A stretch of 64,000 nucleotides of DNA, from NCBI RefSeq assembly GCF_022637395.1, contig NZ_CP093337.1, positions 3,060,501 through 3,124,500 of the forward strand, in the 5' to 3' direction. Position 1 is the stretch's first letter. Each line of letters opens with the position of its first letter. The position numbers and the translations under genes are program-made. Under the pieces are notes generated by a model that was not told the DNA's origin, did not search any database, and was given only the letters and a program-made list of their open reading frames with translations. Below are positions 1 through 64,000 of the stretch, one piece after another. The stretch is from Shinella sp. H4-D48. GTDB taxonomy: Bacteria > Pseudomonadota > Alphaproteobacteria > Rhizobiales > Rhizobiaceae.

Positions 1-3000
1 ATCGGGCCGATCCTGATGTTCACGCTAGGCATGCCGCTGCTGCGCCGCATCGTGACACTCGCCAAGTCCGAGCGCCTCACCTCGATCGCCGATTTCGTGG
101 CCGCCCGTTACGGCAAGAACCCGGGCGTGGCCGCCGTCGTCGCGCTCATCTCGCTGATCGGCTACATTCCCTATATCGCGCTGCAATTGAAGGCCGTGTC
201 GAGTTCGGTCGCCGCAATGGTGGACACGACCGGCTTCGGCATCGCGGCCTCCGGCGGCCTTATCGACCTGCCGCTGGTCGTTTCGCTGTTCCTTGCCTGC
301 TTTGCCATCGTGTTCGGCACGCGCCACACGGATGCGACCGAACATCAGGACGGCCTCATCCTCGCCATCTCGATGGAATCGGTGGTCAAGCTCGTGGCCA
401 TGGCATCGGTCGGCTTCTACGTCATCTTCTTCATGTTCGACGGTCCCGGCGATCTCTGGCAGCGGGCCTCCCAAAGCGTGCCCGTGATGCAGGCACTGAG
501 CTACGAGACGCCCGTCGCGCGCTGGATCCTGCTGATCGTTCTGTCGGCCTTCGCCATCGTCATGCTGCCGCGCCAGTTCCACGTCACCGTGGTCGAGAAC
601 CGCACGATGGGCGAGTTGCGGACAGCGGGCATTCTTTTCCCGCTCTACCTCATCGCCATCAACCTCTTCGTCCTGCCCGTCGCGATCGGCGGCGTGCTGA
701 CCTTCAACGGCCAGGGCGATGCCGATCTCTACGTTCTCACGCTGCCCTTCGCGCTCGACCAGCCTCTCCTGACCCTGATCGCCTTCATCGGCGGCTTTTC
801 AGCCGCCACCGCCATGGTCATCGTCGCTTCGGTGGCGCTGTCCATCATGGTATCGAACGATATCGTCATCCCGGTCGTGCTGCGGCGCAACCTCATCGGC
901 GGCGTCGAGCAGCAGGACGACCTGTCGCGCATGCTCCTGCGCATCCGCCGCCTCGCCATCTTCTTCGTGATCCTGCTCGGCTACGCCTATTATCGCGCAA
1001 CGACCGCCAATGCCGGCCTTGCCTCGATGGGCCTGCTGGCCTTTGCCGCGGTGGCGCAGGTGGCGCCCGCGCTGCTCGGCGGCCTGTTCTGGCGCAATGC
1101 CAATGCACGCGGCGCGATGGCGGGCATGATCTGCGGGCTGGTGGTCTGGGCCTACCTGCTGTTCCTGCCCAGCATCGGGGTTGCCGACAACGCCTATGTC
1201 GCCGAGACCATTCTGGGTTTCCTCTTCCCCGGCACCACCCTCTTCACCGGCGAAGCCGCCGATCCGCTGGTCAACGCGACGCTGATCGCCATGATGGTCA
1301 ATGTCGGCGCCTATGTCATCGGCTCGCTCACGCGCAATCCGACATCGCTGGAGCGTCTTCAGGCCGGCACCTTCATCCGCTCCAAACCCCGGCTCGAGCG
1401 TGCCTTCCGCGGCCGCCGCACCAAGGTGACGGTCAAGGACCTCAAGACCACGATCGCCAAATATCTCGGCGAGGAGCGCATGCAACGCTCCTTCCACACC
1501 TATGAGCGGCAGGTCGGCCGCTGGCTTGAGGACAACGCCCCGGCGGATGCGGCCATCGTGCATTTTTCCGAACAGCTCCTGGGCAGCGCCATCGGCTCGT
1601 CCTCGGCGCGCCTCGTGCTTTCGCTTGTGCTCCAGCGCATCGACGATACGCCGACGGACACGGACTGGCTGCTCGATCAGGCCAGCGAGGCGCTGCAATA
1701 CAATCAGGACATGCTGCAGACCGCGCTCGGCCAGATGGACCAGGGCATCGCCGTCTTCGACAGCGACGGCAATCTCACGGTCTGGAACCGGCGCTTCCGC
1801 CAGTTGCTGGACCTGCCGGAATATGTCGGCCAGGTCGGCTTCCCGCTCGCCGATATCGTCGAGATCCTCGTCGAGCGCGGCGATATCGCGGAAGAAGACA
1901 GGCAGAGCGCGATTTCCCGCATCATGACCTTCGATGAGGCCTTCCCGCTTGTGCTGGCCGGCGGCGAGCGCATCATCGAGGTGCGCACCAATGCCATGCC
2001 GGAAAAGGGCTTCGTTTCCACCTATACCGACATTACCGACCGGGTCGCGGCCGACCGCGCCCTCAAGCAGGTCAACGAGACGCTGGAGCATCGCGTTGCC
2101 GAGCGCACGGCCGAACTCACCCGCGTCAACACGGCGCTGGCGGAGGCCCGCGCCGCAGCAGAGGAAGCCAATATCGGCAAGACGCGCTTCTTCGCCGCCG
2201 CCGGCCACGATATCCTCCAGCCGCTCAATGCCGCCCGGCTCTATTCCTCCTCGCTGGTCGAGCGGCTGGGCGATACGGAAAACCGGGAGATGATCCACAA
2301 CATCGATTCCTCGCTGGAATCGGTTGAGGCGATCCTCGGCGCCGTGCTCGACATTTCGCGCCTCGATACGGGAGCGATGAAGCCGCGGGTGCAAACCGTC
2401 CTTCTCAAGGATCTGCTGAAGCGCATAGAGACCGACTTCGCCCCCATCGCGCGGGCCAAGGATCTCAGCTTCAAGGTGCTGCCGAGCTCGCTAGCCATCC
2501 GCACGGACCCCAACCTGTTGCGCCGCGTGGTGCAGAACCTCGTGTCCAACGCCATCAAGTACACCCATTCCGGCAAGGTGCTTGTCGGCGTGCGGCGCAA
2601 GGGCGACCGCGCCTATATCCAGGTGCTCGATTCCGGCATCGGCATTCCAGCATCGAAGTTCCGCACGGTCTTCAAGGAATTCGCTCGCCTCGACGAGGGT
2701 GCCCGCACCGCCCCGGGGCTCGGCCTCGGGCTCTCCATCGTGGATCGCATCTCGCGCGTGCTCTCGCATCCGGTCGAGTTGCAGTCGACGCCCGGGCGCG
2801 GCACCAGTTTCAAGGTCCGTGTGCCCATCGATGCCGCGGCAAGCCGACCGGTGGCCGAAACGTCCGCACGCGCGCAGACGAGCGAGGAGCCCCTGAAGGG
2901 GCTGCGGGTGCTGTGCATCGACAACGAGCCCAGGATCCTCGACGGCATGCGTCTGCTGCTGTCCGGCTGGGGTTGCACCGTGACACTGGCGGATTCCGTT

Positions 3001-3282
3001 GCGGCGGTCGAAGCAATGGTGGCGGACGGGGCACCCGATTTCGGCGCCGTCATCGCCGACTACCACCTCGACGACGGCACGGGGATCGCCGCGATCGCGA
3101 CGCTGCGCAAGGCGCTTGGCCGCGAGGTGCCGGCCCTTCTCGTCACCGCCGACCGTACGCCGGATGTGCGCGCCGAGGCGGAACGCGACAATATCCTCGT
3201 GCAGAACAAGCCCGTCCGCCCGGCCTCGATGCGGGCCTGGCTCACGCAGCTTTCAACGGTGGAACGCGCGGCCGCGGAGTGA
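1..3282 (+). CDS. Hybrid sensor histidine kinase with symporter-like N-terminus (5' truncated)
   Basis: The reading frame is open from the first base, so the true start lies upstream; 1093 residues are visible. The first ~430 residues are a chain of hydrophobic helices of the sodium:solute symporter (PutP-like) type. A PAS domain follows (about 570-670), then a HisKA helix with the phosphoacceptor His in AGHDILQPLN (about 735), an HATPase domain (NAIKY, LDSGIGIP, GLGLGLSIV) and a C-terminal receiver whose phosphorylated Asp is in IADYHL (about 1018). This is the architecture of NahK/ErcS-like kinases, inner-membrane sensors that may read solute flux or binding through the transporter-like part. 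The gene converges on a LuxR-type regulator whose stop codon lies two bases beyond its own, a likely signalling partner. The ligand cannot be told from sequence. Confidence 0.9.
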   Translation: MGPILMFTLGMPLLRRIVTLAKSERLTSIADFVAARYGKNPGVAAVVALISLIGYIPYIALQLKAVSSSVAAMVDTTGFGIAASGGLIDLPLVVSLFLACFAIVFGTRHTDATEHQDGLILAISMESVVKLVAMASVGFYVIFFMFDGPGDLWQRASQSVPVMQALSYETPVARWILLIVLSAFAIVMLPRQFHVTVVENRTMGELRTAGILFPLYLIAINLFVLPVAIGGVLTFNGQGDADLYVLTLPFALDQPLLTLIAFIGGFSAATAMVIVASVALSIMVSNDIVIPVVLRRNLIGGVEQQDDLSRMLLRIRRLAIFFVILLGYAYYRATTANAGLASMGLLAFAAVAQVAPALLGGLFWRNANARGAMAGMICGLVVWAYLLFLPSIGVADNAYVAETILGFLFPGTTLFTGEAADPLVNATLIAMMVNVGAYVIGSLTRNPTSLERLQAGTFIRSKPRLERAFRGRRTKVTVKDLKTTIAKYLGEERMQRSFHTYERQVGRWLEDNAPADAAIVHFSEQLLGSAIGSSSARLVLSLVLQRIDDTPTDTDWLLDQASEALQYNQDMLQTALGQMDQGIAVFDSDGNLTVWNRRFRQLLDLPEYVGQVGFPLADIVEILVERGDIAEEDRQSAISRIMTFDEAFPLVLAGGERIIEVRTNAMPEKGFVSTYTDITDRVAADRALKQVNETLEHRVAERTAELTRVNTALAEARAAAEEANIGKTRFFAAAGHDILQPLNAARLYSSSLVERLGDTENREMIHNIDSSLESVEAILGAVLDISRLDTGAMKPRVQTVLLKDLLKRIETDFAPIARAKDLSFKVLPSSLAIRTDPNLLRRVVQNLVSNAIKYTHSGKVLVGVRRKGDRAYIQVLDSGIGIPASKFRTVFKEFARLDEGARTAPGLGLGLSIVDRISRVLSHPVELQSTPGRGTSFKVRVPIDAAASRPVAETSARAQTSEEPLKGLRVLCIDNEPRILDGMRLLLSGWGCTVTLADSVAAVEAMVADGAPDFGAVIADYHLDDGTGIAAIATLRKALGREVPALLVTADRTPDVRAEAERDNILVQNKPVRPASMRAWLTQLSTVERAAAE

Positions 3283-3284
3283 CG

Positions 3285-3938
3285 TCAGGCTGCCGCCTGC
3301 GCGGCGCCGATCTTGCCGAGCTGGATGACCGCCTGGGTGCGGCTGTCGACGTTGAGCTTCAGGAGAATGGCCGAGACATGGGCCTTGATGGTCGCCTCGG
3401 ACACGCCGAGTTCATAGGCGATCTGCTTGTTGAGCAGGCCCTCGGCCAGCATGGCGAGCACGCGCGATTGCTGCGGCGTCAGGGTGCGCAGGCGCGCGAT
3501 GAGGTCGGCGACTTCGCCGTCCTGTTCGGGCGCGCGCACATAGCCGCCCGGCGTATAGACATTGCCGTCCAGCACCGAGCCGATGCCTTCGCGGATATCG
3601 TCGATGGAGGCGGATTTGGAAATGAAGCCGGATGCACCGAGATCGAGCGCCCTGCGGATGGTGGCGGGATCGTCGCTGGCGGAAACGATGACGACGGGCA
3701 GGCTCTGGAACTCGGCCCGAAGCGCGATCAGGCCCGACAGGCCGCTGACGCCGGGCATGGCGAGATCGAGAAGCAGCAGGTCCGCGTCCGGATGGGTCTC
3801 GGCCGCCTTGCGCGCGGCCTCGAAATCGCCTGCCTCGACGATATCAGGATTGCCCGCCATTCCGGTCAGTGCCTGTTTCAGCGCGCCGCGGAACAGCGGA
3901 TGGTCATCCGCGATGATGATCGTGAGTGCCGATGCCAT
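3285..3938 (-). CDS. NarL/FixJ-family response regulator
   Basis: The 217-residue protein has an N-terminal receiver domain (acidic pair D11-D12, phosphoacceptor D58 in LLLLDLAMPG, conserved K108) and a C-terminal LuxR-type helix-turn-helix (about 151-213, LTPQQSRVLAMLAEG followed by a recognition helix in SEATIKAHVS). It should bind DNA after phosphorylation. The start at MASALTIII is preferred over an in-frame upstream ATG because a GGGAGGGAGC ribosome-binding site precedes it and the receiver begins right after. It lies tail to tail with the hybrid sensor kinase, a pairing common in rhizobia, and is probably its output or a branch of the same phosphorelay. The target genes are unknown. Confidence 0.9.
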   Translation of the reverse strand: MASALTIIIADDHPLFRGALKQALTGMAGNPDIVEAGDFEAARKAAETHPDADLLLLDLAMPGVSGLSGLIALRAEFQSLPVVIVSASDDPATIRRALDLGASGFISKSASIDDIREGIGSVLDGNVYTPGGYVRAPEQDGEVADLIARLRTLTPQQSRVLAMLAEGLLNKQIAYELGVSEATIKAHVSAILLKLNVDSRTQAVIQLGKIGAAQAAA

Positions 3939-4007
3939 GCGCTCCCTCCCAAGAGTTGATGGACCCCGCGACGGAACAGGCACGGCGCTGGCCGGCAAAG
4001 CGTTCCG

Positions 4008-4436
4008 TCAGGTCTTCTGCGGGACCGCGTCCTTCCCGGGGGCCGGCTCCTCCTTGCCATCCTCCAGGTTTTTCACGATGCCCATGAACCTTTGCATCAT
4101 CTTTTCCATGATGCTCATGGTCCGGTCAATCTCTTCATCCGATGGTAGAGCAGGTTTTGCGGTTGACTGACCGGTTGCAACAGCTTTTTCCAGCGCTTCG
4201 ACGCGCTTGGTCAGGAGGTCGAGCTCCTTTTCGAAGGCCGCGCGCTCGTCGGCTGCCATGCGGCAGACGATCTGGCCGTCCTTTTCCTGGCAGAGCGAGA
4301 GGTCGCCCGAGGCGGTGTCGAGCCGCACGAAGCCCGAATCCGTTTTTTCCATGCGGTAGCGGCCTTCGCCTTCGGCATGGGCGGCGCCCGCCGCAAGCGC
4401 GGTAACAAGGGTCAGGGGAAGAGCGGAAATTCGCAT
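4008..4436 (-). CDS. Small secreted hypothetical protein with coiled coil
   Basis: The 142-residue product begins with a clear signal peptide (MRISALPLTLVTALAAGAAHA, cleavage expected after AHA). A short region with two cysteines in a CQEKDGQIVC context follows, then a helical heptad-rich stretch (AAFEKELDLLTKRVEALEKAV) typical of a coiled coil, and a methionine-rich helix. The start is chosen at MRISAL because TTGGAGGA precedes it at good spacing. The protein is predicted to be periplasmic. I recognise no family with a known activity. It is transcribed away from the DUF952/pyrD pair and may share a transcript with the LuxR-type regulator downstream, 69 bases away. Confidence 0.75.
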   Translation of the reverse strand: MRISALPLTLVTALAAGAAHAEGEGRYRMEKTDSGFVRLDTASGDLSLCQEKDGQIVCRMAADERAAFEKELDLLTKRVEALEKAVATGQSTAKPALPSDEEIDRTMSIMEKMMQRFMGIVKNLEDGKEEPAPGKDAVPQKT

Positions 4437-4544
4437 GCAAAATCCTCCAAGAGCCGGTTTGCCGGGCTGTGGCCGGTGGACATTCGTCGTTCTTTGCGGC
4501 AAGCGCTAGCGTGAAACGCGCCAGCCAGAGGAGAAACGGACGAG

Positions 4545-4892
4545 ATGACCAAGACAATCTACAAGATCGTTCCGTCAAGTCTGTGGCAAAAAGCGAAGGC
4601 GGCCAGAATATTCGAAGGCGCGGCCATCGATCTTGCCGATGGCTACATCCATTTCTCCACCGCATCGCAGGCCAGGGAGACCGCCGCACGCCACTTCGCC
4701 GGCCAGAGCGACCTTCTGCTCGTTGCGGTCGATGGCGATGTACTCGGCGACACGCTCGTCTACGAACCCTCGCGTGGCGGCGATCTCTTTCCGCACCTTT
4801 ACGCCGCGCTTCCCCTGTCTGCCGTCCTTTGGGAAAAGCCCCTGCCGCTCGGACCCGACGGCGCCCACCAGTTTCCGGAGATGCCGCTCTGA
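4545..4892 (+). CDS. DUF952 family protein
   Basis: This 115-residue soluble protein matches the DUF952 family over its whole length, with the conserved opening TIYKIV, the DGYIHFS motif near residue 35 and the closing DGAHQFPEMPL. DUF952 proteins are small single-domain proteins of unproven function, related in fold to ADP-ribosyl-transfer-type domains. A GAGGAG-type ribosome-binding site precedes the ATG. Its TGA overlaps the ATG of pyrD by one base (TGATG), so the two are almost certainly translationally coupled, an arrangement often seen in rhizobia. Family assignment is firm; function is not. Confidence 0.9.
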   Translation: MTKTIYKIVPSSLWQKAKAARIFEGAAIDLADGYIHFSTASQARETAARHFAGQSDLLLVAVDGDVLGDTLVYEPSRGGDLFPHLYAALPLSAVLWEKPLPLGPDGAHQFPEMPL

Positions 4893-5977
4893 TGTCGTTG
4901 CTTTCCTCGCTCGGCCGCAAGGGCCTCTTCCTGTTCGATCCGGAAACCGCGCACGGCCTGTCCATATCAGCGCTGAAGACCGGCATCGTGCCTGCCTGCC
5001 CGGCCAAGGCCGATCCGCGCCTGGCGCAGACCGTCGCCGGGCTTCACTTTCCCAATCCGCTCGGCATGGCCGCCGGCTATGACAAGAATGCGGAGGTGCC
5101 CGAAGCGCTCATCCGCCTGGGCTTCGGCTTTGCGGAGGTGGGCACGCTGACGCCGCGCGCGCAGGAGGGCAATCCCAAGCCGCGCATCTTCCGCCTCGTC
5201 GCCGACGATGCCGTGATCAACCGGCTCGGCTTCAACAATGCCGGCCATGCCGCCGCCCTCGAACGCCTGAAGCGCTGCCGGCGCGATGCGCTGATCGGCG
5301 TCAATATCGGCGCAAACAAGGACAGCGTCGACCGCATCGCGGACTATGTGGCCGGCATCCGCACCTTCTACGACGCCGCCCGCTACTTCACCGCCAACAT
5401 TTCTTCGCCCAACACGCCGGGCCTGCGCGACCTGCAGGCGAAGGAAAGCCTGCACGCGCTGCTGTCTTCAGTGCTGACGGCACGGGCCGAGGAAGCGACG
5501 CGCAGCGGCCGGCAGGTTCCGGTGTTCCTCAAGATCGCGCCCGATCTTTCCGAAGAAGGCCTCGACGATATCGCCGAGGTGGCGCTGGCCCATCCGCTCG
5601 ACGGGCTGATCGTTTCCAACACGACCCTCGCGCGCGAAGGATTGCGCGATACCCGCCAGGCCGGCGAAGCCGGCGGGCTTTCCGGCAAGCCGCTCTTCGA
5701 GAAATCGACCATCGTGCTCGCCAAGATGCGGCGGCGCGTCGGCGACGACATGCCGATCATCGGCGTGGGCGGCGTTTCGGATGCTGAGACCGCAGCGGAA
5801 AAGATCCGCGCGGGTGCGAACCTCGTGCAGCTCTATTCCTGCATGGTCTATGCCGGCCCTACCCTGCCGGGTGCGATCGTCAGCGGCCTCTCGCGCCTTT
5901 GCGATCGCGAGCAGGTATCGACGATCTCCGCCCTTCGCGGCATCCGCACGGCGCACTGGGCCGATCGTCCTATCTGA
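4892..5977 (+). CDS. pyrD: Dihydroorotate dehydrogenase (quinone), class 2
   Basis: The 361-residue enzyme oxidises dihydroorotate to orotate in pyrimidine synthesis, passing electrons to membrane quinone. Visible family features are the N-terminal helical membrane-association segment (MSLLSSLGRKGLFLFDPETAHG), the FMN-barrel opening (NPLGMAAGYDKNAE), the class-2 active-site region around NISSPNTPGLRDLQ with the catalytic serine, the NTT substrate motif (LIVSNTTLAREGL) and the phosphate-binding IIGVGGVSDAETA near the C-terminus. Length fits class 2 enzymes. The start ATG overlaps the stop of the DUF952 gene, which fixes it; the longer in-frame ORF upstream reads through that gene in another frame and is spurious. 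Confidence 0.97.
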   Translation: MSLLSSLGRKGLFLFDPETAHGLSISALKTGIVPACPAKADPRLAQTVAGLHFPNPLGMAAGYDKNAEVPEALIRLGFGFAEVGTLTPRAQEGNPKPRIFRLVADDAVINRLGFNNAGHAAALERLKRCRRDALIGVNIGANKDSVDRIADYVAGIRTFYDAARYFTANISSPNTPGLRDLQAKESLHALLSSVLTARAEEATRSGRQVPVFLKIAPDLSEEGLDDIAEVALAHPLDGLIVSNTTLAREGLRDTRQAGEAGGLSGKPLFEKSTIVLAKMRRRVGDDMPIIGVGGVSDAETAAEKIRAGANLVQLYSCMVYAGPTLPGAIVSGLSRLCDREQVSTISALRGIRTAHWADRPI

Positions 5978-6111
5978 CGGCCCTTACGGAACCAAACCAG
6001 CCCAGCGGGATTCCTATAGGGCGGGTGGAGTGTCCGGCAAAAGCGGTTCACATCGACGGTAGCCTGCACCGACCCCGCCTTTATGGCCGAATGGCCAAGG
6101 AGGGACGCACC

Positions 6112-6291
6112 ATGGAAGACCAGGACGACAGGATTCGCAGAAGGGCCCATCAGATCTGGAAAGAGGAAGGCAGCCCTGAAGGTCGGGAATATTCCCATTG
6201 GCTGCGCGCCCGAGCGGAGATCCGCGAAGAGGATGCCAACACCGTCACTCAGGATATACGCAAGGCCGCGCAGCTCGACAGGCCGCATTAA
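6112..6291 (+). CDS. DUF2934 domain small protein
   Basis: This 59-residue protein contains the DUF2934 motif: an RAHQIWKEEGSPEG helix, common in small alphaproteobacterial proteins, then a second helix with WLRARAEI. The start at MEDQDD is supported by the AAGGAGGGACG ribosome-binding site seven bases upstream; the longer in-frame ORF has no such signal. DUF2934 proteins have no proven role, though some appear in stress regulons of rhizobia. It stands alone, about 135 bases after pyrD. Confidence 0.85.
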   Translation: MEDQDDRIRRRAHQIWKEEGSPEGREYSHWLRARAEIREEDANTVTQDIRKAAQLDRPH

Positions 6292-6312
6292 GCGGCAGGC
6301 TATGGGTGGTGT

Positions 6313-6495
6313 TCAGCGTTGGTTCGAACGGATTTCATCCAGCTTCCCGATGACCACCGCAAGTGCGAAACAAACCGACCCCAGGCCGAAGGATATGGTT
6401 CCAAGAGTCAATCTTGGAACCGATTCAGCCTCGACAATGAACATCAAGCCGATTGCCATCTGTATCAGCGCAAGAGCAAAGACGGCTATCTTCAT
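6313..6495 (-). CDS. Small two-helix membrane protein
   Basis: This 60-residue protein consists mainly of two hydrophobic helices (MKIAVFALALIQMAIGLMFIV and LTLGTISFGLGSVCFALAVVIG) with a short charged C-terminus. It is predicted to sit in the inner membrane with both ends on one side. The start ATG at 6495 overlaps the TGA of the upstream secreted-protein gene in an ATGA junction, which supports both genes and indicates translational coupling. I recognise no family. Confidence 0.65.
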   Translation of the reverse strand: MKIAVFALALIQMAIGLMFIVEAESVPRLTLGTISFGLGSVCFALAVVIGKLDEIRSNQR

Positions 6496-6746
6496 TTGAT
6501 CGCCGCGCAATCGAACTTGATCGCGTCGACCTCACCGGAGGCGACGTTGTATTCGCTCATCTGCAGAAAAGAGCAGACATAAATCTTCTCCTCGTTCTGC
6601 AGGAAGACATAGTTTCCGGATGTCGATTTGATCTCATATCCCTGCGCGGCCAGATCCAGGATCGTCGGCCGTCTTTCGGCATGGGCGGCGGAATTCATCG
6701 CAAGAAAAACGAGGGTAGCGGTAAAAAGGCTTTTCATTTTCATCAT
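6492..6746 (-). CDS. Small periplasmic hypothetical protein
   Basis: The 84-residue product has a signal peptide (KMKSLFTATLVFLAMNSAAHA, cleavage after AHA) and a mature part of about 65 residues that resembles a compact domain with a YEIKSTSGNYVFLQNEEKIYVCSF core and a second cysteine near the C-terminus, so one disulfide is possible. Three start codons (6746, 6743, 6737) are in frame and close together; none has a strong ribosome-binding site. It overlaps the following two-helix protein by four bases. This resembles short rhizobial periplasmic proteins of unknown function. Confidence 0.65.
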   Translation of the reverse strand: MMKMKSLFTATLVFLAMNSAAHAERRPTILDLAAQGYEIKSTSGNYVFLQNEEKIYVCSFLQMSEYNVASGEVDAIKFDCAAIK

Positions 6747-6836
6747 GTACTCTGTTTTCGTTTCATCTGATCCATGGAGCAAACGAAACGCAGAGTAATC
6801 GGGGTGAGGCAGCGTTCAACCCTAAAAAAGAACGAT

Positions 6837-8198
6837 CTAGATGCGGCTTTGCCCGGCAAATTGCCGCCCCGCCAGCGCCGGCATACGCAGCGCCAGGAAC
6901 AGTCCCCGGAATGCGAGGAACAGGTTGAGCGCCAGCCAGAGGCCGTGATTGCCCAGAAGCGGAACGAACAGCGCCAGCGCCAGGAGATAGCCGACGAATG
7001 CCGCCAGCATCATGTTACGCATCGCGCCGGACCATGTCGCGCCGATGAACACCCCGTCCATCTGGAAAGCGAGCGCGCCGGTGACGGCGGTCAGCGCGGC
7101 CCAAGGCAGGTATTTGGCTGCTTCCGCGCGCACGCTTTCCGTCGTCGTCAAGAGACCGATGATATCGGTGCCGAAGACGAGGAACAGCAGCGTCGTCACG
7201 ATGCCGAGGCCGAAGGACCAGACGAGCGTGAGCTTGACGGCCCGGTCGAAGGCCGGCCGGAAATTGGCGCCGAAGGCGCGGCCCACGAGCTGTTCGGCGG
7301 CATTGGCAAGGCCATCGAGATAATAGCCGGCGACGAGGAAGATGTTCATCAGCACCGCATTGGCGGCCAGCACCAGCGGGCCCATGGAGGATCCGATGCG
7401 CGTCATGATAGCGAAGGCGCCGATCAGCACGAAGGTGCGGATCATGATATCGCGATTGAGCGAAAACAGCGCCTTAAGCCGTTCGCGCTCAAAGATTTCC
7501 GTGCGGGCAGGCCGCTGCCTTCTGTCGAAGCGCGACACGACGAGCGCCAGGCCCGCCAGCATCCCGGTCGTCTCGCCGATGACGGCGCCCCAGGCTATGC
7601 CGGCAATGCCCCAGCCCCACCACAGGCCGAGAACGATCGACAGCACGATATTCACGCCGTTGATGATGGCCTGCAACATGAGCCCGGTCATGCCCTGACC
7701 GCGACCCAGCACGAAACCGAGCAGCGCGTAATTGCCGAGCGCCATCGGGGCGGCGAGCGCGCGAATGAGGAAATAGGTCGACGTCACGGCTGCGACATCC
7801 GGCGACGGCGCCATCAGGAACAGGCCGGCCGAGAGCAGGAAAGGCGAGAGCAGCGCAATCGCCAGCCCGCAACAGAGCGCGATGATGAGCGAGCGCCAGT
7901 ACACCGCCTGCTCCTCGCGCCGGTCACCCCGGCCGAACGCCTGGGCGACGAGGCCGGTGGTGGAGGCGCGCAGGAAATTGAAGCTGCCAAGCAGCAGGTC
8001 GAACAGCACGGCGCCCACGGCCATGCCCGCCAGCGCATTAGCCGAGCCGAGCCGCCCGGCCACGGCCGTATCGGTCAGTCCGATCAGCGGCGTCGTGAGG
8101 AAGCCGAGCGTCATGGGTATGGCGATGGACAGCACCAGCCGGTGCGTCACCTCGAAGGGGCCGGCACTTTCGTTTTCGCTTACCGCCGATGCATTCAT
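6837..8198 (-). CDS. MATE family efflux transporter
   Basis: The 453-residue inner-membrane protein shows twelve hydrophobic helices in two related halves and the MatE signature in its first helices (TLGFLTTPLIGLTDTAVAGRLG). MATE proteins export cationic or other toxic organic compounds by sodium or proton antiport; this one is closest in look to the DinF branch. The start at MNASAVSEN is chosen because it lies just before the first helix and a G-rich ribosome-binding site (GGGGGTAAGG) precedes it. It is the last gene of a probable operon with a CAP-domain lipoprotein 28 bases upstream. The substrate is not evident. Confidence 0.92.
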   Translation of the reverse strand: MNASAVSENESAGPFEVTHRLVLSIAIPMTLGFLTTPLIGLTDTAVAGRLGSANALAGMAVGAVLFDLLLGSFNFLRASTTGLVAQAFGRGDRREEQAVYWRSLIIALCCGLAIALLSPFLLSAGLFLMAPSPDVAAVTSTYFLIRALAAPMALGNYALLGFVLGRGQGMTGLMLQAIINGVNIVLSIVLGLWWGWGIAGIAWGAVIGETTGMLAGLALVVSRFDRRQRPARTEIFERERLKALFSLNRDIMIRTFVLIGAFAIMTRIGSSMGPLVLAANAVLMNIFLVAGYYLDGLANAAEQLVGRAFGANFRPAFDRAVKLTLVWSFGLGIVTTLLFLVFGTDIIGLLTTTESVRAEAAKYLPWAALTAVTGALAFQMDGVFIGATWSGAMRNMMLAAFVGYLLALALFVPLLGNHGLWLALNLFLAFRGLFLALRMPALAGRQFAGQSRI

Positions 8199-8226
8199 CG
8201 CCTTACCCCCCGGTGGCTTTTTGCGT

Positions 8227-8715
8227 TCAGCTCGACAGGACCATCGCCCAGTACGGCCTGTTGCCCGAGGCGGGGTTGGAGACGACCGCCACGCCGAGGC
8301 CGCGATAGCCGGCACCCAGCATGTTCGTCAGATGCCGGGGCGAGCGATACCAGGCATCGAAGGCCGCTGCCGCCGTGCTTTGCCCGACCGCGATATTCTC
8401 GGCAGCCGGAAGCGGCACCTCCATGCCCTTCATGCGCTTGAGGAAGTTAGCGCCGAGGCCGATATTGTGCTCCATCTTGCCGGCAGACGCCATGCGGCTC
8501 GCCTGATCCATCGCCGCACGCTGCGCTTGGCTGTCGATGGCAAGCGGCGGCAGGCCGCGCTCGGCCCTGAGCTTGTTGACGAGGCCGAGCGAGGCAGCCG
8601 TCTGGTCGCTACCCGTCCCGGCCGAGGGCGCGAGAACGCTGGTGGTGGAACAGCCGGCGGCAAGTGCTGCGATGGCAGCCGCGGAGGCGGCGAGGAAAGT
8701 GCGGCGCGTCAGCAT
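8227..8715 (-). CDS. CAP-domain (SCP/PR1-like) lipoprotein
   Basis: The 162-residue protein opens with a lipoprotein signal (MLTRRTFLAASAAAIAALAAGC, lipobox LAAGC at about 18-22); the RRTFL start could also favour Tat export. The rest is a CAP domain: LVNKLRAERGLPPL, the HNIG motif, the central ENIAVGQ motif and a C-terminal YWAMVLS. Bacterial CAP proteins are extracytoplasmic with mostly unknown activities. The gene starts two bases after the stop of the upstream DUF6460-type gene and is followed by the MATE exporter, so the three are probably co-transcribed. Confidence 0.88.
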   Translation of the reverse strand: MLTRRTFLAASAAAIAALAAGCSTTSVLAPSAGTGSDQTAASLGLVNKLRAERGLPPLAIDSQAQRAAMDQASRMASAGKMEHNIGLGANFLKRMKGMEVPLPAAENIAVGQSTAAAAFDAWYRSPRHLTNMLGAGYRGLGVAVVSNPASGNRPYWAMVLSS

Positions 8716-8717
8716 GG

Positions 8718-8984
8718 TCAGCGCTTATAGCTGAACAGGCGGATGAGGATGAAGATCGGCACGACGATGACTGCGCCGAGCAGGAGATAGTCGCCAAGCC
8801 GGCCGAGCGTCTTGAAGCCGGTATTCCAGATATCGAGCACGAAATCGCGCGCAGCAAAGAGGATATCGTCGGGATAGAGCCCGAAGATCGACATCAGAAA
8901 GCCCACGGCCACCGACAGGATCAGGAGCTTGATGATCACGCGCAGCGGCGAGTCGCCGAGGAACCCGTTCACGCCATTGGACAT
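8718..8984 (-). CDS. DUF6460-like small membrane protein
   Basis: The 88-residue protein has two hydrophobic segments (RVIIKLLILSVAVGFLMSIFG and YLLLGAVIVVPIFILIRLF) linked by a conserved amphipathic stretch (PDDILFAARDFVLDIWNTGF). This is the pattern of a small rhizobial integral membrane family (DUF6460). The start at MSNGVNGF is preferred because GGAGAATCAGCGG precedes it; an ATG five codons earlier has no ribosome-binding site. It heads the probable operon with the CAP lipoprotein and the MATE exporter. Function unknown. Confidence 0.8.
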   Translation of the reverse strand: MSNGVNGFLGDSPLRVIIKLLILSVAVGFLMSIFGLYPDDILFAARDFVLDIWNTGFKTLGRLGDYLLLGAVIVVPIFILIRLFSYKR

Positions 8985-9127
8985 CCGCTGATTCTCCATA
9001 AATTCGTCTGCACTCCAGATAAGCCCTCACCGGTCAGCCGGCAAGCGAGGCATCCGTGTGAGAATTCACTTGCCTTTTGTTACGGCCCTGCCATGTAGCG
9101 GCATCAGCTTCCCGTCTCCGAGCCCCC

Positions 9128-10069
9128 ATGACGAGCCCGCACTTCTCCTCCGGCGATCTCATTGCCGACCGCCGCGCCGATTACGCCCGCATGTTTGCGG
9201 AATCGGGGGAGTATGCGGAGGCGGCGGAGCTGATGGAACAGGCGCTCGAACAGGTGCCAGGCTGGGCGGCCGGCTGGTTCCGGCTGGCCGAATATGCCGA
9301 GAAATCGGGCCAGAAGGAGGCGGCCGCCACGGCGTTGCGCACGGTCATCGCGCTCGATCCCGCCGATATCTTCGGTGCCGGCCTCAAGCTTGCCGTGCTC
9401 GGCGTCGCCGAGGCGCCCGCCACGCCGCCGACACCCTATGTCGAACGGCTCTTCGATGATTATGCGGACCGTTTCGACACCGCCCTTGTCGAGCGGCTGG
9501 AATACACCGTTCCGCAGACGCTCGCGGCCGTCGTGCGCAAGTATGCGGGTGACGATGCCCGGTTCGGCCTCGTATCGGATATGGGTTGCGGCACAGGCCT
9601 GTTCGGCGTGGAAATCCGCCAGAATGCCGGCCGCCTCGAAGGCTTCGACCTGTCTGCCGGCATGCTGGCCAAGGCCGGCGAAAAGGCGGTCTACGATCAC
9701 CTCGCCCAGGCCGATCTGTCGCTGCCGGCTGCCGCAAGCGGCCTCTTTGCCGATGGACCGGAAGTACGCGCCGATCTCGTGAGCGCCGCCGACGTGCTGA
9801 TGTATCTTGGCGATCTCGCCGAAGTCTTTCCGAGCGTTGCCCGCCTTGCGCGACCGGGCGGGCTCTTCGCCTTTTCGGTCGAGGATGGCGGGCCGGGCGA
9901 AACGCCGCTGCTGCGCCCTTCCCTGCGCTATGCTCATCCGGAACGCTTCATCCGCCGCAGGCTTGGCGAGGACGGCTTCGATCTGCTGACGGTGGAACGA
10001 AGCGTGATCCGGCGTGACGCGGGCGAGCCCGTGCATGGTCTTCTCTTCCTGGCGAGACGCCGGGCATAG
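9128..10069 (+). CDS. SAM-dependent methyltransferase with N-terminal TPR region
   Basis: The 313-residue protein has an N-terminal pair of helical repeats of the TPR kind (YARMFAESGEYAEAAELMEQALEQVPGW and a second with AEKSGQKEAAATAL) and a C-terminal class I methyltransferase domain starting near 130. The SAM-binding motif is SDMGCGTGLFG, followed by the acidic end of the next strand (EGFDLSAGM). The product resembles putative TPR-type methyltransferases in rhizobia, some annotated as involved in quinone-like or small-molecule methylation, but the substrate is unknown. No strong ribosome-binding site was found for the ATG at 9128. Confidence 0.85.
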   Translation: MTSPHFSSGDLIADRRADYARMFAESGEYAEAAELMEQALEQVPGWAAGWFRLAEYAEKSGQKEAAATALRTVIALDPADIFGAGLKLAVLGVAEAPATPPTPYVERLFDDYADRFDTALVERLEYTVPQTLAAVVRKYAGDDARFGLVSDMGCGTGLFGVEIRQNAGRLEGFDLSAGMLAKAGEKAVYDHLAQADLSLPAAASGLFADGPEVRADLVSAADVLMYLGDLAEVFPSVARLARPGGLFAFSVEDGGPGETPLLRPSLRYAHPERFIRRRLGEDGFDLLTVERSVIRRDAGEPVHGLLFLARRRA

Positions 10070-10124
10070 GCTTGCGTCCGACACGCGGCGCGATACAACA
10101 ATAAAACACGAGCGGAGATCGGCC

Positions 10125-10760
10125 ATGGACGGCGACAAGCGGCGTTTCGGCTTCTGGAATCCCACACCCACGCGCCACACGCCGCTGGAAGATGCGCAGG
10201 GCGTGTTTGCAAGCAGCATGATCGCCGCACTGGGCCTTGCCCTCATGAGCAGTGCCGGGCTGGTTGCGAGCGGCACAGCCGGCGTCGCCTTCATCCTGCA
10301 TTACCTGACCGGATACAGCTTCGGCCTGTTCTATACGGTCGTAAACATTCCCTTCTATCTGCTCGGCCTCAAGCGCCTTGGCCGCGCCTTTACCGTTAAG
10401 ACGATTATCGCGGTGTCGCTGACCTCTGTCATTACCGAGTTGCAGCCGCATTTCGTGCGCATCGAGAGCATCGATCCGATGTGGACGGCGGTGCTGGCCG
10501 GCATCCTGCTGGGTTTCGGCCTGCTCGGCCTCTACCGCCACCGCGCCAGCCTGGGTGGCGTTGGCATTCTCGCCGTCTATCTTCAGGATCGCTTCGGGGT
10601 GCGCGCCGGCCTCGTACAGCTTGCCTTCGACGTGGTCGTGCTCGCAGCGGCTTTTGCGGTCGCCGCCCCTTTCATCGTGCTGTGCTCGGTCGTCGGCGCG
10701 GTGGTGCTCAATCTCTTCCTGACCATCAACCACCGCGCAGACCGCTATATCGCGATGTGA
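10125..10760 (+). CDS. YitT family membrane protein
   Basis: The 211-residue protein carries five to six hydrophobic helices and the family features of YitT/DUF161 membrane proteins: an early glycine-rich helix (SAGLVASGTAGVAFIL), NIPFYLLGLKRLG, and LGGVGILAVYLQDRFG in the second half. It is an inner-membrane protein of unproven function; relatives are predicted transporters. The start at MDGDKRRFGF is chosen because AGCGGAGATC precedes it. It follows the methyltransferase by 55 bases on the same strand and converges with the AhpD-like gene. Confidence 0.88.
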   Translation: MDGDKRRFGFWNPTPTRHTPLEDAQGVFASSMIAALGLALMSSAGLVASGTAGVAFILHYLTGYSFGLFYTVVNIPFYLLGLKRLGRAFTVKTIIAVSLTSVITELQPHFVRIESIDPMWTAVLAGILLGFGLLGLYRHRASLGGVGILAVYLQDRFGVRAGLVQLAFDVVVLAAAFAVAAPFIVLCSVVGAVVLNLFLTINHRADRYIAM

Positions 10761-10764
10761 CGCC

Positions 10765-11229
10765 TCATGCCGCCTTTGTCGCCGCGTCCAGCGGATGCTG
10801 GCTGCGGAAGCTGACGGCGACACGGTTCCAGATGTTGATCGTGCCGATCGCAATCGTCAGCTTGGCGATTTCGGCGTCGGTGAAAAAGGCCTTCAGCGGT
10901 TCGTAAGCCGCGTCAGGCGCTCCGGTGTCAGCCAGTCGCGTCACCGCCTCGGTCCATTCCAGAACGGCGCGTTCGACCGGGGTGTAGACAGGCGATTCCC
11001 GCCACACCGACAGGAGATTGATCCACTGTTCGGAAAGGCCGTGCTGACGCGCTTCCTTCACATGCATATCGACGCAATAGGCACAGCCGTTGATCTGCGA
11101 TGCGCGCAGCTTGATCAGATGGATCAAGGCCGGATCGAGGCCTGATTCTTTCTTGATATAGGTCTCCAGTCCCATGATCGCCTTGTAGGCATCGGGCGCC
11201 ACCTTGTAGCCGTTCAGTCGTTCCTGCAT
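10765..11229 (-). CDS. Carboxymuconolactone decarboxylase / AhpD-like protein
   Basis: The 154-residue protein has the AhpD-like fold signature: a conserved CAYCVDMH motif (two redox cysteines and a histidine) near residue 60, preceded by the LIHLIKLRASQINGC helix. Members reduce peroxide-related disulfides or hydroperoxides or are otherwise redox active. The start at MQERLNGY is preceded by AGGAGAACGACC. It lies 22 bases downstream of an Rrf2-type regulator on the same strand and is probably its regulated target in a two-gene operon, which suggests a redox or nitrosative stress role. Confidence 0.92.
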   Translation of the reverse strand: MQERLNGYKVAPDAYKAIMGLETYIKKESGLDPALIHLIKLRASQINGCAYCVDMHVKEARQHGLSEQWINLLSVWRESPVYTPVERAVLEWTEAVTRLADTGAPDAAYEPLKAFFTDAEIAKLTIAIGTINIWNRVAVSFRSQHPLDAATKAA

Positions 11230-11251
11230 GGTCGTTCTCCTGTTGTGGGCG

Positions 11252-11749
11252 TCATGCGCCCTGCTTGCGTTCATGAATGGCAAGAAAGGCGCAGCCGCGC
11301 GCCGCAATCGATCCGTCATCACCGGCCGCTACATCGGCGAGGATATCGGCCACCGTCACACGCCGCAGTTCGGCGCGGTAGGCCTTTTCCGCGCGCAGCA
11401 TGGCGGCATTGATCTCGCAGGGCCGCGTCGGCTTGCCCGGCAGCGGGTTGGGGCCGCGCTGGCGGATTTCCAGACAGCGGAAGGCCGGCTCCGGCCCCTC
11501 GACGGCCAGCACGATATCCAGAAGCGTGATCTGCTCGGCGTTGCGTGCCAATCGGTAGCCGCCTCTGGGGCCGGGCAACGTGGCAAGCAGGCCGGCACCT
11601 GATAAGGCCTGGAGATGCTTCAACAGATAGCTCGTCTTCACGCCGTGATACGCCGCGAGCGAGGCGGCCGACAGCACGCCGTCGGCGGAGAGCTGCGCCA
11701 GCATCGCCACACTGTGGATCGCCTGTTCGACACCTTCACTGAGCTTCAC
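11252..11749 (-). CDS. Rrf2 family transcriptional regulator
   Basis: The 165-residue protein matches Rrf2 regulators: an N-terminal winged helix (KLSEGVEQAIHSVAMLAQL, then LAAYHGVKTSYLLKHLQAL) and the characteristic GPRGGYRLAR wing. The start is taken as GTG at 11749, giving MKLSEG as usual in the family, because GGAGG stands five bases before it; a TTG four codons upstream is less likely. Only one cysteine (FRCLEIRQRG) is seen in the region where Fe-S members carry three, so this copy may sense by thiol chemistry rather than a cluster. A large palindrome just upstream is a likely autoregulatory operator. Confidence 0.93.
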   Translation of the reverse strand: MKLSEGVEQAIHSVAMLAQLSADGVLSAASLAAYHGVKTSYLLKHLQALSGAGLLATLPGPRGGYRLARNAEQITLLDIVLAVEGPEPAFRCLEIRQRGPNPLPGKPTRPCEINAAMLRAEKAYRAELRRVTVADILADVAAGDDGSIAARGCAFLAIHERKQGA

Positions 11750-11762
11750 CAGCACCTCCAAA

Positions 11763-11789
11763 AATCATGGACAATAATTATCCATGATT
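11763..11789. promoter_or_regulatory. 27-bp palindrome, candidate Rrf2 operator
   Basis: Arms AATCATGGA (11763-11771) and TCCATGATT (11781-11789) flank a core that is itself almost symmetric; 12 of 13 base pairs around the centre at 11776 are complementary. It sits in the 107-base divergent gap between the Rrf2 gene (start 11749) and the helicase gene (start 11857), just upstream of the Rrf2 ribosome-binding site. Rrf2 proteins bind such dyads as dimers, so autoregulation and possibly control of the helicase operon are inferred. Confidence 0.6.
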
Positions 11790-11856
11790 ATTTACGAGTC
11801 AATCCTTTCCGTGCGGTTCTTTTCTTTCGGACGGGATCGACTAGCTTGTCTTCGAC

Positions 11857-14379
11857 ATGACCGATTCCGCCGAAGCCGCCCGTGCCCTGCTGCCCGCGAC
11901 CTTTTCTGCATGGTTCGCAGGCAAGGGATGGCAGCCGCGCGCGCATCAGATGGAGCTTTTGTCGCGCGCGACCGCGGGAGAAAGCCTGCTGCTGATCGCG
12001 CCCACCGGCGCGGGCAAGACGCTGGCCGGCTTCCTGCCGGCGCTGACCGACCTGACGCGCCGCGGCAAGATCCCGCCGGGCTCGGCCTTCACCGGCATCC
12101 ACACGCTGTACATCTCGCCCCTGAAGGCGCTTGCCGTCGACATCGAGCGCAACCTGATGAAGCCCGTCTCGGAAATGGGCCTGCCCATCACCATCGAGAC
12201 GCGCACCGGCGACACCCCGCAGGCAAAGCGTCAGCGCCAGCGGCTGAACCCGCCCGACATCCTTTTGACCACGCCCGAACAGGTGGCGCTGCTCATTGCC
12301 AACGGCGAGGCGCCACGCTTCTTCAAGGACCTGAAATACGTCATCTTCGACGAGCTTCATTCGCTCGTCACCTCAAAGCGCGGCCACCTGCTGTCGCTCG
12401 GGCTTGCGCGCCTGCGCCGCCTCGCACCTAGTCTCAGGACCATCGGTCTTTCCGCGACGGTGGCCGAGCCGATGGACCTGCGCCGCTGGCTGGTCGCGCA
12501 ATCGGCCGGTGAGGAGAACCATGCCGGCCTCGTCACCGCGCCGGGCGGGGCTCGACCCATCATCACCATCCTCAAGAGCGAGGAGCGCGTGCCCTGGTCC
12601 GGACATCAGGCGAAGTATGCCATGCCGGAGGTCTATGAGGCGATCAAGCAGCACAAGACGGCGCTGCTCTTCGTCAACACGCGCAGCCAGGCGGAAATCC
12701 TGTTCCAGGAACTCTGGAACATCAACGAGGACACGCTGCCGATTGCCCTGCACCATGGCTCGCTCGATGTCGGCCAGCGCCGCAAGGTCGAGCAAGCCAT
12801 GGCGGAAAACCGCCTGCGTGCCGTCGTCGCGACCTCGACGCTCGACCTCGGCATCGACTGGGGCGATGTCGATCTCGTCATTCATGTCGGTGCGCCGAAG
12901 GGCGCTTCGCGGCTCGCCCAGCGCATCGGCCGCGCCAACCACCGCATGGACGAGCCGAGCCGCGCCATCCTGGTGCCCGCAAACCGCTTCGAGGTGATGG
13001 AGTGTCAGGCGGCGCTCGACGCCAACTATATCGGCGCACAGGATACGCCTCCCGTCGGCGATGGCGCGCTCGATGTGCTCGCCCAGCATGTGCTCGGCAT
13101 GGCCTGCGCCGCGCCCTTCGACGAGGACGACCTCTTTGCCGAAGTCACTTCCGCCTCGCCCTATACCGGCCTGCCGCGTGAAAAATTCGGTCGCATCGTG
13201 CAGTTCGTGGCGACCGGCGGCTATGCGCTGAAGACCTATGAGCGCTATGCCCGTATCCGCAAGACCGCGGACGGTCTCTGGCGCGTCTCCAACCCCGGGG
13301 TCGCGCAGCAATACCGTCTCAATCTCGGCACCATCGTCGAGATGCCGATGCTCAATGTGCGCATGGTCAAGCGCGGCGCGAAGGGTGCTGTCGGGCGCGG
13401 CGGGGCATCGCTCGGCAAGGTGGAGGAATATTTCCTCGAAATGCTCGCGCCCGGCGATACCTTCCTGTTCTCGGGCAAGGTGCTGCGTTTCGAGGGCATC
13501 CGCGAGAACGAATGCCTCGTCAGCCAGGCCTTCTCGCTCGACCCGAAGGTGCCGGCCTATGCCGGCGGCAAGTTCCCGCTCTCCACCTATCTCGCCGATC
13601 AGGTGCGCGGCATGCTGGACGATCCCGCGCGCTGGGGTGCCCTGCCCGATCAGGTGCGCGACTGGCTTTCCCTGCAGCGCGACGTCTCATCCCTGCCCAG
13701 GCGCGACGAACTCCTGATCGAGACGTTCCCGCGCGGCAGCCGCCATTACATGGTGGCCTATCCTTTCGAAGGGCGGCTTGCCCACCAGACGCTCGGAATG
13801 CTGCTCACGCGCCGGCTGGAGCGCGCCGGCCGCCGGCCGCTCGGCTTCGTCGCCACCGACTATTCTCTTGCCATCTGGGCGCTGGACGATCTCGGCCACG
13901 CCTTTGCCGTCGAGCGTCCGTCGCTGTCCTCGCTCTTCGATGAGGACATGCTAGGCGACGACCTGGAAGCTTGGCTCGATGAAAGCTACATGCTCAAGCG
14001 CACCTTCCGCAATTGTGCCGTGATTGCGGGCTTGATCGAGCAGCGTCATCCCGGCAAGGAAAAGACCGGGCGACAGGTCACCGTTTCCGCCGACCTGATC
14101 TACGACGTGCTGCGCAGCCACGAGCCGGATCACATCCTGCTTGAGGCGACGCGCAACGATGCGGCGGCGGGGCTTTTGGATATTCAGCGATTGGGCGATA
14201 TGCTGGCTCGAATCAAAGGGCATATCACCCACCGGCAACTGACCCGCATCTCGCCGCTTGCCGTGCCGATCATGCTGGAAATCGGCCGGGAAACGGTGGC
14301 GGGAGAGGCACAGGATTCGCTGCTGGCGGAAGCTGCGGACGACCTGATCGCCGAAGCCATGGGCGGGCCTGATATTTAG
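11857..14379 (+). CDS. Ligase-associated DNA damage response DEXH helicase (Lhr-like)
   Basis: The 840-residue protein is a superfamily 2 helicase of the Lhr type. Motifs in order are Walker A APTGAGKT (about 48), DELH (about 164), LSATV (about 198), HHGSLD (about 305), TSTLDLGIDWGDVD (about 328) and QRIGRANHR (about 354). A conserved Lhr C-terminal region follows, ending in SPLAVPIMLEIG. The length and partner gene match the ligase-associated helicase of a bacterial DNA repair set that also contains the PdeM phosphoesterase, an ATP-dependent DNA ligase and an MBL-fold exonuclease. Here only helicase and PdeM are present, 12 bases apart. It acts in the cytoplasm on DNA. The gene is divergent from the Rrf2 regulator. 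Confidence 0.95.
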   Translation: MTDSAEAARALLPATFSAWFAGKGWQPRAHQMELLSRATAGESLLLIAPTGAGKTLAGFLPALTDLTRRGKIPPGSAFTGIHTLYISPLKALAVDIERNLMKPVSEMGLPITIETRTGDTPQAKRQRQRLNPPDILLTTPEQVALLIANGEAPRFFKDLKYVIFDELHSLVTSKRGHLLSLGLARLRRLAPSLRTIGLSATVAEPMDLRRWLVAQSAGEENHAGLVTAPGGARPIITILKSEERVPWSGHQAKYAMPEVYEAIKQHKTALLFVNTRSQAEILFQELWNINEDTLPIALHHGSLDVGQRRKVEQAMAENRLRAVVATSTLDLGIDWGDVDLVIHVGAPKGASRLAQRIGRANHRMDEPSRAILVPANRFEVMECQAALDANYIGAQDTPPVGDGALDVLAQHVLGMACAAPFDEDDLFAEVTSASPYTGLPREKFGRIVQFVATGGYALKTYERYARIRKTADGLWRVSNPGVAQQYRLNLGTIVEMPMLNVRMVKRGAKGAVGRGGASLGKVEEYFLEMLAPGDTFLFSGKVLRFEGIRENECLVSQAFSLDPKVPAYAGGKFPLSTYLADQVRGMLDDPARWGALPDQVRDWLSLQRDVSSLPRRDELLIETFPRGSRHYMVAYPFEGRLAHQTLGMLLTRRLERAGRRPLGFVATDYSLAIWALDDLGHAFAVERPSLSSLFDEDMLGDDLEAWLDESYMLKRTFRNCAVIAGLIEQRHPGKEKTGRQVTVSADLIYDVLRSHEPDHILLEATRNDAAAGLLDIQRLGDMLARIKGHITHRQLTRISPLAVPIMLEIGRETVAGEAQDSLLAEAADDLIAEAMGGPDI

Positions 14380-14391
14380 GGAAGACGAAGC

Positions 14392-15117
14392 GTGCAGCGA
14401 CTGGCATTGGCATCGACGGAGATACAGGATTTCGGCGCGGTTTCCGCGCGCACCGTCATTGCCGGGGTCGAGGCGGTCTGCGATCCGCTCGGCGCGCTCT
14501 ACCTGCCCGAAACCCGTCTGCTCGTCGTTTCCGATCTGCATCTCGAAAAAGGTGCGGCCTTTGCCCGTCGCGGCATGATGCTGCCGCCCTATGACACGCT
14601 CGCCACGCTGAAGGTGCTGGAAGCCGTCATCAGACGGCACGACCCGGCCATCGTCGTCAGCCTCGGCGACAATTTCCATGACCGCGTCGGCTCCGCTCAT
14701 CTGCCGGAAATCTTCCGCGGGAAGATCGTGGAGCTGGCGCGTGGCCGCGAATGGATCTGGATCAACGGCAACCACGACCCCGACGGCACCGTGGGCCTGC
14801 CGGGTCAGTCGGCAGACGAGCTGCATTATGCCGGGCTCACCTTCCGGCACGAGCCGTCGCTCATCGCGCCCGAAGGCGAGATCGCCGGTCACCTTCATCC
14901 TGCCGCCACCGTCATCCGTCGCGAAAAAGCGGTACGCCGCCCCTGCTTCGCAGCTGATGGCCGGCGCCTCCTGATGCCGGCCTTCGGGATCATGACGGGC
15001 GGGCTCGACCTGCGCCACCGGGCAATGACCGGTCTTTTCGACCGGGCAAGCCTGGTTGCGCACATGCTCGGCCGTGACCGCATCTATTCCGTGCGGTTTG
15101 CCAATCTGCGCGGATGA
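14392..15117 (+). CDS. pdeM: Ligase-associated DNA damage response endonuclease PdeM
   Basis: The 241-residue protein is a calcineurin-like metallophosphoesterase. Its metal-binding motifs are visible: SDLHLEKG (about 45), LGDNFHD (about 92), NGNHDPDG (about 122) and GHLHP (about 165). PdeM proteins occur in an operon with the Lhr-like helicase and are annotated as a nuclease of the ligase-associated repair set. The start is a GTG 12 bases after the helicase stop with a GGAAGACG ribosome-binding site. No ATP-dependent ligase gene follows; the next gene converges from the other strand. Confidence 0.93.
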   Translation: MQRLALASTEIQDFGAVSARTVIAGVEAVCDPLGALYLPETRLLVVSDLHLEKGAAFARRGMMLPPYDTLATLKVLEAVIRRHDPAIVVSLGDNFHDRVGSAHLPEIFRGKIVELARGREWIWINGNHDPDGTVGLPGQSADELHYAGLTFRHEPSLIAPEGEIAGHLHPAATVIRREKAVRRPCFAADGRRLLMPAFGIMTGGLDLRHRAMTGLFDRASLVAHMLGRDRIYSVRFANLRG

Positions 15118-15129
15118 GGGCGTGGCGCC

Positions 15130-16353
15130 TTAGCTCTTCACCAGGCGCAGGATCGTCGATTCGCCGCTGCCGCGCGGCTCCGTCACGGCGAAGACCGAAC
15201 CGTCGGGCGCAACCTTGACATCGCGGATGCGGGCGTCGAGCGGAACGCGCTCTTCATGCGCCACCTTGTCGCCGTCCATGTGCAGCACCACGAGGCCCTG
15301 GCTGACGAGGCCGCCGATCAGGAAGGCGCCCTTCCACTCCGGTATTGCATCGCCGTCATAATAGGCCATGCCGGACGGGCCGATCACCGGATCCCAGTAG
15401 TAGGCCGGCTGTTCGGTGCCCTCCAGCGCGGTGATGCCCTCGCCCACCTTGCCGCCGCTATATTCGATGCCATAGGTCACCTTCGGCCAGCCGTAGTTCT
15501 TGCCGGCCTCCGGGCGGTTCAGCTCGTCGCCGCCCTTCGGCCCGTGCTCGACCGTCCAGAGACGGCCTTGCCCGTCGAGTGTCGCCGATTGCAGGTTGCG
15601 GTGACCGTAGCTCCAGATTTCCGGCAACGCGCCGTCCTGCGTGGCGAAGGGATTGTCGGCATGCGCCTTGCCCTCCGGATCGAGGCGGAAGACCTTGCCG
15701 AAGCCGCTGCCGAGATCCTGCGCACCAACGCGGGTCTCTGCGTCGGATCGTTCGCCGACAGTGACATAGAGCTCTCCCTGCGACCCGAAGACCAGCCGCG
15801 AGCCGAAGTGCTTGTCGCCGTCATAGGTCGGCATCTGTTGGAAGATGACCTTCACGTCCTGCAGCGAAAACTTTCCATCCTGCTCGGTCAGGGTCGCCGA
15901 CGCCACCGACGTGCCGTTACCCCCCTCGCGCGGCTCCGAGAAGGAGAAGTAGATACGGTTGGAACTTTCGAAATCCGGCGCCAGCGCCACATCGAGCAGA
16001 CCGCCCTGTCCCTCGGACATCACATCAGGCACGCCTTCGATGGCCGGGCTCGCCTCACCGTTCTCTTGCGAGACGATGTGCATGGTGCCCTCCTTGGCCG
16101 TCACCAGCATGCGTCCATCCGGCAGGAATTCCATGGCCCAGAGGTGCGGCAGGCCCTTGGCCACCACATCGACGGCGATCTGGGGGACGCTGTCAGGCAG
16201 CGTGGCGCGCGTCTGGCCCTCGAAGGCCGGCTTCTGGTCGGGCGCATTCGCCTGGCCGGTTTCGGCGGTGCGTGCGGTCTGGGCGAAGGCCGGCGCCGCA
16301 AGAAGCGTGGCGGCGAGCATGGTTCCGGCGAGGAAGAAGCTGGTCGTGCGCAT
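15130..16353 (-). CDS. PQQ-dependent sugar (aldose) dehydrogenase
   Basis: The 407-residue secreted protein has a signal peptide (FLAGTMLAATLLAAPAFA, cleavage after AFA) and then the six-bladed propeller of soluble aldose sugar dehydrogenases. Recognisable elements are LPHLWAMEFLPDGRMLVT, EGQGGLLDVALAPDF, the GQGRLWTVEHGPKGGDELN region carrying the catalytic-type histidine, and GMAYYDG with the following GGLVSQGL. Such enzymes oxidise aldoses in the periplasm using PQQ. The start is set at MRTTSFF, behind AAGGGAACCACC; the longer in-frame ORF is upstream non-coding. It converges with pdeM. Confidence 0.92.
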   Translation of the reverse strand: MRTTSFFLAGTMLAATLLAAPAFAQTARTAETGQANAPDQKPAFEGQTRATLPDSVPQIAVDVVAKGLPHLWAMEFLPDGRMLVTAKEGTMHIVSQENGEASPAIEGVPDVMSEGQGGLLDVALAPDFESSNRIYFSFSEPREGGNGTSVASATLTEQDGKFSLQDVKVIFQQMPTYDGDKHFGSRLVFGSQGELYVTVGERSDAETRVGAQDLGSGFGKVFRLDPEGKAHADNPFATQDGALPEIWSYGHRNLQSATLDGQGRLWTVEHGPKGGDELNRPEAGKNYGWPKVTYGIEYSGGKVGEGITALEGTEQPAYYWDPVIGPSGMAYYDGDAIPEWKGAFLIGGLVSQGLVVLHMDGDKVAHEERVPLDARIRDVKVAPDGSVFAVTEPRGSGESTILRLVKS

Positions 16354-16519
16354 GGTGGTTCCCTTGTTGATCGTACGGTGATGGTCGCATGGACGCGTGC
16401 CATCCTGACGTCGCAAGGGTGCAACAGCGTGATTTGTTTCAACACATCGCTTCAAGAAATGTTTATCGCGCATCCTGTCGGTTTCGAACTGCCCCAATGA
16501 CGCCCCCACATACGCCCGG

Positions 16520-16558
16520 TTGATTTCCATCAAGGCTTGGCCGACCATCGGCTCTAAT
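16520..16558 (+). promoter_or_regulatory. FNR/FixK-type box and class II promoter for the stress protein
   Basis: A perfect TTGAT-N4-ATCAA anaerobox lies at 16520-16533. A TCTAAT -10-like hexamer follows at 16553-16558, so the box centre would be about 40 bases before the start site, the usual place for an activating FNR/FixK site. The stress protein gene begins at 16583. Regulation by low oxygen through an FnrN/FixK-type protein is inferred. Confidence 0.75.
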
Positions 16559-16582
16559 CTGGGCCATAAAGGGAGATTCAGA

Positions 16583-17023
16583 ATGTACAGGCATATTCTC
16601 GTTCCCACCGACGGGTCGGACCTGTCGCTCGCCGCCGTCGACCAGGCGCTGGCGCTCGCCAAGGTGCTGGGGTCGCAGGTGACGGCGCTAACCGTTGCCG
16701 AACCGTTGCATTTCCTGCCGGTGACACCAGCCGCGACGGCGACGCTGCGGGTGGACTACGAAGTTCATGTGAAGGAGGACGGCGCGCGCATCCTCGGCGC
16801 CGTCACGGAAAAGGCGAATGCCGCCGGCGTCGCGATCGAAACGCTGCAAATAACGGCGGGCGATGCCTGGCGCGGGATCATCGACACGGCCGAGCAGAAG
16901 GGGTGCGACCTCATCGTCATGGCCTCGCATGGGCGGCGAGGCGTCAGCGCCTTCCTGATGGGCAGCGTCACCACCAAGGTGCTCAGCCATTCGAAGGTGC
17001 CGGTGCTCGTCTACCGCGCCTGA
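16583..17023 (+). CDS. Universal stress protein (UspA family)
   Basis: The 146-residue cytoplasmic protein has the Usp fold: opening YRHILVPTDGSDLSL, a central ATP-site loop, and the closing MASHGRRGVSAFLMGSVTTKVLSHSKVPVLVYR, which carries the G-2X-G-9X-G-S/T nucleotide-binding pattern. Members bind ATP or AMP and are induced by stress. The ATG is preceded by AAAGGGAGATTC. A perfect FNR/FixK box upstream makes induction by oxygen limitation likely, as known for many rhizobial Usp genes. Confidence 0.96.
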   Translation: MYRHILVPTDGSDLSLAAVDQALALAKVLGSQVTALTVAEPLHFLPVTPAATATLRVDYEVHVKEDGARILGAVTEKANAAGVAIETLQITAGDAWRGIIDTAEQKGCDLIVMASHGRRGVSAFLMGSVTTKVLSHSKVPVLVYRA

Positions 17024-17027
17024 GCAA

Positions 17028-17819
17028 TCAGTCCTTGCGGAAGACGACGCTCGCCAGCCAGCCTGTCAGCGCGGCGAGGAACACCGAGAACGCACCATAG
17101 GCCAGCGAATGGTCATAGGCCGCGGTCGAGATCATCTGCTCGATACCGGTCTTCATGACGCGCAGCGGCAGCGCCTTTTCGGAGATGAAGACGCCGTCGC
17201 GGAAAAGATGCGCGCGCACGATATGGGTGCCGTTGGGCACGTTTGCCGGCAGCTTGACCGTGGCCTTGAACAGGCTGGCGCTGATGAACTGCACGCCGCC
17301 CGGATCACGCTGGTAGAAGCCGCCGCTCTCTTTCAGGCGGCGGAACGCGTCCCGGAACTCCGTGAGGTTGCTGCCGTCGCCGACGAAGCCGACCGGGGTA
17401 AGACGAATGTGCTGGATACCGACGCCCACGCCGTTCAGTACCGCCGGATCGGCAATCGTTTCGACGTCGCGCGTGCTCGAAAGCGAATAGGATTCCGGCA
17501 CCAGCTCGAAGGTCATCGAGCGGCGGTTGACCCAGATGCCGAAGACGCGCTCCTTGATGCGAACCGTGTTGTTGTCCTTCGGCCCCTCCAGCGCCACGAC
17601 AATGTCGTATTTGCGCTGGGCGAGCAAAGCGGGATCGTATCCTTCGATCGCGCCGAAGATCGTCAGGTCCGCGCCGCGGAAATCCGAGGAAATGGCGATC
17701 TCGTCGGTGGAGATGCCGATTTCCAGCTTTTCGGGCGCTTCGGCCGGCCGATCCTCCTGCGCGGCGGCAGGAGACACGAGGCTGACGATCAGCAGGAGGA
17801 GCGAAGCAAGGGCTCTCAT
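17028..17819 (-). CDS. TIGR02186 family protein
   Basis: The 263-residue protein has a signal peptide (ASLLLLIVSLVSPAAA), a large extracytoplasmic beta-rich domain beginning EKLEIGISTDEIAISSDFRGADLTIFGA, and one C-terminal membrane helix (AYGAFSVFLAALTGWLASVVF). This layout is that of TIGR02186, found almost only in alphaproteobacteria and nearly always next to a TauE/SafE exporter. The start overlaps the stop of that exporter gene by four bases (ATGA). It is probably a periplasmic, membrane-anchored accessory of the exporter; mechanism unknown. Confidence 0.93.
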   Translation of the reverse strand: MRALASLLLLIVSLVSPAAAQEDRPAEAPEKLEIGISTDEIAISSDFRGADLTIFGAIEGYDPALLAQRKYDIVVALEGPKDNNTVRIKERVFGIWVNRRSMTFELVPESYSLSSTRDVETIADPAVLNGVGVGIQHIRLTPVGFVGDGSNLTEFRDAFRRLKESGGFYQRDPGGVQFISASLFKATVKLPANVPNGTHIVRAHLFRDGVFISEKALPLRVMKTGIEQMISTAAYDHSLAYGAFSVFLAALTGWLASVVFRKD

Positions 17820-18742
17820 CGGTAGACCCCCTCGCTGATGACCGAATAGACATCGTCTGGCGTGACCACCAGGTCGACGGCCAGGCGGGCGCCGACGGCC
17901 AGAACCAGCAGGGCGAGCAGCGCGCGCAGCTGTTCGCCGCGCAGCTTCTGGCCGACCCGCACGCCATATTGCGCACCGATCACGCCTGCCACCATCAGGA
18001 TGAAGGCGAGCACGATATCGACGGAATAGTTCGTCGTGGCCTGCACCACCGTCGTATAAGCGGTTACGAAGATGATCTGGAACAGCGACGTCCCGACAAC
18101 GACATTGGTGGGGATGCGCAGCAGATAGATCATCGCCGGCACCATGATGAAGCCGCCGCCGACACCCATGACGGAGGTGAGGATGCCGATGCAGAAGCCC
18201 AGCCCGATGACGGGGATGACGCTGAGATAGATCTTCGACTTCTTGAAGCGCATCTTCAGCGGCAGGCGATGCACCCAGTTGTGCTGGCCGGGCCGGCGCA
18301 GCGAAACAGGCTGGTTCGTGGCCGAGCGGCGCATGGCGCGGATGCTTTCGAGCAGCATCAGCGTGCCAACTGTGCCGAGCAGCACGACATAGAGCAGCGA
18401 GATGACGAGATCGAGCTGACCAACTCTGCGCAGGAGCGCGAATATCCATATGCCGACGGTAGCTCCGGCCAGACCGCCGAAAAGCAGCACCGTGCCGAGC
18501 TTCACATCCAGCGTGCCGCGCCGGAAATGCGAGAGCGCACCCGACATGGAGGAGGCGACGACCTGGTTTGCGCCTGTGGCGACGGCCACGATCGGGGGGA
18601 TGTTGTAAAAGATCAGCAGTGGCGTGATGAGGAAGCCGCCGCCGACGCCGAACATGCCGGACAGGAAACCGACGGCCGCACCCATGCCCAGAATGATGAA
18701 GATGTTCACCGAGAGCTCTGCAATGGGCAGGTAGACAGTCAC
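17816..18742 (-). CDS. Sulfite exporter TauE/SafE family protein
   Basis: The 308-residue inner-membrane protein has the two repeated TauE/SafE halves, each with the glycine signature: GMFGVGGGFLITPLL near 30 and SVMGVGGGFIMVPAMIY near 190. About eight helices are visible, with a basic cytoplasmic linker (SLRRPGQHNWVHRLPLKMRFKKSK) between the halves. The family exports sulfite or sulfonate-related anions; the precise substrate is unproven. The start is GTG at 18742 with a weak GGGGTT upstream. It is translationally coupled to the TIGR02186 partner. Confidence 0.93.
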   Translation of the reverse strand: MTVYLPIAELSVNIFIILGMGAAVGFLSGMFGVGGGFLITPLLIFYNIPPIVAVATGANQVVASSMSGALSHFRRGTLDVKLGTVLLFGGLAGATVGIWIFALLRRVGQLDLVISLLYVVLLGTVGTLMLLESIRAMRRSATNQPVSLRRPGQHNWVHRLPLKMRFKKSKIYLSVIPVIGLGFCIGILTSVMGVGGGFIMVPAMIYLLRIPTNVVVGTSLFQIIFVTAYTTVVQATTNYSVDIVLAFILMVAGVIGAQYGVRVGQKLRGEQLRALLALLVLAVGARLAVDLVVTPDDVYSVISEGVYR

Positions 18743-19186
18743 AACGTAACCCCGATCGGCAGTTTTGCCCTTGCGGGCTTACCTTGGCAGTCGCTTTCAC
18801 CCAATGCCTGCCGCCGCGGCGCCTCTTCGGCAGGCTGCGAATGCAGGAAGGCGCCCCGCCGCTGGAGGGGATGCCCCGTCACGGCTGGTCACGCCTTGCA
18901 TCACGCAAGAATTCGTCACACGGCGACTGCCTTCCGGCCCACCATGGCCGCCGTCACGATGATAACGTTTGAGGAACGGATATCATCCTGAAGCGGCTTT
19001 AGATTTGCACCGCATAATTCCGTAAATCAGGGCCGATTTATGGATGGAATCATGCCGTGCATTCAAAATGCCACAGCCTTCTTTACACGGCGTGAACGAC
19101 GCGCCGCTTTGGCTTTGTCATGCCTGCGGGTTGGGAAGGTGTCAATCGAATAGGACCCCTGTTGGGGGCCCCAGGAAGAAAGCCGG
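18743..19186. other. Intergenic gap, no gene seen
   Basis: This 444-base stretch between the TauE/SafE gene (transcribed leftwards from 18742) and the end of podJ holds no convincing reading frame. An imperfect operator-like inverted repeat, GATGATA (18958-18964) and TATCATC (18981-18987), lies about 220 bases before the exporter gene. A GC hairpin near 19152-19172 lies downstream of podJ but lacks a T tract. Confidence 0.5.
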
Positions 19187-22100
19187 TCAGCCCGGCTGCT
19201 TGTTGCGCTTCAGAAGCTCGGTCACGAGCGCATCGTCGATCTCGCCCGTCTGCTTCTGGCCGACGGATTTCTGGAACGCCTTGATGGCTGCCACCGTCTT
19301 GTTGCCCATCTCTCCGTCCGGCGTGCCGGCATTGAAGCCGTTGTTGTTGAGAATGGCCTGGATGTTTCGGATGGCCTTCTTCATGTCGACGCTGGCGGTC
19401 TTGACCGCCGCACCGGCCCATTCGTCGGGCAGTTCGGCGGAGTTGGCCTTTTCATCGAGCGGCTGCGGCTTCCACAGCTCGACCTTCGCCTTCGCGCTGG
19501 TCAGCTGTTCGGGGCGCATGGCGTTGGCCACTTCGTCGCGCTTGCCGGCCGCGTCGCGGTCGCCGTCGCGAGCGGCGATGGCAAACCACTTGTAGGATTC
19601 TTCCAGATCCTGCTTCACGCCGTTGCCGCGCGCATAGAGGATGGCGAGGTTGAACTGGCTGTCGCGCACGCCGAGTTCGGAGGCCTTCTGGAACCACTTC
19701 GCCGCGCCGTCGAAATCCGGTGCCGCGTTGCCGATGCCGGTGGCGAGCAGGACGGCGAGATTATGCATGGCGCTCGCATTGCCCTTGTTGGCCGCGACCT
19801 CGTAGAGTTTGCGGGCATGCTCCAGGTCGCGCTCGACGCCCTGGCCCTTTTCGTAGAGGTTGGCGAGCCGGTATTCTGCCGGTGCGAAGCCGCGGGCGGC
19901 GGCAAGCTCGTACCAGCGGGCGGCTTCCTTGAGATCGACCGCAACGCCGCGCCCATCCGTGTAGCGCGCGCCGATTTCGAACAGGGCAAGCGGATCGCCG
20001 TCCTTGGCCGCATTGGCAAGCGATGCCGGCGTGATCGCCTCGGGAACGACGATCGCCGCCGTCTGTGTCTGATCGATCGGCGCGGCCTCGTGCGTCGTGT
20101 CCTGGCCGGCAAGCGGGGCCGTCTCCGGCGTCGTCACCGGCTCGAAGCCGGCGGTGTCGGCATCTTCGGTGACCGCCGGCGTGGTCATCATGTCCGCACC
20201 CCGCGTGGAGGCCGACGTCGGCGTCGTACCATCAGCAGTGTTCATACCGGCAATGTCGCGCTCGGCTGGTGCCGGATCGGTCACGGCCTTCTCACCGGCA
20301 ACCGGCGCAACGCCGGCATTCGCCGTTGCCGCTTCGCCCGTCTGCGTGGCGGTCTCACCGGTCATCGCCGTCTGCTCGACGACGACGGGCGCGCTGCCGC
20401 CACGCACCAGCGTGTTGACCAGCGGATAGGACATGATGGCAAGCAGCGCTGCGCCGACGGCCAGCAGGATCGGCCGGCGGTGACGGCCAAAAGCAGATCC
20501 CGATGCGGGCTTCGCGTCCTTGGCGGGCTTTTCGCCCTTCTTCGCGGGGGCGACGCGCGACATCGCATCGCTTTCCTCGGCGGCAAGACGCGCAGCACGA
20601 CGGGCGGCGGCGATGTAATCGGCCTTGTCCGTCTCGTTTACAGCGCCCGCGCGGCCGCCGGAAGCCTGGCCTGCGCGCACGCGCTCGAGAATGCGGCGCA
20701 CGTCGGGCGTGCCCGACCCGGGCTCGAGAAGTTCGTTGGCCACTTCCGGCGCCAGCTCATCGGTGGGATCGAGCGAAGGCGTCGGCTCGATATGCTGGCG
20801 CTCGACCGGTCGTGCGGCAGGCTCCTTGCGGCCGGGCGACAGGCGGCGCTTCAGGCCGGCCAGCAGGCCCTTGGGCTGCTCGTCCTTGACGAGGTCTTCC
20901 GAGAGATCGGCGGCGGCGGCAGAAGCCAGTGCGTCGTCCTGCTCTTCCCGCTGCGGTGCAGGGATGTGCTCGACCGCGATGTCCGGGAAGCGGCTTTCCT
21001 CATGGTCGTCGACAGTGGCGTTGCGGTGCTGCCGCGTGCCGAAACCGTCGTCGTCGAACGGATAGTCGTGAGCGCCGACGCTTTCGGCGCAGGCGGTTTC
21101 CATCGCCGGCATTTCGGCGCGCGGCATGACGGCGGCTTCGCGACGGCCGAAGCTTTCGCGCGGGGCGTCGAAATCCTCGAGGCGGCCGGCAATCTGCACC
21201 AGCGTCTCATGAAGCGCGTCGAAGGTGCGGGCCGTGCGGTCCTCGCTGGAGCGCGTCAGCTCCTCGAGCGCACGCAGGTCCGAGGCGAGGCCGGCGATCG
21301 CATCCATGTCGGTGTTTCCGGCAACGGCGGGGCCGGCGTGGCGATAGGCTTCCATCACCGCTTCGGCGGCCTGGCGAGCGGCCTCGACGATGTATTCGTC
21401 GTTGGTCGCCATATAGTCTTCGATGGTGGCGAGACGGTTTTCGACATCCGACGAGGTGCCGCCGAAGGCTGCCGGAGCGGAGGGCGTACCGATCAGCGTG
21501 GAAAGGTGGGCGATCTGGGCTTCCAGGCCGCGCAGTGCCTCCTGGTCACCCGCCGGTGCCGTGCGGGTCGCGTCCAGCCGGTCGGCGATCGCGGTGAGGC
21601 GGCCCTCGATCTCGGAGAAACGATCCTCCTGGAACGGGCTGCCGACAGGCGTATCGAGCCGGTCGATGCGGCGGGCAAGCGTGTCGAGACGCTCGGCGAG
21701 CTCGCCATTGACGCTGCCCTGGTCGAGCGCGTCGATCTTGCGGGAAATGTCGGAGAGGTAATAGGCAAGCTCGTCGCCGCCGACGAGCGGCGCAACCTGC
21801 TGGCTCTGCTCCATCATGCGCGACAGCTCTTCGATGCGCTCTTCGAGACGCAGCGCCGTGCGTTCGTTCGACATTTCCTCGATGCGGCTGGCGAGCGCCT
21901 CGAGGCGCAGGCCCAGACCCTGTTCCTGCGCGGGCGCCGGGCGCCGGGCGATCATATCGAGCTGCCCGGCAAGGTCGGCGATCCGGCCTTCCAGGCGTTG
22001 CATCATGCCGGTATCGGCGGACGGCCCTTGCTGCATGCGGCCGGCGGCGGCAATGGCGCGAGTGATCTCGTCGAGGCGTGCGTCCAGTCCTTCGAACTGC

Positions 22101-22999
22101 GAGGAGACGGCCGTCACGAAGCGGCCGCCATCGGGCTCCACACGCCGGCCGAGGCCGTCGATGGCGTCGGCGATCATCTCGATCTTGTCTTCCAGCGCGC
22201 GGATGGCTGGCGTGGCGCTCATCGCGCCGATCTGGTTCTTCAGCTCGTCAAGACGGTAGGCCAGCGCAACGAGTTCGTCGTCGCGCGCCTGGTCAAAGAC
22301 CGATAGCTTCTGCTCGACGCCGTTCCAGCGGTCTTCCATGCGCCGCACGGAATCCTCGCGCGCCAGCCCGTCGAGCACGGAGCGCAGCTCGTCGAATTCG
22401 ACGCGCAGCCCGTCCGTGTGGCCGGACTGGCGGCCGAGCTGGTTGATGCCGGTGGAAAGGCGCTGCAGTTCGGTCCGCAGGTCGTCGGTGTTGCCGCGTC
22501 CCTCAGCCAGCTGGCGGATGCCGCGGATTTCGGAGCGCAGCGTGTGCATCTCCCGCTCGAGGCCGTCAGCGATATCCTTCTTGAGGTCCTGGCGCAGCGA
22601 AACGAGCGCCTTGGCGATATCCTCCACGGAATTGTCTGCGCGCGCCGGGGCTGCGGCGGGATGGCTTCCATAAGCCGCCTGCGCCTGCTGGGCGGCGGCG
22701 TAGTGGTCGTTCGAGAACGGGCGGCGCTCGATACGCTGGGCGGCGCGCTCGCGCGTGCCTTCGATGGCGCGCTGCCGCTGCATGATCTCGGAAACCGGAT
22801 CGTCGCGCAGCGGCAGGTTGCGCTGCGGCTCGTAACGGGGCTGCTCGGCACGCGGCGCATAGCGCTCTTCGGCACGCCCGCGCGTATCGCGGCCGCCCAT
22901 CAGCCCCTCGATGCGGGCTTCCAGCCCCTCGATGGTGCGATTGAGCGCGTCGAGCGAAGACCGTTCACCATGACGTTGCGGGTTTCGCGATCCGTTCAT
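19187..22999 (-). CDS. podJ: PodJ-like polar localization protein
   Basis: The 1270-residue protein has the PodJ layout. The N-terminal ~800 residues are cytoplasmic, rich in Arg/Glu and repeated coiled-coil segments (for example LEERIEELSRMMEQSQQ). A basic patch precedes one membrane helix (RPILLAVGAALLAIMSYPLV, about 843-862). A Pro/Thr-rich periplasmic linker follows, then at least four Sel1-like repeats (about 1000-1165; FEIGARYTDGRGVAVDLKEA is typical) and a C-terminal peptidoglycan-binding domain (about 1210-1270, LNNNGFNAGTPDGEMGNKT). In Caulobacter and Agrobacterium, PodJ organises one cell pole. The start at MNGSRNPQRH has AGGCGAAAG before it. It lies beside the beta-oxidation operon, which I recall as the order in Agrobacterium. 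Confidence 0.93.
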   Translation of the reverse strand: MNGSRNPQRHGERSSLDALNRTIEGLEARIEGLMGGRDTRGRAEERYAPRAEQPRYEPQRNLPLRDDPVSEIMQRQRAIEGTRERAAQRIERRPFSNDHYAAAQQAQAAYGSHPAAAPARADNSVEDIAKALVSLRQDLKKDIADGLEREMHTLRSEIRGIRQLAEGRGNTDDLRTELQRLSTGINQLGRQSGHTDGLRVEFDELRSVLDGLAREDSVRRMEDRWNGVEQKLSVFDQARDDELVALAYRLDELKNQIGAMSATPAIRALEDKIEMIADAIDGLGRRVEPDGGRFVTAVSSQFEGLDARLDEITRAIAAAGRMQQGPSADTGMMQRLEGRIADLAGQLDMIARRPAPAQEQGLGLRLEALASRIEEMSNERTALRLEERIEELSRMMEQSQQVAPLVGGDELAYYLSDISRKIDALDQGSVNGELAERLDTLARRIDRLDTPVGSPFQEDRFSEIEGRLTAIADRLDATRTAPAGDQEALRGLEAQIAHLSTLIGTPSAPAAFGGTSSDVENRLATIEDYMATNDEYIVEAARQAAEAVMEAYRHAGPAVAGNTDMDAIAGLASDLRALEELTRSSEDRTARTFDALHETLVQIAGRLEDFDAPRESFGRREAAVMPRAEMPAMETACAESVGAHDYPFDDDGFGTRQHRNATVDDHEESRFPDIAVEHIPAPQREEQDDALASAAAADLSEDLVKDEQPKGLLAGLKRRLSPGRKEPAARPVERQHIEPTPSLDPTDELAPEVANELLEPGSGTPDVRRILERVRAGQASGGRAGAVNETDKADYIAAARRAARLAAEESDAMSRVAPAKKGEKPAKDAKPASGSAFGRHRRPILLAVGAALLAIMSYPLVNTLVRGGSAPVVVEQTAMTGETATQTGEAATANAGVAPVAGEKAVTDPAPAERDIAGMNTADGTTPTSASTRGADMMTTPAVTEDADTAGFEPVTTPETAPLAGQDTTHEAAPIDQTQTAAIVVPEAITPASLANAAKDGDPLALFEIGARYTDGRGVAVDLKEAARWYELAAARGFAPAEYRLANLYEKGQGVERDLEHARKLYEVAANKGNASAMHNLAVLLATGIGNAAPDFDGAAKWFQKASELGVRDSQFNLAILYARGNGVKQDLEESYKWFAIAARDGDRDAAGKRDEVANAMRPEQLTSAKAKVELWKPQPLDEKANSAELPDEWAGAAVKTASVDMKKAIRNIQAILNNNGFNAGTPDGEMGNKTVAAIKAFQKSVGQKQTGEIDDALVTELLKRNKQPG

Positions 23000-23382
23000 C
23001 TTTCGCCTCGCTTTGGCGGCCAATGGCCTGCCGGGAGATACCCTTGACGGCGCGGCCCGCCCGGCTGCGCCCTTCCTGCGTTGTGCGGGAAACCGTATCG
23101 TCCCTGCTTCACCCGGATCCCCGATCCAGGCACCGCAGAGGAAAGCCGAATTGATTCCCGATCCCACGCCCTCAGACGCCACAATTCATGAAACGTGGTA
23201 AACAAGGGGTTAACCCACGCGGAATTTTTTTAACGATTTGCTCATAGACTCTCGTTCGGGAGGCCTAGCGACCTGTTGTGGCACCGCAACGCCCATCGTG
23301 AAGCCGACGCTGCCGGACACAACATCAGCCGCTCCCCTGCCCTCCGCTCCCAGCCGCAATGAGAATTGCGTCGCACCTTGCG
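23000..23382. promoter_or_regulatory. podJ upstream region with CtrA-like and GANTC sites
   Basis: This gap separates podJ (leftward, start 22999) from the beta-oxidation operon (rightward). A TAAA-N7-TTAA element (23199-23213) differs at one base from the CtrA consensus TTAA-N7-TTAA. Two GANTC sites, the target of the CcrM methylase, lie at 23153-23157 and 23247-23251. In Caulobacter podJ belongs to the GcrA/CtrA/DnaA-controlled set, so cell-cycle control is a reasonable inference. No start site could be fixed and no small gene was seen. Confidence 0.4.
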
Positions 23383-23408
23383 TTTTGACGTTTACGCAAA
23401 CGTCAAAA
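23383..23408. promoter_or_regulatory. 26-bp palindrome before the beta-oxidation operon
   Basis: Outer arms TTTTGACGTTT and AAACGTCAAAA are perfect; only one of 13 pairs, next to the centre, is mismatched. It lies 63 bases before the acyl-CoA dehydrogenase start and just before a TACTAT hexamer (23414-23419) that could be a -10 element. A nearly identical palindrome stands at 62278-62303. Form and place suggest an operator for a TetR- or MerR-type regulator of fatty-acid or branched-chain acid degradation; the regulator is not in the window. Confidence 0.7.
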
Positions 23409-23470
23409 TTTCATACTATCCTTCCCAAGGAGCGGACCGAGGTCCGCGGGATAGGTGAGGAACGCAAACG

Positions 23471-25267
23471 ATGCCGATCTACAAGGCCCCCGTGAATGAC
23501 ACGCTTTTCATCCTGAACGACGTCCTGTCGCTGGAGCGCTACAACAACCTGCCCGGCTTTGCCGATGCGACGGGGGACATGGTGGAGGCGATTGCCGGCG
23601 AGGCCGCCAAGCTCGCCGAGGAAGTGTTGTTTCCGGTCAATCTTTCCGGTGATCAGGAAGGCTGCAAGCGCGCCGACGACGCCACGGTGACGACGCCAAA
23701 GGGGTTCAGGGAAGCCTACGATCTCTATCGTCAGGGCGGCTGGATCGGTCTTGCCGTGCCGGAAGAATTCGGCGGCCAGGGGCTTCCTTACGTGCTGCAC
23801 ACCGCCGTCGGCGAATATATGTCGTCCGCCAACATGGCGCTCACCATGTATCCGGGTCTCACACAGGGCGCGATCGCCGCGATCCTCGTGCACGGCTCCG
23901 ACGAGCAGAAGACCGCCTACCTGCCTAAAATGGTCGAGGGCACCTGGACCGGCACCATGAACCTGACGGAGCCCCATTGCGGCACCGATCTCGGTCTGCT
24001 GCGCAGCAAGGCCGTGCCGCAGGCCGACGGCTCCTACAAGGTTTCCGGCCAGAAGATCTTCATCTCCGCCGGCGAGCACGACATGTCGGAGAATATCGTG
24101 CATCTCGTTCTCGCGCGCATCGAAGGCGCGCCCGAGGGTACCAAGGGCATTTCGCTGTTCATTGTGCCGAAGTTCATTCTCAAGGACGACGGCACGCCCG
24201 GTGACCGCAACGGCGTCACCTGCGGCGCGATCGAACACAAGATGGGCATCCACGGTAACGCCACCTGCGTCATGAATTACGACGAGGCGACCGGCTTTCT
24301 CATCGGTGCGGAAAACAAGGGCCTAAACGCCATGTTCGTCATGATGAACGAGGCCCGTCTCGGCGTCGGCCTCCAGGGCCTGTCGATTGCCGAAATCGCC
24401 TATCAGAACGCCGCCCAGTACGCCCGTGAACGTCTCCAGGGCCGCTCGCTCTCCGGCGCCAAGAACCCGGACGGCAAGGCCGATCCGCTGATCGTTCATC
24501 CCGACATCCGCCGCACCCTGATGACCATCAAGGCCTGGACGGAGGGCGGCCGCGCCTTCACGCTGTGGACCGCACTGAAATCCGACATCGCCCACCGTTC
24601 CGCCGATGAGGCCGAGCGCCAGGCCGCCGATGACATCCTTGGCCTGATGACGCCCATCCTCAAGGGCGTGCTTACCGACAAGGGTTTCGACCACGCCGTC
24701 ATGGCTCAGCAGGTGTTCGGCGGCCACGGCTATATCGAAGAGCACGGCATGAGCCAGTATGTGCGCGATGCGCGCATCGCCATGATCTACGAGGGCGCCA
24801 ACGGCATCCAGGCGCTCGACCTTGTCGGCCGCAAGCTCGGCATGAACGGCGGCCGCGCCGTCATGGCGCTGTTCAAGGAAATCGGCGATTTCTGCGAGGA
24901 GAACCGCAACGACGAGAAGCTTGCGCCTTTCACGAAGGGTCTCAAGAAGGGCTTGAACGACCTTCAGGCCTCCACCATGTGGTTCATGCAGAACGCCATG
25001 GCCAAGCCTGACAATGCCGGCGCCGGCTCGACCGATTACATGCACCTCTTCGGCCTCGTCGTCATCGGCTACATGTGGGCGAAGATCGCCAAGGCCGCGG
25101 AAGCGGGCCTGGCCGGCGGCGCCGGCGAGCGGGAGGATTTCCTCAAGAACAAGCTCGTCACGGCGACGTTCTTCATGGAGCGCCTGATGCCGGAGACCGC
25201 CCTGCGCAAGACCCGCATCGAGGCCGGCGCGGACACGGTGATGGAACTGGCTGCCGAAGCATTCTGA
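23471..25267 (+). CDS. Acyl-CoA dehydrogenase (long form with C-terminal domain)
   Basis: The 598-residue flavoprotein catalyses the first step of beta-oxidation, acyl-CoA to trans-2-enoyl-CoA. Features are the N-terminal domain with [18 protein letters not shown], the FAD-contact [13 protein letters not shown] and [10 protein letters not shown], the central beta domain ending [15 protein letters not shown], and the C-terminal helical domain with [15 protein letters not shown], where the catalytic glutamate sits (IYEG). The extra ~120 residues at the C-terminus are typical of the large bacterial class. The ATG is preceded by GTGAGGAACGCAAACG. It is first in an operon with a thiolase and a FadB-type enzyme. 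Confidence 0.96.
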
Positions 25268-25273
25268 TGCTTC

Positions 25274-25374
25274 GCTCCCCTCTCCCCGCAAGCCGGACGA
25301 AGGGGTACAGTCGCAAGCCAAGCAGTCCCTTCGCCCCGCTTGCGGGGAGAAGGTGCCGGCAGGCGGATGAGGGG
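25274..25374. repeat. RIME-like palindromic repeat between acyl-CoA dehydrogenase and thiolase
   Basis: A 12-base perfect inverted repeat (TCTCCCCGCAAG at 25281-25292, CTTGCGGGGAGA at 25339-25350) ends in GGTGCCGGCAGGCGGATGAG, the common terminal part of rhizobial intergenic mosaic elements (RIME). It fills most of the 166-base gap inside the operon. A second copy lies at 26663-26736 and a third, related one at 47360-47427. Confidence 0.75.
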
Positions 25375-25433
25375 CATTCGCCATGGCCGGGCAAGGAATT
25401 CTAGGGCGCCCTTGCGCCATCAGGGAGAAGAGA

Positions 25434-26642
25434 ATGACCGACGTCTTCATCTATGATCATGTGCGCACCCCGCGCGGGCGCGGCAAAAAGGACGGATCGC
25501 TGCACGAGGTGCCGTCCGTGCGCCTTGCCGCGAAGGTTCTGGAAGCGGTGCGCGACCGCAACGGGCTCGACACCGAAAAGGTCGACGACATCATCTTGGG
25601 TTGCGTCGATCCTGTCATGGATGCCGGCGCCGTCATCCCGAAGGCCGCAGCCTTCGAGGCCGGCTACTCCACGAAGGCGCCGGGCATGCAGATCTCGCGC
25701 TTCTGCGCCTCGGGCCTCGATGCCGTGAATTTCGGCGCGGCGAAAATCGCGCAGGGCGCCGATGACCTCGTCGTCGCGGGCGGCGTGGAATCCATGTCGC
25801 GCGTCGGGCTCGGCATGTCGGGCGGCGCCTGGTTCATGGACCCCTCGGTCAATTTCCCGGCCTATTTCATGCCGCAGGGTGTGTCGGCTGACCTGATCGC
25901 CACCAAATACGGCTTCTCCCGCGACGATGTGGATGCCTATGCCGTCGAAAGCCAGAAGCGTGCCGCGCAGGCCTGGGAAAAGGGCTACTTCAACAATTCC
26001 GTCGTGCCGGTGAAGGACATCAACGGTCTCGTCATCCTCGACCGTGACGAGCACATGCGCCCGGGCACGGACATGCAGGCGCTCGCCTCGCTCAACCCCT
26101 CCTTCCAGATGCCCGGCGAGATGGGCGGCTTCGAAGCCGTCGCCATCCAGGCGCATCCGGAAATCGAGGGCATAAATTACGTGCACCATGCCGGCAATTC
26201 CTCCGGCATCGTCGACGGCGCCGCCGCCGTGCTGCTGGGCTCGAAGGAAGGCGGCGCCATCCTCGGCAGGAAGGCCCGTGGCCGCATCAAGGCTTTCGCC
26301 AATATCGGCTCGGATCCGGCGCTGATGCTGACGGGTCCGGTCGATGTCACGGAAAAGCTCCTCGCCCGCTCCGGCATGCAGCTTTCCGACATCGACCTTT
26401 TCGAGCTCAACGAAGCCTTCGCCGCCGTCGTCCTGCGCTACATGCAGGCCTTCGACATCCCGCACGACAAGATCAACGTCAACGGCGGCGCCATCGCAAT
26501 GGGCCATCCGCTCGGCGCGACCGGCGCGATGATCCTCGGCACGGTGCTCGACGAACTGGAACGCCGCGACCTCAACACCGCCCTCGTGACACTGTGCATC
26601 GGCGCCGGCATGGGCACGGCGACGATCATCGAACGGGTTTGA
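25434..26642 (+). CDS. fadA: Acetyl-CoA C-acetyltransferase (thiolase)
   Basis: The 402-residue enzyme cleaves 3-ketoacyl-CoA to acetyl-CoA and a shortened acyl-CoA. Thiolase marks are the nucleophile Cys in [14 protein letters not shown] (about 89), the NEAFAAV motif (about 337), the histidine region [16 protein letters not shown] (about 361) and the second active-site Cys in LCIGAGMG (about 391). The start at [17 protein letters not shown] follows AGGGAGAAGAGA. It is the middle gene of the beta-oxidation operon, flanked on both sides by RIME-like repeats. Confidence 0.96.
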
Positions 26643-26662
26643 GGACATGCGGACGACAGCTC

Positions 26663-26736
26663 CTCACTCCGCCTTCGCGACGCGCGGCGCACCCTCTCCC
26701 GCAAGCGGAGTGAGGGTGCCGGCAGGCGGATAAGGG
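26663..26736. repeat. RIME-like palindromic repeat between thiolase and fadB
   Basis: Inverted arms CTCACTCCGC (26663-26672) and GCGGAGTGAG (26705-26714) are followed by GGTGCCGGCAGGCGGATAAG, almost the same end sequence as the repeat at 25274-25374. It fills most of the 137-base gap before fadB. Confidence 0.72.
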
Positions 26737-26779
26737 GCAGCGTCCCGCCAGATAGATTTCAAGGGAGAGGAATCCCATC

Positions 26780-28990
26780 ATGAGCGCATACAAGAACTTC
26801 ACCATCGAGACCGACGCCGACGGCATTGCGCTGGTCACCTGGGACATGCCCGACAAGTCGATGAACGTCTTCACCGTCGAGGTGATGGACGAGCTGGACA
26901 GGATCATCGACCAGGTCGTGGCCGACAGCGCCATCAAGGGCGCAGTCATCACGTCGGGCAAGTCGTCCTTCTCCGGCGGCGCGGATCTCTCCATGATCAA
27001 GGCGAGCTTCGACCTCCTGAAGGACGCGCAGGCCGCCGATCCCGCGACGGCTGTGCAGAAACTGTTCGACACAACGGGCCGCATGACCTGGCTCTTCCGC
27101 AAGCTCGAAACATCGGGCAAGCCGTGGGTCTCCGCCATCAACGGCACCTGCATGGGCGGCGCCTTCGAAATGTCACTCGCCTGCCACGGCAGGGTCGCCT
27201 CGAATGCCAAGTCCGTCAAGATCGCCCTGCCCGAGGTTAAGGTCGGCATCTTCCCCGGTGCCGGCGGCACCCAGCGCGTGCCGCGCCTTGCCAATGCGCA
27301 GGACGCGCTCCAGATGATGACGACCGGCTCGTCGCTGACCGGCGCGCGCGCCAAGGCGATGAACCTCGTGCATCAGGTCGTCGAGCCCGACCAGCTCATC
27401 CCCGCCGCAAAGCAGATGATCAAGGATGGCCTCAAGCCCGTCCAGCCCTGGGACGAGAAAGGCTTCAAGGCGCCGGGCGGCGGCATCTGGACACCCGCTT
27501 CCGCCCAGCTCTGGCCGGCCGCGCCCGCTATTCTGCGCCGCGAGACCGCGGGCAATTATCCCGGCGCACTCGCCATTCTCAAATGCGTCTATGAAGGCCT
27601 TCAGGTGCCGTTCGAAACGGGTCTGAGGATCGAGCAGCGCTACTTCACGCATATCCTGCAGACGACCGAAGCCTTCTCGATGATCCGGTCGCTGTTCATC
27701 TCCATGCAGGAGCTCGGCAAGGGCGCGCGCCGGCCGGCCGGCATTCCCAAGGCGGAGTTCAAGAAAGTCGCCGTCGTCGGCGCCGGCTTCATGGGGGCCT
27801 CCATCGCCTATGTCACCGCCGCCGCCGGCATCCCGGTGGTCCTCATCGACCGCGATCAGGAGGCCGCCGACAAGGGCAAGACCCATTCCGAAGGCCTCGT
27901 CACCGGCGCCATCGGCAAGGGCCGCATGACCAAGGAGGACGGCGAAAAGCTGCTGTCCCTCATCACCCCGACCCCCGACTATGCCGCACTCGCCGATGCC
28001 GACCTCGTCATCGAGGCCGTCTTCGAGGACCGCACCGTCAAGAAGGAGGTGACCGAAAAGATCGAGGCCGTGCTGCGCGAGGACGCCATCTTCGCCTCCA
28101 ACACCTCGACGCTGCCGATCACGGGCCTCGCCAAGAATTCGAAGCGCCCGGACCAGTTCATCGGCATCCACTTCTTCTCGCCGGTCGAGAAGATGATGCT
28201 GGTGGAGGTCATCCTGGGTAAGGAAACGGGCGACAAGGCGCTCGCCACCGCACTCGATTACGTCGCCGCCATCAGGAAGACGCCGATCGTCGTCAACGAT
28301 ACGCGCGGCTTTTACGTCAACCGTTGCGTCTTCCGCTACATGGCCGAGGCCTATGACATGCTGATCGAAGGCGTGCCGGCGGCGATGATCGAGAATGCCG
28401 CCAAGATGGCCGGCATGCCGGTCGGCCCGCTGTCGCTCAACGACGAGGTGGCCGTCGACCTATCCTACAAGATCTTCAAGGCCTCCATCGCCGATCTCGG
28501 TGCGGAGTCCGTCGATCCGCGCCACATGGAACTGGTGACGACGCTGGTGGAAGGCGAAGGCCGTCTTGGCCGCAAGGCCGGCAAGGGCTTCTACGACTAC
28601 CCGCCGAAGCCCGCGAAGAAGAAGCTCTGGCCGGGCCTGAAGGACCTCTATCCGCAGCAGAAGCCCGAGGATGTCGATATCCAGGTGCTCAAGCAGCGCC
28701 TGCTCGTCACCATCGCACTGGAAGCCGCCCGCACCATGGAAGAAGGCATCGTCACCGATCCGCGCGAGGCCGATGTCGGCTCCATTCTCGGTTTCGGCTT
28801 CGCGCCCTATACCGGCGGTACGCTGTCCTATATCGACGGCATGGGCGTAAAGGCCTTCGTCGCGCTCTGCGAGAAGCTGGCTGCGACATACGGCTCTCAT
28901 TTCCAGCCGACACCCCTGCTGAAGGACATGGCTGCCAAAGGCGAGACCTTCTATGGCCGCTTCGCCCCGCAGGCGAAGAAGGCCGCCTGA
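26780..28990 (+). CDS. fadB: Bifunctional enoyl-CoA hydratase / 3-hydroxyacyl-CoA dehydrogenase
   Basis: The 736-residue trifunctional-alpha-type enzyme performs the hydration and NAD-linked oxidation steps of beta-oxidation. The N-terminal crotonase part (1-~190) has the oxyanion-hole segments SSFSGGADLSMIK and NGTCMGGAFEMSLACHGR and the FPGAGGTQRVPR motif. The central Rossmann domain (about 330-510) has VAVVGAGFMGASIAYV, DLVIEAVFED and the catalytic histidine in GIHFFSPVEKMMLVE. The C-terminal helical domain follows, with GFGFAPYTGG near the end. AAGGGAGAGGAATCCC precedes the ATG. It is the last gene of the operon and a strong terminator follows. Confidence 0.96.
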   Translation: MSAYKNFTIETDADGIALVTWDMPDKSMNVFTVEVMDELDRIIDQVVADSAIKGAVITSGKSSFSGGADLSMIKASFDLLKDAQAADPATAVQKLFDTTGRMTWLFRKLETSGKPWVSAINGTCMGGAFEMSLACHGRVASNAKSVKIALPEVKVGIFPGAGGTQRVPRLANAQDALQMMTTGSSLTGARAKAMNLVHQVVEPDQLIPAAKQMIKDGLKPVQPWDEKGFKAPGGGIWTPASAQLWPAAPAILRRETAGNYPGALAILKCVYEGLQVPFETGLRIEQRYFTHILQTTEAFSMIRSLFISMQELGKGARRPAGIPKAEFKKVAVVGAGFMGASIAYVTAAAGIPVVLIDRDQEAADKGKTHSEGLVTGAIGKGRMTKEDGEKLLSLITPTPDYAALADADLVIEAVFEDRTVKKEVTEKIEAVLREDAIFASNTSTLPITGLAKNSKRPDQFIGIHFFSPVEKMMLVEVILGKETGDKALATALDYVAAIRKTPIVVNDTRGFYVNRCVFRYMAEAYDMLIEGVPAAMIENAAKMAGMPVGPLSLNDEVAVDLSYKIFKASIADLGAESVDPRHMELVTTLVEGEGRLGRKAGKGFYDYPPKPAKKKLWPGLKDLYPQQKPEDVDIQVLKQRLLVTIALEAARTMEEGIVTDPREADVGSILGFGFAPYTGGTLSYIDGMGVKAFVALCEKLAATYGSHFQPTPLLKDMAAKGETFYGRFAPQAKKAA

Positions 28991-29014
28991 GCGCGCCGCA
29001 CGGACACGACCAAG

Positions 29015-29047
29015 AAGGGCGGCCCCTCGGCCGCCCTTTTTCTTTTG
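29015..29047 (+). terminator. Intrinsic terminator after fadB
   Basis: A perfect 10-bp stem (AAGGGCGGCC at 29015-29024 with GGCCGCCCTT at 29029-29038) and a CCTC loop lead into TTTTCTTTT, 25 bases after the fadB stop. It closes the beta-oxidation operon. Confidence 0.93.
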
Positions 29048-29326
29048 CGCGCCCTGTTTTCAGGCAAAAATAAAACTGCGATTGCGGTAAATCGAATTTT
29101 GAAAAACGGCGACAGATCACCGTATTTTCCGGCGTCTCGTCCGAATCTCTCCAGAAAAATTTTGCAAAACCATTGCATTATCGGGAATAAACTTTATATA
29201 GAACCCATCGATAACTGCTTGCGACCTTTGCCACCGAGCCCTGCTCTTCGTCAGATTTCCTTTCAAGATCGATCAATAACGGGAAAAACATCTCCCGGTT
29301 ACACTAGCGATGAAAAGGATATCGTT
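29048..29326 (+). promoter_or_regulatory. cspA promoter and long leader
   Basis: The A/T-rich stretch before cspA holds TTGCAT (29173-29178), 16 bases, then TATATA (29195-29200), a good sigma-70 promoter. Transcription would start near 29207 and give a leader of about 120 bases, typical for cold-shock mRNAs. A six-codon frame (ATG at 29310) ends in a TGA that overlaps the cspA ATG. No other gene was seen in this gap. Confidence 0.5.
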
Positions 29327-29536
29327 ATGAATTCAGGTACCGTAAAGTGGTTCAACAGCACCAAGGGCTTCGGCTTCATTCAGCCTGACGATGGCTCGAC
29401 CGACGTGTTCGTGCATATCTCGGCTGTCGAACGTGCGGGCATGGGCTCGCTCAACGAAGGCCAGAAGATCACGTACGACATCGTCCGTGACCGCAAGTCC
29501 GGCAAGAACTCTGCCGACGGCCTCCGCGCCGCATAA
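29327..29536 (+). CDS. cspA: Cold-shock protein (CspA family)
   Basis: The 69-residue protein is a single cold-shock domain with both RNA-binding motifs: RNP1 as KGFGFIQ (13-19) and RNP2 as VFVHIS (27-32). It binds single-stranded RNA or DNA and acts as an RNA chaperone. AAAAGGATATCGTT precedes the ATG. The longer in-frame ORF that begins at 29045 is only the untranslated leader. A T-tailed hairpin follows, but two small genes and rpsU come next in the same direction and could be reached by read-through. Confidence 0.96.
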
Positions 29537-29601
29537 GAATTGTCGTTCCTCCTCGCTGACCACGGATGTACTGGCAGTGAAGAGTTCGAATGACGGGAAG
29601 A

Positions 29602-29630
29602 GGTCGGGGTAACGCCCGGCCTTTTTGTTT
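29602..29630 (+). terminator. Intrinsic terminator after cspA
   Basis: Arms GGTCGGG (29602-29608) and CCCGGCC (29615-29621) pair over seven positions with one G-T wobble, followed by TTTTTGTTT. It lies 65 bases after the cspA stop and should end most cspA transcripts. Confidence 0.8.
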
Positions 29631-29665
29631 CGACAACCTTGCGGGCATCCGCAAAGGAGATTTTC

Positions 29666-29956
29666 ATGAGCCGTAAAACCTACGCCATCGGAGACCACGT
29701 CCTGCTCAGGGCCGGCCTCTCCCGCGCGACCACGGGTGAACGGGCCTGCCGCATCGTCGGCGTCCTGCCGGCAGACCACGGCGAAGTTCAGTATCGCGTG
29801 CGTCTGGAAGGCGAGAATTTCGAACGCCGCATCGTGCAGAGCGATATCGAGACCGACGACAAGGCCGCCGGTGCGCCGCGCGCCACGGGCAAGCGCGAAG
29901 CGCCCCGTGCGGGCAGCCCGTGGCTGAAACCGCTGACCATCCGCCCCGCGCGGTAA
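29666..29956 (+). CDS. Small basic hypothetical protein
   Basis: The 96-residue protein has a compact beta-rich first part (YAIGDHVLLRAGLSRATTGERACRIVGVLPADHGEVQYRVRLEGENFERRIVQSDIE) that looks like an SH3- or KOW-like small barrel, and a basic, proline-containing tail. AAAGGAGATTTTC precedes the ATG. I do not recognise a named family. Its place between cspA and rpsU suggests a link to RNA or translation under cold conditions, which is only inference. Confidence 0.75.
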   Translation: MSRKTYAIGDHVLLRAGLSRATTGERACRIVGVLPADHGEVQYRVRLEGENFERRIVQSDIETDDKAAGAPRATGKREAPRAGSPWLKPLTIRPAR

Positions 29957-30021
29957 TCTGAACCGGATCGCCCGCGCGAATCCCACCAAAATGCGGCTGT
30001 CGCCGCGAGAAAGGACATAAC

Positions 30022-30261
30022 TTGCAGGTTCTCGTCAGAGACAACAATGTCGACCAGGCACTACGTGTGCTGAAGAAGAAGATGCAGCGCGAAGGCCTTT
30101 TCCGTGAGATGAAGGCACGCAGCGCTTATGAAAAGCCTTCGGAAAAGCGCGTCCGCGAGAAAGCCGAGGCGGTCCGCCGCCAGCGCAAGCTTGCTCGCAA
30201 GAAGATGCAGCGCGAAGGCCTGCTGCCGGCTCCCAAGAAGGCCGTACGCCCGGGACGCTGA
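30022..30261 (+). CDS. rpsU: 30S ribosomal protein S21
   Basis: The 79-residue basic protein is S21 of the small ribosomal subunit, with the typical [23 protein letters not shown] opening split over residues 3-25, a central [18 protein letters not shown] helix and an extended Lys/Arg tail. The start is TTG, placed seven bases after AAAGGACA; no upstream ATG or GTG in frame gives the usual family start. S21 aids initiation at the mRNA start region. Rhizobia often have more than one S21 copy, and this one is near cspA. Confidence 0.94.
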
Positions 30262-30330
30262 CACACGTAAACCGGGTGACGACCGCGTCACCCGGCACAC
30301 ACCTCCAGAACGGTTCAGAAAGGTGATATC

Positions 30331-30555
30331 ATGGACATGACCAAGGATATGCTTTCCACCCCGGTCAAACCTTCCTCGCAGGCCAAGGCGGCCGCGACGG
30401 ACAGCGCCGCGCGCACCATCATCGCCAGCGAAGTGACCGCGCGCGAAAAGAAGACCGCACGCCTGCGCGCCCTGCGTCTCGAGCAGGAGGCCGTCCAGGA
30501 AAAAGCCGAGCCGGCAGCCAAGAAAAAGAAATCCCCGGCCGCCAAGAAGCGCTAA
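30331..30555 (+). CDS. Small Lys/Ala-rich hypothetical protein
   Basis: The 74-residue protein is highly charged and helical: an Ala/Ser-rich first half (SSQAKAAATDSAARTIIASEV) then a long basic helix (TAREKKTARLRALRLEQEAV) and a PAAKKKKSPAAKKR tail like those of nucleic-acid-binding proteins. AGAAAGGTGATATC precedes the ATG. It follows rpsU by 69 bases in the same direction and is a common small rhizobial gene of unknown function. It ends seven bases before the converging cupredoxin gene. Confidence 0.72.
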   Translation: MDMTKDMLSTPVKPSSQAKAAATDSAARTIIASEVTAREKKTARLRALRLEQEAVQEKAEPAAKKKKSPAAKKR

Positions 30556-30562
30556 GCAGCGC

Positions 30563-30988
30563 CTATTTCGTCACGACGAGCTTGGCATGCATGCCGGCCT
30601 CGTAGTGGCCCTTGATATTGCAGAGCAGAAGATAAGTGCCGGGTTGCAGCTTTGCTTTCAGCATCCCATCGGCACCCGGCTTGAGGTCGGCGACCTCGCC
30701 CAGGCTCTTCAGCTTCTTCTCGTCCACGCGATGCTTTGCCGCGACGACAGGGATTTGCTGATCCGGCGACTTCAACTTCACCAGTACCATTTCATGCTCC
30801 TCGCTCACCGCGTCGTTGTGAACCTGAAACACGACGTCGCCGGCCTTGACCGTCGGCTGGTCGACCGACAACGTCATCGGTCCGCCGCCTTCCCCGCCTT
30901 CGACGACCTTGACGGTCGTTGCAGCAAAAGCGGGTGCTGCGAGGCACAGTGTGACGAGAACGGCAAGCGTGCGGATGCGATACGTCAT
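30563..30988 (-). CDS. Secreted cupredoxin-domain protein
   Basis: The 141-residue protein has a signal peptide (RTLAVLVTLCLAAPAFA) and one cupredoxin domain. The type 1 copper ligands are visible as the His in EEHEM and the C-terminal cluster LLCNIKGHYEAGMH (Cys, His, Met). The loop between the first His and this cluster contains a family insert (AAKHRVDEKKLKSLG). It should carry electrons or bind copper in the periplasm. The ATG has AAGG before it. No partner oxidase or copper transporter adjoins it. Confidence 0.9.
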   Translation of the reverse strand: MTYRIRTLAVLVTLCLAAPAFAATTVKVVEGGEGGGPMTLSVDQPTVKAGDVVFQVHNDAVSEEHEMVLVKLKSPDQQIPVVAAKHRVDEKKLKSLGEVADLKPGADGMLKAKLQPGTYLLLCNIKGHYEAGMHAKLVVTK

Positions 30989-31059
30989 GGCGTCAACCTT
31001 TCTTGAAAGCCTGAGGCCCTGCTATGCCGGCTTGCTGACAGACCGCTGAACGGCCGTCG

Positions 31060-31488
31060 TCAGAACGTGATCATGACGGAAGGCGCACTGCGCGTGTGCG
31101 GGCCGTGGAAGACCGCCTCGATATTGTTGCCGTCGGGGTCGAGCAGGAAGGCCGCGAAATAGCCGGGATGGTAGGGACGCTTTCCCGGCGCGCCGTTGTC
31201 GGTGCCGCCAGCGGCCAGCCCCGCCTGATGGAAAGCCGTCACCATCGCCTCGTCCGCCGCCTGAAACGCCAGATGATGCCGTCCGGTCAGGGCACCAGCG
31301 GCGGCCACGCTGTCGCTGCTCGAAACGAACAGTTCGTCGAACCAGAAATACGTATCCTCGGCACCGCCGAGCGGAATGTTCAGCGCACCAAGCACCGCCT
31401 CGTAGAACCTCCGGCTGGCCGCGAGATCGCGCACGACGAGCTGGATATGATCGATCAGCCGGCCGCGATGCAGTTCATTCGTTTCCAT
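31060..31488 (-). CDS. VOC (glyoxalase/bleomycin resistance fold) protein
   Basis: The 142-residue protein has the two beta-alpha-beta-beta-beta modules of the vicinal oxygen chelate fold. Candidate metal ligands are the His in IDHIQLVV (near the N-terminus), the His in GRHHLAFQA, and the Glu in NNIEAVFHG. The DPDGNNIE motif is typical for the family. The start at METNELHRG follows CGGAGGACAGCAG. Enzymes of this fold include glyoxalases, dioxygenases and resistance proteins; the substrate here is unknown. Confidence 0.92.
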   Translation of the reverse strand: METNELHRGRLIDHIQLVVRDLAASRRFYEAVLGALNIPLGGAEDTYFWFDELFVSSSDSVAAAGALTGRHHLAFQAADEAMVTAFHQAGLAAGGTDNGAPGKRPYHPGYFAAFLLDPDGNNIEAVFHGPHTRSAPSVMITF

Positions 31489-32232
31489 CTGCTGTCCTCC
31501 GTTTCTTGGGCGCCATACTAGGCGGGCCGGCCGCATCGGCAACCTTCATTTCGCAGGTCCTCAGTCCTGCACTGTCGCCGCGCGCCGGAAAGCGGGGACG
31601 TTCCAGCCCTTCCGTTTTCACCAGAACATTGATTTTACGCGTTTCTCGGGGAATGGATGGCAATGTTTTTCCCCGCCCGATCAAGCAGTGCCTACAATCT
31701 GCCATCCCGCCCTCGGATACACCGCAAGGCGTTGCGGCGAGGCGGGGTCGGCGCTTGTGGTGCGGGAAGGACGTGAGCCTTTGCCATGAGGGCCTGCGGA
31801 AAATGGTCTCCCTCCGGCGACACGGGGGAAGCGACGGGATTTCGGACCGGTCCTGTCGTTTCATGCCCCGAACGGCGCGTCGGGCGTGCCTGTGCGGCAC
31901 ACAAGGGGATTGGGACTGGTGGATGCGTCGGCATCGTCCGCCGGCATGGAGAAGGCCGGAAGGTTTCCTTCCGCCCGCGTCATCAAGGCGTATGACGCGG
32001 GTGATAAAACGGCACTGCCCACGCCGGAAACCGGCGAAAGACATCGCCTTTCCGATCCTTGCAGAGAGACCGGAGTCGCGGGCAAAAACCGCCGAACGGG
32101 GCGCCGGAAGGTGTCACCTAAAATTCATTCAGTCGAGGCAGCTTCCGGCACCCCGTCCGAATGTTCTTTGAACCCACGGGTGCACCGCGCCGCGTGGCGC
32201 TTGACGCAGTTCGCAAGGAACCTGCCTTCTTG
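31489..32232. repeat. Gene-free gap rich in palindromes (intergenic mosaic region)
   Basis: No reading frame in these 744 bases looks like a gene. Several near-perfect hairpins do: a nested one at 31706-31747 with an inner CCGCAA/TTGCGG stem; CGGAAGG/CCTTCCG at 31957-31973; and, directly adjoining, CCCGCGTCAT/ATGACGCGGG at 31974-32001. Such clusters are typical of repeated mosaic elements in rhizobial intergenic DNA. A small RNA cannot be excluded. Confidence 0.5.
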
Positions 32233-33282
32233 TCAGCGCGAGGGCTCGACGATACGCACCAGCAGTTCGGCGCGTGTCCCGATCTCCCGCGCCGCATAGT
32301 CGAGCCGGGCTCCGAGGCTGGTGGCCATGGCGCCGATGATCTTGGAGCCGAGGCCGGTGCCGCGCACAGGGCCATCGCCGCGCCAGCCGATGCCGTCGTC
32401 TTCCACGAACAGCAGCGCGTTTTCGCCGTCGAGCTTGGTGAAGCCGACGCGCACTTCCCCGCCGATCTCGCCATAGGCATATTTGAAGGCATTGGTGACG
32501 AGTTCCGTCACGATCACACCGAGGGACACCGCACGATCGGTCGGCACATGCAGCGGCTCCAGCGTGCGGGTCAGCCGCACATCGCGGTCCTGGCCCTGCA
32601 TGGAGGCTCCAAGCTCGGTCAGAAGGGTCGAGAGATAGGCGCCCATGTCGACATTGCGAACGTCGTCGGACGTGTAGAGACGTCGGTGGATGCCGGCAAT
32701 CGCGGTAATGCGCGCCTGCGTTTCGGAAAGCGCCTCCTTGACTGCGTCGTCCACGGCGCTCGACATCTGCAGGCGGATGAGCGCGGCCGCCAGCGCAAGC
32801 GAATTGCCGACGCGGTGGTTGACCTCCGCCAGCAGCACCTCCGCGCGCTCCTTGGCCGCACGGATCTCCCGCTCGGCTTCCAGCTTCAGGCGCTTGAGCT
32901 GGGCATTTTCGAGCGCCTGGCCGAGCGCGTTGGCAAGCAGCGGCATGAAATCATCGCCGACAGACTTGATGACATAGTCCGCAGCGCCGGCTTTCAGCGC
33001 CTCGACAGCCACCTGCGCGTCGTTGGATCCCGTCACATAGACGACCGGCACCGCAGTCGGGGCGCTGGCGAGTTCCTTGAGAAAGGAAAGTCCCGTGCCC
33101 GACGCCAGGAAATGATCGAGCACGACGGCGTCGAAACCGCCTTCAGCGAACAGCTCGCGGCCCTGCTCCACATCCTCCGCGTGCACCACGATATAGCCGA
33201 CACGACCAAGCGCGCGCTCGGCGAGGCGCGCCAGGATCGGATCATCGTCGATGTAGAGGAGGCGGACCGGACCTTCCCTCAT
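32233..33282 (-). CDS. Response regulator fused to HisKA_2/HWE-type histidine kinase
   Basis: The 349-residue soluble protein begins with a receiver domain ([13 protein letters not shown]; phosphoacceptor Asp in [13 protein letters not shown], about 57; Lys in [10 protein letters not shown]). A HisKA_2-type dimerisation helix follows with its His in [15 protein letters not shown] (about 157), then an HATPase domain with [12 protein letters not shown] and FVEDDGIGW. Kinases of this class in alphaproteobacteria often feed the general stress response regulator PhyR or other single receivers. Its ATG directly follows the TGA of the upstream receiver gene, and it is the last gene of a three-gene cassette. 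Confidence 0.93.
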
Positions 33283-33729
33283 TCACTGCGACTCGGGTAT
33301 CTGGATCACGGAGAAGAACAGGCCGAGCTGACGGATCGCGTGTGCGAAGCTTTCATATTCGACCGGCTTGGTGATGTAGACGTTCGCGCCCAGATCGTAG
33401 CAGCGCTGGATTTCCCGCTCATCGTCCGTCGTGGTGAGAATGACGACCGGGAGGCGCTTGGTGTGGGTGTTCGTCTTGATCTTCTGAAGGATATCGATGC
33501 CGGACATGTCGGGCAGATTGAGATCGAGCAGGATGAGAAGGAACCGTCCCGCGCTGGCCATGCCCGAGCGATCCTTGCCGAGAATGAAATCGAGCGCGTC
33601 GGTGCCGCTGGTAAAGGGCACAACCTCGTTGTGCACGCCCGCACGGCGGATGTTCTTCTCGATGAGGCGCGCGTGGCCCTCATCGTCCTCGATCATCACG
33701 ATGGTGACTTCCTTGCCCAATCCGTTCAT
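33283..33729 (-). CDS. Single-domain response regulator (CheY/Rcp1-like)
   Basis: The 148-residue protein is a stand-alone receiver domain: acidic IEDDEGHARLIEKNI at the N-terminus, phosphoacceptor Asp in LILLDLNLPDMSGIDIL (about 69), Thr in VILTTTDDER and Lys in VYITKPVEYESF. It resembles Rcp1-type receivers that serve phytochromes and other sensor kinases. Its ATG overlaps the stop of the CHASE3 kinase gene (ATGA) and its TGA touches the ATG of the next gene, so the three proteins should be made together and form one relay. Confidence 0.94.
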   Translation of the reverse strand: MNGLGKEVTIVMIEDDEGHARLIEKNIRRAGVHNEVVPFTSGTDALDFILGKDRSGMASAGRFLLILLDLNLPDMSGIDILQKIKTNTHTKRLPVVILTTTDDEREIQRCYDLGANVYITKPVEYESFAHAIRQLGLFFSVIQIPESQ

Positions 33730-35261
33730 GCCTGCATACTCCTGACAACTTTGCTGAGGTCGGGCGGCAGACGCAGAACGAACGTCGTCCCCTGCCCGAT
33801 TTCGGATTTCACGACGATATCACCACCAAGATTTCGCATCAGTGAACGAACATGGGCCAGTCCGATGCCTTCGCCCGGCTTGTCCTGTGTGCCGGAGCGC
33901 CGGAAAAGCTCGAAGACCCGCTCATGATCCTCGGGGGCGATACCCCTGCCGTTATCCGCGAATTCGATGACGAATCCCGCCCTCCCAGCATTGCGCGCTG
34001 TGATTGAAATACGCAACGGTTTCTCGGTCAAGCGGTACTTGATGGCATTGTCGAACAGGTTGCCGAATACCTGCTCCAGCGAAAGCCGGTCAGAGACCAC
34101 CGTCGGCAGGTTGTCGGCAATGGTGATGACGCCATCGGCTTCGCTCACCTGATGATTGACCGCCGACGCGCCGGCCTCGACGAGATCCCGGAGATTGACG
34201 CGCTCGATCTTGAGCTCGCGGCGGCCATCGCGCGAAATCTTCAGAATGGCATTGATCAGCCCGTCCATTTTCTTGGTGGAGGAACGGATGAAGCCGATCG
34301 CCTCCGGCAGGTCTTCGCCCGCCGCACGGCGCGCCTCGAGAATATCAGCCTCGCTGGGCGTCTTGCCGTCGGCCAGCACGTAGCTCTGGATGGAGGCGAG
34401 CGACGCCTGCAGCTCGCTGGTGAAGCCCATGATGTTGACGAGTGGCGCACGCAGGTCGTGCGTGACGATATAGGCGAAGCGCTGGACCTCCTGGTTGGCG
34501 CGGATCAGTTCTTCGGTCCGCTCGTCCACGCGCTTTTCCAGCGTGGCGTTCAGCTGCTCCACCTCACGCCGCGCCGCGAGGTTGTCGCGGGTATATTGCA
34601 CGATGATGATGATGGCGCCGCCCAGAACGGTGATGATGGCGATCGCGCCGATCACCGTCGTCCATTTCAGGGCACCCGCCGACCACAGCGTATCCACCAC
34701 GCCCTTGCGCAGTTGCTCGTCCGCGTCGTCCATGATCGACCCGAGGCGATCACGGATTTCGTCCATCAGCACGCGGCCGCGGTCGGTCTTGACCTGTGCA
34801 ATCGCCTCAGCCTGGCGCCCCTGCAGCATCAGTTCGACGGTGCCGGCCAGTTCGTCGAGCTTTTCGACCACGAGCTGCTCGACGCGCTGCGCATCGTCAG
34901 CATATTCGGGCAGACCGGCCAATTTGTCGGCAAAGGCCTGCTTCTGCTCCGCGACCCCGCGCAGCGCCTCGTCATAGGGTGCACGGAATGCCGCGTCGCC
35001 CGTGATGATGAACCCGCGCTGTCCGGTTTCCGCATCCTTGAGGATGGAAAGAAGATCGGCCGACGCACGGCGCGCCTCGCGCTGTTCGACGAAGCCCGTG
35101 AAGTAGGACTGCACCTTGCTGACAAGCCACAAGGATGTACCGACAATGCCAAGCAGCGCGAAAACGCCGGCGATGAACAGGATTATGGTCGAGCGCACGA
35201 ATGCGGCGTTCGATATCGGCATTCCACCCCCCGGTTTCGCCGCTTCATTTGCGGTGGACAT
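33726..35261 (-). CDS. Sensor histidine kinase with CHASE3 domain
   Basis: The 511-residue inner-membrane kinase has a first membrane helix (STIILFIAGVFALLGIVGTS, about 25-45), a periplasmic CHASE3 sensor domain (about 55-190, with the DAETGQRGFIITGD motif), a second helix (VIGAIAIITVLGGAIIIIV), a coiled coil, a HisKA domain with the His in FAYIVTHDLRAPLVN (about 280) and an HATPase domain (NLFDNAIKY, FADNGRGIAPED, GEGIGLAHV). The ligand of CHASE3 is unknown. The start at MSTANEAAKPGGG follows GGAGCGATA; the 62 in-frame codons upstream carry no such signal. It is first in the cassette with two receiver proteins. Confidence 0.93.
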   Translation of the reverse strand: MSTANEAAKPGGGMPISNAAFVRSTIILFIAGVFALLGIVGTSLWLVSKVQSYFTGFVEQREARRASADLLSILKDAETGQRGFIITGDAAFRAPYDEALRGVAEQKQAFADKLAGLPEYADDAQRVEQLVVEKLDELAGTVELMLQGRQAEAIAQVKTDRGRVLMDEIRDRLGSIMDDADEQLRKGVVDTLWSAGALKWTTVIGAIAIITVLGGAIIIIVQYTRDNLAARREVEQLNATLEKRVDERTEELIRANQEVQRFAYIVTHDLRAPLVNIMGFTSELQASLASIQSYVLADGKTPSEADILEARRAAGEDLPEAIGFIRSSTKKMDGLINAILKISRDGRRELKIERVNLRDLVEAGASAVNHQVSEADGVITIADNLPTVVSDRLSLEQVFGNLFDNAIKYRLTEKPLRISITARNAGRAGFVIEFADNGRGIAPEDHERVFELFRRSGTQDKPGEGIGLAHVRSLMRNLGGDIVVKSEIGQGTTFVLRLPPDLSKVVRSMQA

Positions 35262-35477
35262 TATCGCTCCGCCGCCGGATTGAAAACAGCGGATCAGCGT
35301 AACGCGCGGATTCTTTTGAAAGACTGCGACAGCGTGTGTGACGCAGGAATATAGTGCTGACAAGGCAGACCACCATAGGCTCAGGAAAAATTTCCTGCCG
35401 GCCATACCGGGCATGAAATATCCGCTTCGCGCAGTTTCGGCGTGCAAGGGCCGCGCTGCGGGTATAAGCGCAATTAC

Positions 35478-36383
35478 ATGGACTCCAAACGACTCGGCTA
35501 TGTTTTCACCCTGCTCGCAATCCTGATCTTCAGCCTTCAGGATGCCATTTCAAAACATCTCGGCGGCCTCTATTCGCCTATCTTCATCGCCATGTTGCGC
35601 TTCTGGGCGTTCGCGGGCTTCGCCTTGATCATGGCCGCGCGCAGCTCGGGCGGGGTGGGGGTCGCCATCCGGTCCAAACGTCCATTCCTCCAGATTCTGC
35701 GCGGCACGCTGCTCGCCCTCCAGATCGTCGTCGTCATCACGGCCTTCAACGTCGTCGGCCTTGCGCACACGCAGGCAATCCTGGCGTCCGGACCGATCTT
35801 CGTCGCGCTCCTGTCCATGCCGCTGCTTGGTGAGCGCGTGGGCTGGCGGCGCTGGACGTCGATCTCGGTGGGCCTCGTGGGCGTGCTGATCATCGTGAAC
35901 CCCACGGACAGCGCGTTCAACTCCAGCGTCCTCATGCCGCTGGCGGCCGCGCTGATGTTTGCGCTCTATGCGATCACGACACGCCTTGCCAGCCGAGACG
36001 ATTCCTCTCTGACGAGCTTTCTCTATACCGGCCTTGCCGGCGCCGCGGCGCTTTCGCTGATCGGCCCCTTCTTCTGGGTCGATCTTGCACCCGTCGACTG
36101 GCTCTGGATGGGGCTCTTGTGTGTGACCGGCATTTCCAGCCATTACTTCCTCATCCGCGCCTACGACCTGCTCAATGCTGCCGCCGTGCAGCCCCTCACC
36201 TATCTCCAGGTGGTCATGGCGGCGATCATCGGCGTCTCCGTCTTCGGCGAAACCTTGAATGTGAACATGGTCCTGGGCTCCGCCATCGTGGTGAGCGCCG
36301 GCATTTTCACCGTCTGGCGCGAGAGCGTCGTAGCCAGGCGCACCGCAGCGGAAAACCGCGCCAGACACGAAAAAGGAATATAA
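35478..36383 (+). CDS. DMT superfamily transporter (EamA domains)
   Basis: The 301-residue inner-membrane protein has ten hydrophobic helices in two EamA repeats. Typical parts are the opening YVFTLLAILIFSLQDAISKHL, the end of the first repeat with LLSMPLLGERVGWRRW, and of the second with YLQVVMAAIIGVSVFGE. The family exports or imports small metabolites; the substrate is not predictable. The start at MDSKRLGY is set at the usual place before the first helix, though the ribosome-binding site is weak. It diverges from the CHASE3 kinase cassette. Confidence 0.92.
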   Translation: MDSKRLGYVFTLLAILIFSLQDAISKHLGGLYSPIFIAMLRFWAFAGFALIMAARSSGGVGVAIRSKRPFLQILRGTLLALQIVVVITAFNVVGLAHTQAILASGPIFVALLSMPLLGERVGWRRWTSISVGLVGVLIIVNPTDSAFNSSVLMPLAAALMFALYAITTRLASRDDSSLTSFLYTGLAGAAALSLIGPFFWVDLAPVDWLWMGLLCVTGISSHYFLIRAYDLLNAAAVQPLTYLQVVMAAIIGVSVFGETLNVNMVLGSAIVVSAGIFTVWRESVVARRTAAENRARHEKGI

Positions 36384-36477
36384 TCCTTTTTTCTTTACTC
36401 GAAAAACGTCCTTCGCTATAGTCCGCCTCATCGGACTGGCTTTGGCTGGTCCAACGCCTTGGCAGGGTTTTCGCAGT

Positions 36478-37140
36478 ATGTTTTCCCATGACCGGATATG
36501 GGCGGCGATCGACGCCCTCGCCGAGCGAAATCGTCTTTCCCCGTCCGGGCTTGCCCGCCGCGCCGGGCTCGATCCGACATCCTTCAACAAGTCGAAGCGG
36601 CAGGGGGCCGACGGTCGCCAGCGCTGGCCCTCGACGGAATCCATCGCCAAGGTGCTGGACGCGACATCCGCGACCATCGATGAGTTCTTCGCGCTGGGCG
36701 ATACGGGCCGCGACAGCGGCCTGCCGCAGGGCGCCTTTCCGCCGCAAACCGGCACGATACCGCTGCTCGGCTTCGCACAGGCCGGTGCCGGCGGCTTTTT
36801 CGACGATGGCGGCTTTCCCGCCGGCCAGGGCTGGGATGTGGTGGAATTCCCTGCCTCTCCAGACCGAAAGCCCGGCGTCTATGCGCTCGAGGTACAGGGC
36901 GACAGCATGCTGCCCCTCTACCGCGACGGCGATATCCTGATCGTCGAGCCGGGTGCGCAGGTGCGCCGGGGCGACCGGGTGGTCGTCAAGACACGGGAGG
37001 GCGAGGTCATGGCCAAGATGCTCCACCGCCAGAGCCCGCGCGCCATCGAACTCCTGTCGCTCAACCCCGAACATCCGAACCGCAGTTTCGACATGGAAGA
37101 GGTCGACTGGATCGCCCGCATCATCTGGGCGAGCCAGTAG
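36478..37140 (+). CDS. HTH repressor with S24 (LexA/CI-type) peptidase domain
   Basis: The 220-residue protein has an N-terminal helix-turn-helix (about 5-70, LSPSGLARRAGLDPTSFNKSK) and a C-terminal S24 self-cleavage domain. The catalytic serine is S143 in VQGDSMLPLY and the lysine is K180 in VMAKMLHRQ. An AQAGAGG segment (101-107) offers the Ala-Gly cleavage site. It is not LexA itself, which has a different N-terminus, and it resembles CI-like repressors conserved in rhizobia away from prophages. No phage gene is near. Cleavage under DNA damage is expected by family; targets are unknown. Confidence 0.92.
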   Translation: MFSHDRIWAAIDALAERNRLSPSGLARRAGLDPTSFNKSKRQGADGRQRWPSTESIAKVLDATSATIDEFFALGDTGRDSGLPQGAFPPQTGTIPLLGFAQAGAGGFFDDGGFPAGQGWDVVEFPASPDRKPGVYALEVQGDSMLPLYRDGDILIVEPGAQVRRGDRVVVKTREGEVMAKMLHRQSPRAIELLSLNPEHPNRSFDMEEVDWIARIIWASQ

Positions 37141-37148
37141 CCGCCGCC

Positions 37149-38030
37149 TCACCCTCCGTAGAGGTTTATGGGAAAATAGCGCAGGTAGATTTCCTGCAGG
37201 CGGCCGCTGCGCGACAGAGCCAGCAGAGCGTGATCCATGGCCCCGGCCAGGGCTTCGTCCTCCTTGCGGACCATGATCGTCAGCCCCTCGCCAAGGAACA
37301 TCTCGGAAAGATAGGGGCCATCGAACAGGCGGCAGCAACCGGCCGATTCCGAACCGCTCGTCCAGAACGCGAGCTGCATGCCGTCACCAAAGACCGCATC
37401 GACCTTACCGTCCTTCAATGCCGCAAGCAGGGCCGCGCGATCGGGGAAGGCCTGCGCCGTCACTCGGGGAAAGAAGGCCTTCAGCATGGCCTCATGGGTG
37501 CTTGCCGCAACGACCCCCACGGCCTTGCCGTCGAGCGCCGCCGCCGTTTCACCTGATGGCAACCGCGCCTTTGCGACAGCAAAACGGGCTGGAAGGCGCA
37601 TGAACGGACGCGAGAAGGCAAAGCGCTTGCGCAGGTCCGCCGTCACCGCGACGCCAGCCACGATGGCCTCGCCGTTGCCGTCGCGCAGCGCCGTTTCAAG
37701 TTCCGGGAAAGTCACAGCCTGAATCTGGCATTTATCGGTAAGCTGCAATTCGCGGCAGATCTCGCGCACGAGATCGACATGAAAGCCGGCGAGCTTGCCC
37801 GTCTGGTCGATGAAGTTGAACGGCGGAAAATCCACCGTCGTTAGGAACCGCAACCGCACGATACCCGAGAGATCCGGACGGGCGATGCGCTCGCGCGTGT
37901 CGAACAGGATCGGCAGATCGACCGCGCTGCGTTCCTGCGCAATGGCTGGCAACGGCACGGCTGCCATCATCGACAGGCAAAGCGCCAAAAGCCCTTGAAT
38001 TTTAGGGGATGAAATTTTGCGCGACGACAT
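37149..38030 (-). CDS. Periplasmic amino-acid-type solute-binding protein
   Basis: The 293-residue protein has a signal peptide (LLALCLSMMAAVPLPAIA) and a bacterial solute-binding family 3 domain. Its first strand reads VRLRFLTTVDFPPFNFIDQTGKLAGFHVDLVREIC over about 57-91, followed by an Arg-containing ADLRKRFAFSRPFM motif that usually contacts the ligand carboxylate. Family members feed polar amino-acid ABC importers or act as sensors. No permease or ATPase gene adjoins it, so it may serve a transporter encoded elsewhere. The start at MSSRKISS lacks a strong ribosome-binding site. It is divergent from the glycosyltransferase gene. Confidence 0.9.
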   Translation of the reverse strand: MSSRKISSPKIQGLLALCLSMMAAVPLPAIAQERSAVDLPILFDTRERIARPDLSGIVRLRFLTTVDFPPFNFIDQTGKLAGFHVDLVREICRELQLTDKCQIQAVTFPELETALRDGNGEAIVAGVAVTADLRKRFAFSRPFMRLPARFAVAKARLPSGETAAALDGKAVGVVAASTHEAMLKAFFPRVTAQAFPDRAALLAALKDGKVDAVFGDGMQLAFWTSGSESAGCCRLFDGPYLSEMFLGEGLTIMVRKEDEALAGAMDHALLALSRSGRLQEIYLRYFPINLYGG

Positions 38031-38086
38031 TACAATCAACTTGGGGTTACAAAAGGGGGCAGCCGTGAAAGCGGCTGCAGGGCTGC

Positions 38087-40030
38087 ATGCGACTGGCAGA
38101 ATATCCCGACGACATCGCTTTCGCCACCGCAATCGGCATCCTGCCGGCACGTCACGCAGCACGGCCGCCAAACCCATCCGTTCCATCGAAGTTCCTGACG
38201 GAAGCGCGTCTCTTCCGCAGGCTCGGGATTTCCAAGGTGCTCATATCGAACATGCTGGTGCGGGCAAACCGCAACGGCACGACTCTGGAGGCCGAACTTC
38301 TGGCCAACGGTGCGATCGTCGAAAGCACCTATTACGAGGCGCTCGCCGAAATCCTGGATCTGCCCTTTCTGCCTGAGCTCGATCCCGCGCAGGTCGAGGA
38401 TATCGCGGGCGCCGACAGCCAGCTTGTCGATCCCACCGTCGTTCGCCTGCGCCATCCCGTCCGCCCGCCGATCACCGCGATCGTGCCGAGCGCGGCGCGA
38501 CTTACCTATCTCGCGGAGCGGCTGGCGCAGTCGCCGGGACTGCGCATGACGCTTGCGGCAACGACGCCATCGGCCGTGCGGTCCGCCCTGTGGCAAGCCG
38601 GCCAAAAGCGGCGGCTGCGCGAAAGCATAGACCAGCTCTTCGGCAGCGCGCCTGAAGCGAGCGCGCGCATCACGCTGTGGGGGCGGCAGGGCTTTTATAC
38701 CGGCGCAGCGCTCACGCTGACGCTTGTTCTCGCCGTCGCAGAGCCGACAGCGGCCCTTCTTGTCCTGCACATCGTCCTCAGCTTCTTCTTCTTCGCCACG
38801 TTCTTCATCCGCCTCGTGGCGCTGGTCGCCACGAAACGGCAACAGAAACGTTTGCGCCCGGCACCGCCCGCCGGCCGTCGTCCCATCTATTCGATTTTCG
38901 TCGCCCTCTACCGGGAAGCGGCGGTCGTTCCGCAACTCATCGATACGCTGAACAGGCTTGAATGGCCGGCGAGCCGTCTCGACATCAAGCTGATCTGCGA
39001 GGCGGACGACCAGGAGACGCTCGATGCGATGGCTGCCATGCGCCTCGGGCCGCAATACGAGGTGGTGGCGGTGCCGGCGGGCCGGCCGCGCACCAAGCCT
39101 AAGGCGCTGACCTATGCGCTGGGCGCTGCGCGCGGCGAGTATCTCGTGATCTACGACGCGGAGGACCGCATCGACCCTATGCAGCTGGAGGAAGCCTGGC
39201 GCACGTTCGAGGCCAGCCCGCCGGAGACCGTCTGCCTCCAAGCGCCCCTCGTCATCACCAATGCCCGGGAAAGCTGGGTAAGCGCGCTCTTCGCGCTGGA
39301 ATATGCCGGCCTTTTTCGTGTGCTGTTGCCACGCCTTGCCGCCGCGCGCATGCCGATGCCGCTCGGCGGAACGTCGAACCATTTTCGCACGCGCGTCCTG
39401 CAGGCCGTCGGCGGCTGGGATCCGTTCAACGTCACGGAGGATGCCGATCTCGGCCTGCGTCTCTATCGGAAAGGCTATCGCTGCGGCACGCTCACCCGCC
39501 CGACCTACGAGGAGGCGCCGACAGAGGTGCATGCCTGGCTCGGCCAGCGCAGCCGGTGGTTCAAGGGCTGGCTGCAAACCTGGCTGGTGGTGATGCGGCG
39601 ACCGTCCATGCTGATCCGGGAAATGGGGCTCGGCGCCAGCATCGTCTTCCAGGTGCTGATCGGCGGGCTCATCCTGTCCTCGCTCGCCCACCCGCTGATC
39701 GTCGCCTATATCGCCCTGATCACCGGGCAGCTTCTATCGGGGCAGGCGTACAATGTGGGCGCGCTGCAACTGACACTGTTCGTCATGGATATGGCCAATA
39801 TCTTTGGCAGCTACGCCATCTTCGTCGCACTGGGACGGGCGGGCATGACGCCGCCCGAGCGGGCGGCTGTCGGCCGAAAATGGATGCTGACGCCCGTCTA
39901 CTGGCTGCTCGCCTCTCGCGCCGCCTGGCGCGCCGTTCGCGAACTGCGCAGCAATCCCTTCTTCTGGAACAAGACCGCACACCGCCCGGCGTCCGTCAAA
40001 ACCGAAGCCGCGGTCGGCACAAGCTCCTGA
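38087..40030 (+). CDS. Family 2 membrane glycosyltransferase with MshEN-like N-terminus
   Basis: The 647-residue protein has three parts. Residues ~40-150 (RRLGISKVLISNMLVRANRN, ALAEILDLPFL) look like the MshEN/GspE-N domain, a fold that can bind c-di-GMP. Two membrane helices follow (about 205-250). The GT-A catalytic domain has LICEADDQET, VIYDAEDRIDP, TEDADLG and QRSRWFKGW, the D,D,D,QxxRW set of processive enzymes. At least three more membrane helices and a basic tail close the protein. It should polymerise a sugar at the inner membrane for a surface glycan. Product and donor are unknown. The ATG has no strong ribosome-binding site, so the start is uncertain. Confidence 0.9.
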   Translation: MRLAEYPDDIAFATAIGILPARHAARPPNPSVPSKFLTEARLFRRLGISKVLISNMLVRANRNGTTLEAELLANGAIVESTYYEALAEILDLPFLPELDPAQVEDIAGADSQLVDPTVVRLRHPVRPPITAIVPSAARLTYLAERLAQSPGLRMTLAATTPSAVRSALWQAGQKRRLRESIDQLFGSAPEASARITLWGRQGFYTGAALTLTLVLAVAEPTAALLVLHIVLSFFFFATFFIRLVALVATKRQQKRLRPAPPAGRRPIYSIFVALYREAAVVPQLIDTLNRLEWPASRLDIKLICEADDQETLDAMAAMRLGPQYEVVAVPAGRPRTKPKALTYALGAARGEYLVIYDAEDRIDPMQLEEAWRTFEASPPETVCLQAPLVITNARESWVSALFALEYAGLFRVLLPRLAAARMPMPLGGTSNHFRTRVLQAVGGWDPFNVTEDADLGLRLYRKGYRCGTLTRPTYEEAPTEVHAWLGQRSRWFKGWLQTWLVVMRRPSMLIREMGLGASIVFQVLIGGLILSSLAHPLIVAYIALITGQLLSGQAYNVGALQLTLFVMDMANIFGSYAIFVALGRAGMTPPERAAVGRKWMLTPVYWLLASRAAWRAVRELRSNPFFWNKTAHRPASVKTEAAVGTSS

Positions 40031-40061
40031 AGCAAGGACAAAGAATGCAGGGAAACACGGC

Positions 40062-40135
40062 TGGAGCGGGTAGCGGGAATCGAACCCGCGCGTTCAGCTT
40101 GGGAAGCTGACAGGCTACCATTACATCATACCCGC
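40062..40135 (-). tRNA. tRNA-Gly (anticodon CCC)
   Basis: The reverse strand folds into a complete cloverleaf of 74 bases with the CCA end encoded. The acceptor stem is GCGGGTA/TACCCGC, the anticodon stem TCAGC/GCTGA encloses a loop TTCCCAA with anticodon CCC, and the T arm has the GGTTCGATTCC pattern. It reads GGG glycine codons. Confidence 0.97.
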
Positions 40136-40323
40136 AGGGCAGCGCCGAGGCCGCATCCATTCAACAGTTCGCGGATTGTGTCAAGCGAGCCGCGCCAAAC
40201 GGTCGGCCATATGAACGGATGTCCGACGAGCGAGACGAGCGGCGGCTGATTACGACAACCCTAGGTGACTGATAAACAACAAAAATCGTCCACAGCACGC
40301 CTTGTTACGAAAAGTGGTAATTT

Positions 40324-40376
40324 TGAGTCATATTTACGGCACTAAATCTTGACTCATAATTGCAAGTTTTATTATG
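40324..40376 (+). promoter_or_regulatory. Promoter and operator-like repeats before the TonB receptor
   Basis: Two direct copies of TTGA(G/C)TCATA lie 26 bases apart, centred on TGAGTCA (40324-40330) and TGACTCA (40350-40356); each core is a palindrome and contains a GANTC site. CATAAT (40355-40360) and ATTATG (40371-40376) form a further inverted repeat. TTGACT (40349-40354) and TATTAT (40370-40375), 15 bases apart, could be the promoter, so a bound regulator would block or aid RNA polymerase. Start codon at 40426. Confidence 0.45.
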
Positions 40377-40425
40377 GAAGTCCCCGAGGCGCCATGACGC
40401 CGAATTTTCCGGAGGCTTTTCAGAC

Positions 40426-43116
40426 ATGTATCCGATATCGAGGGCGCCACGTCGCGTGGCGAACGCATCCGCTTGCCTGCTTGTCGGCACGCTGGGTAGC
40501 CTGTCGGTTTCTGCGGTCAACGCTCAGGACGGCGCGTCGCAATCGGATGCACCGACAGTGCTGGAGCAGATCGTCGTCAAGCTGCGTCCGCTCTGGCTCA
40601 GCCTTGGAGGCAAGGCGACCTCGGATACGGGAACGACGTCGCTCGAGAGCGTCGTCATCCAGAACAAGTCCAACGGGTTTGGCGACGCCAACTCGATCCT
40701 GCGCAATCTTCCCAATGTTCAGTACCAGAACGATTCCGACAACGACGCCGGCGTCGATGGACAGGACATGATCAACCTGCGGCCCCTCGAAGTCTCGATC
40801 TCGGGCGCCAAAGTCTACGAGAACAATTTCATCCTGAATGGCATCGGGATCAACAATGTCACCGGGTCGCAAGAGCCCTTCGGCGGCTCGCTCGGGACGT
40901 ATGAGAACACGCCGAACATCAATGAAGTGTTCGGCCTGCATTCACAGAGCGTGTTCGTGCCTGCGGACTTCATCGACGCCGCGACCGTGATGGATAGCAA
41001 CGTCTCCGCCCGCTACGGTCAGTTTCAGGGCGGTGTGGTCGATTACACGCTCGCCAGACCCAAGACAGACAGGGTTACCGGCTCGCTCAGCTACGGCTTC
41101 GAGAGCGACAAGACGACCAGCTTCGTTCTGGGCACGAGGGACGGCCTCAATCCGCAGAACAACCCGCCACCGGAATTCTATCGCTACAAGTCCTCCGCCA
41201 GCGTCAACGTTCCGCTGACAGACAGCTGGGCGCTGATCGGACAATACAGCCAATCAGGTGCCGACACCAACAAGATCAAGGATTACCGCTACCACAGCGA
41301 GGAGGCGGAGGAGTTTTCCAAGAACAAGTTCTATCGCCTCGCCAGCAAGCACGACACCGATCTCGGCGTCTTCACGCTGGAAGGGTCCTACACCGACTAC
41401 GAACAGGAATGGGACGGCTATTTCTATCGCGACACGCAGATCATGAGCCAGAACAGGGGCTTTACAGGACAACTGCGCTGGGAAAACGACCTGACCGCCT
41501 TTGCCTTCGATCCCCTCGGGATCGCCAACGTCAAATTCGACGCCAAAGCCTATTTCAACACATCGAAGACCGTTAACGATGGCGGGGAGAACGAGACGAT
41601 CTATCGGACAGTCTGGGCCAGACCCAGCGTCAACAACAACAATCCCGCGAGTTGGTTCTATTCGACCGATCCCAGCCTCCTGTCTTGGTGCCGCGTTCCA
41701 CTCTCAGGAGGTCTGACAGGGACTGCCCAACTGTGCCGGGAAGGTGGGTACGGCAACAAGGCGCAGGGGCAGCAGGAAAACGGCTTCAAGGCGGATATCG
41801 ATGGCGATTTTCTGGCCGGGACATTCGCAACCGGCTTTGACTACCGAAGGATCGACGCCTATCGTCGGGCAGAGGAGTACACGCTCCATTCCGCGAACAG
41901 AACGCTGATCAGCACGCCTCGTGTGCCTGCTTTTGTCTGCGCTCCGGGCGACATCGCCTGCTCCTATGAGCAATATTCAAACATCAAGGTGATCACGCCA
42001 GCATATCACAACAAGGTATCCATCGAGGCGATCGATATGTATGCCGAACTCGACCAGACGTGGGACTGGTTGAACGTCAGAGCTGGTGTACATGCAAGTT
42101 ACGAGAGTTTCTTCGGCAACTTTAACGTTGCACCACGCTTGTCCGCAACGATTTTGGCGAGCGAGGATCTCTCATTTACCGCTGGCGTAAACCGCTACTA
42201 CAATGCTAACTCACTCTATTACGCTGTGCGCGACCAGCAGCCGCTCGGAAGAGCCTACAATCGCACCCATAACGCCAGCGGCATCGTTTCCGACTGGGTC
42301 GGCGCGGGTACGCAACGTTACTATACGTTTTCCGGTCTTGACCTCGACACACCCCATAACGACGAATTCACCGCCGGGGTCGACTGGACGGATCCTTGGA
42401 CCGATGGCGACATGCGTGTTCGATACGTGTACCGGCAGGGCAAAGATCAGTACCTGAAATCTCCCGATTCCACCGGCAGGGAGATGACACTGACGAATGA
42501 TGGCGATTCCGAGTACCATGGAGTATCCGTCGAATACGGAAAGACATGGGCTGTCCAGTCGGGTCACATGGAGACCGTGCGCCTTTCCGGAAGCCTGACA
42601 TGGTCGAAAGAGAGAACAACATCGAACGGATATTTCGATGATCCGACCGACACGCGGATCTGGTACAATGACCAGTCCTATTCCCTCGGTGAATTCTCTA
42701 TGGCGAGAGGGAATATGGATATTCCCGTCAGGACATCCATGGACCTGGTGACGACCTGGTTCGATGAGCGGCTGACCCTGGGTGTTTCGGGTAACCTGAA
42801 CCTATCCTACGACGGCGTCCGTAACACTGACATGCAGTGCAGCCCCTCAACCAGTGCAGCGGCCATGTGCAAGCTGCCGGCGGGATCAGAAGGTCTGGGT
42901 CTCCTGCATGACATCTACGAGGACTTCCACTTCAGGCCCGTTGCGACGATCGATCTGAATGCTTCCTACAAGGCATTCGAATCCAGCTATGGTTCGCTCG
43001 AATTCGAAATGAAGGTACAAAACGCTTTCAACGAGACGGGCAATCGGGTTGCAAAGTCCTCTCAACCCTGGATTCCCGGGCGGAGCATCTGGCTTGGCGC
43101 GAAGGCGACGTTCTGA
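40426..43116 (+). CDS. TonB-dependent outer-membrane receptor
   Basis: The 896-residue protein has a signal peptide (ACLLVGTLGSLSVSAVNA) and a plug domain with NSILRNLPNVQYQ and FGGSLGTYENTP, followed by a large beta barrel ending in the aromatic LGAKATF needed for outer-membrane insertion. Pairs of cysteines in putative outer loops (LSWC..QLC, FVC..AC, MQC..MC) suggest disulfide-bonded loops. It imports an unknown ligand, probably a metal complex, with energy from TonB. GGAGG precedes the ATG. It overlaps the di-heme peroxidase gene by one base. Its sequence is visibly poorer in G+C and uses codons unlike those of its neighbours, a hint of transfer. Confidence 0.92.
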   Translation: MYPISRAPRRVANASACLLVGTLGSLSVSAVNAQDGASQSDAPTVLEQIVVKLRPLWLSLGGKATSDTGTTSLESVVIQNKSNGFGDANSILRNLPNVQYQNDSDNDAGVDGQDMINLRPLEVSISGAKVYENNFILNGIGINNVTGSQEPFGGSLGTYENTPNINEVFGLHSQSVFVPADFIDAATVMDSNVSARYGQFQGGVVDYTLARPKTDRVTGSLSYGFESDKTTSFVLGTRDGLNPQNNPPPEFYRYKSSASVNVPLTDSWALIGQYSQSGADTNKIKDYRYHSEEAEEFSKNKFYRLASKHDTDLGVFTLEGSYTDYEQEWDGYFYRDTQIMSQNRGFTGQLRWENDLTAFAFDPLGIANVKFDAKAYFNTSKTVNDGGENETIYRTVWARPSVNNNNPASWFYSTDPSLLSWCRVPLSGGLTGTAQLCREGGYGNKAQGQQENGFKADIDGDFLAGTFATGFDYRRIDAYRRAEEYTLHSANRTLISTPRVPAFVCAPGDIACSYEQYSNIKVITPAYHNKVSIEAIDMYAELDQTWDWLNVRAGVHASYESFFGNFNVAPRLSATILASEDLSFTAGVNRYYNANSLYYAVRDQQPLGRAYNRTHNASGIVSDWVGAGTQRYYTFSGLDLDTPHNDEFTAGVDWTDPWTDGDMRVRYVYRQGKDQYLKSPDSTGREMTLTNDGDSEYHGVSVEYGKTWAVQSGHMETVRLSGSLTWSKERTTSNGYFDDPTDTRIWYNDQSYSLGEFSMARGNMDIPVRTSMDLVTTWFDERLTLGVSGNLNLSYDGVRNTDMQCSPSTSAAAMCKLPAGSEGLGLLHDIYEDFHFRPVATIDLNASYKAFESSYGSLEFEMKVQNAFNETGNRVAKSSQPWIPGRSIWLGAKATF

Positions 43117-44318
43117 TGACCCGCCCTCTGCCATTGCTGATTGCCTTCTGGGCTATTGGAACCGCGGTCGTTTTTACGGCCGCCTTCCTGGAATTCGCCA
43201 AAGGACGCGAAGCGGCCCGCGAAGAGCGTTTCGCGTTGATCGAAGCACGCGCCCTGGACCAGCGCGAACGCGTGTTGCTTGAAGCCTTCCCCAGCGATCC
43301 ATCCGACCGTGACCTGGTGATCCTGGCGGGACTGTATCGGCAGCCGGTCGAGGATTTTCCGCCGGTTTCGGTCTTTCCCGGAATAGAGGCCGAGCCGTTC
43401 GCGCCTCTCGCAATCCCGCCACGGCCCGAGGGCCTGGAACTTGAGAAAGCACAGCTCGGGTTTCGCCTGTTTCGCGACCCGATGTTATCCCGTTCGGGCC
43501 AGATTGCCTGCCAGAACTGTCATAACCGGGAACTCGGCTGGGGTGATGGCCTGCAGAGTTCCTTCGGCCATGATCGCGCCAAGGGAACGCGCAATGCGCC
43601 GCCCCTGTTCAATGCAGGGCTGCGGGCACCGCTGTTCTGGGACGGGCGGGCCGACACCCTGGAAGCCCAGGCTTTGATGCCTTTGACGGACCCACGCGAA
43701 ATGGCCAACCACGACCTCGCGTCGGTCGTCGAGCGGATCGCGCAGCGTGCCGATTATCAGGAGGCGTTTCGATCGGTTTATGGAGGTGCGCCCTCCACCG
43801 CTGAGGTCGCCGATGCGCTGGCATCCTTCCAGCGCACCCTCGAAGAGCCGACACGGCTGGACCGTTTCCTTTCAGGTCAGTATCGCGCGCTCAGCAATGA
43901 GCAGATCTGGGGCATGCATATCTTCCGCACGAAAGGCGGCTGTGCAAACTGTCACAACGGGCCTCTCCTGACGGACAACAAGTTTCATAATCTCGGGCTG
44001 TCTTTTCTCGGGCGCCCAAGGGAGGATGTCGGCCGCTACACGGTCACGAACAGCCTTCTCGATGTGGGGCGCTTCAAGACGCCAAGCCTGCGGCACATCT
44101 CCCGCACCGCGCCTTACATGCACAACGGCATTATCCGTGACCTCAGGCGTGTCGTGCGCTTCTATGAAGTCGGCGGCGGCAGGACGAGTGCGCGCAACGA
44201 GGCCGAACGCGACAATCCGCTCATGCGCTTTGCCGGCATGACGTCGCCGTTCCTGGAGCCGTTTTCACTGACCGCGCGCGAGCGCGACGCGCTGGTGGCA
44301 TTTCTGGAAGCCCTGTGA
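43116..44318 (+). CDS. Membrane-anchored di-heme cytochrome c peroxidase (MauG/CcpA family)
   Basis: The 400-residue protein begins with one hydrophobic helix (LLIAFWAIGTAVVFTAAFLEF), which should anchor it to the periplasmic face of the inner membrane. Two c-type heme sites are seen: CQNCH (132-136) and CANCH (276-280). FWDGRADTLEAQA and FKTPSLRHISRTAPYMHNG are typical of the bacterial cytochrome c peroxidase/MauG family. Such proteins reduce peroxide or oxidise a protein or small-molecule substrate. Its ATG overlaps the stop of the TonB receptor (TGATG), so both are made together and probably share one pathway, perhaps processing of an imported metallophore. Confidence 0.92.
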   Translation: MTRPLPLLIAFWAIGTAVVFTAAFLEFAKGREAAREERFALIEARALDQRERVLLEAFPSDPSDRDLVILAGLYRQPVEDFPPVSVFPGIEAEPFAPLAIPPRPEGLELEKAQLGFRLFRDPMLSRSGQIACQNCHNRELGWGDGLQSSFGHDRAKGTRNAPPLFNAGLRAPLFWDGRADTLEAQALMPLTDPREMANHDLASVVERIAQRADYQEAFRSVYGGAPSTAEVADALASFQRTLEEPTRLDRFLSGQYRALSNEQIWGMHIFRTKGGCANCHNGPLLTDNKFHNLGLSFLGRPREDVGRYTVTNSLLDVGRFKTPSLRHISRTAPYMHNGIIRDLRRVVRFYEVGGGRTSARNEAERDNPLMRFAGMTSPFLEPFSLTARERDALVAFLEAL

Positions 44319-44339
44319 GGACTGGCCAGCGTGCTTACG

Positions 44340-45452
44340 TTATGACGCGCGGAAATGCTTGGAGAGCTTGAGGCCCTGGGCCTGATAGTTGGAGCCGAGG
44401 CCTGAGCCATAAAGGCCTGCCGGGGCTTCGAGCATGTGCTCGTAAATCAGGCGGCCGACGATCTGGCCGTGTTCGAGGATGAAGGGCACCTCGTGGCTGC
44501 GCACTTCCAGCACTGCGCGGCTGCCGGAACCGCCGGCCGGCGCGTGGCCGAAACCGGGATCGAAGAAGCCGGCGTAGTGCACGCGGAATTCGCCGACCAG
44601 CGGGTCGAACGGCGTCATCTCGGCCGCATAGAGCGGCGGCACATGCACGGCCTCTCGGGAAACGAGGATGTAGAACTCGTCCGGATCGAGGATCAGCTCG
44701 TTGCGGCCGCGGCTGAACAGCGGCTCCCAAAAGTCGAAGATGTCATGCTGGTTCTTGCGATCGACATCGACGACGGAAGTGTGATGCTTCCCGCGATAGC
44801 CGATCAGGCCGTCCGGCCCCGTGCCCTTGAGATCGATCGACAGGGCGATGCCGCCGCCGGAGACATTCGGCGTTTCGCTGGCGACGAGCGTGTCGCTGAC
44901 ATGCAGCGCCGTGAGCTCGTTTTCGCTGAGAAGCGCATTGCCCTTGCGGAAGCGGATCTGCGACAGGCGCGAGCCGCGGCGCACCACGATGGGGAACGTT
45001 CGCGGGGAGATTTCCAGATAGAGCGGGCCGGAATAGCCGGCCGGGATCTTGTCGAATTCCTGTGCCCGGTCGGTGATGACGCGGGTGAAGATATCGAGGC
45101 GGCCGGTGGAGCTCTTCGGATTTGCCGACGCAGCCAGTTCGGCCGGCAGGTCGAGGCTTTCCATCAGCGGCACGATATAGACGCAGCCGGTTTCCAGCAC
45201 CGCGCCCTCGCTGAGATCGATGACGTGCAGCTGCAGGCGGTCGAGCTTGTCGGCGACGAGATGGGACGGGCCGGGCAGGAAGCTGGCCCGCACGCGAAAC
45301 GCCTTGGCGCCAAGGCGCAGATCGAGGCTCGCCGGCTGGATCTGATCGTCATCCAGCGCGGCTTCGCTTTTCAGCCGCCCGCTTTCGAACAAGCCGCGGA
45401 TGGCGTTGTCCGCCAGAATGCCCGTGCTGCGCACCACAGAAGCCATAGTCAT
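44340..45452 (-). CDS. dcd: 2'-deoxycytidine 5'-triphosphate deaminase (double-length)
   Basis: The 370-residue protein converts dCTP to dUTP for thymidylate synthesis. The N-terminal half has the family start (GILADNAIRGLFESG and QIQPASLDLRLG) and ANPKSSTGRLDIFTRVI with the catalytic-type residues. The second half has a related trimeric dUTPase-like barrel with GFFDPGFGHAPAGGSGSRAVLEVRSHEVPFILEHGQ spread over its core. E. coli Dcd is about half this length; the doubled form is usual in Hyphomicrobiales. ATG codons at 45452 and 45446 are both possible starts. It is divergent from the riboswitch-controlled metZ. Confidence 0.93.
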   Translation of the reverse strand: MTMASVVRSTGILADNAIRGLFESGRLKSEAALDDDQIQPASLDLRLGAKAFRVRASFLPGPSHLVADKLDRLQLHVIDLSEGAVLETGCVYIVPLMESLDLPAELAASANPKSSTGRLDIFTRVITDRAQEFDKIPAGYSGPLYLEISPRTFPIVVRRGSRLSQIRFRKGNALLSENELTALHVSDTLVASETPNVSGGGIALSIDLKGTGPDGLIGYRGKHHTSVVDVDRKNQHDIFDFWEPLFSRGRNELILDPDEFYILVSREAVHVPPLYAAEMTPFDPLVGEFRVHYAGFFDPGFGHAPAGGSGSRAVLEVRSHEVPFILEHGQIVGRLIYEHMLEAPAGLYGSGLGSNYQAQGLKLSKHFRAS

Positions 45453-45494
45453 ACCGTCCCGTCAGAAGCCCCGCACAAAACCAAATGCCGGCAA

Positions 45495-45523
45495 TTGACG
45501 CAAGCGCGGGCGCGCAGTATTAG
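45495..45523 (+). promoter_or_regulatory. Promoter of the SAM-II/metZ transcript
   Basis: TTGACG (45495-45500), 17 bases, then TATTAG (45518-45523) form a good sigma-70 promoter. The start site would fall near 45530, directly before the riboswitch. Confidence 0.75.
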
Positions 45524-45532
45524 CAGATTATC

Positions 45533-45588
45533 CCGTGGTGATTTGGCCGGCCGGCTTGCAGCCACGTAAAACAAGTAGCTAAAAAGGC
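45533..45588 (+). promoter_or_regulatory. SAM-II riboswitch
   Basis: The stretch matches the SAM-II (metA motif) consensus: CGTGGTGATTTG, then a P1 stem-loop with CCGGCTTGCAGCCACGT, then AAACAAGTAGCTAAAAAG, which folds back as a pseudoknot. It senses S-adenosylmethionine and lowers expression of the metZ gene that starts at 45647. This RNA class is found mainly in alphaproteobacteria before met genes. Confidence 0.95.
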
Positions 45589-45599
45589 CGGGTTCGAAA

Positions 45600-45627
45600 C
45601 CGGCTTGCTTTTGCGGCCGGTTTTTTT
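45600..45627 (+). terminator. Terminator hairpin in the metZ leader
   Basis: CCGGCTTGC (45600-45608) and GCGGCCGG (45613-45620) pair around a TTTT loop and are followed by seven T. Its left arm is also part of a GCCGG/CCGGC hairpin (45587-45604), so the two folds exclude each other. This suggests control of transcription termination by the riboswitch just upstream. Confidence 0.75.
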
Positions 45628-45646
45628 GTTTGAAGGCGACGATCAC

Positions 45647-46831
45647 ATGAGCAAGTCCTGGCGCCCGGCCACCCAACTCGTTCACGGCGGAACCACCCGC
45701 TCCCAGCACGGCGAAACCGCCGAAGCCATCTTCCTGACGCAGGGCTTTGTCTATGACACGTCCGCTGCGGCCGAAGCCCGATTCAAGGGCGAGACGGACG
45801 GTTTCATCTACGCCCGTTACGGCAGCCCGACCAACGACATGTTCGAAAAGCGCATGTGCATGCTGGAAGGCGCCGAAGACGCCCGCGCCACCGCCTCCGG
45901 TATGGCCGCCGTATCCGCCGCGATCCTCTGCCAGCTCAAGGCCGGCGACCACATCGTCGCCGCGCGTGCACTGTTCGGGTCCTGCCGCTGGGTCGTCGAA
46001 ACGCTTGCGCCGAAATACGGCATCGAATGCACGCTGATCGACGGCCGCGACCTCGCCAACTGGGAAGGCGCGATCCGCAAGAACACCAAGGTGTTCTTCC
46101 TCGAAAGCCCGACCAACCCGACCCTGGAGGTCATCGACATCGCAGGCGTGGCAAAGCTCGCCAACCAGATCGGCGCGAAGGTGGTGGTCGACAACGTGTT
46201 TGCCACGCCGCTCTTCCAGAAGCCGCTGGAGCTTGGCGCGCATGTCGTCGTCTACTCCGCCACCAAGCATATCGACGGCCAGGGCCGATGCCTCGGCGGC
46301 GTCGTTCTGTCGGACAAGCAGTGGATCGACGAGAACCTGCACGACTACTTCCGCCATACCGGCCCGGCCATGTCGCCGTTCAATGCCTGGACGCTGCTGA
46401 AGGGTATCGAGACGCTGCCGCTGCGTGTGAAGCAGCAGACGGAGAATGCCAGCCGTATCGCCGATTTCCTCGCCGACCAGACGCAGGTCGCCCGCGTGAT
46501 CTATCCCGGTCGCAAGGACCATCCGCAGGCCGATATCATCGCCAAGCAGATGACAGGCGGTTCGACGCTCGTCTGCTTCGAGATGAAGGGCGGCAAGGAG
46601 GCGGCGTTCGCGCTGCAGGATGCGCTCGAGGTGGTGAAGATCTCCAACAATCTCGGCGATGCCAAGAGCCTGATCACGCATCCGGCGACGACGACGCACA
46701 AGAACCTGACAGACGAGGCGCGCGCCGAGCTCGGCATCTCTGACGGCACCGTGCGCCTGTCGGCCGGCATCGAGGACAGCGACGACCTGATCGAGGATTT
46801 CGCCCGCGCGCTCTCCAAGGTCCAAGCCTGA
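45647..46831 (+). CDS. metZ: O-succinylhomoserine sulfhydrylase
   Basis: The 394-residue PLP enzyme makes homocysteine directly from O-succinylhomoserine and sulfide in methionine synthesis. It belongs to the Cys/Met metabolism family: FIYARYGSPTNDMFE, GMAAVSAAILCQL, the ESPTNPTLEV motif, and YSATKHIDGQGRCLGG with the PLP lysine (about 209), then RLSAGIEDSDDLIEDF at the C-terminus. GAAGGCGACGATCAC precedes the ATG. Expression is set by the SAM-II riboswitch and terminator upstream, so it falls when SAM is plentiful. Confidence 0.96.
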   Translation: MSKSWRPATQLVHGGTTRSQHGETAEAIFLTQGFVYDTSAAAEARFKGETDGFIYARYGSPTNDMFEKRMCMLEGAEDARATASGMAAVSAAILCQLKAGDHIVAARALFGSCRWVVETLAPKYGIECTLIDGRDLANWEGAIRKNTKVFFLESPTNPTLEVIDIAGVAKLANQIGAKVVVDNVFATPLFQKPLELGAHVVVYSATKHIDGQGRCLGGVVLSDKQWIDENLHDYFRHTGPAMSPFNAWTLLKGIETLPLRVKQQTENASRIADFLADQTQVARVIYPGRKDHPQADIIAKQMTGGSTLVCFEMKGGKEAAFALQDALEVVKISNNLGDAKSLITHPATTTHKNLTDEARAELGISDGTVRLSAGIEDSDDLIEDFARALSKVQA

Positions 46832-46857
46832 TCCCGCCAGGATTGAAAAATGAAAGA

Positions 46858-46886
46858 GGGCACCGGCTGCAAGGCCGGTGCCCTTT
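46858..46886 (+). terminator. Intrinsic terminator after metZ
   Basis: A perfect 10-bp stem, GGGCACCGGC (46858-46867) with GCCGGTGCCC (46874-46883), and a six-base loop are followed by TTT. It lies 26 bases after the metZ stop. Confidence 0.85.
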
Positions 46887-46952
46887 GCGCTTCTCCTTGA
46901 CGAAACCGTATTCGTGTAGAATAGCAGGGGTTGTTAAGTTCAAGGCTTGCCC

Positions 46953-47345
46953 ATGTATCGTGCGCTGACCCGCGACATCGAAGTGACCGTCGAGCCATAT
47001 TATCTGGCCGATCAGTCCGATCCCGACGACAGCCGCTATGTCTGGGGATACCGGGTCGTCATTTCCAACCACTCCGACATCGCCGTGCGTCTGGTGACGC
47101 GCTATTGGCACATCACCGACCAGAACGGACAGGTGGACGAGGTGAACGGGCCGGGCGTGATCGGCGAACAGCCGGTGCTCAGGCCCGGCGACACCTATGA
47201 ATATTCATCCGGCTGCCCGCTGGAAACGCCGTCCGGCATCATGTTCGGCCGCTACCGTATGGAAGCGGAAAACGGCGAAGCCTTCGACGTCGCCATTCCC
47301 GCCTTTTCGCTGGACACGCCGGGGCAGGCACGCACGCTGAATTGA
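46953..47345 (+). CDS. apaG: ApaG family protein
   Basis: The 130-residue protein is ApaG over its full length, with [30 protein letters not shown] split at the start of the fibronectin-like fold, YWHITDQNG, and [34 protein letters not shown] spanning its conserved second half. ApaG is linked to cobalt/magnesium handling and to polyphosphate- or dinucleotide-binding, but its action is unproven. The ATG at 46953 is preferred over a TTG two codons upstream because AAGG stands seven bases before it. A RIME-like hairpin follows its stop. Confidence 0.94.
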
Positions 47346-47359
47346 GGGATGGGGTGGGC

Positions 47360-47427
47360 CCCCCTCATCCGGCTGCCGCTCCCTTCTCCCCGAGGGGAGA
47401 AGGTGGCCGACAGGCCGGATGAAGGGG
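47360..47427. repeat. RIME-like palindromic repeat between apaG and hslO
   Basis: Its centre is a perfect palindrome of arms CCTTCTCCCC (47382-47391) and GGGGAGAAGG (47394-47403), with outer arms CCCTCATCCGG and CCGGATGAAGGGG. It is related to the repeats at 25274-25374 and 26663-26736. It lies between two converging genes and may also act as a two-way terminator. Confidence 0.7.
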
Positions 47428-47439
47428 ATGCCGCAGCTT

Positions 47440-48438
47440 CTACTGCGGCAAAACCTCTGCGGCTTCGAAGCGATAGGTGGTCGAGCAGAACTCGCAGGTG
47501 ACAGCGATCTCGCCTTTTTCATCCGCCGTATGGGCGATCTCGTCGGCACTGAGCGCCGCCAGCACACCTTTCAGCTTTTCGCGCGAGCACGAGCAGCGGT
47601 CGAAGACCTGCTGCGGCGGGTAGACCCGCACGCCGCGCTCGTGGAACAGGCGAAACAGCAGCCGTTCGGTGCCGACATTCGGGTCCGTCAGCTCATCCGC
47701 ATCGATTGTTTCGACCATGGCCTTGGCCTCGGCCCAATGATCATCTTCATCGATCCTGTGGCCGGCGTCGTCGCCGTCACCGCCGGGAAGATCGGCCTGG
47801 CGCATGCGCTCGGGTGATTGCGGCAGGAACTGCGCGACCATGCCGCCGGCACGCCAGCGATGACGCGCCTTGCCATCGGCATCACGGTCGTACAGCTCGG
47901 CGACGCCAAGGCGCACCTTGGTCGGGATCTGCTCCGATTGGCGGAAATAGACGCCGGCGATCTCTTCCAGCGTATGGCCGTCGAGCGGAACGATGCCCTG
48001 GTAGCGCTGCATATGCGCGCCCTGATCGATGGTGAAGGCAAGGATGCCCTTGCCGAGCAGCTCATGCGGCTCGGTCGCGCCGGCAGCGATGGCGGCATCG
48101 AGCGCGGCCTGATCGAAGCGCGCATAGGCGCGCACATCCTGCGGCGCGGAGAAATCCGCGACGAGCAGGTCGACCGGGCCATCGCCCTTGGTCTGCACGA
48201 TCAGCTTGCCTTCGAATTTCAGCGAGGTTCCGAGAAGCACGGTCAGCGCGATGGCTTCCGCCAGCAGGCGGGCCACGGGTGCGGGATAATCATGCCGGCC
48301 GAGAATGGTATCCAGCATCGGGCCGAGCTGCACGGCGCGGCCGCGCACATCCAGGCCCTCGACCTGGAACGGCAGGACGTGGTCATCGCCGGCATAGCCG
48401 GGTTCACCGAGTTTCAGGGCGGTTTCCGCCATCATCAT
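47440..48438 (-). CDS. hslO: Hsp33 redox-regulated chaperone
   Basis: The 332-residue cytoplasmic chaperone has the Hsp33 N-terminal domain (HVLPFQVEGLDVRGRAVQLG opening; LLGKGILAFTID) and the C-terminal zinc redox switch with four cysteines: CSC in DRCSCSREKL and CEFC in VTCEFCSTTY. Oxidation of these cysteines activates holding of unfolded proteins. Rhizobial forms carry an acidic insertion near the middle (GGDGDDAGHRIDEDDH), seen here. Three adjacent ATG codons (48438, 48435, 48432) can serve as start behind AAGGAGTAGA. It is 190 bases upstream of the argF stop on the same strand order, after argF. Confidence 0.95.
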   Translation of the reverse strand: MMMAETALKLGEPGYAGDDHVLPFQVEGLDVRGRAVQLGPMLDTILGRHDYPAPVARLLAEAIALTVLLGTSLKFEGKLIVQTKGDGPVDLLVADFSAPQDVRAYARFDQAALDAAIAAGATEPHELLGKGILAFTIDQGAHMQRYQGIVPLDGHTLEEIAGVYFRQSEQIPTKVRLGVAELYDRDADGKARHRWRAGGMVAQFLPQSPERMRQADLPGGDGDDAGHRIDEDDHWAEAKAMVETIDADELTDPNVGTERLLFRLFHERGVRVYPPQQVFDRCSCSREKLKGVLAALSADEIAHTADEKGEIAVTCEFCSTTYRFEAAEVLPQ

Positions 48439-48628
48439 TCTACTCCTTCACGCGCCGCGATACCGGCGGGCGCCAGGCCCGGCCGCTTGGGGCAGCACTC
48501 TATCGTGATTGCGCATTTGCCGGCCGGGATCATTCCATACCAGGCGGGCATGCGCCAGTGAAAGCGCCTTGCGACGCCTCTGCGATAGGCCCTAGATCGT
48601 GCCGCCAGCGCCGTTTTTCAAGACGGCC

Positions 48629-49540
48629 TCAAACGGCTCCGAAGCACCAGGCGAGGATGGACTTCTGTGCGTGCAGGCGGTTTTCGGCCTCATCGAAAAC
48701 CACCGACTGCGGGCCGTCGATAACCTCGTCGGTGACTTCCTCGCCGCGATGGGCGGGCAGGCAGTGCATGAAGAGCGCATCCTTGCCGGCACGCGCCATG
48801 AGCTGCGGATTGACCTGATAGGGCTGGAAGATGTTGTGGCCGCGGGCGCGATGCTCCTGGTTCATCGAAACCCAGGTGTCGGTAACAACGAGATCGGCAC
48901 CGTCGACCATCGCCTCGGCATCGTGCCCGAGCAGGATATTGCCGCCGTTGTCGCGCGCCCAGTTGAGGATCTTGTCATCCGGCTCGGAACCCATCGGCAC
49001 GGCCATCTTCATGGTGTAGCCGAAGCGGGCCGAGCCCTCCACGAAGGAGTGCAGCACGTTGTTGCCATCGCCCGTCCAGGTGAAGGTCTTGCCCTTGCTC
49101 GAACCGCGATGCTCCTCGAAGGTCATGACATCGGCCATGATCTGGCAGGGATGCGTGAGATCCGTCAGCGCATTGATGACCGGCACCGTGGCGTGCTCCG
49201 CCAGTTCCAGCAGGCGTGCATGATCCGTCGTGCGGATCATGATGGCGTCGACATAGCGCGACAGGACCTTGGCCGTGTCGCCGATCGTCTCGGCGCGGCC
49301 GAGCTGCATTTCCGTGCCCGACAGGAACAGCGTCTCACCGCCGAGCTGGCGCATGCCGACGTCGAACGAAACGCGCGTGCGGGTGGAGGGTTTCTCGAAG
49401 ATCATGGCAAGCATCTTACCGGCCAAAGGCTTGGCTTCGGTGCCCGCCTTGTTGGCGGCCTTTCGCGCATGCGCATCGTCCATGATGACGCGGAGATCGC
49501 TTTCCGAAACGGCGGAAAGATCGAGAAAATGCTTGGCCAT
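48629..49540 (-). CDS. argF: Ornithine carbamoyltransferase
   Basis: The 303-residue cytoplasmic enzyme joins carbamoyl phosphate and ornithine to citrulline in arginine synthesis. Family motifs are [12 protein letters not shown] (carbamoyl phosphate site, about 49-60), [26 protein letters not shown], and the ornithine-site [11 protein letters not shown] (about 264) with active-site Cys. AGGATACATC precedes the ATG. It follows argD by 29 bases, so the two form an operon transcribed from the promoter before argD. Confidence 0.97.
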
Positions 49541-49569
49541 GATGTATCCTGTCCCAGTCCCTTGTGCGC

Positions 49570-50760
49570 TCAGGCAGCCTTGGCGGCGCTCAGCTTCTCG
49601 GCGGCCCGCTCGATGCGGGCGAGCCCTTCGCGTGCATCTTCCGCCGTGGTGATCAGCGGCGGCAGAAGGCGCAGCACATTGTCGCCCGCCGGCACGGCAA
49701 GCAGCTTTTCGGCGCGAACCGCCTTCAGGAGATCGGCGACCGGAATGCGCGCCTTGATGCCGAGCATCAGGCCCTCGCCGCGCACATCCTCGATGATGTC
49801 GGGGAAGCGGTCCTGAAGCGCCGCGAGGCCCTGGCGGAAGACCAGCGCGACATCGCGCACATGCTCCAGGAAGCCATCGGCGAGCACCACGTCGAGCACG
49901 GCATTGCCGACGGCCATGGCGAGCGGATTGCCGCCATAGGTGGAGCCGTGCGTGCCGGCCACCATGCCGGATGCCGCTTCGGCCGTCGCAAGGCACGCAC
50001 CGAGCGGGAAACCGCCGCCAATGCCCTTGGCGATTGCCATGATATCGGGCGCAACGCCGGAATGCTCATAGGCGAAGAAGCGGCCCGTGCGGCCAACGCC
50101 CGTCTGCACCTCGTCGAGGATGAGCAGCAGGCCGTATTCGTCGCAGAGCTGGCGCAGCTCCTGCATGAACTCCTTCGGCACCGGCCTGAGGCCGCCCTCG
50201 CCTTGAACGGGCTCGATCAGGATTGCGGCGGTTTCCTCGGTGATCGCGTCCTTTACGGCGGCGATATCGCCGAAGGGAACCTTCAGGAAGCCCGGCGCCT
50301 TGGGGCCGAAGCCCTCGATGTACTTTTCCTGTCCGCCCGCGGCGATGGTCGCGATCGTGCGGCCATGAAACGCGCCTTCGAAGGTTATGATGTGGTATTT
50401 GCCGGGATGCCCCTTGGCGAAATGGTATCGGCGCGCGGTCTTGATCGCGCATTCCAGCGCTTCCGCACCTGAATTGGTGAAGAACACCTTTTCCGCGAAG
50501 GTTGCGTCCGTCAGCCGACGGCCGAGGCTTTCCTGACCCGGAATCTCGTAGAGGTTGGAGAGGTGCCAGACCTTGTCGGCCTGCTCCTTCAGCGCGGAAA
50601 CGAGATGGGGATGACCATGCCCAAGCGAACTGACGGCCACGCCGGCGGCGAAATCGAGATATCGGTCGCCCTTCTCGTCGATCAGCCAGACGCCCTCCCC
50701 GTGCGTGAACCGGAGCGGCGCACGCATATAGGTTTCATAGAGCGGCGCGGCATCGGCCAT
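49570..50760 (-). CDS. argD: Acetylornithine aminotransferase
   Basis: The 396-residue PLP enzyme transaminates N-acetylornithine in arginine synthesis (and may act on succinyl-diaminopimelate intermediates). It has the class III aminotransferase features: [39 protein letters not shown] and the PLP lysine in [17 protein letters not shown] (about 253), followed by [11 protein letters not shown]. The start at [11 protein letters not shown] follows TTGGAGGATACGCGCC. It is the first gene of argDF and has its own promoter plus a hairpin in the leader. Confidence 0.97.
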
Positions 50761-50823
50761 GGCGCGTATCCTCCAAAAGGGATGCGGAAAAGAAATTCGG
50801 GGGCTTGACTTTCCGATTGCCAG

Positions 50824-50886
50824 AAAAATCAAAAGCCGCCTTGCGGCGGCATGCTGCACTATCTGCATTTCATGTCGTGATGTCAA
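50824..50886 (-). promoter_or_regulatory. argDF promoter with terminator-like leader hairpin
   Basis: On the reverse strand TTGACA (50886-50881), 17 bases, and GATAGT (50863-50858) form a promoter. Right after the expected start site comes GCCGCC-GCAA-GGCGGC (50850-50835) followed by TTTTGATTTTT, which has the form of an intrinsic terminator. About 63 bases then separate it from the argD ATG. It could attenuate argDF transcription or protect the mRNA 5' end. Confidence 0.6.
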
Positions 50887-50931
50887 TAAAATGCATAGCT
50901 CCAAATCGCACTGAACCTCCCGCAAGGTGAG

Positions 50932-51184
50932 GATTCACGGCATCCATGGACAGTGTCGCTATCGAGTCACACCCTACCAGCAAGTTGGGGAAAACTCCGA
51001 AATCGATTCGCACCGATTCCCCCGACTCTTGTCACAGAGTCCCCCGGACTCTAGGTTAAGGGCCAATTACTAGACTGCATGCGGCGGAACTAGTCACCAC
51101 CAGAGTTAGGGCGCTCAGGCTGCGAATTCGTTCGTGGCGCGATGAGGGATTCCTGCATAGCGAGCGCCGAACGGAGACGAGAGC
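50932..51184 (+). promoter_or_regulatory. gcrA upstream region: GANTC cluster and CtrA-like box
   Basis: Eight GANTC sites lie here, starting at 50932, 50964, 51005, 51015, 51024, 51037, 51047 and 51148; five fall within 47 bases. TTAAGGGCCAATTAC (51056-51070) matches the CtrA consensus TTAA-N7-TTAA at all but one base. TTGTCA (51029-51034) with a weak TAGGTT (51052-51057) 17 bases later is a possible promoter, which would place two GANTC sites between its elements and the CtrA box over its -10 and start. GcrA itself acts at methylated GANTC promoters, so autoregulation is a natural inference. No gene lies in the gap 50761-51184. Confidence 0.7.
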
Positions 51185-51724
51185 ATGAACTGGACAGACG
51201 AGCGGGTCGAGAAACTCAAGAAGCTCTGGAGCGAGGGCCTCAGCGCCAGCCAGATCGCTGCGCAGCTCGGCGGCGTGAGCCGCAACGCCGTCATCGGCAA
51301 GGTGCACCGGCTCAACCTGCCGGGCCGCGCCAAGGCTGGCGGCACGCCGGCTTCGGCCCGCCCGAAGCGCCCGGCGGCGACCACCCCGCGCCCCTCGAAC
51401 TTCGCAGCGCGCCCGGCCAACGCCCCCCGCCCGGTCAGCCGGCCGGTGGGCAATGCGCTCACCAAGGACGAAGTCGAAACCGATTTCGACGTACAGACCG
51501 AGAACCTGCCCGTCGTCATCAGCGGCAAGAACGTCGTGGTACCGATGTCGCGCAAGCTGGAACTGACGCAGCTTACCGAGCGCACCTGCAAGTGGCCGAT
51601 CGGCGATCCGCTGAACGACGACTTCCATTTCTGCGGCTGCGAGTCCCCTGACAACTCTCCCTATTGCACCTACCACCAGCGCCTCGCCTACCAGCCTTCG
51701 GCCGAGCGCCGCCGCGCGCGATGA
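51185..51724 (+). CDS. gcrA: Cell-cycle regulator GcrA
   Basis: The 179-residue protein is GcrA, a sigma-70-associated cofactor that activates promoters carrying CcrM-methylated GANTC sites in alphaproteobacteria. The N-terminal DNA-binding helices (MNWTDERVEKLKKLWSEGLS, then GGVSRNAVIGKVHRLNLPGR, about 29-48) are nearly invariant. A Pro/Ala-rich linker follows, then the C-terminal sigma-binding part with a cysteine cluster (TCKWPIG, HFCGCES, PYCTYH). A GGAGACGAGAGC ribosome-binding site precedes the ATG. The upstream region is unusually dense in GANTC. A terminator follows. Confidence 0.98.
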   Translation: MNWTDERVEKLKKLWSEGLSASQIAAQLGGVSRNAVIGKVHRLNLPGRAKAGGTPASARPKRPAATTPRPSNFAARPANAPRPVSRPVGNALTKDEVETDFDVQTENLPVVISGKNVVVPMSRKLELTQLTERTCKWPIGDPLNDDFHFCGCESPDNSPYCTYHQRLAYQPSAERRRAR

Positions 51725-51744
51725 CATTAGCGACAGAAGAATAG

Positions 51745-51774
51745 AAACGGGGCCGGAAGGCTCCGTTTTCGTTT
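51745..51774 (+). terminator. Intrinsic terminator after gcrA
   Basis: AACGGGGCC (51746-51754) and GGCTCCGTT (51759-51767) pair with one G-T wobble around a GGAA loop and lead into TTCGTTT. It lies 21 bases after the gcrA stop. Confidence 0.85.
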
Positions 51775-51800
51775 GTGCGGCAAGTGGCACGCCGAGACGC

Positions 51801-51820
51801 AAACAGGCCCCGAAGGGCCC
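51801..51820 (-). terminator. Possible terminator after phoB
   Basis: On the reverse strand GGCCC-TTCG-GGGCC (51819-51806) is followed by TGTTT, about 30 bases after the phoB stop. The T tract is short, so the call is moderate. Confidence 0.45.
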
Positions 51821-51850
51821 ATTTCCGTCCTTGGGAGGAATTGCGTTCGC

Positions 51851-52534
51851 TCAGGTTTCCAGCGAATAGCCGGCGCCGCGGACTGTGCGGATAACATCCT
51901 GCATGTTGGCGAAGTTGAGCGCCTTGCGCAGACGGCCGACATGCACGTCGACCGTGCGCTCGTCGACATAGATGTCGTGCCCCCAGACACCGTCGAGAAG
52001 CTGCGAGCGCGAGAAGACGCGGCCCGGCGAAGTCATCAGGAATTCCAGGAGGCGGAACTCCGTCGGGCCGAGGCGCACTTCACGCGTGCGGCGATGAACA
52101 CGGTGCGTCTCCCGATCGAGTTCGATATCGCCGCAGCGCAGGACCGTAGAAACCACTTCCGGCTTGGCGCGGCGCAGCATGGCCCGAACGCGGGCGACGA
52201 GTTCCGGCGTGGAGAAGGGCTTGACCACATAGTCGTCCGCACCGGTGGCCAGGCCACGCACGCGTTCGCTCTCCTCGCCGCGCGCCGTCAGCATGATGAT
52301 CGGCAGGCGCTCGGTTTCCGGCCGCTGGCGCAGGCGCCGGCACAGCTCGATGCCGGAAACACCGGGCAGCATCCAGTCAAGGATGAGAAGATCGGGCATG
52401 CGCTCCTGCAAGCGCATCTCCGCCTCGTCGCCGGACAGGATCGTATCCACCTCGAAACCTTCCGCCTCGAGATTGTAACGCAGGAGGACGCTCAGCGCCT
52501 CCTCATCTTCCACGACGGCTATTCTGGGCACCAT
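51851..52534 (-). CDS. phoB: Phosphate regulon response regulator
   Basis: The 227-residue OmpR-type regulator has a receiver domain (VVEDEEAL, phosphoacceptor D53 in LLILDWMLPG, Lys in YVVKPFSTPEL) and a winged-helix DNA-binding domain (about 130-225; FSRSQLLDGVWG, ERTVDVHVGRLRKAL). When phosphorylated by PhoR it binds Pho boxes and turns on phosphate acquisition. The start at MVPRIAVVEDEE matches PhoB; the longer frame upstream overlaps phoU. It closes the cluster phoR-pstSCAB-phoU-phoB, all on the same strand, 19 bases after phoU. Confidence 0.97.
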   Translation of the reverse strand: MVPRIAVVEDEEALSVLLRYNLEAEGFEVDTILSGDEAEMRLQERMPDLLILDWMLPGVSGIELCRRLRQRPETERLPIIMLTARGEESERVRGLATGADDYVVKPFSTPELVARVRAMLRRAKPEVVSTVLRCGDIELDRETHRVHRRTREVRLGPTEFRLLEFLMTSPGRVFSRSQLLDGVWGHDIYVDERTVDVHVGRLRKALNFANMQDVIRTVRGAGYSLET

Positions 52535-52553
52535 GTAGCGAACCCTATCCAGT

Positions 52554-53282
52554 TTACTCGGAAGCTTCGGAGACATCGGCCGTGACGACGGATGTCGAGG
52601 TGTCGTCCTTCGGGCGCTCGCCCTCGGGCTGGGAGCCCGTCGCCATGTAGTAGATGGTTTCGGCGATGTTCGTCGCATGATCGCCGATGCGCTCGATGTT
52701 CTTGGCGCAGAACAGGAGATGGGTGCAGGGCGTGATGTTGCGCGGGTCTTCCATCATGTAGGTCAGGAGTTCGCGGAACAGCGAGGTGTAGATCGCATCG
52801 ATCTCGTCGTCGCGCTCACGGATGGCCTTGGCCTTGTCCACCGAGCGAGTAGCGAAGACATCGAGCACTTCCTTGAGCTGCATCAGCGCCAGTTCGGCCA
52901 GATGCTCGAGACCGCGGGCGAGCTTGCGCGGCATGCCCGAGCTCTGAACGGCAATCACGCGCTTGGCAGTGTTCTTGCCGAGATCGCCGACGCGCTCCAG
53001 CTCGGCGGCAATGCGGATCGTGCCCATGATTTCGCGCAGGTCCGCCGCCATCGGCTGGCGCTTGGCGATGGTGACGATCGCCTTCTCGTTGATCTGGCGT
53101 TCGGCATTGTCGAGGATCACGTCCTCGGAAATGACCTTTTGGGCCAGCGCCGCATCGGCGGAAACAAGGGCGCGAACCGAATCCGCCACCATCTGCTCGG
53201 CCGTGCCGCCCATTTCGGAAATGCGGCGGGAGAGATACTTCAGTTCTTCGTCGTAAATCGAGACAATATGGGTCGATGACAT
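52554..53282 (-). CDS. phoU: Phosphate transport regulator
   Basis: The 242-residue cytoplasmic protein has the two PhoU three-helix repeats, with metal-binding signatures such as DNAERQINEKAI (first half) and EIDAIYTSLFRELLTYM (second half) and AKNIERIGDHATNIAETIYY near the C-terminus. PhoU couples the Pst transporter to PhoR and keeps the pho regulon off when phosphate is plentiful. It ends in an acidic tail not seen in E. coli. It lies between pstB and phoB. Confidence 0.97.
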   Translation of the reverse strand: MSSTHIVSIYDEELKYLSRRISEMGGTAEQMVADSVRALVSADAALAQKVISEDVILDNAERQINEKAIVTIAKRQPMAADLREIMGTIRIAAELERVGDLGKNTAKRVIAVQSSGMPRKLARGLEHLAELALMQLKEVLDVFATRSVDKAKAIRERDDEIDAIYTSLFRELLTYMMEDPRNITPCTHLLFCAKNIERIGDHATNIAETIYYMATGSQPEGERPKDDTSTSVVTADVSEASE

Positions 53283-53332
53283 CGTTCTGTCCTTAATACA
53301 CGCGGGTTTCAGGGGCTATGGCGACGAAAGCG

Positions 53333-54148
53333 TCAGCCGAAGCGGCCCATGATGTAGTCCTGCGTGCGCTGGTCATCCGGGTTGGTGAACATCTTGTCGG
53401 TGTCGTTCTCCTCGACGAGGTTGCCGAGGTGGAACATGGCGGTGCGCTGCGACACGCGGGCCGCCTGCTGCATGGAGTGCGTCACGATGACGATCGTGAA
53501 ATTGGTGCGCAGCTCGTGGATCAGTTCCTCGACCTTGGCGGTGGCGATCGGGTCGAGCGCCGAGCAGGGCTCGTCCATCAGGATGACTTCCGGGCTGACG
53601 GCGACGGCGCGTGCGATGCACAGGCGCTGCTGCTGACCACCGGAGAGGCCCGTGCCGCCTTCGTGCAAACGGTCCTTTACCTCGTTCCACAGGCCGGCCT
53701 TCTGCAGGCTCTGCTCGACAATGGCGTCCATGTCGGCCTTCGCCTTGGCGAGGCCATGGATGCGCGGACCATAGGCAACGTTCTCGTAGATCGACTTAGG
53801 AAACGGGTTCGGCTTCTGGAACACCATGCCGACGCGGGCGCGGAGTTCCACGACGTCGATGTTCGGATCATAGATATCGTCGCTGTCGAGCGTGATGCGG
53901 CCGGTCACGCGGCAGCCGTCGATCGTGTCGTTCATGCGGTTGAGCGTGCGCAGGAACGTCGACTTGCCGCAACCCGAAGGGCCGATGAGCGCGGTGACGG
54001 TGTTTTCGCGGACGTTGAGGTTCACGTCGTAGAGGGCGCGCTTCTCGCCGTAATAGACCGAAACGTCCTTGCCGATCATCTTGTAGGAAATGTCGTTCAT
54101 TTGTCTGTCCAGGGCTTTCTCGACTGCTGCTTCTGACATCATGTTCAT
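53333..54148 (-). CDS. pstB: Phosphate ABC transporter ATP-binding protein
   Basis: The 271-residue ATPase powers phosphate import. Motifs in order are Walker [10 protein letters not shown] (about 58), the Q-loop in [22 protein letters not shown], signature [10 protein letters not shown], Walker [14 protein letters not shown] and the H-loop in [14 protein letters not shown]. The start at [12 protein letters not shown] is chosen because AAGGACCGGTC precedes it; MMSEAA or later starts are possible. It lies 13 bases after pstA. Confidence 0.97.
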
Positions 54149-54161
54149 ATGACCGGTCCTT

Positions 54162-55490
54162 CTACCAGCGTCGTTCGAAACGGCGGCGCAGGAGGATCGC
54201 ACCGACATTCATGAGGATGAGGAAGATGAGGAGCACGATGATGGCTCCAGACGTGCGCTCCACGAAGGCGCGCTCGGCCTCGTTCGCCCACATGTAGATC
54301 TGCACCGGAAGAGCCGTTGCCGGGTCCATAGGCGTTGCCGGGACGTCGGCGACGAAAGCGACCATGCCGATGAGGAGCAGCGGCGCGGTCTCGCCGAGGG
54401 CATGGGCAAGGCCGATGATCGTGCCGGTCAGGATGCCGGGCATGGCGAGCGGCAGGACGTGATGGAACACGGTCTGCATCTTGGAGGCACCGAGCCCGAG
54501 CGCTGCGGCACGGATCGACGGCGGCACGGCTTTCAGCGCCGCGCGGGTCGCGATGATGATCGTCGGCAGCGTCATGAGGGTCAGCACCAGACCGCCGACC
54601 AGCGCCGCCGAGCGCGGAAAGCCGGCAAAGTTGATGAAGACGGCGAGACCGAGCAGACCGTAGACGATGGAAGGTACGGCGGCGAGGTTGTTGATGTTGA
54701 CCTCGATGAGATCCGTGAAGCGGTTCTTCGGGGCAAACTCTTCGAGATAAATCGAGGCGGCCACGCCGATCGGCAGCGACAGCACCAGCACGATCAGCAT
54801 CATGTAGAGCGAACCGATGAGGGCGACGCCCACGCCTGCGGCCTCCGGACGGCTCGATGCGCCGTTGGTGAAGAGGCCGGTGTTGAAGTGCTTGGAAAGG
54901 GCGCCGCTTTCGGCAAGCTGGTTCATCCAGCCGACCTGCTTGTCGGAGACCTTTCGGTTCGTTTCGGGCACGCTGAGATCGATCTGCCCCTTGAAGGCGG
55001 AGTCGAGATCGCCGTGCGCCAGGAAGGTGACTTTCTGCGTCGTGCCGATGATCGACGGATCGGCCGTCACGAGATTGCGCAACTGCACGCGCACGCTGTC
55101 GGAAATCATGCCGTTGACGGCTTTCAAGCCGGCGCGGTCGTCTTCGCTGACGCCGAGCACCTTGGCGAGCGCGTTGCGCGCCACAACGGGGTAGTTCGCG
55201 GTCACGAGCTTCTGCGGATTGGTGGCGCGCTCGTTGTTCTTGTCGATGATCTGCTGCGAGAACTCGACCGGGATCGTGATCATCGTCTGCTGGAATGCGG
55301 TGTAGCCTTTGGAGACGACCGAAAACAGCAGAAGGAAGAGGAACAGGAGGCCGAAGGCGATTGCGGCCATGCCGTAGAAGCGGAAGCGGCGTTCGGCGGC
55401 ATAGCGGCCACGCAGGCCGATATCGCGGCGTTCGGGCTTGGCGGAGGCGCCGACGGCAGCCATGGAGGGGCTGGTGGAGACCTGGCTCAT
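54162..55490 (-). CDS. pstA: Phosphate ABC transporter permease
   Basis: The 442-residue inner-membrane subunit has one N-terminal helix ([21 protein letters not shown]), an extra region of about 150 residues between it and the core, which matches the DUF3333 extension of alphaproteobacterial PstA, and then the permease core of five helices with the ATPase-contact EAA loop ([19 protein letters not shown]). E. coli PstA is about 296 residues, without the insertion. Its ATG overlaps the pstC stop (ATGA), so the two permeases are made in equal amounts. Confidence 0.96.
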
Positions 55491-56971
55491 TCGTACTGCT
55501 CCCGGTATTTGCGCACGATGTAGAGGGCGTAGATGTTCAGGCAAAGCGTGATCGCGAACAGCGTGATGCCGAGCGCGAAGGCCACCAGCGTCTGCGGCGA
55601 GGTGAATTCGAGGTCCCCAGTCAGCTGGTTGACGATCTTGACCGTCACCGTTGTCATCGGCTCGAACGGATTGAGCTGCATGCGGGCGGCGACACCGGCC
55701 GCGAGCACCACGATCATGGTCTCGCCGATGGCGCGCGAGGCAGTCATCAGCAGTGCACCGACAACGCCCGGCAGTGCGGCCGGCATGATGACCCGCTTGA
55801 TGGTTTCCGAGCGGGTGGCACCGAGACCGAGCGAACCGTCACGCAGGGCGCGCGGCACTGCGGTGATGATGTCGTCCGACAGCGAGGAGACGTAGGGGAT
55901 GAGCATGATGCCCATCACGATACCGGCCGTCAGAACGCTCTGCGCCTGGATGAAGCTCGCATAGTTGCCCGTGACGAGGCCGTTCAGCTGTGCGGAGATA
56001 TCGCGCAGGAACGGGCCGACGGTGATAAGGGCGAAGAAGCCGTAGACGATGGTCGGGATGCCCGCGAGCACTTCGAGCAGCGGCTTGGCGATGGAACGCA
56101 CGGTCCGCGAGGCGTATTCCGACATGTAGATGGCGGCGAAGAGACCGACCGGCACGGCGACCAGCATGGCGACGAAGCCGATATAGAGCGTGCCTGCAAG
56201 CAACGGGATCAGGCCGAACTGACCGGCCGACGCCGTGGCGCCCGCTGCGGCGAAGCGCGGATCCCAGGTCGTTCCGAAGAAGAATTCCCAGGCCGGAACC
56301 ATGTTGAAGAAGTGGATGGCTTCCGTCGCCATGGAGGCCACAATGCCGACCGTCGTCAGGATCGCGATGGAGGACGCCGCGATGAGGCTGACCAGCATCA
56401 CACCCTCCACGCGGTTGCGAGCGCGGAACTTCGGCGCAATGGCGCGATAGGAGAGGAAAGCGCCGGCAAGGGCCGCGATGATGACGAGGATCGACAGGAA
56501 GGTGCTGCTCGCCTGCGTCATGCGGTTGAGATCGTCGGCGGATGTCAGCATGTACGGCGCCGGATCGGCCGCAAGCGGAACACCCTTGGCAGCCAGAACG
56601 GTGCGGGCGGTCGCGCTGTCCTGGAACATCGCTTCGCGCTCCTGGGCCGACAGCGTGTTCAGGCCGCGCGAAATGGCGCCGATCATGTTGTAGGCGAGGT
56701 TCTGCTCGGCCTGCGACGTGGCCTTGACCTCTTCAGGAAAGCCGCCGCGAACCGTCGAGCTGATGTAGATCGGGCTTGCGATGATCCAGACCAGTATCAC
56801 GACGAGAGCCGGCAGGATCGACCAGATGGCGACGAAGGAACCGTAGTAGCCCGGACGCGAATGCAGGCTCGAGAGCTTGCCGCCGGCAAGCGCGTTGGCG
56901 CGCCAGCTTCCGAAAAGATAGCCCGCCACGCCGATCACGGCGATGATGAGCAAAAGAAAGGAAATACTCAT
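55487..56971 (-). CDS. pstC: Phosphate ABC transporter permease
   Basis: The 494-residue inner-membrane subunit has an N-terminal extension with two membrane helices (FLLLIIAVIGVAGYLFG; FVAIWSILPALVVILVWIIA) and an extracytoplasmic stretch before the usual six-helix permease core, which includes FNMVPAWEFFFGTTWDP and the ATPase-contact loop GLGATRSETIKRVIMP. E. coli PstC is about 319 residues. The start at MSISFLLL follows GGAGACTTTCC. It comes 165 bases after pstS, with a strong hairpin in the gap, and overlaps pstA. Confidence 0.96.
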   Translation of the reverse strand: MSISFLLLIIAVIGVAGYLFGSWRANALAGGKLSSLHSRPGYYGSFVAIWSILPALVVILVWIIASPIYISSTVRGGFPEEVKATSQAEQNLAYNMIGAISRGLNTLSAQEREAMFQDSATARTVLAAKGVPLAADPAPYMLTSADDLNRMTQASSTFLSILVIIAALAGAFLSYRAIAPKFRARNRVEGVMLVSLIAASSIAILTTVGIVASMATEAIHFFNMVPAWEFFFGTTWDPRFAAAGATASAGQFGLIPLLAGTLYIGFVAMLVAVPVGLFAAIYMSEYASRTVRSIAKPLLEVLAGIPTIVYGFFALITVGPFLRDISAQLNGLVTGNYASFIQAQSVLTAGIVMGIMLIPYVSSLSDDIITAVPRALRDGSLGLGATRSETIKRVIMPAALPGVVGALLMTASRAIGETMIVVLAAGVAARMQLNPFEPMTTVTVKIVNQLTGDLEFTSPQTLVAFALGITLFAITLCLNIYALYIVRKYREQYE

Positions 56972-57098
56972 TTTAGGAAAGTCTCCTGGCGAGATCATCC
57001 GCCCTGAGCGTGCCAAATCGCTCGCCCCGACCGTTCGACTGGGCGCCCCATTCCCGGTCGAAGAACATGACGTGGGCGTCGCCGCCCGAAAGCCAGAG

Positions 57099-57127
57099 GT
57101 CGCCGCGGCGCAAACCGCCGCGGCGAC
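57099..57127 (-). other. 12-bp GC hairpin between pstS and pstC
   Basis: GTCGCCGCGGCG (57099-57110) and CGCCGCGGCGAC (57116-57127) form a perfect 12-bp stem with a five-base loop, nine bases after the pstS stop. No T tract follows. It probably blocks exonucleases and keeps pstS mRNA in excess over the permease message. Confidence 0.6.
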
Positions 57128-57136
57128 CCAAGGTCA

Positions 57137-58171
57137 TTACATGATCTTGCCGTCAGCGAAGGCCTTGCGGATTTCTTCCCGCTCGGCTTCCGGAGCGGCA
57201 ACGAGGCCGTATTCCGCCAGCGGAGAGTCGGGGCCGATCATGTCGTCGCTCGTGAAGAACTCGACATATTCCTTCAGGCCAGGGATGACGCCGAGATGCG
57301 CCTTCTTGACGTAGAAGAACAGCGGGCGCGAAACCGGGTATTCGCCGGAAGCGATCGTCTCGGTCGACGGAACGATACCGTTGACGGTGGCGACCTTCAG
57401 CTTGTCGGCATTGTTTTCGTAGAAGGACAGGCCAAAGACGCCGATGCCGGACTTGTTGGCAGCGATACGGGCCAGCGTTTCGGTGTAGTCACCGTCAATA
57501 TCGACGGCCAGGCCGTCCTTGCGAACGGCAACACACTTGGCGTGCTGTTCCTTTTCGTCGGAAACGGCCGCCTTGATCGCGTCAAGCGCGCCGGCATCCT
57601 TGCAACCGGCGGCCAGGATCTTTTCTTCGAAGACTTCGCGCGTGCCGTGCTTTTCGCCCGGGATGTAGGCGGCGATTTCGGCGTCCGGAAGGTCCTTGTT
57701 GACTTCCGACCACTTCTTGTAGGGATTGGCGACCAGCTTGCCGTCAACGACGACTTCAGCGGCGAGGCCGAGATAGAGATCCTTCGGAACCAGCTTCAGA
57801 TCGGCATTGCCGCTGTCGGTTGCAAAGACGATGCCGTCATAGCCGATCTTCACTTCCTGGATTTCAGTGACGCCAGCGGCCTTGCAGGCCTCGACTTCGC
57901 TTTCCTTGATCGGACGCGAAGAGTTGGCGACGTCGATGGTGTTCGGGCCGACGCCCTTGCAGAATTCCTTCAGGCCGCCGGAAGAGCCGCCGGATTCGAC
58001 GATCGGGGTCTTGAAGTCCGGATAGGTCTCGGCGAACGTCTCGGCGACGATCTTGGCATAGGGAAGAACGGTGGAGGAGCCGGCGATCTGGACCTGGTCG
58101 CGCGCAACGGCAACGCCTGCGAATGCGGCGGAGGCTACAAGCGCCGCAACTGTGAGCTTAAGAGATTTCAT
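57137..58171 (-). CDS. pstS: Periplasmic phosphate-binding protein
   Basis: The 344-residue protein has a signal peptide (LTVAALVASAAFAGVAVA) and the PstS fold. Phosphate-contact segments are IAGSSTVLPYAK, VESGGSSGGLKEFCKG, VANSSRPIKESE and PGEKHGTREVFEEKIL. It delivers phosphate to PstCAB. GGGAGAACCCAG precedes the ATG. Four cysteines (FCKG, EACKAAG, AAGCKDAG, AKCVAV) could form two disulfides. It is the first pst gene, follows phoR by 189 bases, and has Pho-box-like half-sites upstream. Confidence 0.97.
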   Translation of the reverse strand: MKSLKLTVAALVASAAFAGVAVARDQVQIAGSSTVLPYAKIVAETFAETYPDFKTPIVESGGSSGGLKEFCKGVGPNTIDVANSSRPIKESEVEACKAAGVTEIQEVKIGYDGIVFATDSGNADLKLVPKDLYLGLAAEVVVDGKLVANPYKKWSEVNKDLPDAEIAAYIPGEKHGTREVFEEKILAAGCKDAGALDAIKAAVSDEKEQHAKCVAVRKDGLAVDIDGDYTETLARIAANKSGIGVFGLSFYENNADKLKVATVNGIVPSTETIASGEYPVSRPLFFYVKKAHLGVIPGLKEYVEFFTSDDMIGPDSPLAEYGLVAAPEAEREEIRKAFADGKIM

Positions 58172-58270
58172 CTGGGTTCTCCCGAAGAGGACATATGTGG
58201 GAAGCGCTCGTCTGGCGCTCTCTGCCGCTGACCGGCGGCTTCTCTCTACGCCCCGATCGCCATCCCTTTT

Positions 58271-58299
58271 ATGTCAGTTTCGCGAAACATTTGTGACAG
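58271..58299 (-). promoter_or_regulatory. Candidate Pho box before pstS
   Basis: On the reverse strand three 7-base units at 11-base steps are CTGTCAC (58299-58293), GTTTCGC (58288-58282) and CTGACAT (58277-58271), with 4-base spacers AAAT and GAAA. The first fits the PhoB half-site CTGTCAT/C closely, the third at six of seven, the middle poorly. A further CTGTCAC lies at 58354-58348. The pstS ATG is 100 bases downstream. Confidence 0.5.
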
Positions 58300-58360
58300 T
58301 GTAAACACCTGAAAATAATCGCTTATTCCAGACAGGACCGATACGTCGTGACAGTTTGTG

Positions 58361-59659
58361 TCAGAACTTGACCGTGAATACGGTTCCCTTGCCCACCTCG
58401 GACCGCACCACGAGGCGTGCCTTGTGGCGGGTAAGGATATGCTTGGCGATCGCAAGCCCAAGGCCCGTGCCTTTCTTGGACCGGCTGGCCTCGACATTAA
58501 CCCGGTAGAAACGTTCTGTGATGCGCGGCACATGTTCAGGAGGAATGCCGGGGCCGTAATCCTTGACGGAAACCTCGACGGGCGCCCCGCCCGTGCCGCC
58601 GGAGAGCGCCACGTCGACGCGCTTGCCATCCTGGCCATATTTGCAGCCGTTCTCGATGAGGTTCTCGAAAACCTCGACGAGTTCGTCCCGCTCGCCCGCG
58701 ACGAGAACGGGATGGGCGGGCAGGTCGAGCACGATGTCGACGCCGAGCTCCGAGGCCAGCGGCTGCAGACTGTCGCGAACATGGGCGATCAACGGTACGA
58801 GATCGACGGTTTGATCGGGCGCAACATTCGACCGCAACTCGAGGCGTGAAAGCGACAGGAGGTCATCGACAAGCCGGCTCATGCGCGTGGCCTGTTCATG
58901 CATGATGCCAAGGAAGCGCTCGTGGGCCTTGGCATCGTTTTTTGCAGGGCCTTGCAGCGTTTCGATAAAGCCGCGCAGCGAGGCGAGCGGTGTGCGCAGT
59001 TCATGGCTGGCATTGGCGATGAAATCGGACCGCATGCGATCGATACGGCGGGCCTGCGAGACATCGCGGAAGGTCAGGAGCCAGAGCGGTTCGCCGGATT
59101 TTTCGGCCAGAGGGGCAATACGGACCACATAGACCGTCTCGGACGGCAGGCGCTCGGCATGCTCCGTTTCGCGCGGCTGGCCTGTCGCGAGGGCTTCGCG
59201 GACCATGTCGAGGATGCCGGGTGCGCGGATGCGCCCTGCAAGATCGCTTCCGAGCGGAATAGCCCCGAAGACCGCCTCTGCGGCACGGTTCTGCAGTCTG
59301 ACGGTCTCGCGGGCGGAAATCAGCAGAGCCGGCGCATCCAGCGCGCCCAGGACGGCGGCGATGGCCGACAGATCGTCCTGCCCGGCAGCGACGGCATCGT
59401 TTTCGGGCACCGCAACAGCCGGCACCGCCATGGTGCGCGCATTGCCTTCGGCGGCGCGCCGGTCGGTTCGCACCAGGCCGGCAATGACGAGCAGGAGCAC
59501 GGTGAAGGACACCCAGCCCAGATGCAGGCCGGCAAGCCACATCACGAAGCCGACAAAGATGGCCGAGGCGATCAGAACGCGTTCGCCCCACAGTTGCGTT
59601 GCCAGCCAGCCGAGGACCGTCCGCTGATCCGTCACCGCCACCCATTCCCTTGCAAGCAT
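58361..59659 (-). CDS. phoR: Phosphate regulon sensor kinase
   Basis: The 432-residue inner-membrane kinase has two N-terminal helices (RVLIASAIFVGFVMWLAGL; VSFTVLLLVIAGLV), a PAS domain (about 95-195), a HisKA domain with the His in FIANASHELRTPLASLRGF (about 217) and an HATPase domain (NLIENGCKYG, VKDYGPGIPPEH, GTGLGLAIAKHIL). It phosphorylates PhoB when phosphate is low. GGAGGCTGAG directly precedes the ATG. Its place at the head of the pst cluster and far from phoB is the usual rhizobial order. Confidence 0.95.
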   Translation of the reverse strand: MLAREWVAVTDQRTVLGWLATQLWGERVLIASAIFVGFVMWLAGLHLGWVSFTVLLLVIAGLVRTDRRAAEGNARTMAVPAVAVPENDAVAAGQDDLSAIAAVLGALDAPALLISARETVRLQNRAAEAVFGAIPLGSDLAGRIRAPGILDMVREALATGQPRETEHAERLPSETVYVVRIAPLAEKSGEPLWLLTFRDVSQARRIDRMRSDFIANASHELRTPLASLRGFIETLQGPAKNDAKAHERFLGIMHEQATRMSRLVDDLLSLSRLELRSNVAPDQTVDLVPLIAHVRDSLQPLASELGVDIVLDLPAHPVLVAGERDELVEVFENLIENGCKYGQDGKRVDVALSGGTGGAPVEVSVKDYGPGIPPEHVPRITERFYRVNVEASRSKKGTGLGLAIAKHILTRHKARLVVRSEVGKGTVFTVKF

Positions 59660-59704
59660 CTCAGCCTCCGCGCCCCGCCGATTCTCGATGGATAGCGCGA
59701 TTTC

Positions 59705-59722
59705 ATGACATGTTTTTCACGG
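59705..59722. promoter_or_regulatory. Weak Pho-box-like site between phoR and ppk2
   Basis: Read on the reverse strand, CCGTGAA and ATGTCAT are separated by AAAC; the second unit matches the PhoB half-site at six of seven bases, the first at four. It lies in the 144-base divergent gap and could serve phoR, ppk2 or both. Confidence 0.3.
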
Positions 59723-59803
59723 TGCGCTTGAATTCGCAATGCGCTTATGGCCACCTTTCGAAGAAGCGGCGCGCGCCGCGGTCTGTACCCGAAGGAGCAA
59801 ACG

Positions 59804-60685
59804 ATGGCGGAAGTGGCCGAAAACCGGTCTGTCGAACTGGATATCAACGGCAAGAAGCGGGTGTTCGACATCGACAATCCCGTGCTGCCCGACTGGATCG
59901 AGGAGAAGGCCTTCGGCTCCGACGACTATCCCTATGAAAAGAAGCTCGACAACAAGGAATACGAGAAGACGCTAAAGCTGCTCCAGATCGAACTGGTCAA
60001 GGTACAGTTCTGGCAACAGAAGACCGGAAAACGCATCATGGCCGTGTTCGAGGGCCGGGACGCGGCCGGCAAGGGCGGCGCGATCCATGCGACCATGTCC
60101 TACATGAACCCGCGCTCCGCGCGCATCGTCGCGCTCACCAAACCCACCGAGACCGAGCGCGGCCAATGGTATTTCCAGCGCTATGTCGCCACCTTCCCCA
60201 CATCGGGCGAATTCGTGCTGTTCGACCGCTCCTGGTACAACCGCGCCGGCGTCGAACCGGTCATGGGCTTCTGCACGCCCGAGCAATACGAACGCTTCCT
60301 CAAGGAAACGCCGCGCTTCGAGAAGATGATCGTTTCGGACGATATCCATCTCTTCAAGTTCTGGCTCAATATCGGCCGGGAGATGCAGCTGAAACGGTTT
60401 CACGATCGCCAGCACGATCCGCTCAAGGTCTGGAAGCTCTCGCCGATGGACATTGCCGCGCTCAACAAGTGGGACGACTACACACAAAAGCGCGACCGGA
60501 TGCTGAAGGAGACGCATTCGGACCACGCGCCCTGGACCGTGATCCGCGCCAACGACAAGCGGCGCGCGCGCATCAACCTGATCCGCCACATCCTCAAGAC
60601 GCTCGACTATGACGGCAAGGACAAGAAGGCGATCGGCGAGATCGATGACAAGATCGTCGGCACGGGGGCCGACTTCGTAAAGTAG
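59804..60685 (+). CDS. ppk2: Polyphosphate kinase 2
   Basis: The 293-residue cytoplasmic enzyme moves phosphate between polyphosphate and nucleoside phosphates. Motifs are Walker [13 protein letters not shown] (about 85), the PPK2 signature [15 protein letters not shown], and Walker [21 protein letters not shown] (about 142-161); [17 protein letters not shown] lies near the C-terminus. The start at MAEVAENRS follows GAAGGAGCAAACG; an ATG 19 codons earlier lacks a signal. It is divergent from phoR, so polyphosphate metabolism sits next to phosphate sensing. One-domain class; the nucleotide preferred is uncertain. Confidence 0.96.
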
Positions 60686-60702
60686 GCCGACGAAAATCTG
60701 CG

Positions 60703-60727
60703 AAGGCGCGGGACCGTCCCGCGCCTT
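60703..60727. terminator. Hairpin between converging ppk2 and membrane protein gene
   Basis: AAGGCGCGGGA (60703-60713) and TCCCGCGCCTT (60717-60727) form a perfect 11-bp stem with a three-base loop, 17 bases after the ppk2 stop and 20 before the end of the converging gene. T tracts are short on both sides, so it is a probable two-way terminator of moderate strength. Confidence 0.55.
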
Positions 60728-60747
60728 ACCGCGATTCGGTCCGCTGC

Positions 60748-61881
60748 TTATTCACCCGGCAGAATACGAACGGCGTAAAGGTTCACGCTCGCGCCGCCGC
60801 CGGCAATGTCGCTGTTGAGCAGCAGATGGCCCGGCTCGCTCGGCGAAAGCGAGCGGTCGAACTCCACCTGAAACAGAATATCCGTGCGCTCCGACACCGT
60901 GAAGCGATGACGCCCGCAGCCGCCCATGGTGGAGAAATCGCATTCCACGGCCACCTGCACCGGCTTGTCACCGGCAGCCTGCACGGTAAGCGCGATCGTC
61001 GAGGTTTTGCCGCCCATCTCGCCCAGAACCTCCGGCGATACCTCTATCTGCACCGCGCCGGCACGCTCCGGGTTTGTCGAGGTGATGCGCACAGCCTGCC
61101 CGTCGCTGGTGCTGACCGATTCGAAACGTCCGGCCGCGCCGGCGGAAAGCTTTGCGACATCGCCCGGCGCGAAGACCGAGCGCCAATCGGAGGTGAAGCG
61201 GCTTTGCGTGTCGAGCGCCTTCTTGATCGGGTCCTCGCCGGAGAAATCCTCCGCCGAAACCCGCGCCGGCGGCCTGGAGTCGTCCTGCAGGTCATCCAGC
61301 AGGCCGCTCGACCGCACCCACCAGGCAAGCGCGCCGAATGCCGCGATGAGCGTTGCGAGCACGAGAAGGAAGGAGAACAGCCGCCCCCGGCGCTTGCGCG
61401 CCTTGGCGACGCGCTCCGGGCGGAAATCGGAGGGCTGGCTAGCAGAGGCGGCAGTCGCCGTCGTCGTCGTCGAACCGCCTTCACCGAGACGCTCCATGCG
61501 CTCGGGACGTATCGCGCCCATATCGCCTTCCGGCGCCCTGCGCTCCGGCTCGATGCGCGGCTCGGCATCCAGCGTCGGCTCACGGCGGATATCACGCTCG
61601 GCGCGCATCTCCGGTTCGGGCCGCATCTCGACCCGCGGCTCCGCCCGGACCTCGCGTGCGGCGGCACCGGCCTGCGCTCGCTCTTCCGTCTCGATTTGGC
61701 GGATCGTCGCCTCGAGCCGATGGCGTTGCGCGGCCACCGCCTCAGGATCGTTGATGTCCTGCTTGCGCAGGCCCGCCTCCAGGGCGTTGCGCGCCGACTG
61801 GTAGATGCGTGCGCGCACCTCGGCATTGGCGCGTTCCGAGCGCGCCAGCGCGTTTCTGATTGCCGCTTCCAGTCCGCTCAC
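60748..61881 (-). CDS. Single-helix membrane protein, unrecognised
   Basis: The 377-residue protein starts with a helical region (SGLEAAIRNALARSERANAEVRARIYQSARNALEAGL to about residue 40, read here in parts), followed by a charged, Arg/Glu/Pro-rich stretch to about 165. One membrane helix comes next (LFSFLLVLATLIAAFGALAWWV, about 170-190). The C-terminal ~170 residues are periplasmic and beta-rich with two cysteines (VECDFSTMGGCG). The start is GTG at 61881 with AAGGATCGGAC before it. I do not recognise a family with known function; similar proteins appear in Rhizobiaceae. It may link a cytoplasmic partner to the envelope. Confidence 0.8.
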   Translation of the reverse strand: MSGLEAAIRNALARSERANAEVRARIYQSARNALEAGLRKQDINDPEAVAAQRHRLEATIRQIETEERAQAGAAAREVRAEPRVEMRPEPEMRAERDIRREPTLDAEPRIEPERRAPEGDMGAIRPERMERLGEGGSTTTTATAASASQPSDFRPERVAKARKRRGRLFSFLLVLATLIAAFGALAWWVRSSGLLDDLQDDSRPPARVSAEDFSGEDPIKKALDTQSRFTSDWRSVFAPGDVAKLSAGAAGRFESVSTSDGQAVRITSTNPERAGAVQIEVSPEVLGEMGGKTSTIALTVQAAGDKPVQVAVECDFSTMGGCGRHRFTVSERTDILFQVEFDRSLSPSEPGHLLLNSDIAGGGASVNLYAVRILPGE

Positions 61882-62277
61882 GTCCGATCCTTCTCGGCGA
61901 CCGCTCCCCGCCGCGGTCAAACACATCTGTGGAAAGAGCTTCACTTTCCGGCTTTTGTTGGTTTTTGCGTAACGTTTGACGAGAATTTTCGCAAGTCTCG
62001 GCAGCCGAACCGCCCTCCTTCTCCGGGGATAAGCTGCGCTGGAGCCCGCAGCACGCGAGCCGCCATCGCTCCAAGCCGCCACAAACGCGAATCGGGTTGG
62101 GCGCGCAGCGGATCGGTTCAGCGGGATCACACCGGCGCGATCACGCCGGCCACATCGCCAGAGAGCCCAGATCGGCGAGGCACGGCGCTTGCCGGTGCTC
62201 TCGGGCCTGCTACCGACTAACGCCCCTTTACCCGTCCGCCTTCAACCTCTTTTCACGGCGCATTCCCACTGCTATCC
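61882..62277. other. Intergenic gap, no gene seen
   Basis: The divergent gap between the membrane protein and nitronate monooxygenase genes holds no supported reading frame up to 62277. The short direct stretch GCGGATCGGTTCAGCGG near 62108 and following GC-rich bases have no clear structure. The operator palindrome for the next gene is listed separately. Confidence 0.5.
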
Positions 62278-62303
62278 TTTTGACGTTTTCGTAAACGTCA
62301 AAG
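62278..62303. promoter_or_regulatory. 26-bp palindrome before nitronate monooxygenase
   Basis: Arms TTTTGACGTTT and AAACGTCAAAG, around a TCGT centre, match the palindrome before the beta-oxidation operon (23383-23408) at 23 of 26 positions. It ends 12 bases before the ATG at 62316 and follows GCTATCCT, a possible -10 element, so a bound protein would block transcription. The same regulator probably controls both loci. Confidence 0.7.
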
Positions 62304-62315
62304 AAGGACGTCTTC

Positions 62316-63278
62316 ATGGCCCTGCCCGCGATCCTCAAGGACAAGCTGCGCCTGCCCGTTGTCGCGGCACCGCTCTTCATCATCTCGCACCCTGCACTGA
62401 CCATCGCGCAATGCAAGGCCGGGGTGGTCGGCGCCTTTCCCGCGCTCAACGCGCGCCCGGAATCGCAGCTCGACGAGTGGCTGGCCGAGATCACGGAAGC
62501 CCTTGCGGCGCATGATGCGAAACACCCCGATCGCCCGGCCGCGCCATTTGCCGTCAACCAGATCGTCCACCGCTCCAACAAGCGGCTGGAGCACGATCTC
62601 GCGATGTGCGTGAAGTACAAGGTGCCCATCGTCATTTCCTCGCTGGGGGCGGTGCCTGAAGTGAACGCTGCGATCCACTCCTATGGCGGCATCGTGCTGC
62701 ATGACGTCATCAACAATCGCCATGCAAGCTCCGCGATCCGCAAGGGCGCCGACGGCCTGATCGCCGTCGCAGCCGGTGCGGGCGGCCATGCGGGCACGCT
62801 CTCGCCCTTCGCACTCGTCCAGGAAATCCGCGCATGGTTCGACGGCCCGCTGCTGCTTTCCGGTGCCATTTCCACCGGCGGCGCCATTCTTGCGGCCCAG
62901 GCGATGGGCGCCGACATGGCCTATATCGGCTCGCCCTTCATCGCCACGACAGAAGCCCGCGCCAGCGATGCCTACAAGCAGATGATCGTCGACAGCGCCG
63001 CCGCCGACATCGTCTATTCCAACTATTTCACCGGCATTCACGGCAACTACCTGAAACCCTCCATCGCCGCCGCCGGCATGGACCCGGATCACCTGCCGGA
63101 GGCCGATCCCTCGAAAATGGATTTCGAGACGGCAACATCAGGGGCCAAAGCGTGGAAGGACATCTGGGGCTGCGGCCAGGGCATCGGCGCCGTCCAGTCC
63201 GTTACCCCGACGGCCGAACTCGTCGCGCGCCTGGAGCGGGAATATGCCGCCACCAAGGCCCGCATCGCTGCCGGCTGA
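62316..63278 (+). CDS. Nitronate monooxygenase family flavoprotein
   Basis: The 320-residue protein is an FMN TIM-barrel enzyme of the NMO/2-nitropropane dioxygenase family, related to enoyl-ACP reductase FabK. Visible parts are LRLPVVAAPLFIISHPAL at the start, AGVVGAFPALNARP, DGLIAVAAGAGGHAG with the conserved His, LLSGAISTGGAILAAQAMGAD and YIGSPFIATTEA at the FMN phosphate site. AAGAAGGACGTC precedes the ATG. Family members oxidise nitronates, but some act on lipid-like substrates; sharing an operator with the beta-oxidation operon favours a role in acyl metabolism. Confidence 0.93.
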   Translation: MALPAILKDKLRLPVVAAPLFIISHPALTIAQCKAGVVGAFPALNARPESQLDEWLAEITEALAAHDAKHPDRPAAPFAVNQIVHRSNKRLEHDLAMCVKYKVPIVISSLGAVPEVNAAIHSYGGIVLHDVINNRHASSAIRKGADGLIAVAAGAGGHAGTLSPFALVQEIRAWFDGPLLLSGAISTGGAILAAQAMGADMAYIGSPFIATTEARASDAYKQMIVDSAAADIVYSNYFTGIHGNYLKPSIAAAGMDPDHLPEADPSKMDFETATSGAKAWKDIWGCGQGIGAVQSVTPTAELVARLEREYAATKARIAAG

Positions 63279-63401
63279 AGCGGGCGCGCACCAGATGGCG
63301 CGGGGAAAAATGCGGAAGTTGAAACTCACCGCTTGAAATCTCCGCGCATAGCGGTTATCAGCGCACCCATTCCGGTCCCGGCACGCTTCGGGACCATGAA
63401 G

Positions 63402-63477
63402 GCCGCTTTAGCTCAGTTGGTAGAGCACGTCATTCGTAATGACGGGGTCACGTGTTCGAGTCACGTAAGCGGCACCA
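63402..63477 (+). tRNA. tRNA-Thr (anticodon CGT)
   Basis: A 76-base cloverleaf with encoded CCA is seen: acceptor stem GCCGCTT/AAGCGGC, D arm AGCTCAGTTGGTAGAGC, anticodon stem CGTCA/TGACG with loop TTCGTAA (anticodon CGT), and T arm with GTTCGAGTC. It reads ACG threonine codons. Confidence 0.97.
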
Positions 63478-63589
63478 TCTTCCTCCCCAAAACATTTATG
63501 ATTTCGACTTGCCGTCAGGCAGACGCAGTTGGTGGTTAAATCCGGTAAACTGTTAGACTCGATCGTCCCCTTTACAGGAGCCTCCTCGT

Positions 63590-63931
63590 ATGAGCGACAC
63601 CTGCCCTATTCCCACGCCTGAACAACGGCGCGCCAACGATATCGTGGAGAATGCCCAGGCGCGGATGATGGATGCCGTCCTGGCAGCGGTTGAGGGTGCT
63701 GCGCGAGAGGTGGAGGAGGCCTGGAAAAGCGACCAGACGTCAGAGGCTCCACCGCCGCAGGACTATTTTGCCGCCGTCGTGCACCAACGCATGTTCCTGC
63801 TTCTGTGCGGCGCCGATGCCGAGCGTATGACGGGTGGCGACCCTGTCATCGCGGGCCATCTCATCGGCAATCAGCAGAAAATCGTCGAGCATTACTGGAC
63901 AGCGAAAGGCGGGAAGGACGCCGCCCCCTGA
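63590..63931 (+). CDS. Small hypothetical protein
   Basis: The 113-residue soluble protein is mostly helical: an acidic N-terminal helix pair (ANDIVENAQARMMDAVLAAVEGAAREVEEAW), a Pro-rich turn, and a second helical half (FAAVVHQRMFLLLCGADAERM, IVEHYWTAKGGKD). ACAGGAGCCTCCTCGT precedes the ATG. I recognise no family. It stands alone after tRNA-Thr. Nothing further is seen from its stop to the end of the window. Confidence 0.7.
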   Translation: MSDTCPIPTPEQRRANDIVENAQARMMDAVLAAVEGAAREVEEAWKSDQTSEAPPPQDYFAAVVHQRMFLLLCGADAERMTGGDPVIAGHLIGNQQKIVEHYWTAKGGKDAAP

Positions 63932-64000
63932 AACATCCTAGCGGGGCCCCGCCACCTTGCGAACCGTGCGGACGCCGCTAGACTGACGCAGTTACACGGA

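Follow-up and report, generated by a model that had tools for sequence, protein, structure and literature searches.

A conserved array of CcrM-type GANTC sites around the predicted -35 element of gcrA in Shinella sp. H4-D48: a candidate replication-coupled methylation switch

Introduction

In Shinella sp. H4-D48, eight GANTC motifs lie in the DNA directly upstream of gcrA. This locus raises the question of what such an array does at this gene, and whether methylation of its sites would switch gcrA up or down. The original prediction for this DNA, made from the letters alone, was a methylation-timed autoregulatory switch, in which GcrA activates its own methylated promoter and CtrA represses it. 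It also proposed that GANTC density be compared with other intergenic DNA and with the gcrA upstream regions of relatives.

A GANTC array at gcrA is already published for a relative, A. tumefaciens, where six GANTC lie in the 250 bp upstream of the gene. In that report, a gcrA reporter was less active when methylated, both in A. tumefaciens and in E. coli, and CcrM depletion raised gcrA (PMC11514494). Repression was measured on the whole 250-bp region, and a figure legend states that no start could be predicted for the A. tumefaciens gcrA promoter (PG). The gene is located about 0.43 Mb from ori1, and its opening by hemimethylation after fork passage was proposed (PMC11514494). In this study, we focused on the bases of the Shinella promoter that could act as the sensor and on how far they are kept among relatives.

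Materials and Methods

The window is the whole stretch of DNA that was analysed, 64,000 nucleotides in length (contig C1, positions 3060501-3124500), from a genome of 4.77 Mb in three contigs. GANTC counts in the window were compared with dinucleotide shuffles. The genome sample of 464 kb consisted of the window and 20 stretches of 20 kb, about one tenth of the genome, and 5,000 masked bases are included in its denominator.

The near loci were the best 80 of at least 588 stretches encoding a gcrA relative, and all 80 were used; they are related by descent, and counts among them are not independent events. The search of the order covered 150 genomes, 146 of them with GcrA, and that of the class covered 289 genomes, 179 of them with GcrA. 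Sixty upstream regions from the order and 40 from other orders were compared; these were chosen by hand among the stronger matches, mostly one per family. Four of the 60 came from the family of the window itself; without these, the far counts rest on 56 order loci.

Results

Locus and genome setting

The cluster is located upstream of a gcrA orthologue, in the gap of 424 bp between argD and gcrA (Table 1). The closest gcrA relatives among the matches listed, from which the genome itself may have been left out, are Ensifer and Rhizobium-type loci. The genome encodes a CcrM-type enzyme (locus L205; PF01555 with RAMA, PF18755). When hemE, an origin neighbour in Caulobacter, was used as the origin marker, gcrA was about 0.40 Mb from it across the contig ends, provided that contig C1 is circular; the place of the origin itself is deduced from hemE and a weak GC skew. 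A search for structured RNA under the cluster gave no Rfam match between 50500 and 52000 at E values up to 1.

Table 1. Features of the argD-gcrA region, in window coordinates
Feature	Position	Strand	Remark
argD	ATG 50760	-	Aminotransferase family PF00202; divergent from gcrA
Promoter-like site TTGACA-N17-GATAGT, perhaps of argD	50858-50886	-	Weak; 1 found against 0.4 expected in shuffles
GANTC, not conserved	50932-50936		Counterpart in 0/75 near loci with the -35 pair
GANTC	50964-50968		Near counterpart in 23/75 near loci with the -35 pair
DnaA W-box-like element TTTTCCCCA (TGGGGAAAA on +)	50986-50994	-	Centre about -76 from the predicted start
GANTC	51005-51009		Only one of the eight matching YGAKTCK; upstream of -35
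GANTC	51015-51019		All four core sites kept in 48/80 near loci (best 80 of at least 588)
GANTC, first of conserved pair	51024-51028		Ends directly before -35
Predicted gcrA -35 hexamer TTGTCA	51029-51034	+	Alignment; start site transferred from S. meliloti
GANTC, second of conserved pair	51037-51041		Begins two bases after -35
GANTC adjoining -10	51047-51051		Counterpart in 0/75 near loci with the -35 pair
Predicted gcrA -10 hexamer TAGGTT	51052-51057	+	Sequence and alignment
CtrA-like box TTAA-N7-TTAC	51056-51070	+	Overlies -10 and predicted start
Predicted gcrA transcription start (A)	51066	+	Carried over from S. meliloti via Ensifer loci L001 and L002
Conserved leader block at EcpR1 sRNA binding place	51079-51098	+	S. 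meliloti position and conservation
GANTC in transcribed gcrA leader	51148-51152		Kept in much of the order
gcrA	51185-51724	+	PF07750, E 8.4e-60

Density of the GANTC cluster

Site listing in the 64-kb window gave the eight GANTC between 50932 and 51152 that the original prediction had described, with seven of them packed into 120 bp (50932-51051); five of these fall within 51005-51051, spaced 10, 9, 13 and 10 bases apart. Seven of the eight are within 250 bp of the gcrA ATG, where A. tumefaciens has six. The window as a whole contains 76 GANTC against 334 expected from the shuffles, which indicates that the motif is avoided in the rest of the window. The genome sample of 464 kb held 519 GANTC (1.12 per kb), and the rate in crudely called intergenic DNA of this sample was 2.12 per kb (158 segments, 28.3 kb). 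At this intergenic rate, the Poisson probability of eight or more GANTC in 253 bp is 1.1e-7, a value calculated post hoc. The gcrA gap was denser than other intergenic DNA in the sample: outside the gcrA locus the maximum was three GANTC per 250 bp, and no window of that size had more. Another intergenic stretch with three GANTC is located at 40031-40359 of the window.

The second comparison proposed at the outset, with relatives, showed that the cluster is conserved. The near loci (best 80 of at least 588) had a mean of 4.9 GANTC per 250 bp upstream of gcrA against 0.23 expected, the latter calculated from the remaining DNA of these loci (0.93 per kb). Three or more GANTC were present upstream in 78 of these 80, and 30 of 9,183 overlapping flanking windows from the same loci contained three or four, none more.

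Core promoter and start site

The S. meliloti gcrA start is reported at -122 of the AUG, with EcpR1 binding 13 nt downstream of the start (PMC4414408). The start was transferred to the window from this published distance and the Ensifer loci L001 and L002 rather than from S. meliloti sequence, and a third Sinorhizobium locus (L010) was off by one base. A start at 51066 would make TTGTCA the -35 and TAGGTT the -10, and would set the conserved leader block at the EcpR1 place. The predicted promoter holding two GANTC between its -35 and -10 is readable as TTGTCA, 17 bp and TAGGTT, with the sites at 51037 and 51047 inside. A generic sigma-70 scan did not report this gcrA promoter, the -10 of which is weak. 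An NtrX site was also considered, since NtrX is reported to bind at the gcrA promoter of S. meliloti, with CAAN2-5TTG as its stated recognition sequence (PMC9223101). The only candidate in the gap was CAAGTTG, whose halves are a single base apart, and the site was not adopted.

Conservation of the pair around the -35

The two GANTC that straddle the -35 (51024 and 51037, 13 bp apart) were found at this spacing in 75 of the 80 near loci (best 80 of at least 588); five lack the exactly spaced pair, and one of these (L052) has a single extra base. Besides the start region, the alignment showed TTGGGGAAAAC, GACTC-TTGtCA-nnGAGTC and GCATGCGGCGGA as conserved blocks. Elsewhere in the genome, the 18-bp pair has no exact copy and no match within two mismatches.

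GANTC enrichment extends over the order, where the 56 loci had 3.1 sites in the 300 bp immediately upstream of gcrA and 0.52 in the 300 bp beyond. The corresponding values for the 40 loci of other orders were 0.95 and 0.58. The 13-bp pair was present in 18 of the 56 order loci and in 16 of 50 families, against 1.75 expected and a maximum of 9 in 5000 random placements; TTG or CTG directly follows the first site in 17 of the 56. Only one of the 40 loci from other orders has the pair, and the -35 letters are missing there. Its absence from 38 of the 56 order loci and from the Pseudochrobactrum locus L047 indicates that some loci can do without the pair. L047 lacks GANTC over 400 bp upstream of gcrA and has wholly lost the sites flanking the -35, which are partly lost in Falsochrobactrum (L053). 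Both loci retain TTGGGGAAAAC and CTTGTCA and so offer a natural test of the pair's role.

The letters of the downstream site were compared in the 21 order loci that have the upstream site. The N varied (G in 11, T in 8, A in 2), and G, A, T and C were each kept in 18-19 of the 21. This pattern, a variable N among retained letters, suggests that the methylation site itself is under selection. Among near relatives, however, the N of the downstream site hardly varies (G in 79 of 81) and most first sites read GACTC; in the order, the upstream site is also less well kept, with each letter retained in 20-25 of 32 loci that have the downstream site. For these two reasons, part of the pair's conservation may be for promoter letters.

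The leader GANTC

A GANTC between 72 and 20 bp before the ATG was present in 83 of 85 near sequences, 38 of 56 order loci and 3 of 40 loci from other orders. Five upstream control spans gave 2, 2, 4, 4 and 11 of 56 in the order loci, the last of them adjoining the promoter array. The N of the leader site is variable outside the family (leaders L083-L139), and 16 of the 56 order loci have two or more leader GANTC. A 6-bp GANTC step also recurs upstream of gcrA, in 8 of the 56.

A DnaA W-box-like element upstream of the array

The motif TGGGGANAA occurs in all 80 near loci (best 80 of at least 588) and in 29 of the 56 order loci, which belong to other families, always in a single orientation. 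In the next 300 bp it was found in none of the 56 (1 of 56 in the other orientation). In each of the 76 near sequences that have the pair, the window among them, the looser GGGGAMAA precedes the pair by 37-38 bp. In the 18 far loci with the pair, it is 37-38 bp before it in 5, 26-28 bp before it in 9 and absent in 4, with none in between; the two places are about one helical turn apart. On the other strand, the element reads TTNTCCCCA, with T (24), G (3) or A (2) as the variable letter, which corresponds to a DnaA box whose position 7 is C instead of A. Its TCCCCA core is that of the weak DnaA W-box described at the Caulobacter origin (PMC4285127). This core stands at a fixed place in 80 of 80 near loci (best 80 of at least 588), and binding of DnaA to it is putative.

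The element in the gcrA gap reads TTTTCCCCA and not the canonical DnaA box TTNTCCACA, which was found in 4 of the 56 order loci. Of the 40 loci from other orders (L142-L181), 18 have a canonical TTNTCCACA box in the first 300 bp upstream of gcrA and one has it in the following 300 bp; none of four similarly built control motifs exceeded 2 of 40. A DnaA-like box of either form is absent from 27 of the 56 order loci. This distribution suggests, short of proof, that gcrA is widely controlled by DnaA and that the box in many rhizobia is a variant one. Brilli 2010, with a matrix built on TCCACA sites, reported DnaA motifs at gcrA in several species but did not regard the DnaA-GcrA-CtrA system as conserved across the whole class (PMC2877005).

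The only other TTGGGGAAAAC in the genome (L203:1501-1511, contig C2) stands next to a GANTC, about 150 bp upstream of the second replicon's putative repA, identified by position. A connection of gcrA with repABC via TTGGGGAAAAC was rejected, as no other of the 31 family genomes (of 61) with a RepC match has TTGGGGAAAAC within 5 kb upstream of repC in a comparison by eye. In G437, TTGGGGAAAAC lies 4 kb downstream of repC. The copy near repA is likely lineage-specific or due to chance. The 61 family genomes held 104 copies of this 11-mer against 44 of a reversed control; since this amounts to about one extra copy per genome, TTGGGGAAAAC does not look like a general regulon motif. Eight of the 61 genomes lack the exact TTGGGGAAAAC altogether.

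The CtrA-like box

The CtrA-like box covers -10 to +5 of the predicted start, and its second half is TTAC, not TTAA. It was present in 31 of the 80 near loci (best 80 of at least 588), and in all 33 of the 85 near sequences that have one, it lies within -137 to -126 of the ATG. A search of 330 bp found the box in 4 of the 56 order loci, always outside -140 to -120, and in 5 of the 40 loci from other orders. A box over the -10 or the start is the arrangement of a CtrA-repressed promoter, here seen as a motif. In its two passages that mention gcrA, a paper on S. meliloti CtrA does not name the gene as a target (PMC4433202). Brilli 2010 predicted no CtrA control of gcrA in Rhizobiales; it predicted CcrM sites at gcrA and placed the gene under CcrM control in the cluster that holds rhizobia (PMC2877005). 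Of the predicted CtrA box and CtrA repression, the box is in place, and repression, which is a reading of the motif, is plausible for near relatives only.

Discussion

The comparisons above place the eight-site GANTC array within an old, conserved gcrA promoter. We consider that this promoter is a replication-coupled switch in which the pair around the -35 serves as the methylation sensor, and we put the probability of this reading at roughly 0.6. By analogy with A. tumefaciens, the promoter is probably switched down by methylation and released by the replication fork, not switched up. CcrM would methylate both strands of the sites late in the cycle, and methyl groups beside the -35 would lower RNA polymerase binding, so that gcrA is held down in G1. 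With gcrA about 0.4 Mb from the likely origin, the fork would hemimethylate the sites early in S phase and the promoter would open. DnaA at the upstream box probably helps this opening, and CtrA may close the promoter late where its box exists, as the two motifs suggest. To our knowledge, E. coli has no GcrA, and GcrA itself would not be needed for the methylation effect. Because repression is also seen in E. coli, the core promoter is the simplest candidate sensor, and within it we infer that the pair beside the -35 has this role.

In GcrA-activated promoters of the Caulobacter type, YGAKTCK stands between the -35 and the -10. Here it is found neither at 51037 nor at 51047, and the one match, 51005, lies upstream of the -35. 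At the sites flanking the -35, this motif of Caulobacter GcrA (PMC8725594) was found in 0 of 76 upstream and 1 of 76 downstream sequences, and because it is absent from all 76 and from 75 of 76, GcrA activation is unlikely at the pair. The activation of the gcrA promoter by GcrA bound to its methylated sites was thus not borne out. S. meliloti GcrA does bind fully methylated probes best (PMC3667746), and 42 of 66 sequences with a site at the place of 51005 match YGAKTCK there as the window does, but methylation turns the A. tumefaciens promoter down, in E. coli as well (PMC11514494), and we regard self-activation as very improbable. The same preference for fully methylated DNA (PMC3667746), the dense sites around the -35 and the YGAKTCK match of the upstream site in those 42 of 66 sequences would fit negative autoregulation, with GcrA on a fully methylated array blocking polymerase until hemimethylation relieves the block. 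This alternative is rather unlikely, since methylation lowers promoter activity in E. coli too (PMC11514494). Caulobacter promoters with GANTC between the -35 and the -10 are activated at 40-60 min (PMC4287350); they can also be read as activation, against the repression view.

The sites might instead be a hemimethylation sink or a decoy for CcrM or GcrA with their main role elsewhere, or might serve argD. Conservation of the leader GANTC, which lies far into the transcribed region, speaks for such a role. However, argD was not detected within 600 bp in 8 of the 17 order loci in which the pair encloses TTG or CTG, which disfavours it as owner of the cluster; its promoter-like site is at least about 120 bp from the core sites, and the pair is locked to the -35. 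We consider this explanation quite unlikely. Chance or base composition has close to no probability, with the shuffle counts, the density in the genome sample and the conservation in near and order loci all against it; the keeping of the cluster in the near loci (best 80 of at least 588) refutes it. Of the original prediction, then, the methylation-timed switch stands as the best reading, given a conserved cluster tied to the gcrA promoter and the A. tumefaciens precedent, and its activation by GcrA does not.

Dense methylation sites that are read out by hemimethylation are known from the Dam/SeqA GATC clusters. The gcrA array resembles them in both respects and differs in its place at a promoter, not an origin. 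The likeness is closest to A. tumefaciens PG: the gene is the same, GANTC is dense (six in 250 bp there, seven here), CcrM is present, and the distance from the origin is about 0.4 Mb, deduced in our case. Our sequence analysis goes beyond PG in setting the -35 between two sites and assigning a start, and it adds both a DnaA-like element and a comparison over the order. In Caulobacter ctrA P1, a GANTC is located at -29 of the start, as 51037 is relative to the predicted gcrA start, and a CtrA half site lies near the -10 (PMC4287350). P1 is activated once hemimethylated; one GANTC is named there and GcrA activates, whereas the gcrA promoter has several sites and no YGAKTCK at the -35 (PMC4287350). 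Control of Caulobacter gcrA by DnaA (PMC4287350, PMC2877005) and CtrA is matched by DnaA-like and CtrA-like sites in one promoter, but the DnaA-like box here is TTTTCCCCA, not TTATCCACA. As far as our searches show, the pair straddling the -35, the W-box-like element and the order-wide comparison are new; they were not found in the literature searched, mostly passages of open-access articles.

More tentatively, and on balance doubtfully, much of the order may share one compact replication sensor, in which DnaA on a TTNTCCCCA box at either of two places a helical turn apart is combined with a -35 between CcrM sites, and the sigma-factor contact is the methylation sensor. Such a sensor would couple initiation and fork passage to gcrA without GcrA or CtrA, and the leader GANTC would be a further control point.

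These results suggest that a methylation-repressed gcrA promoter is a design common to much of the order and not an oddity of A. tumefaciens. They single out particular bases, namely the two methylatable sites flanking the -35 and a DnaA-like box that a TCCACA-based search would miss. If the proposed reading is true, this promoter would allow a direct test of how bacteria use the passage of the fork as a timing cue without a dedicated reader protein.
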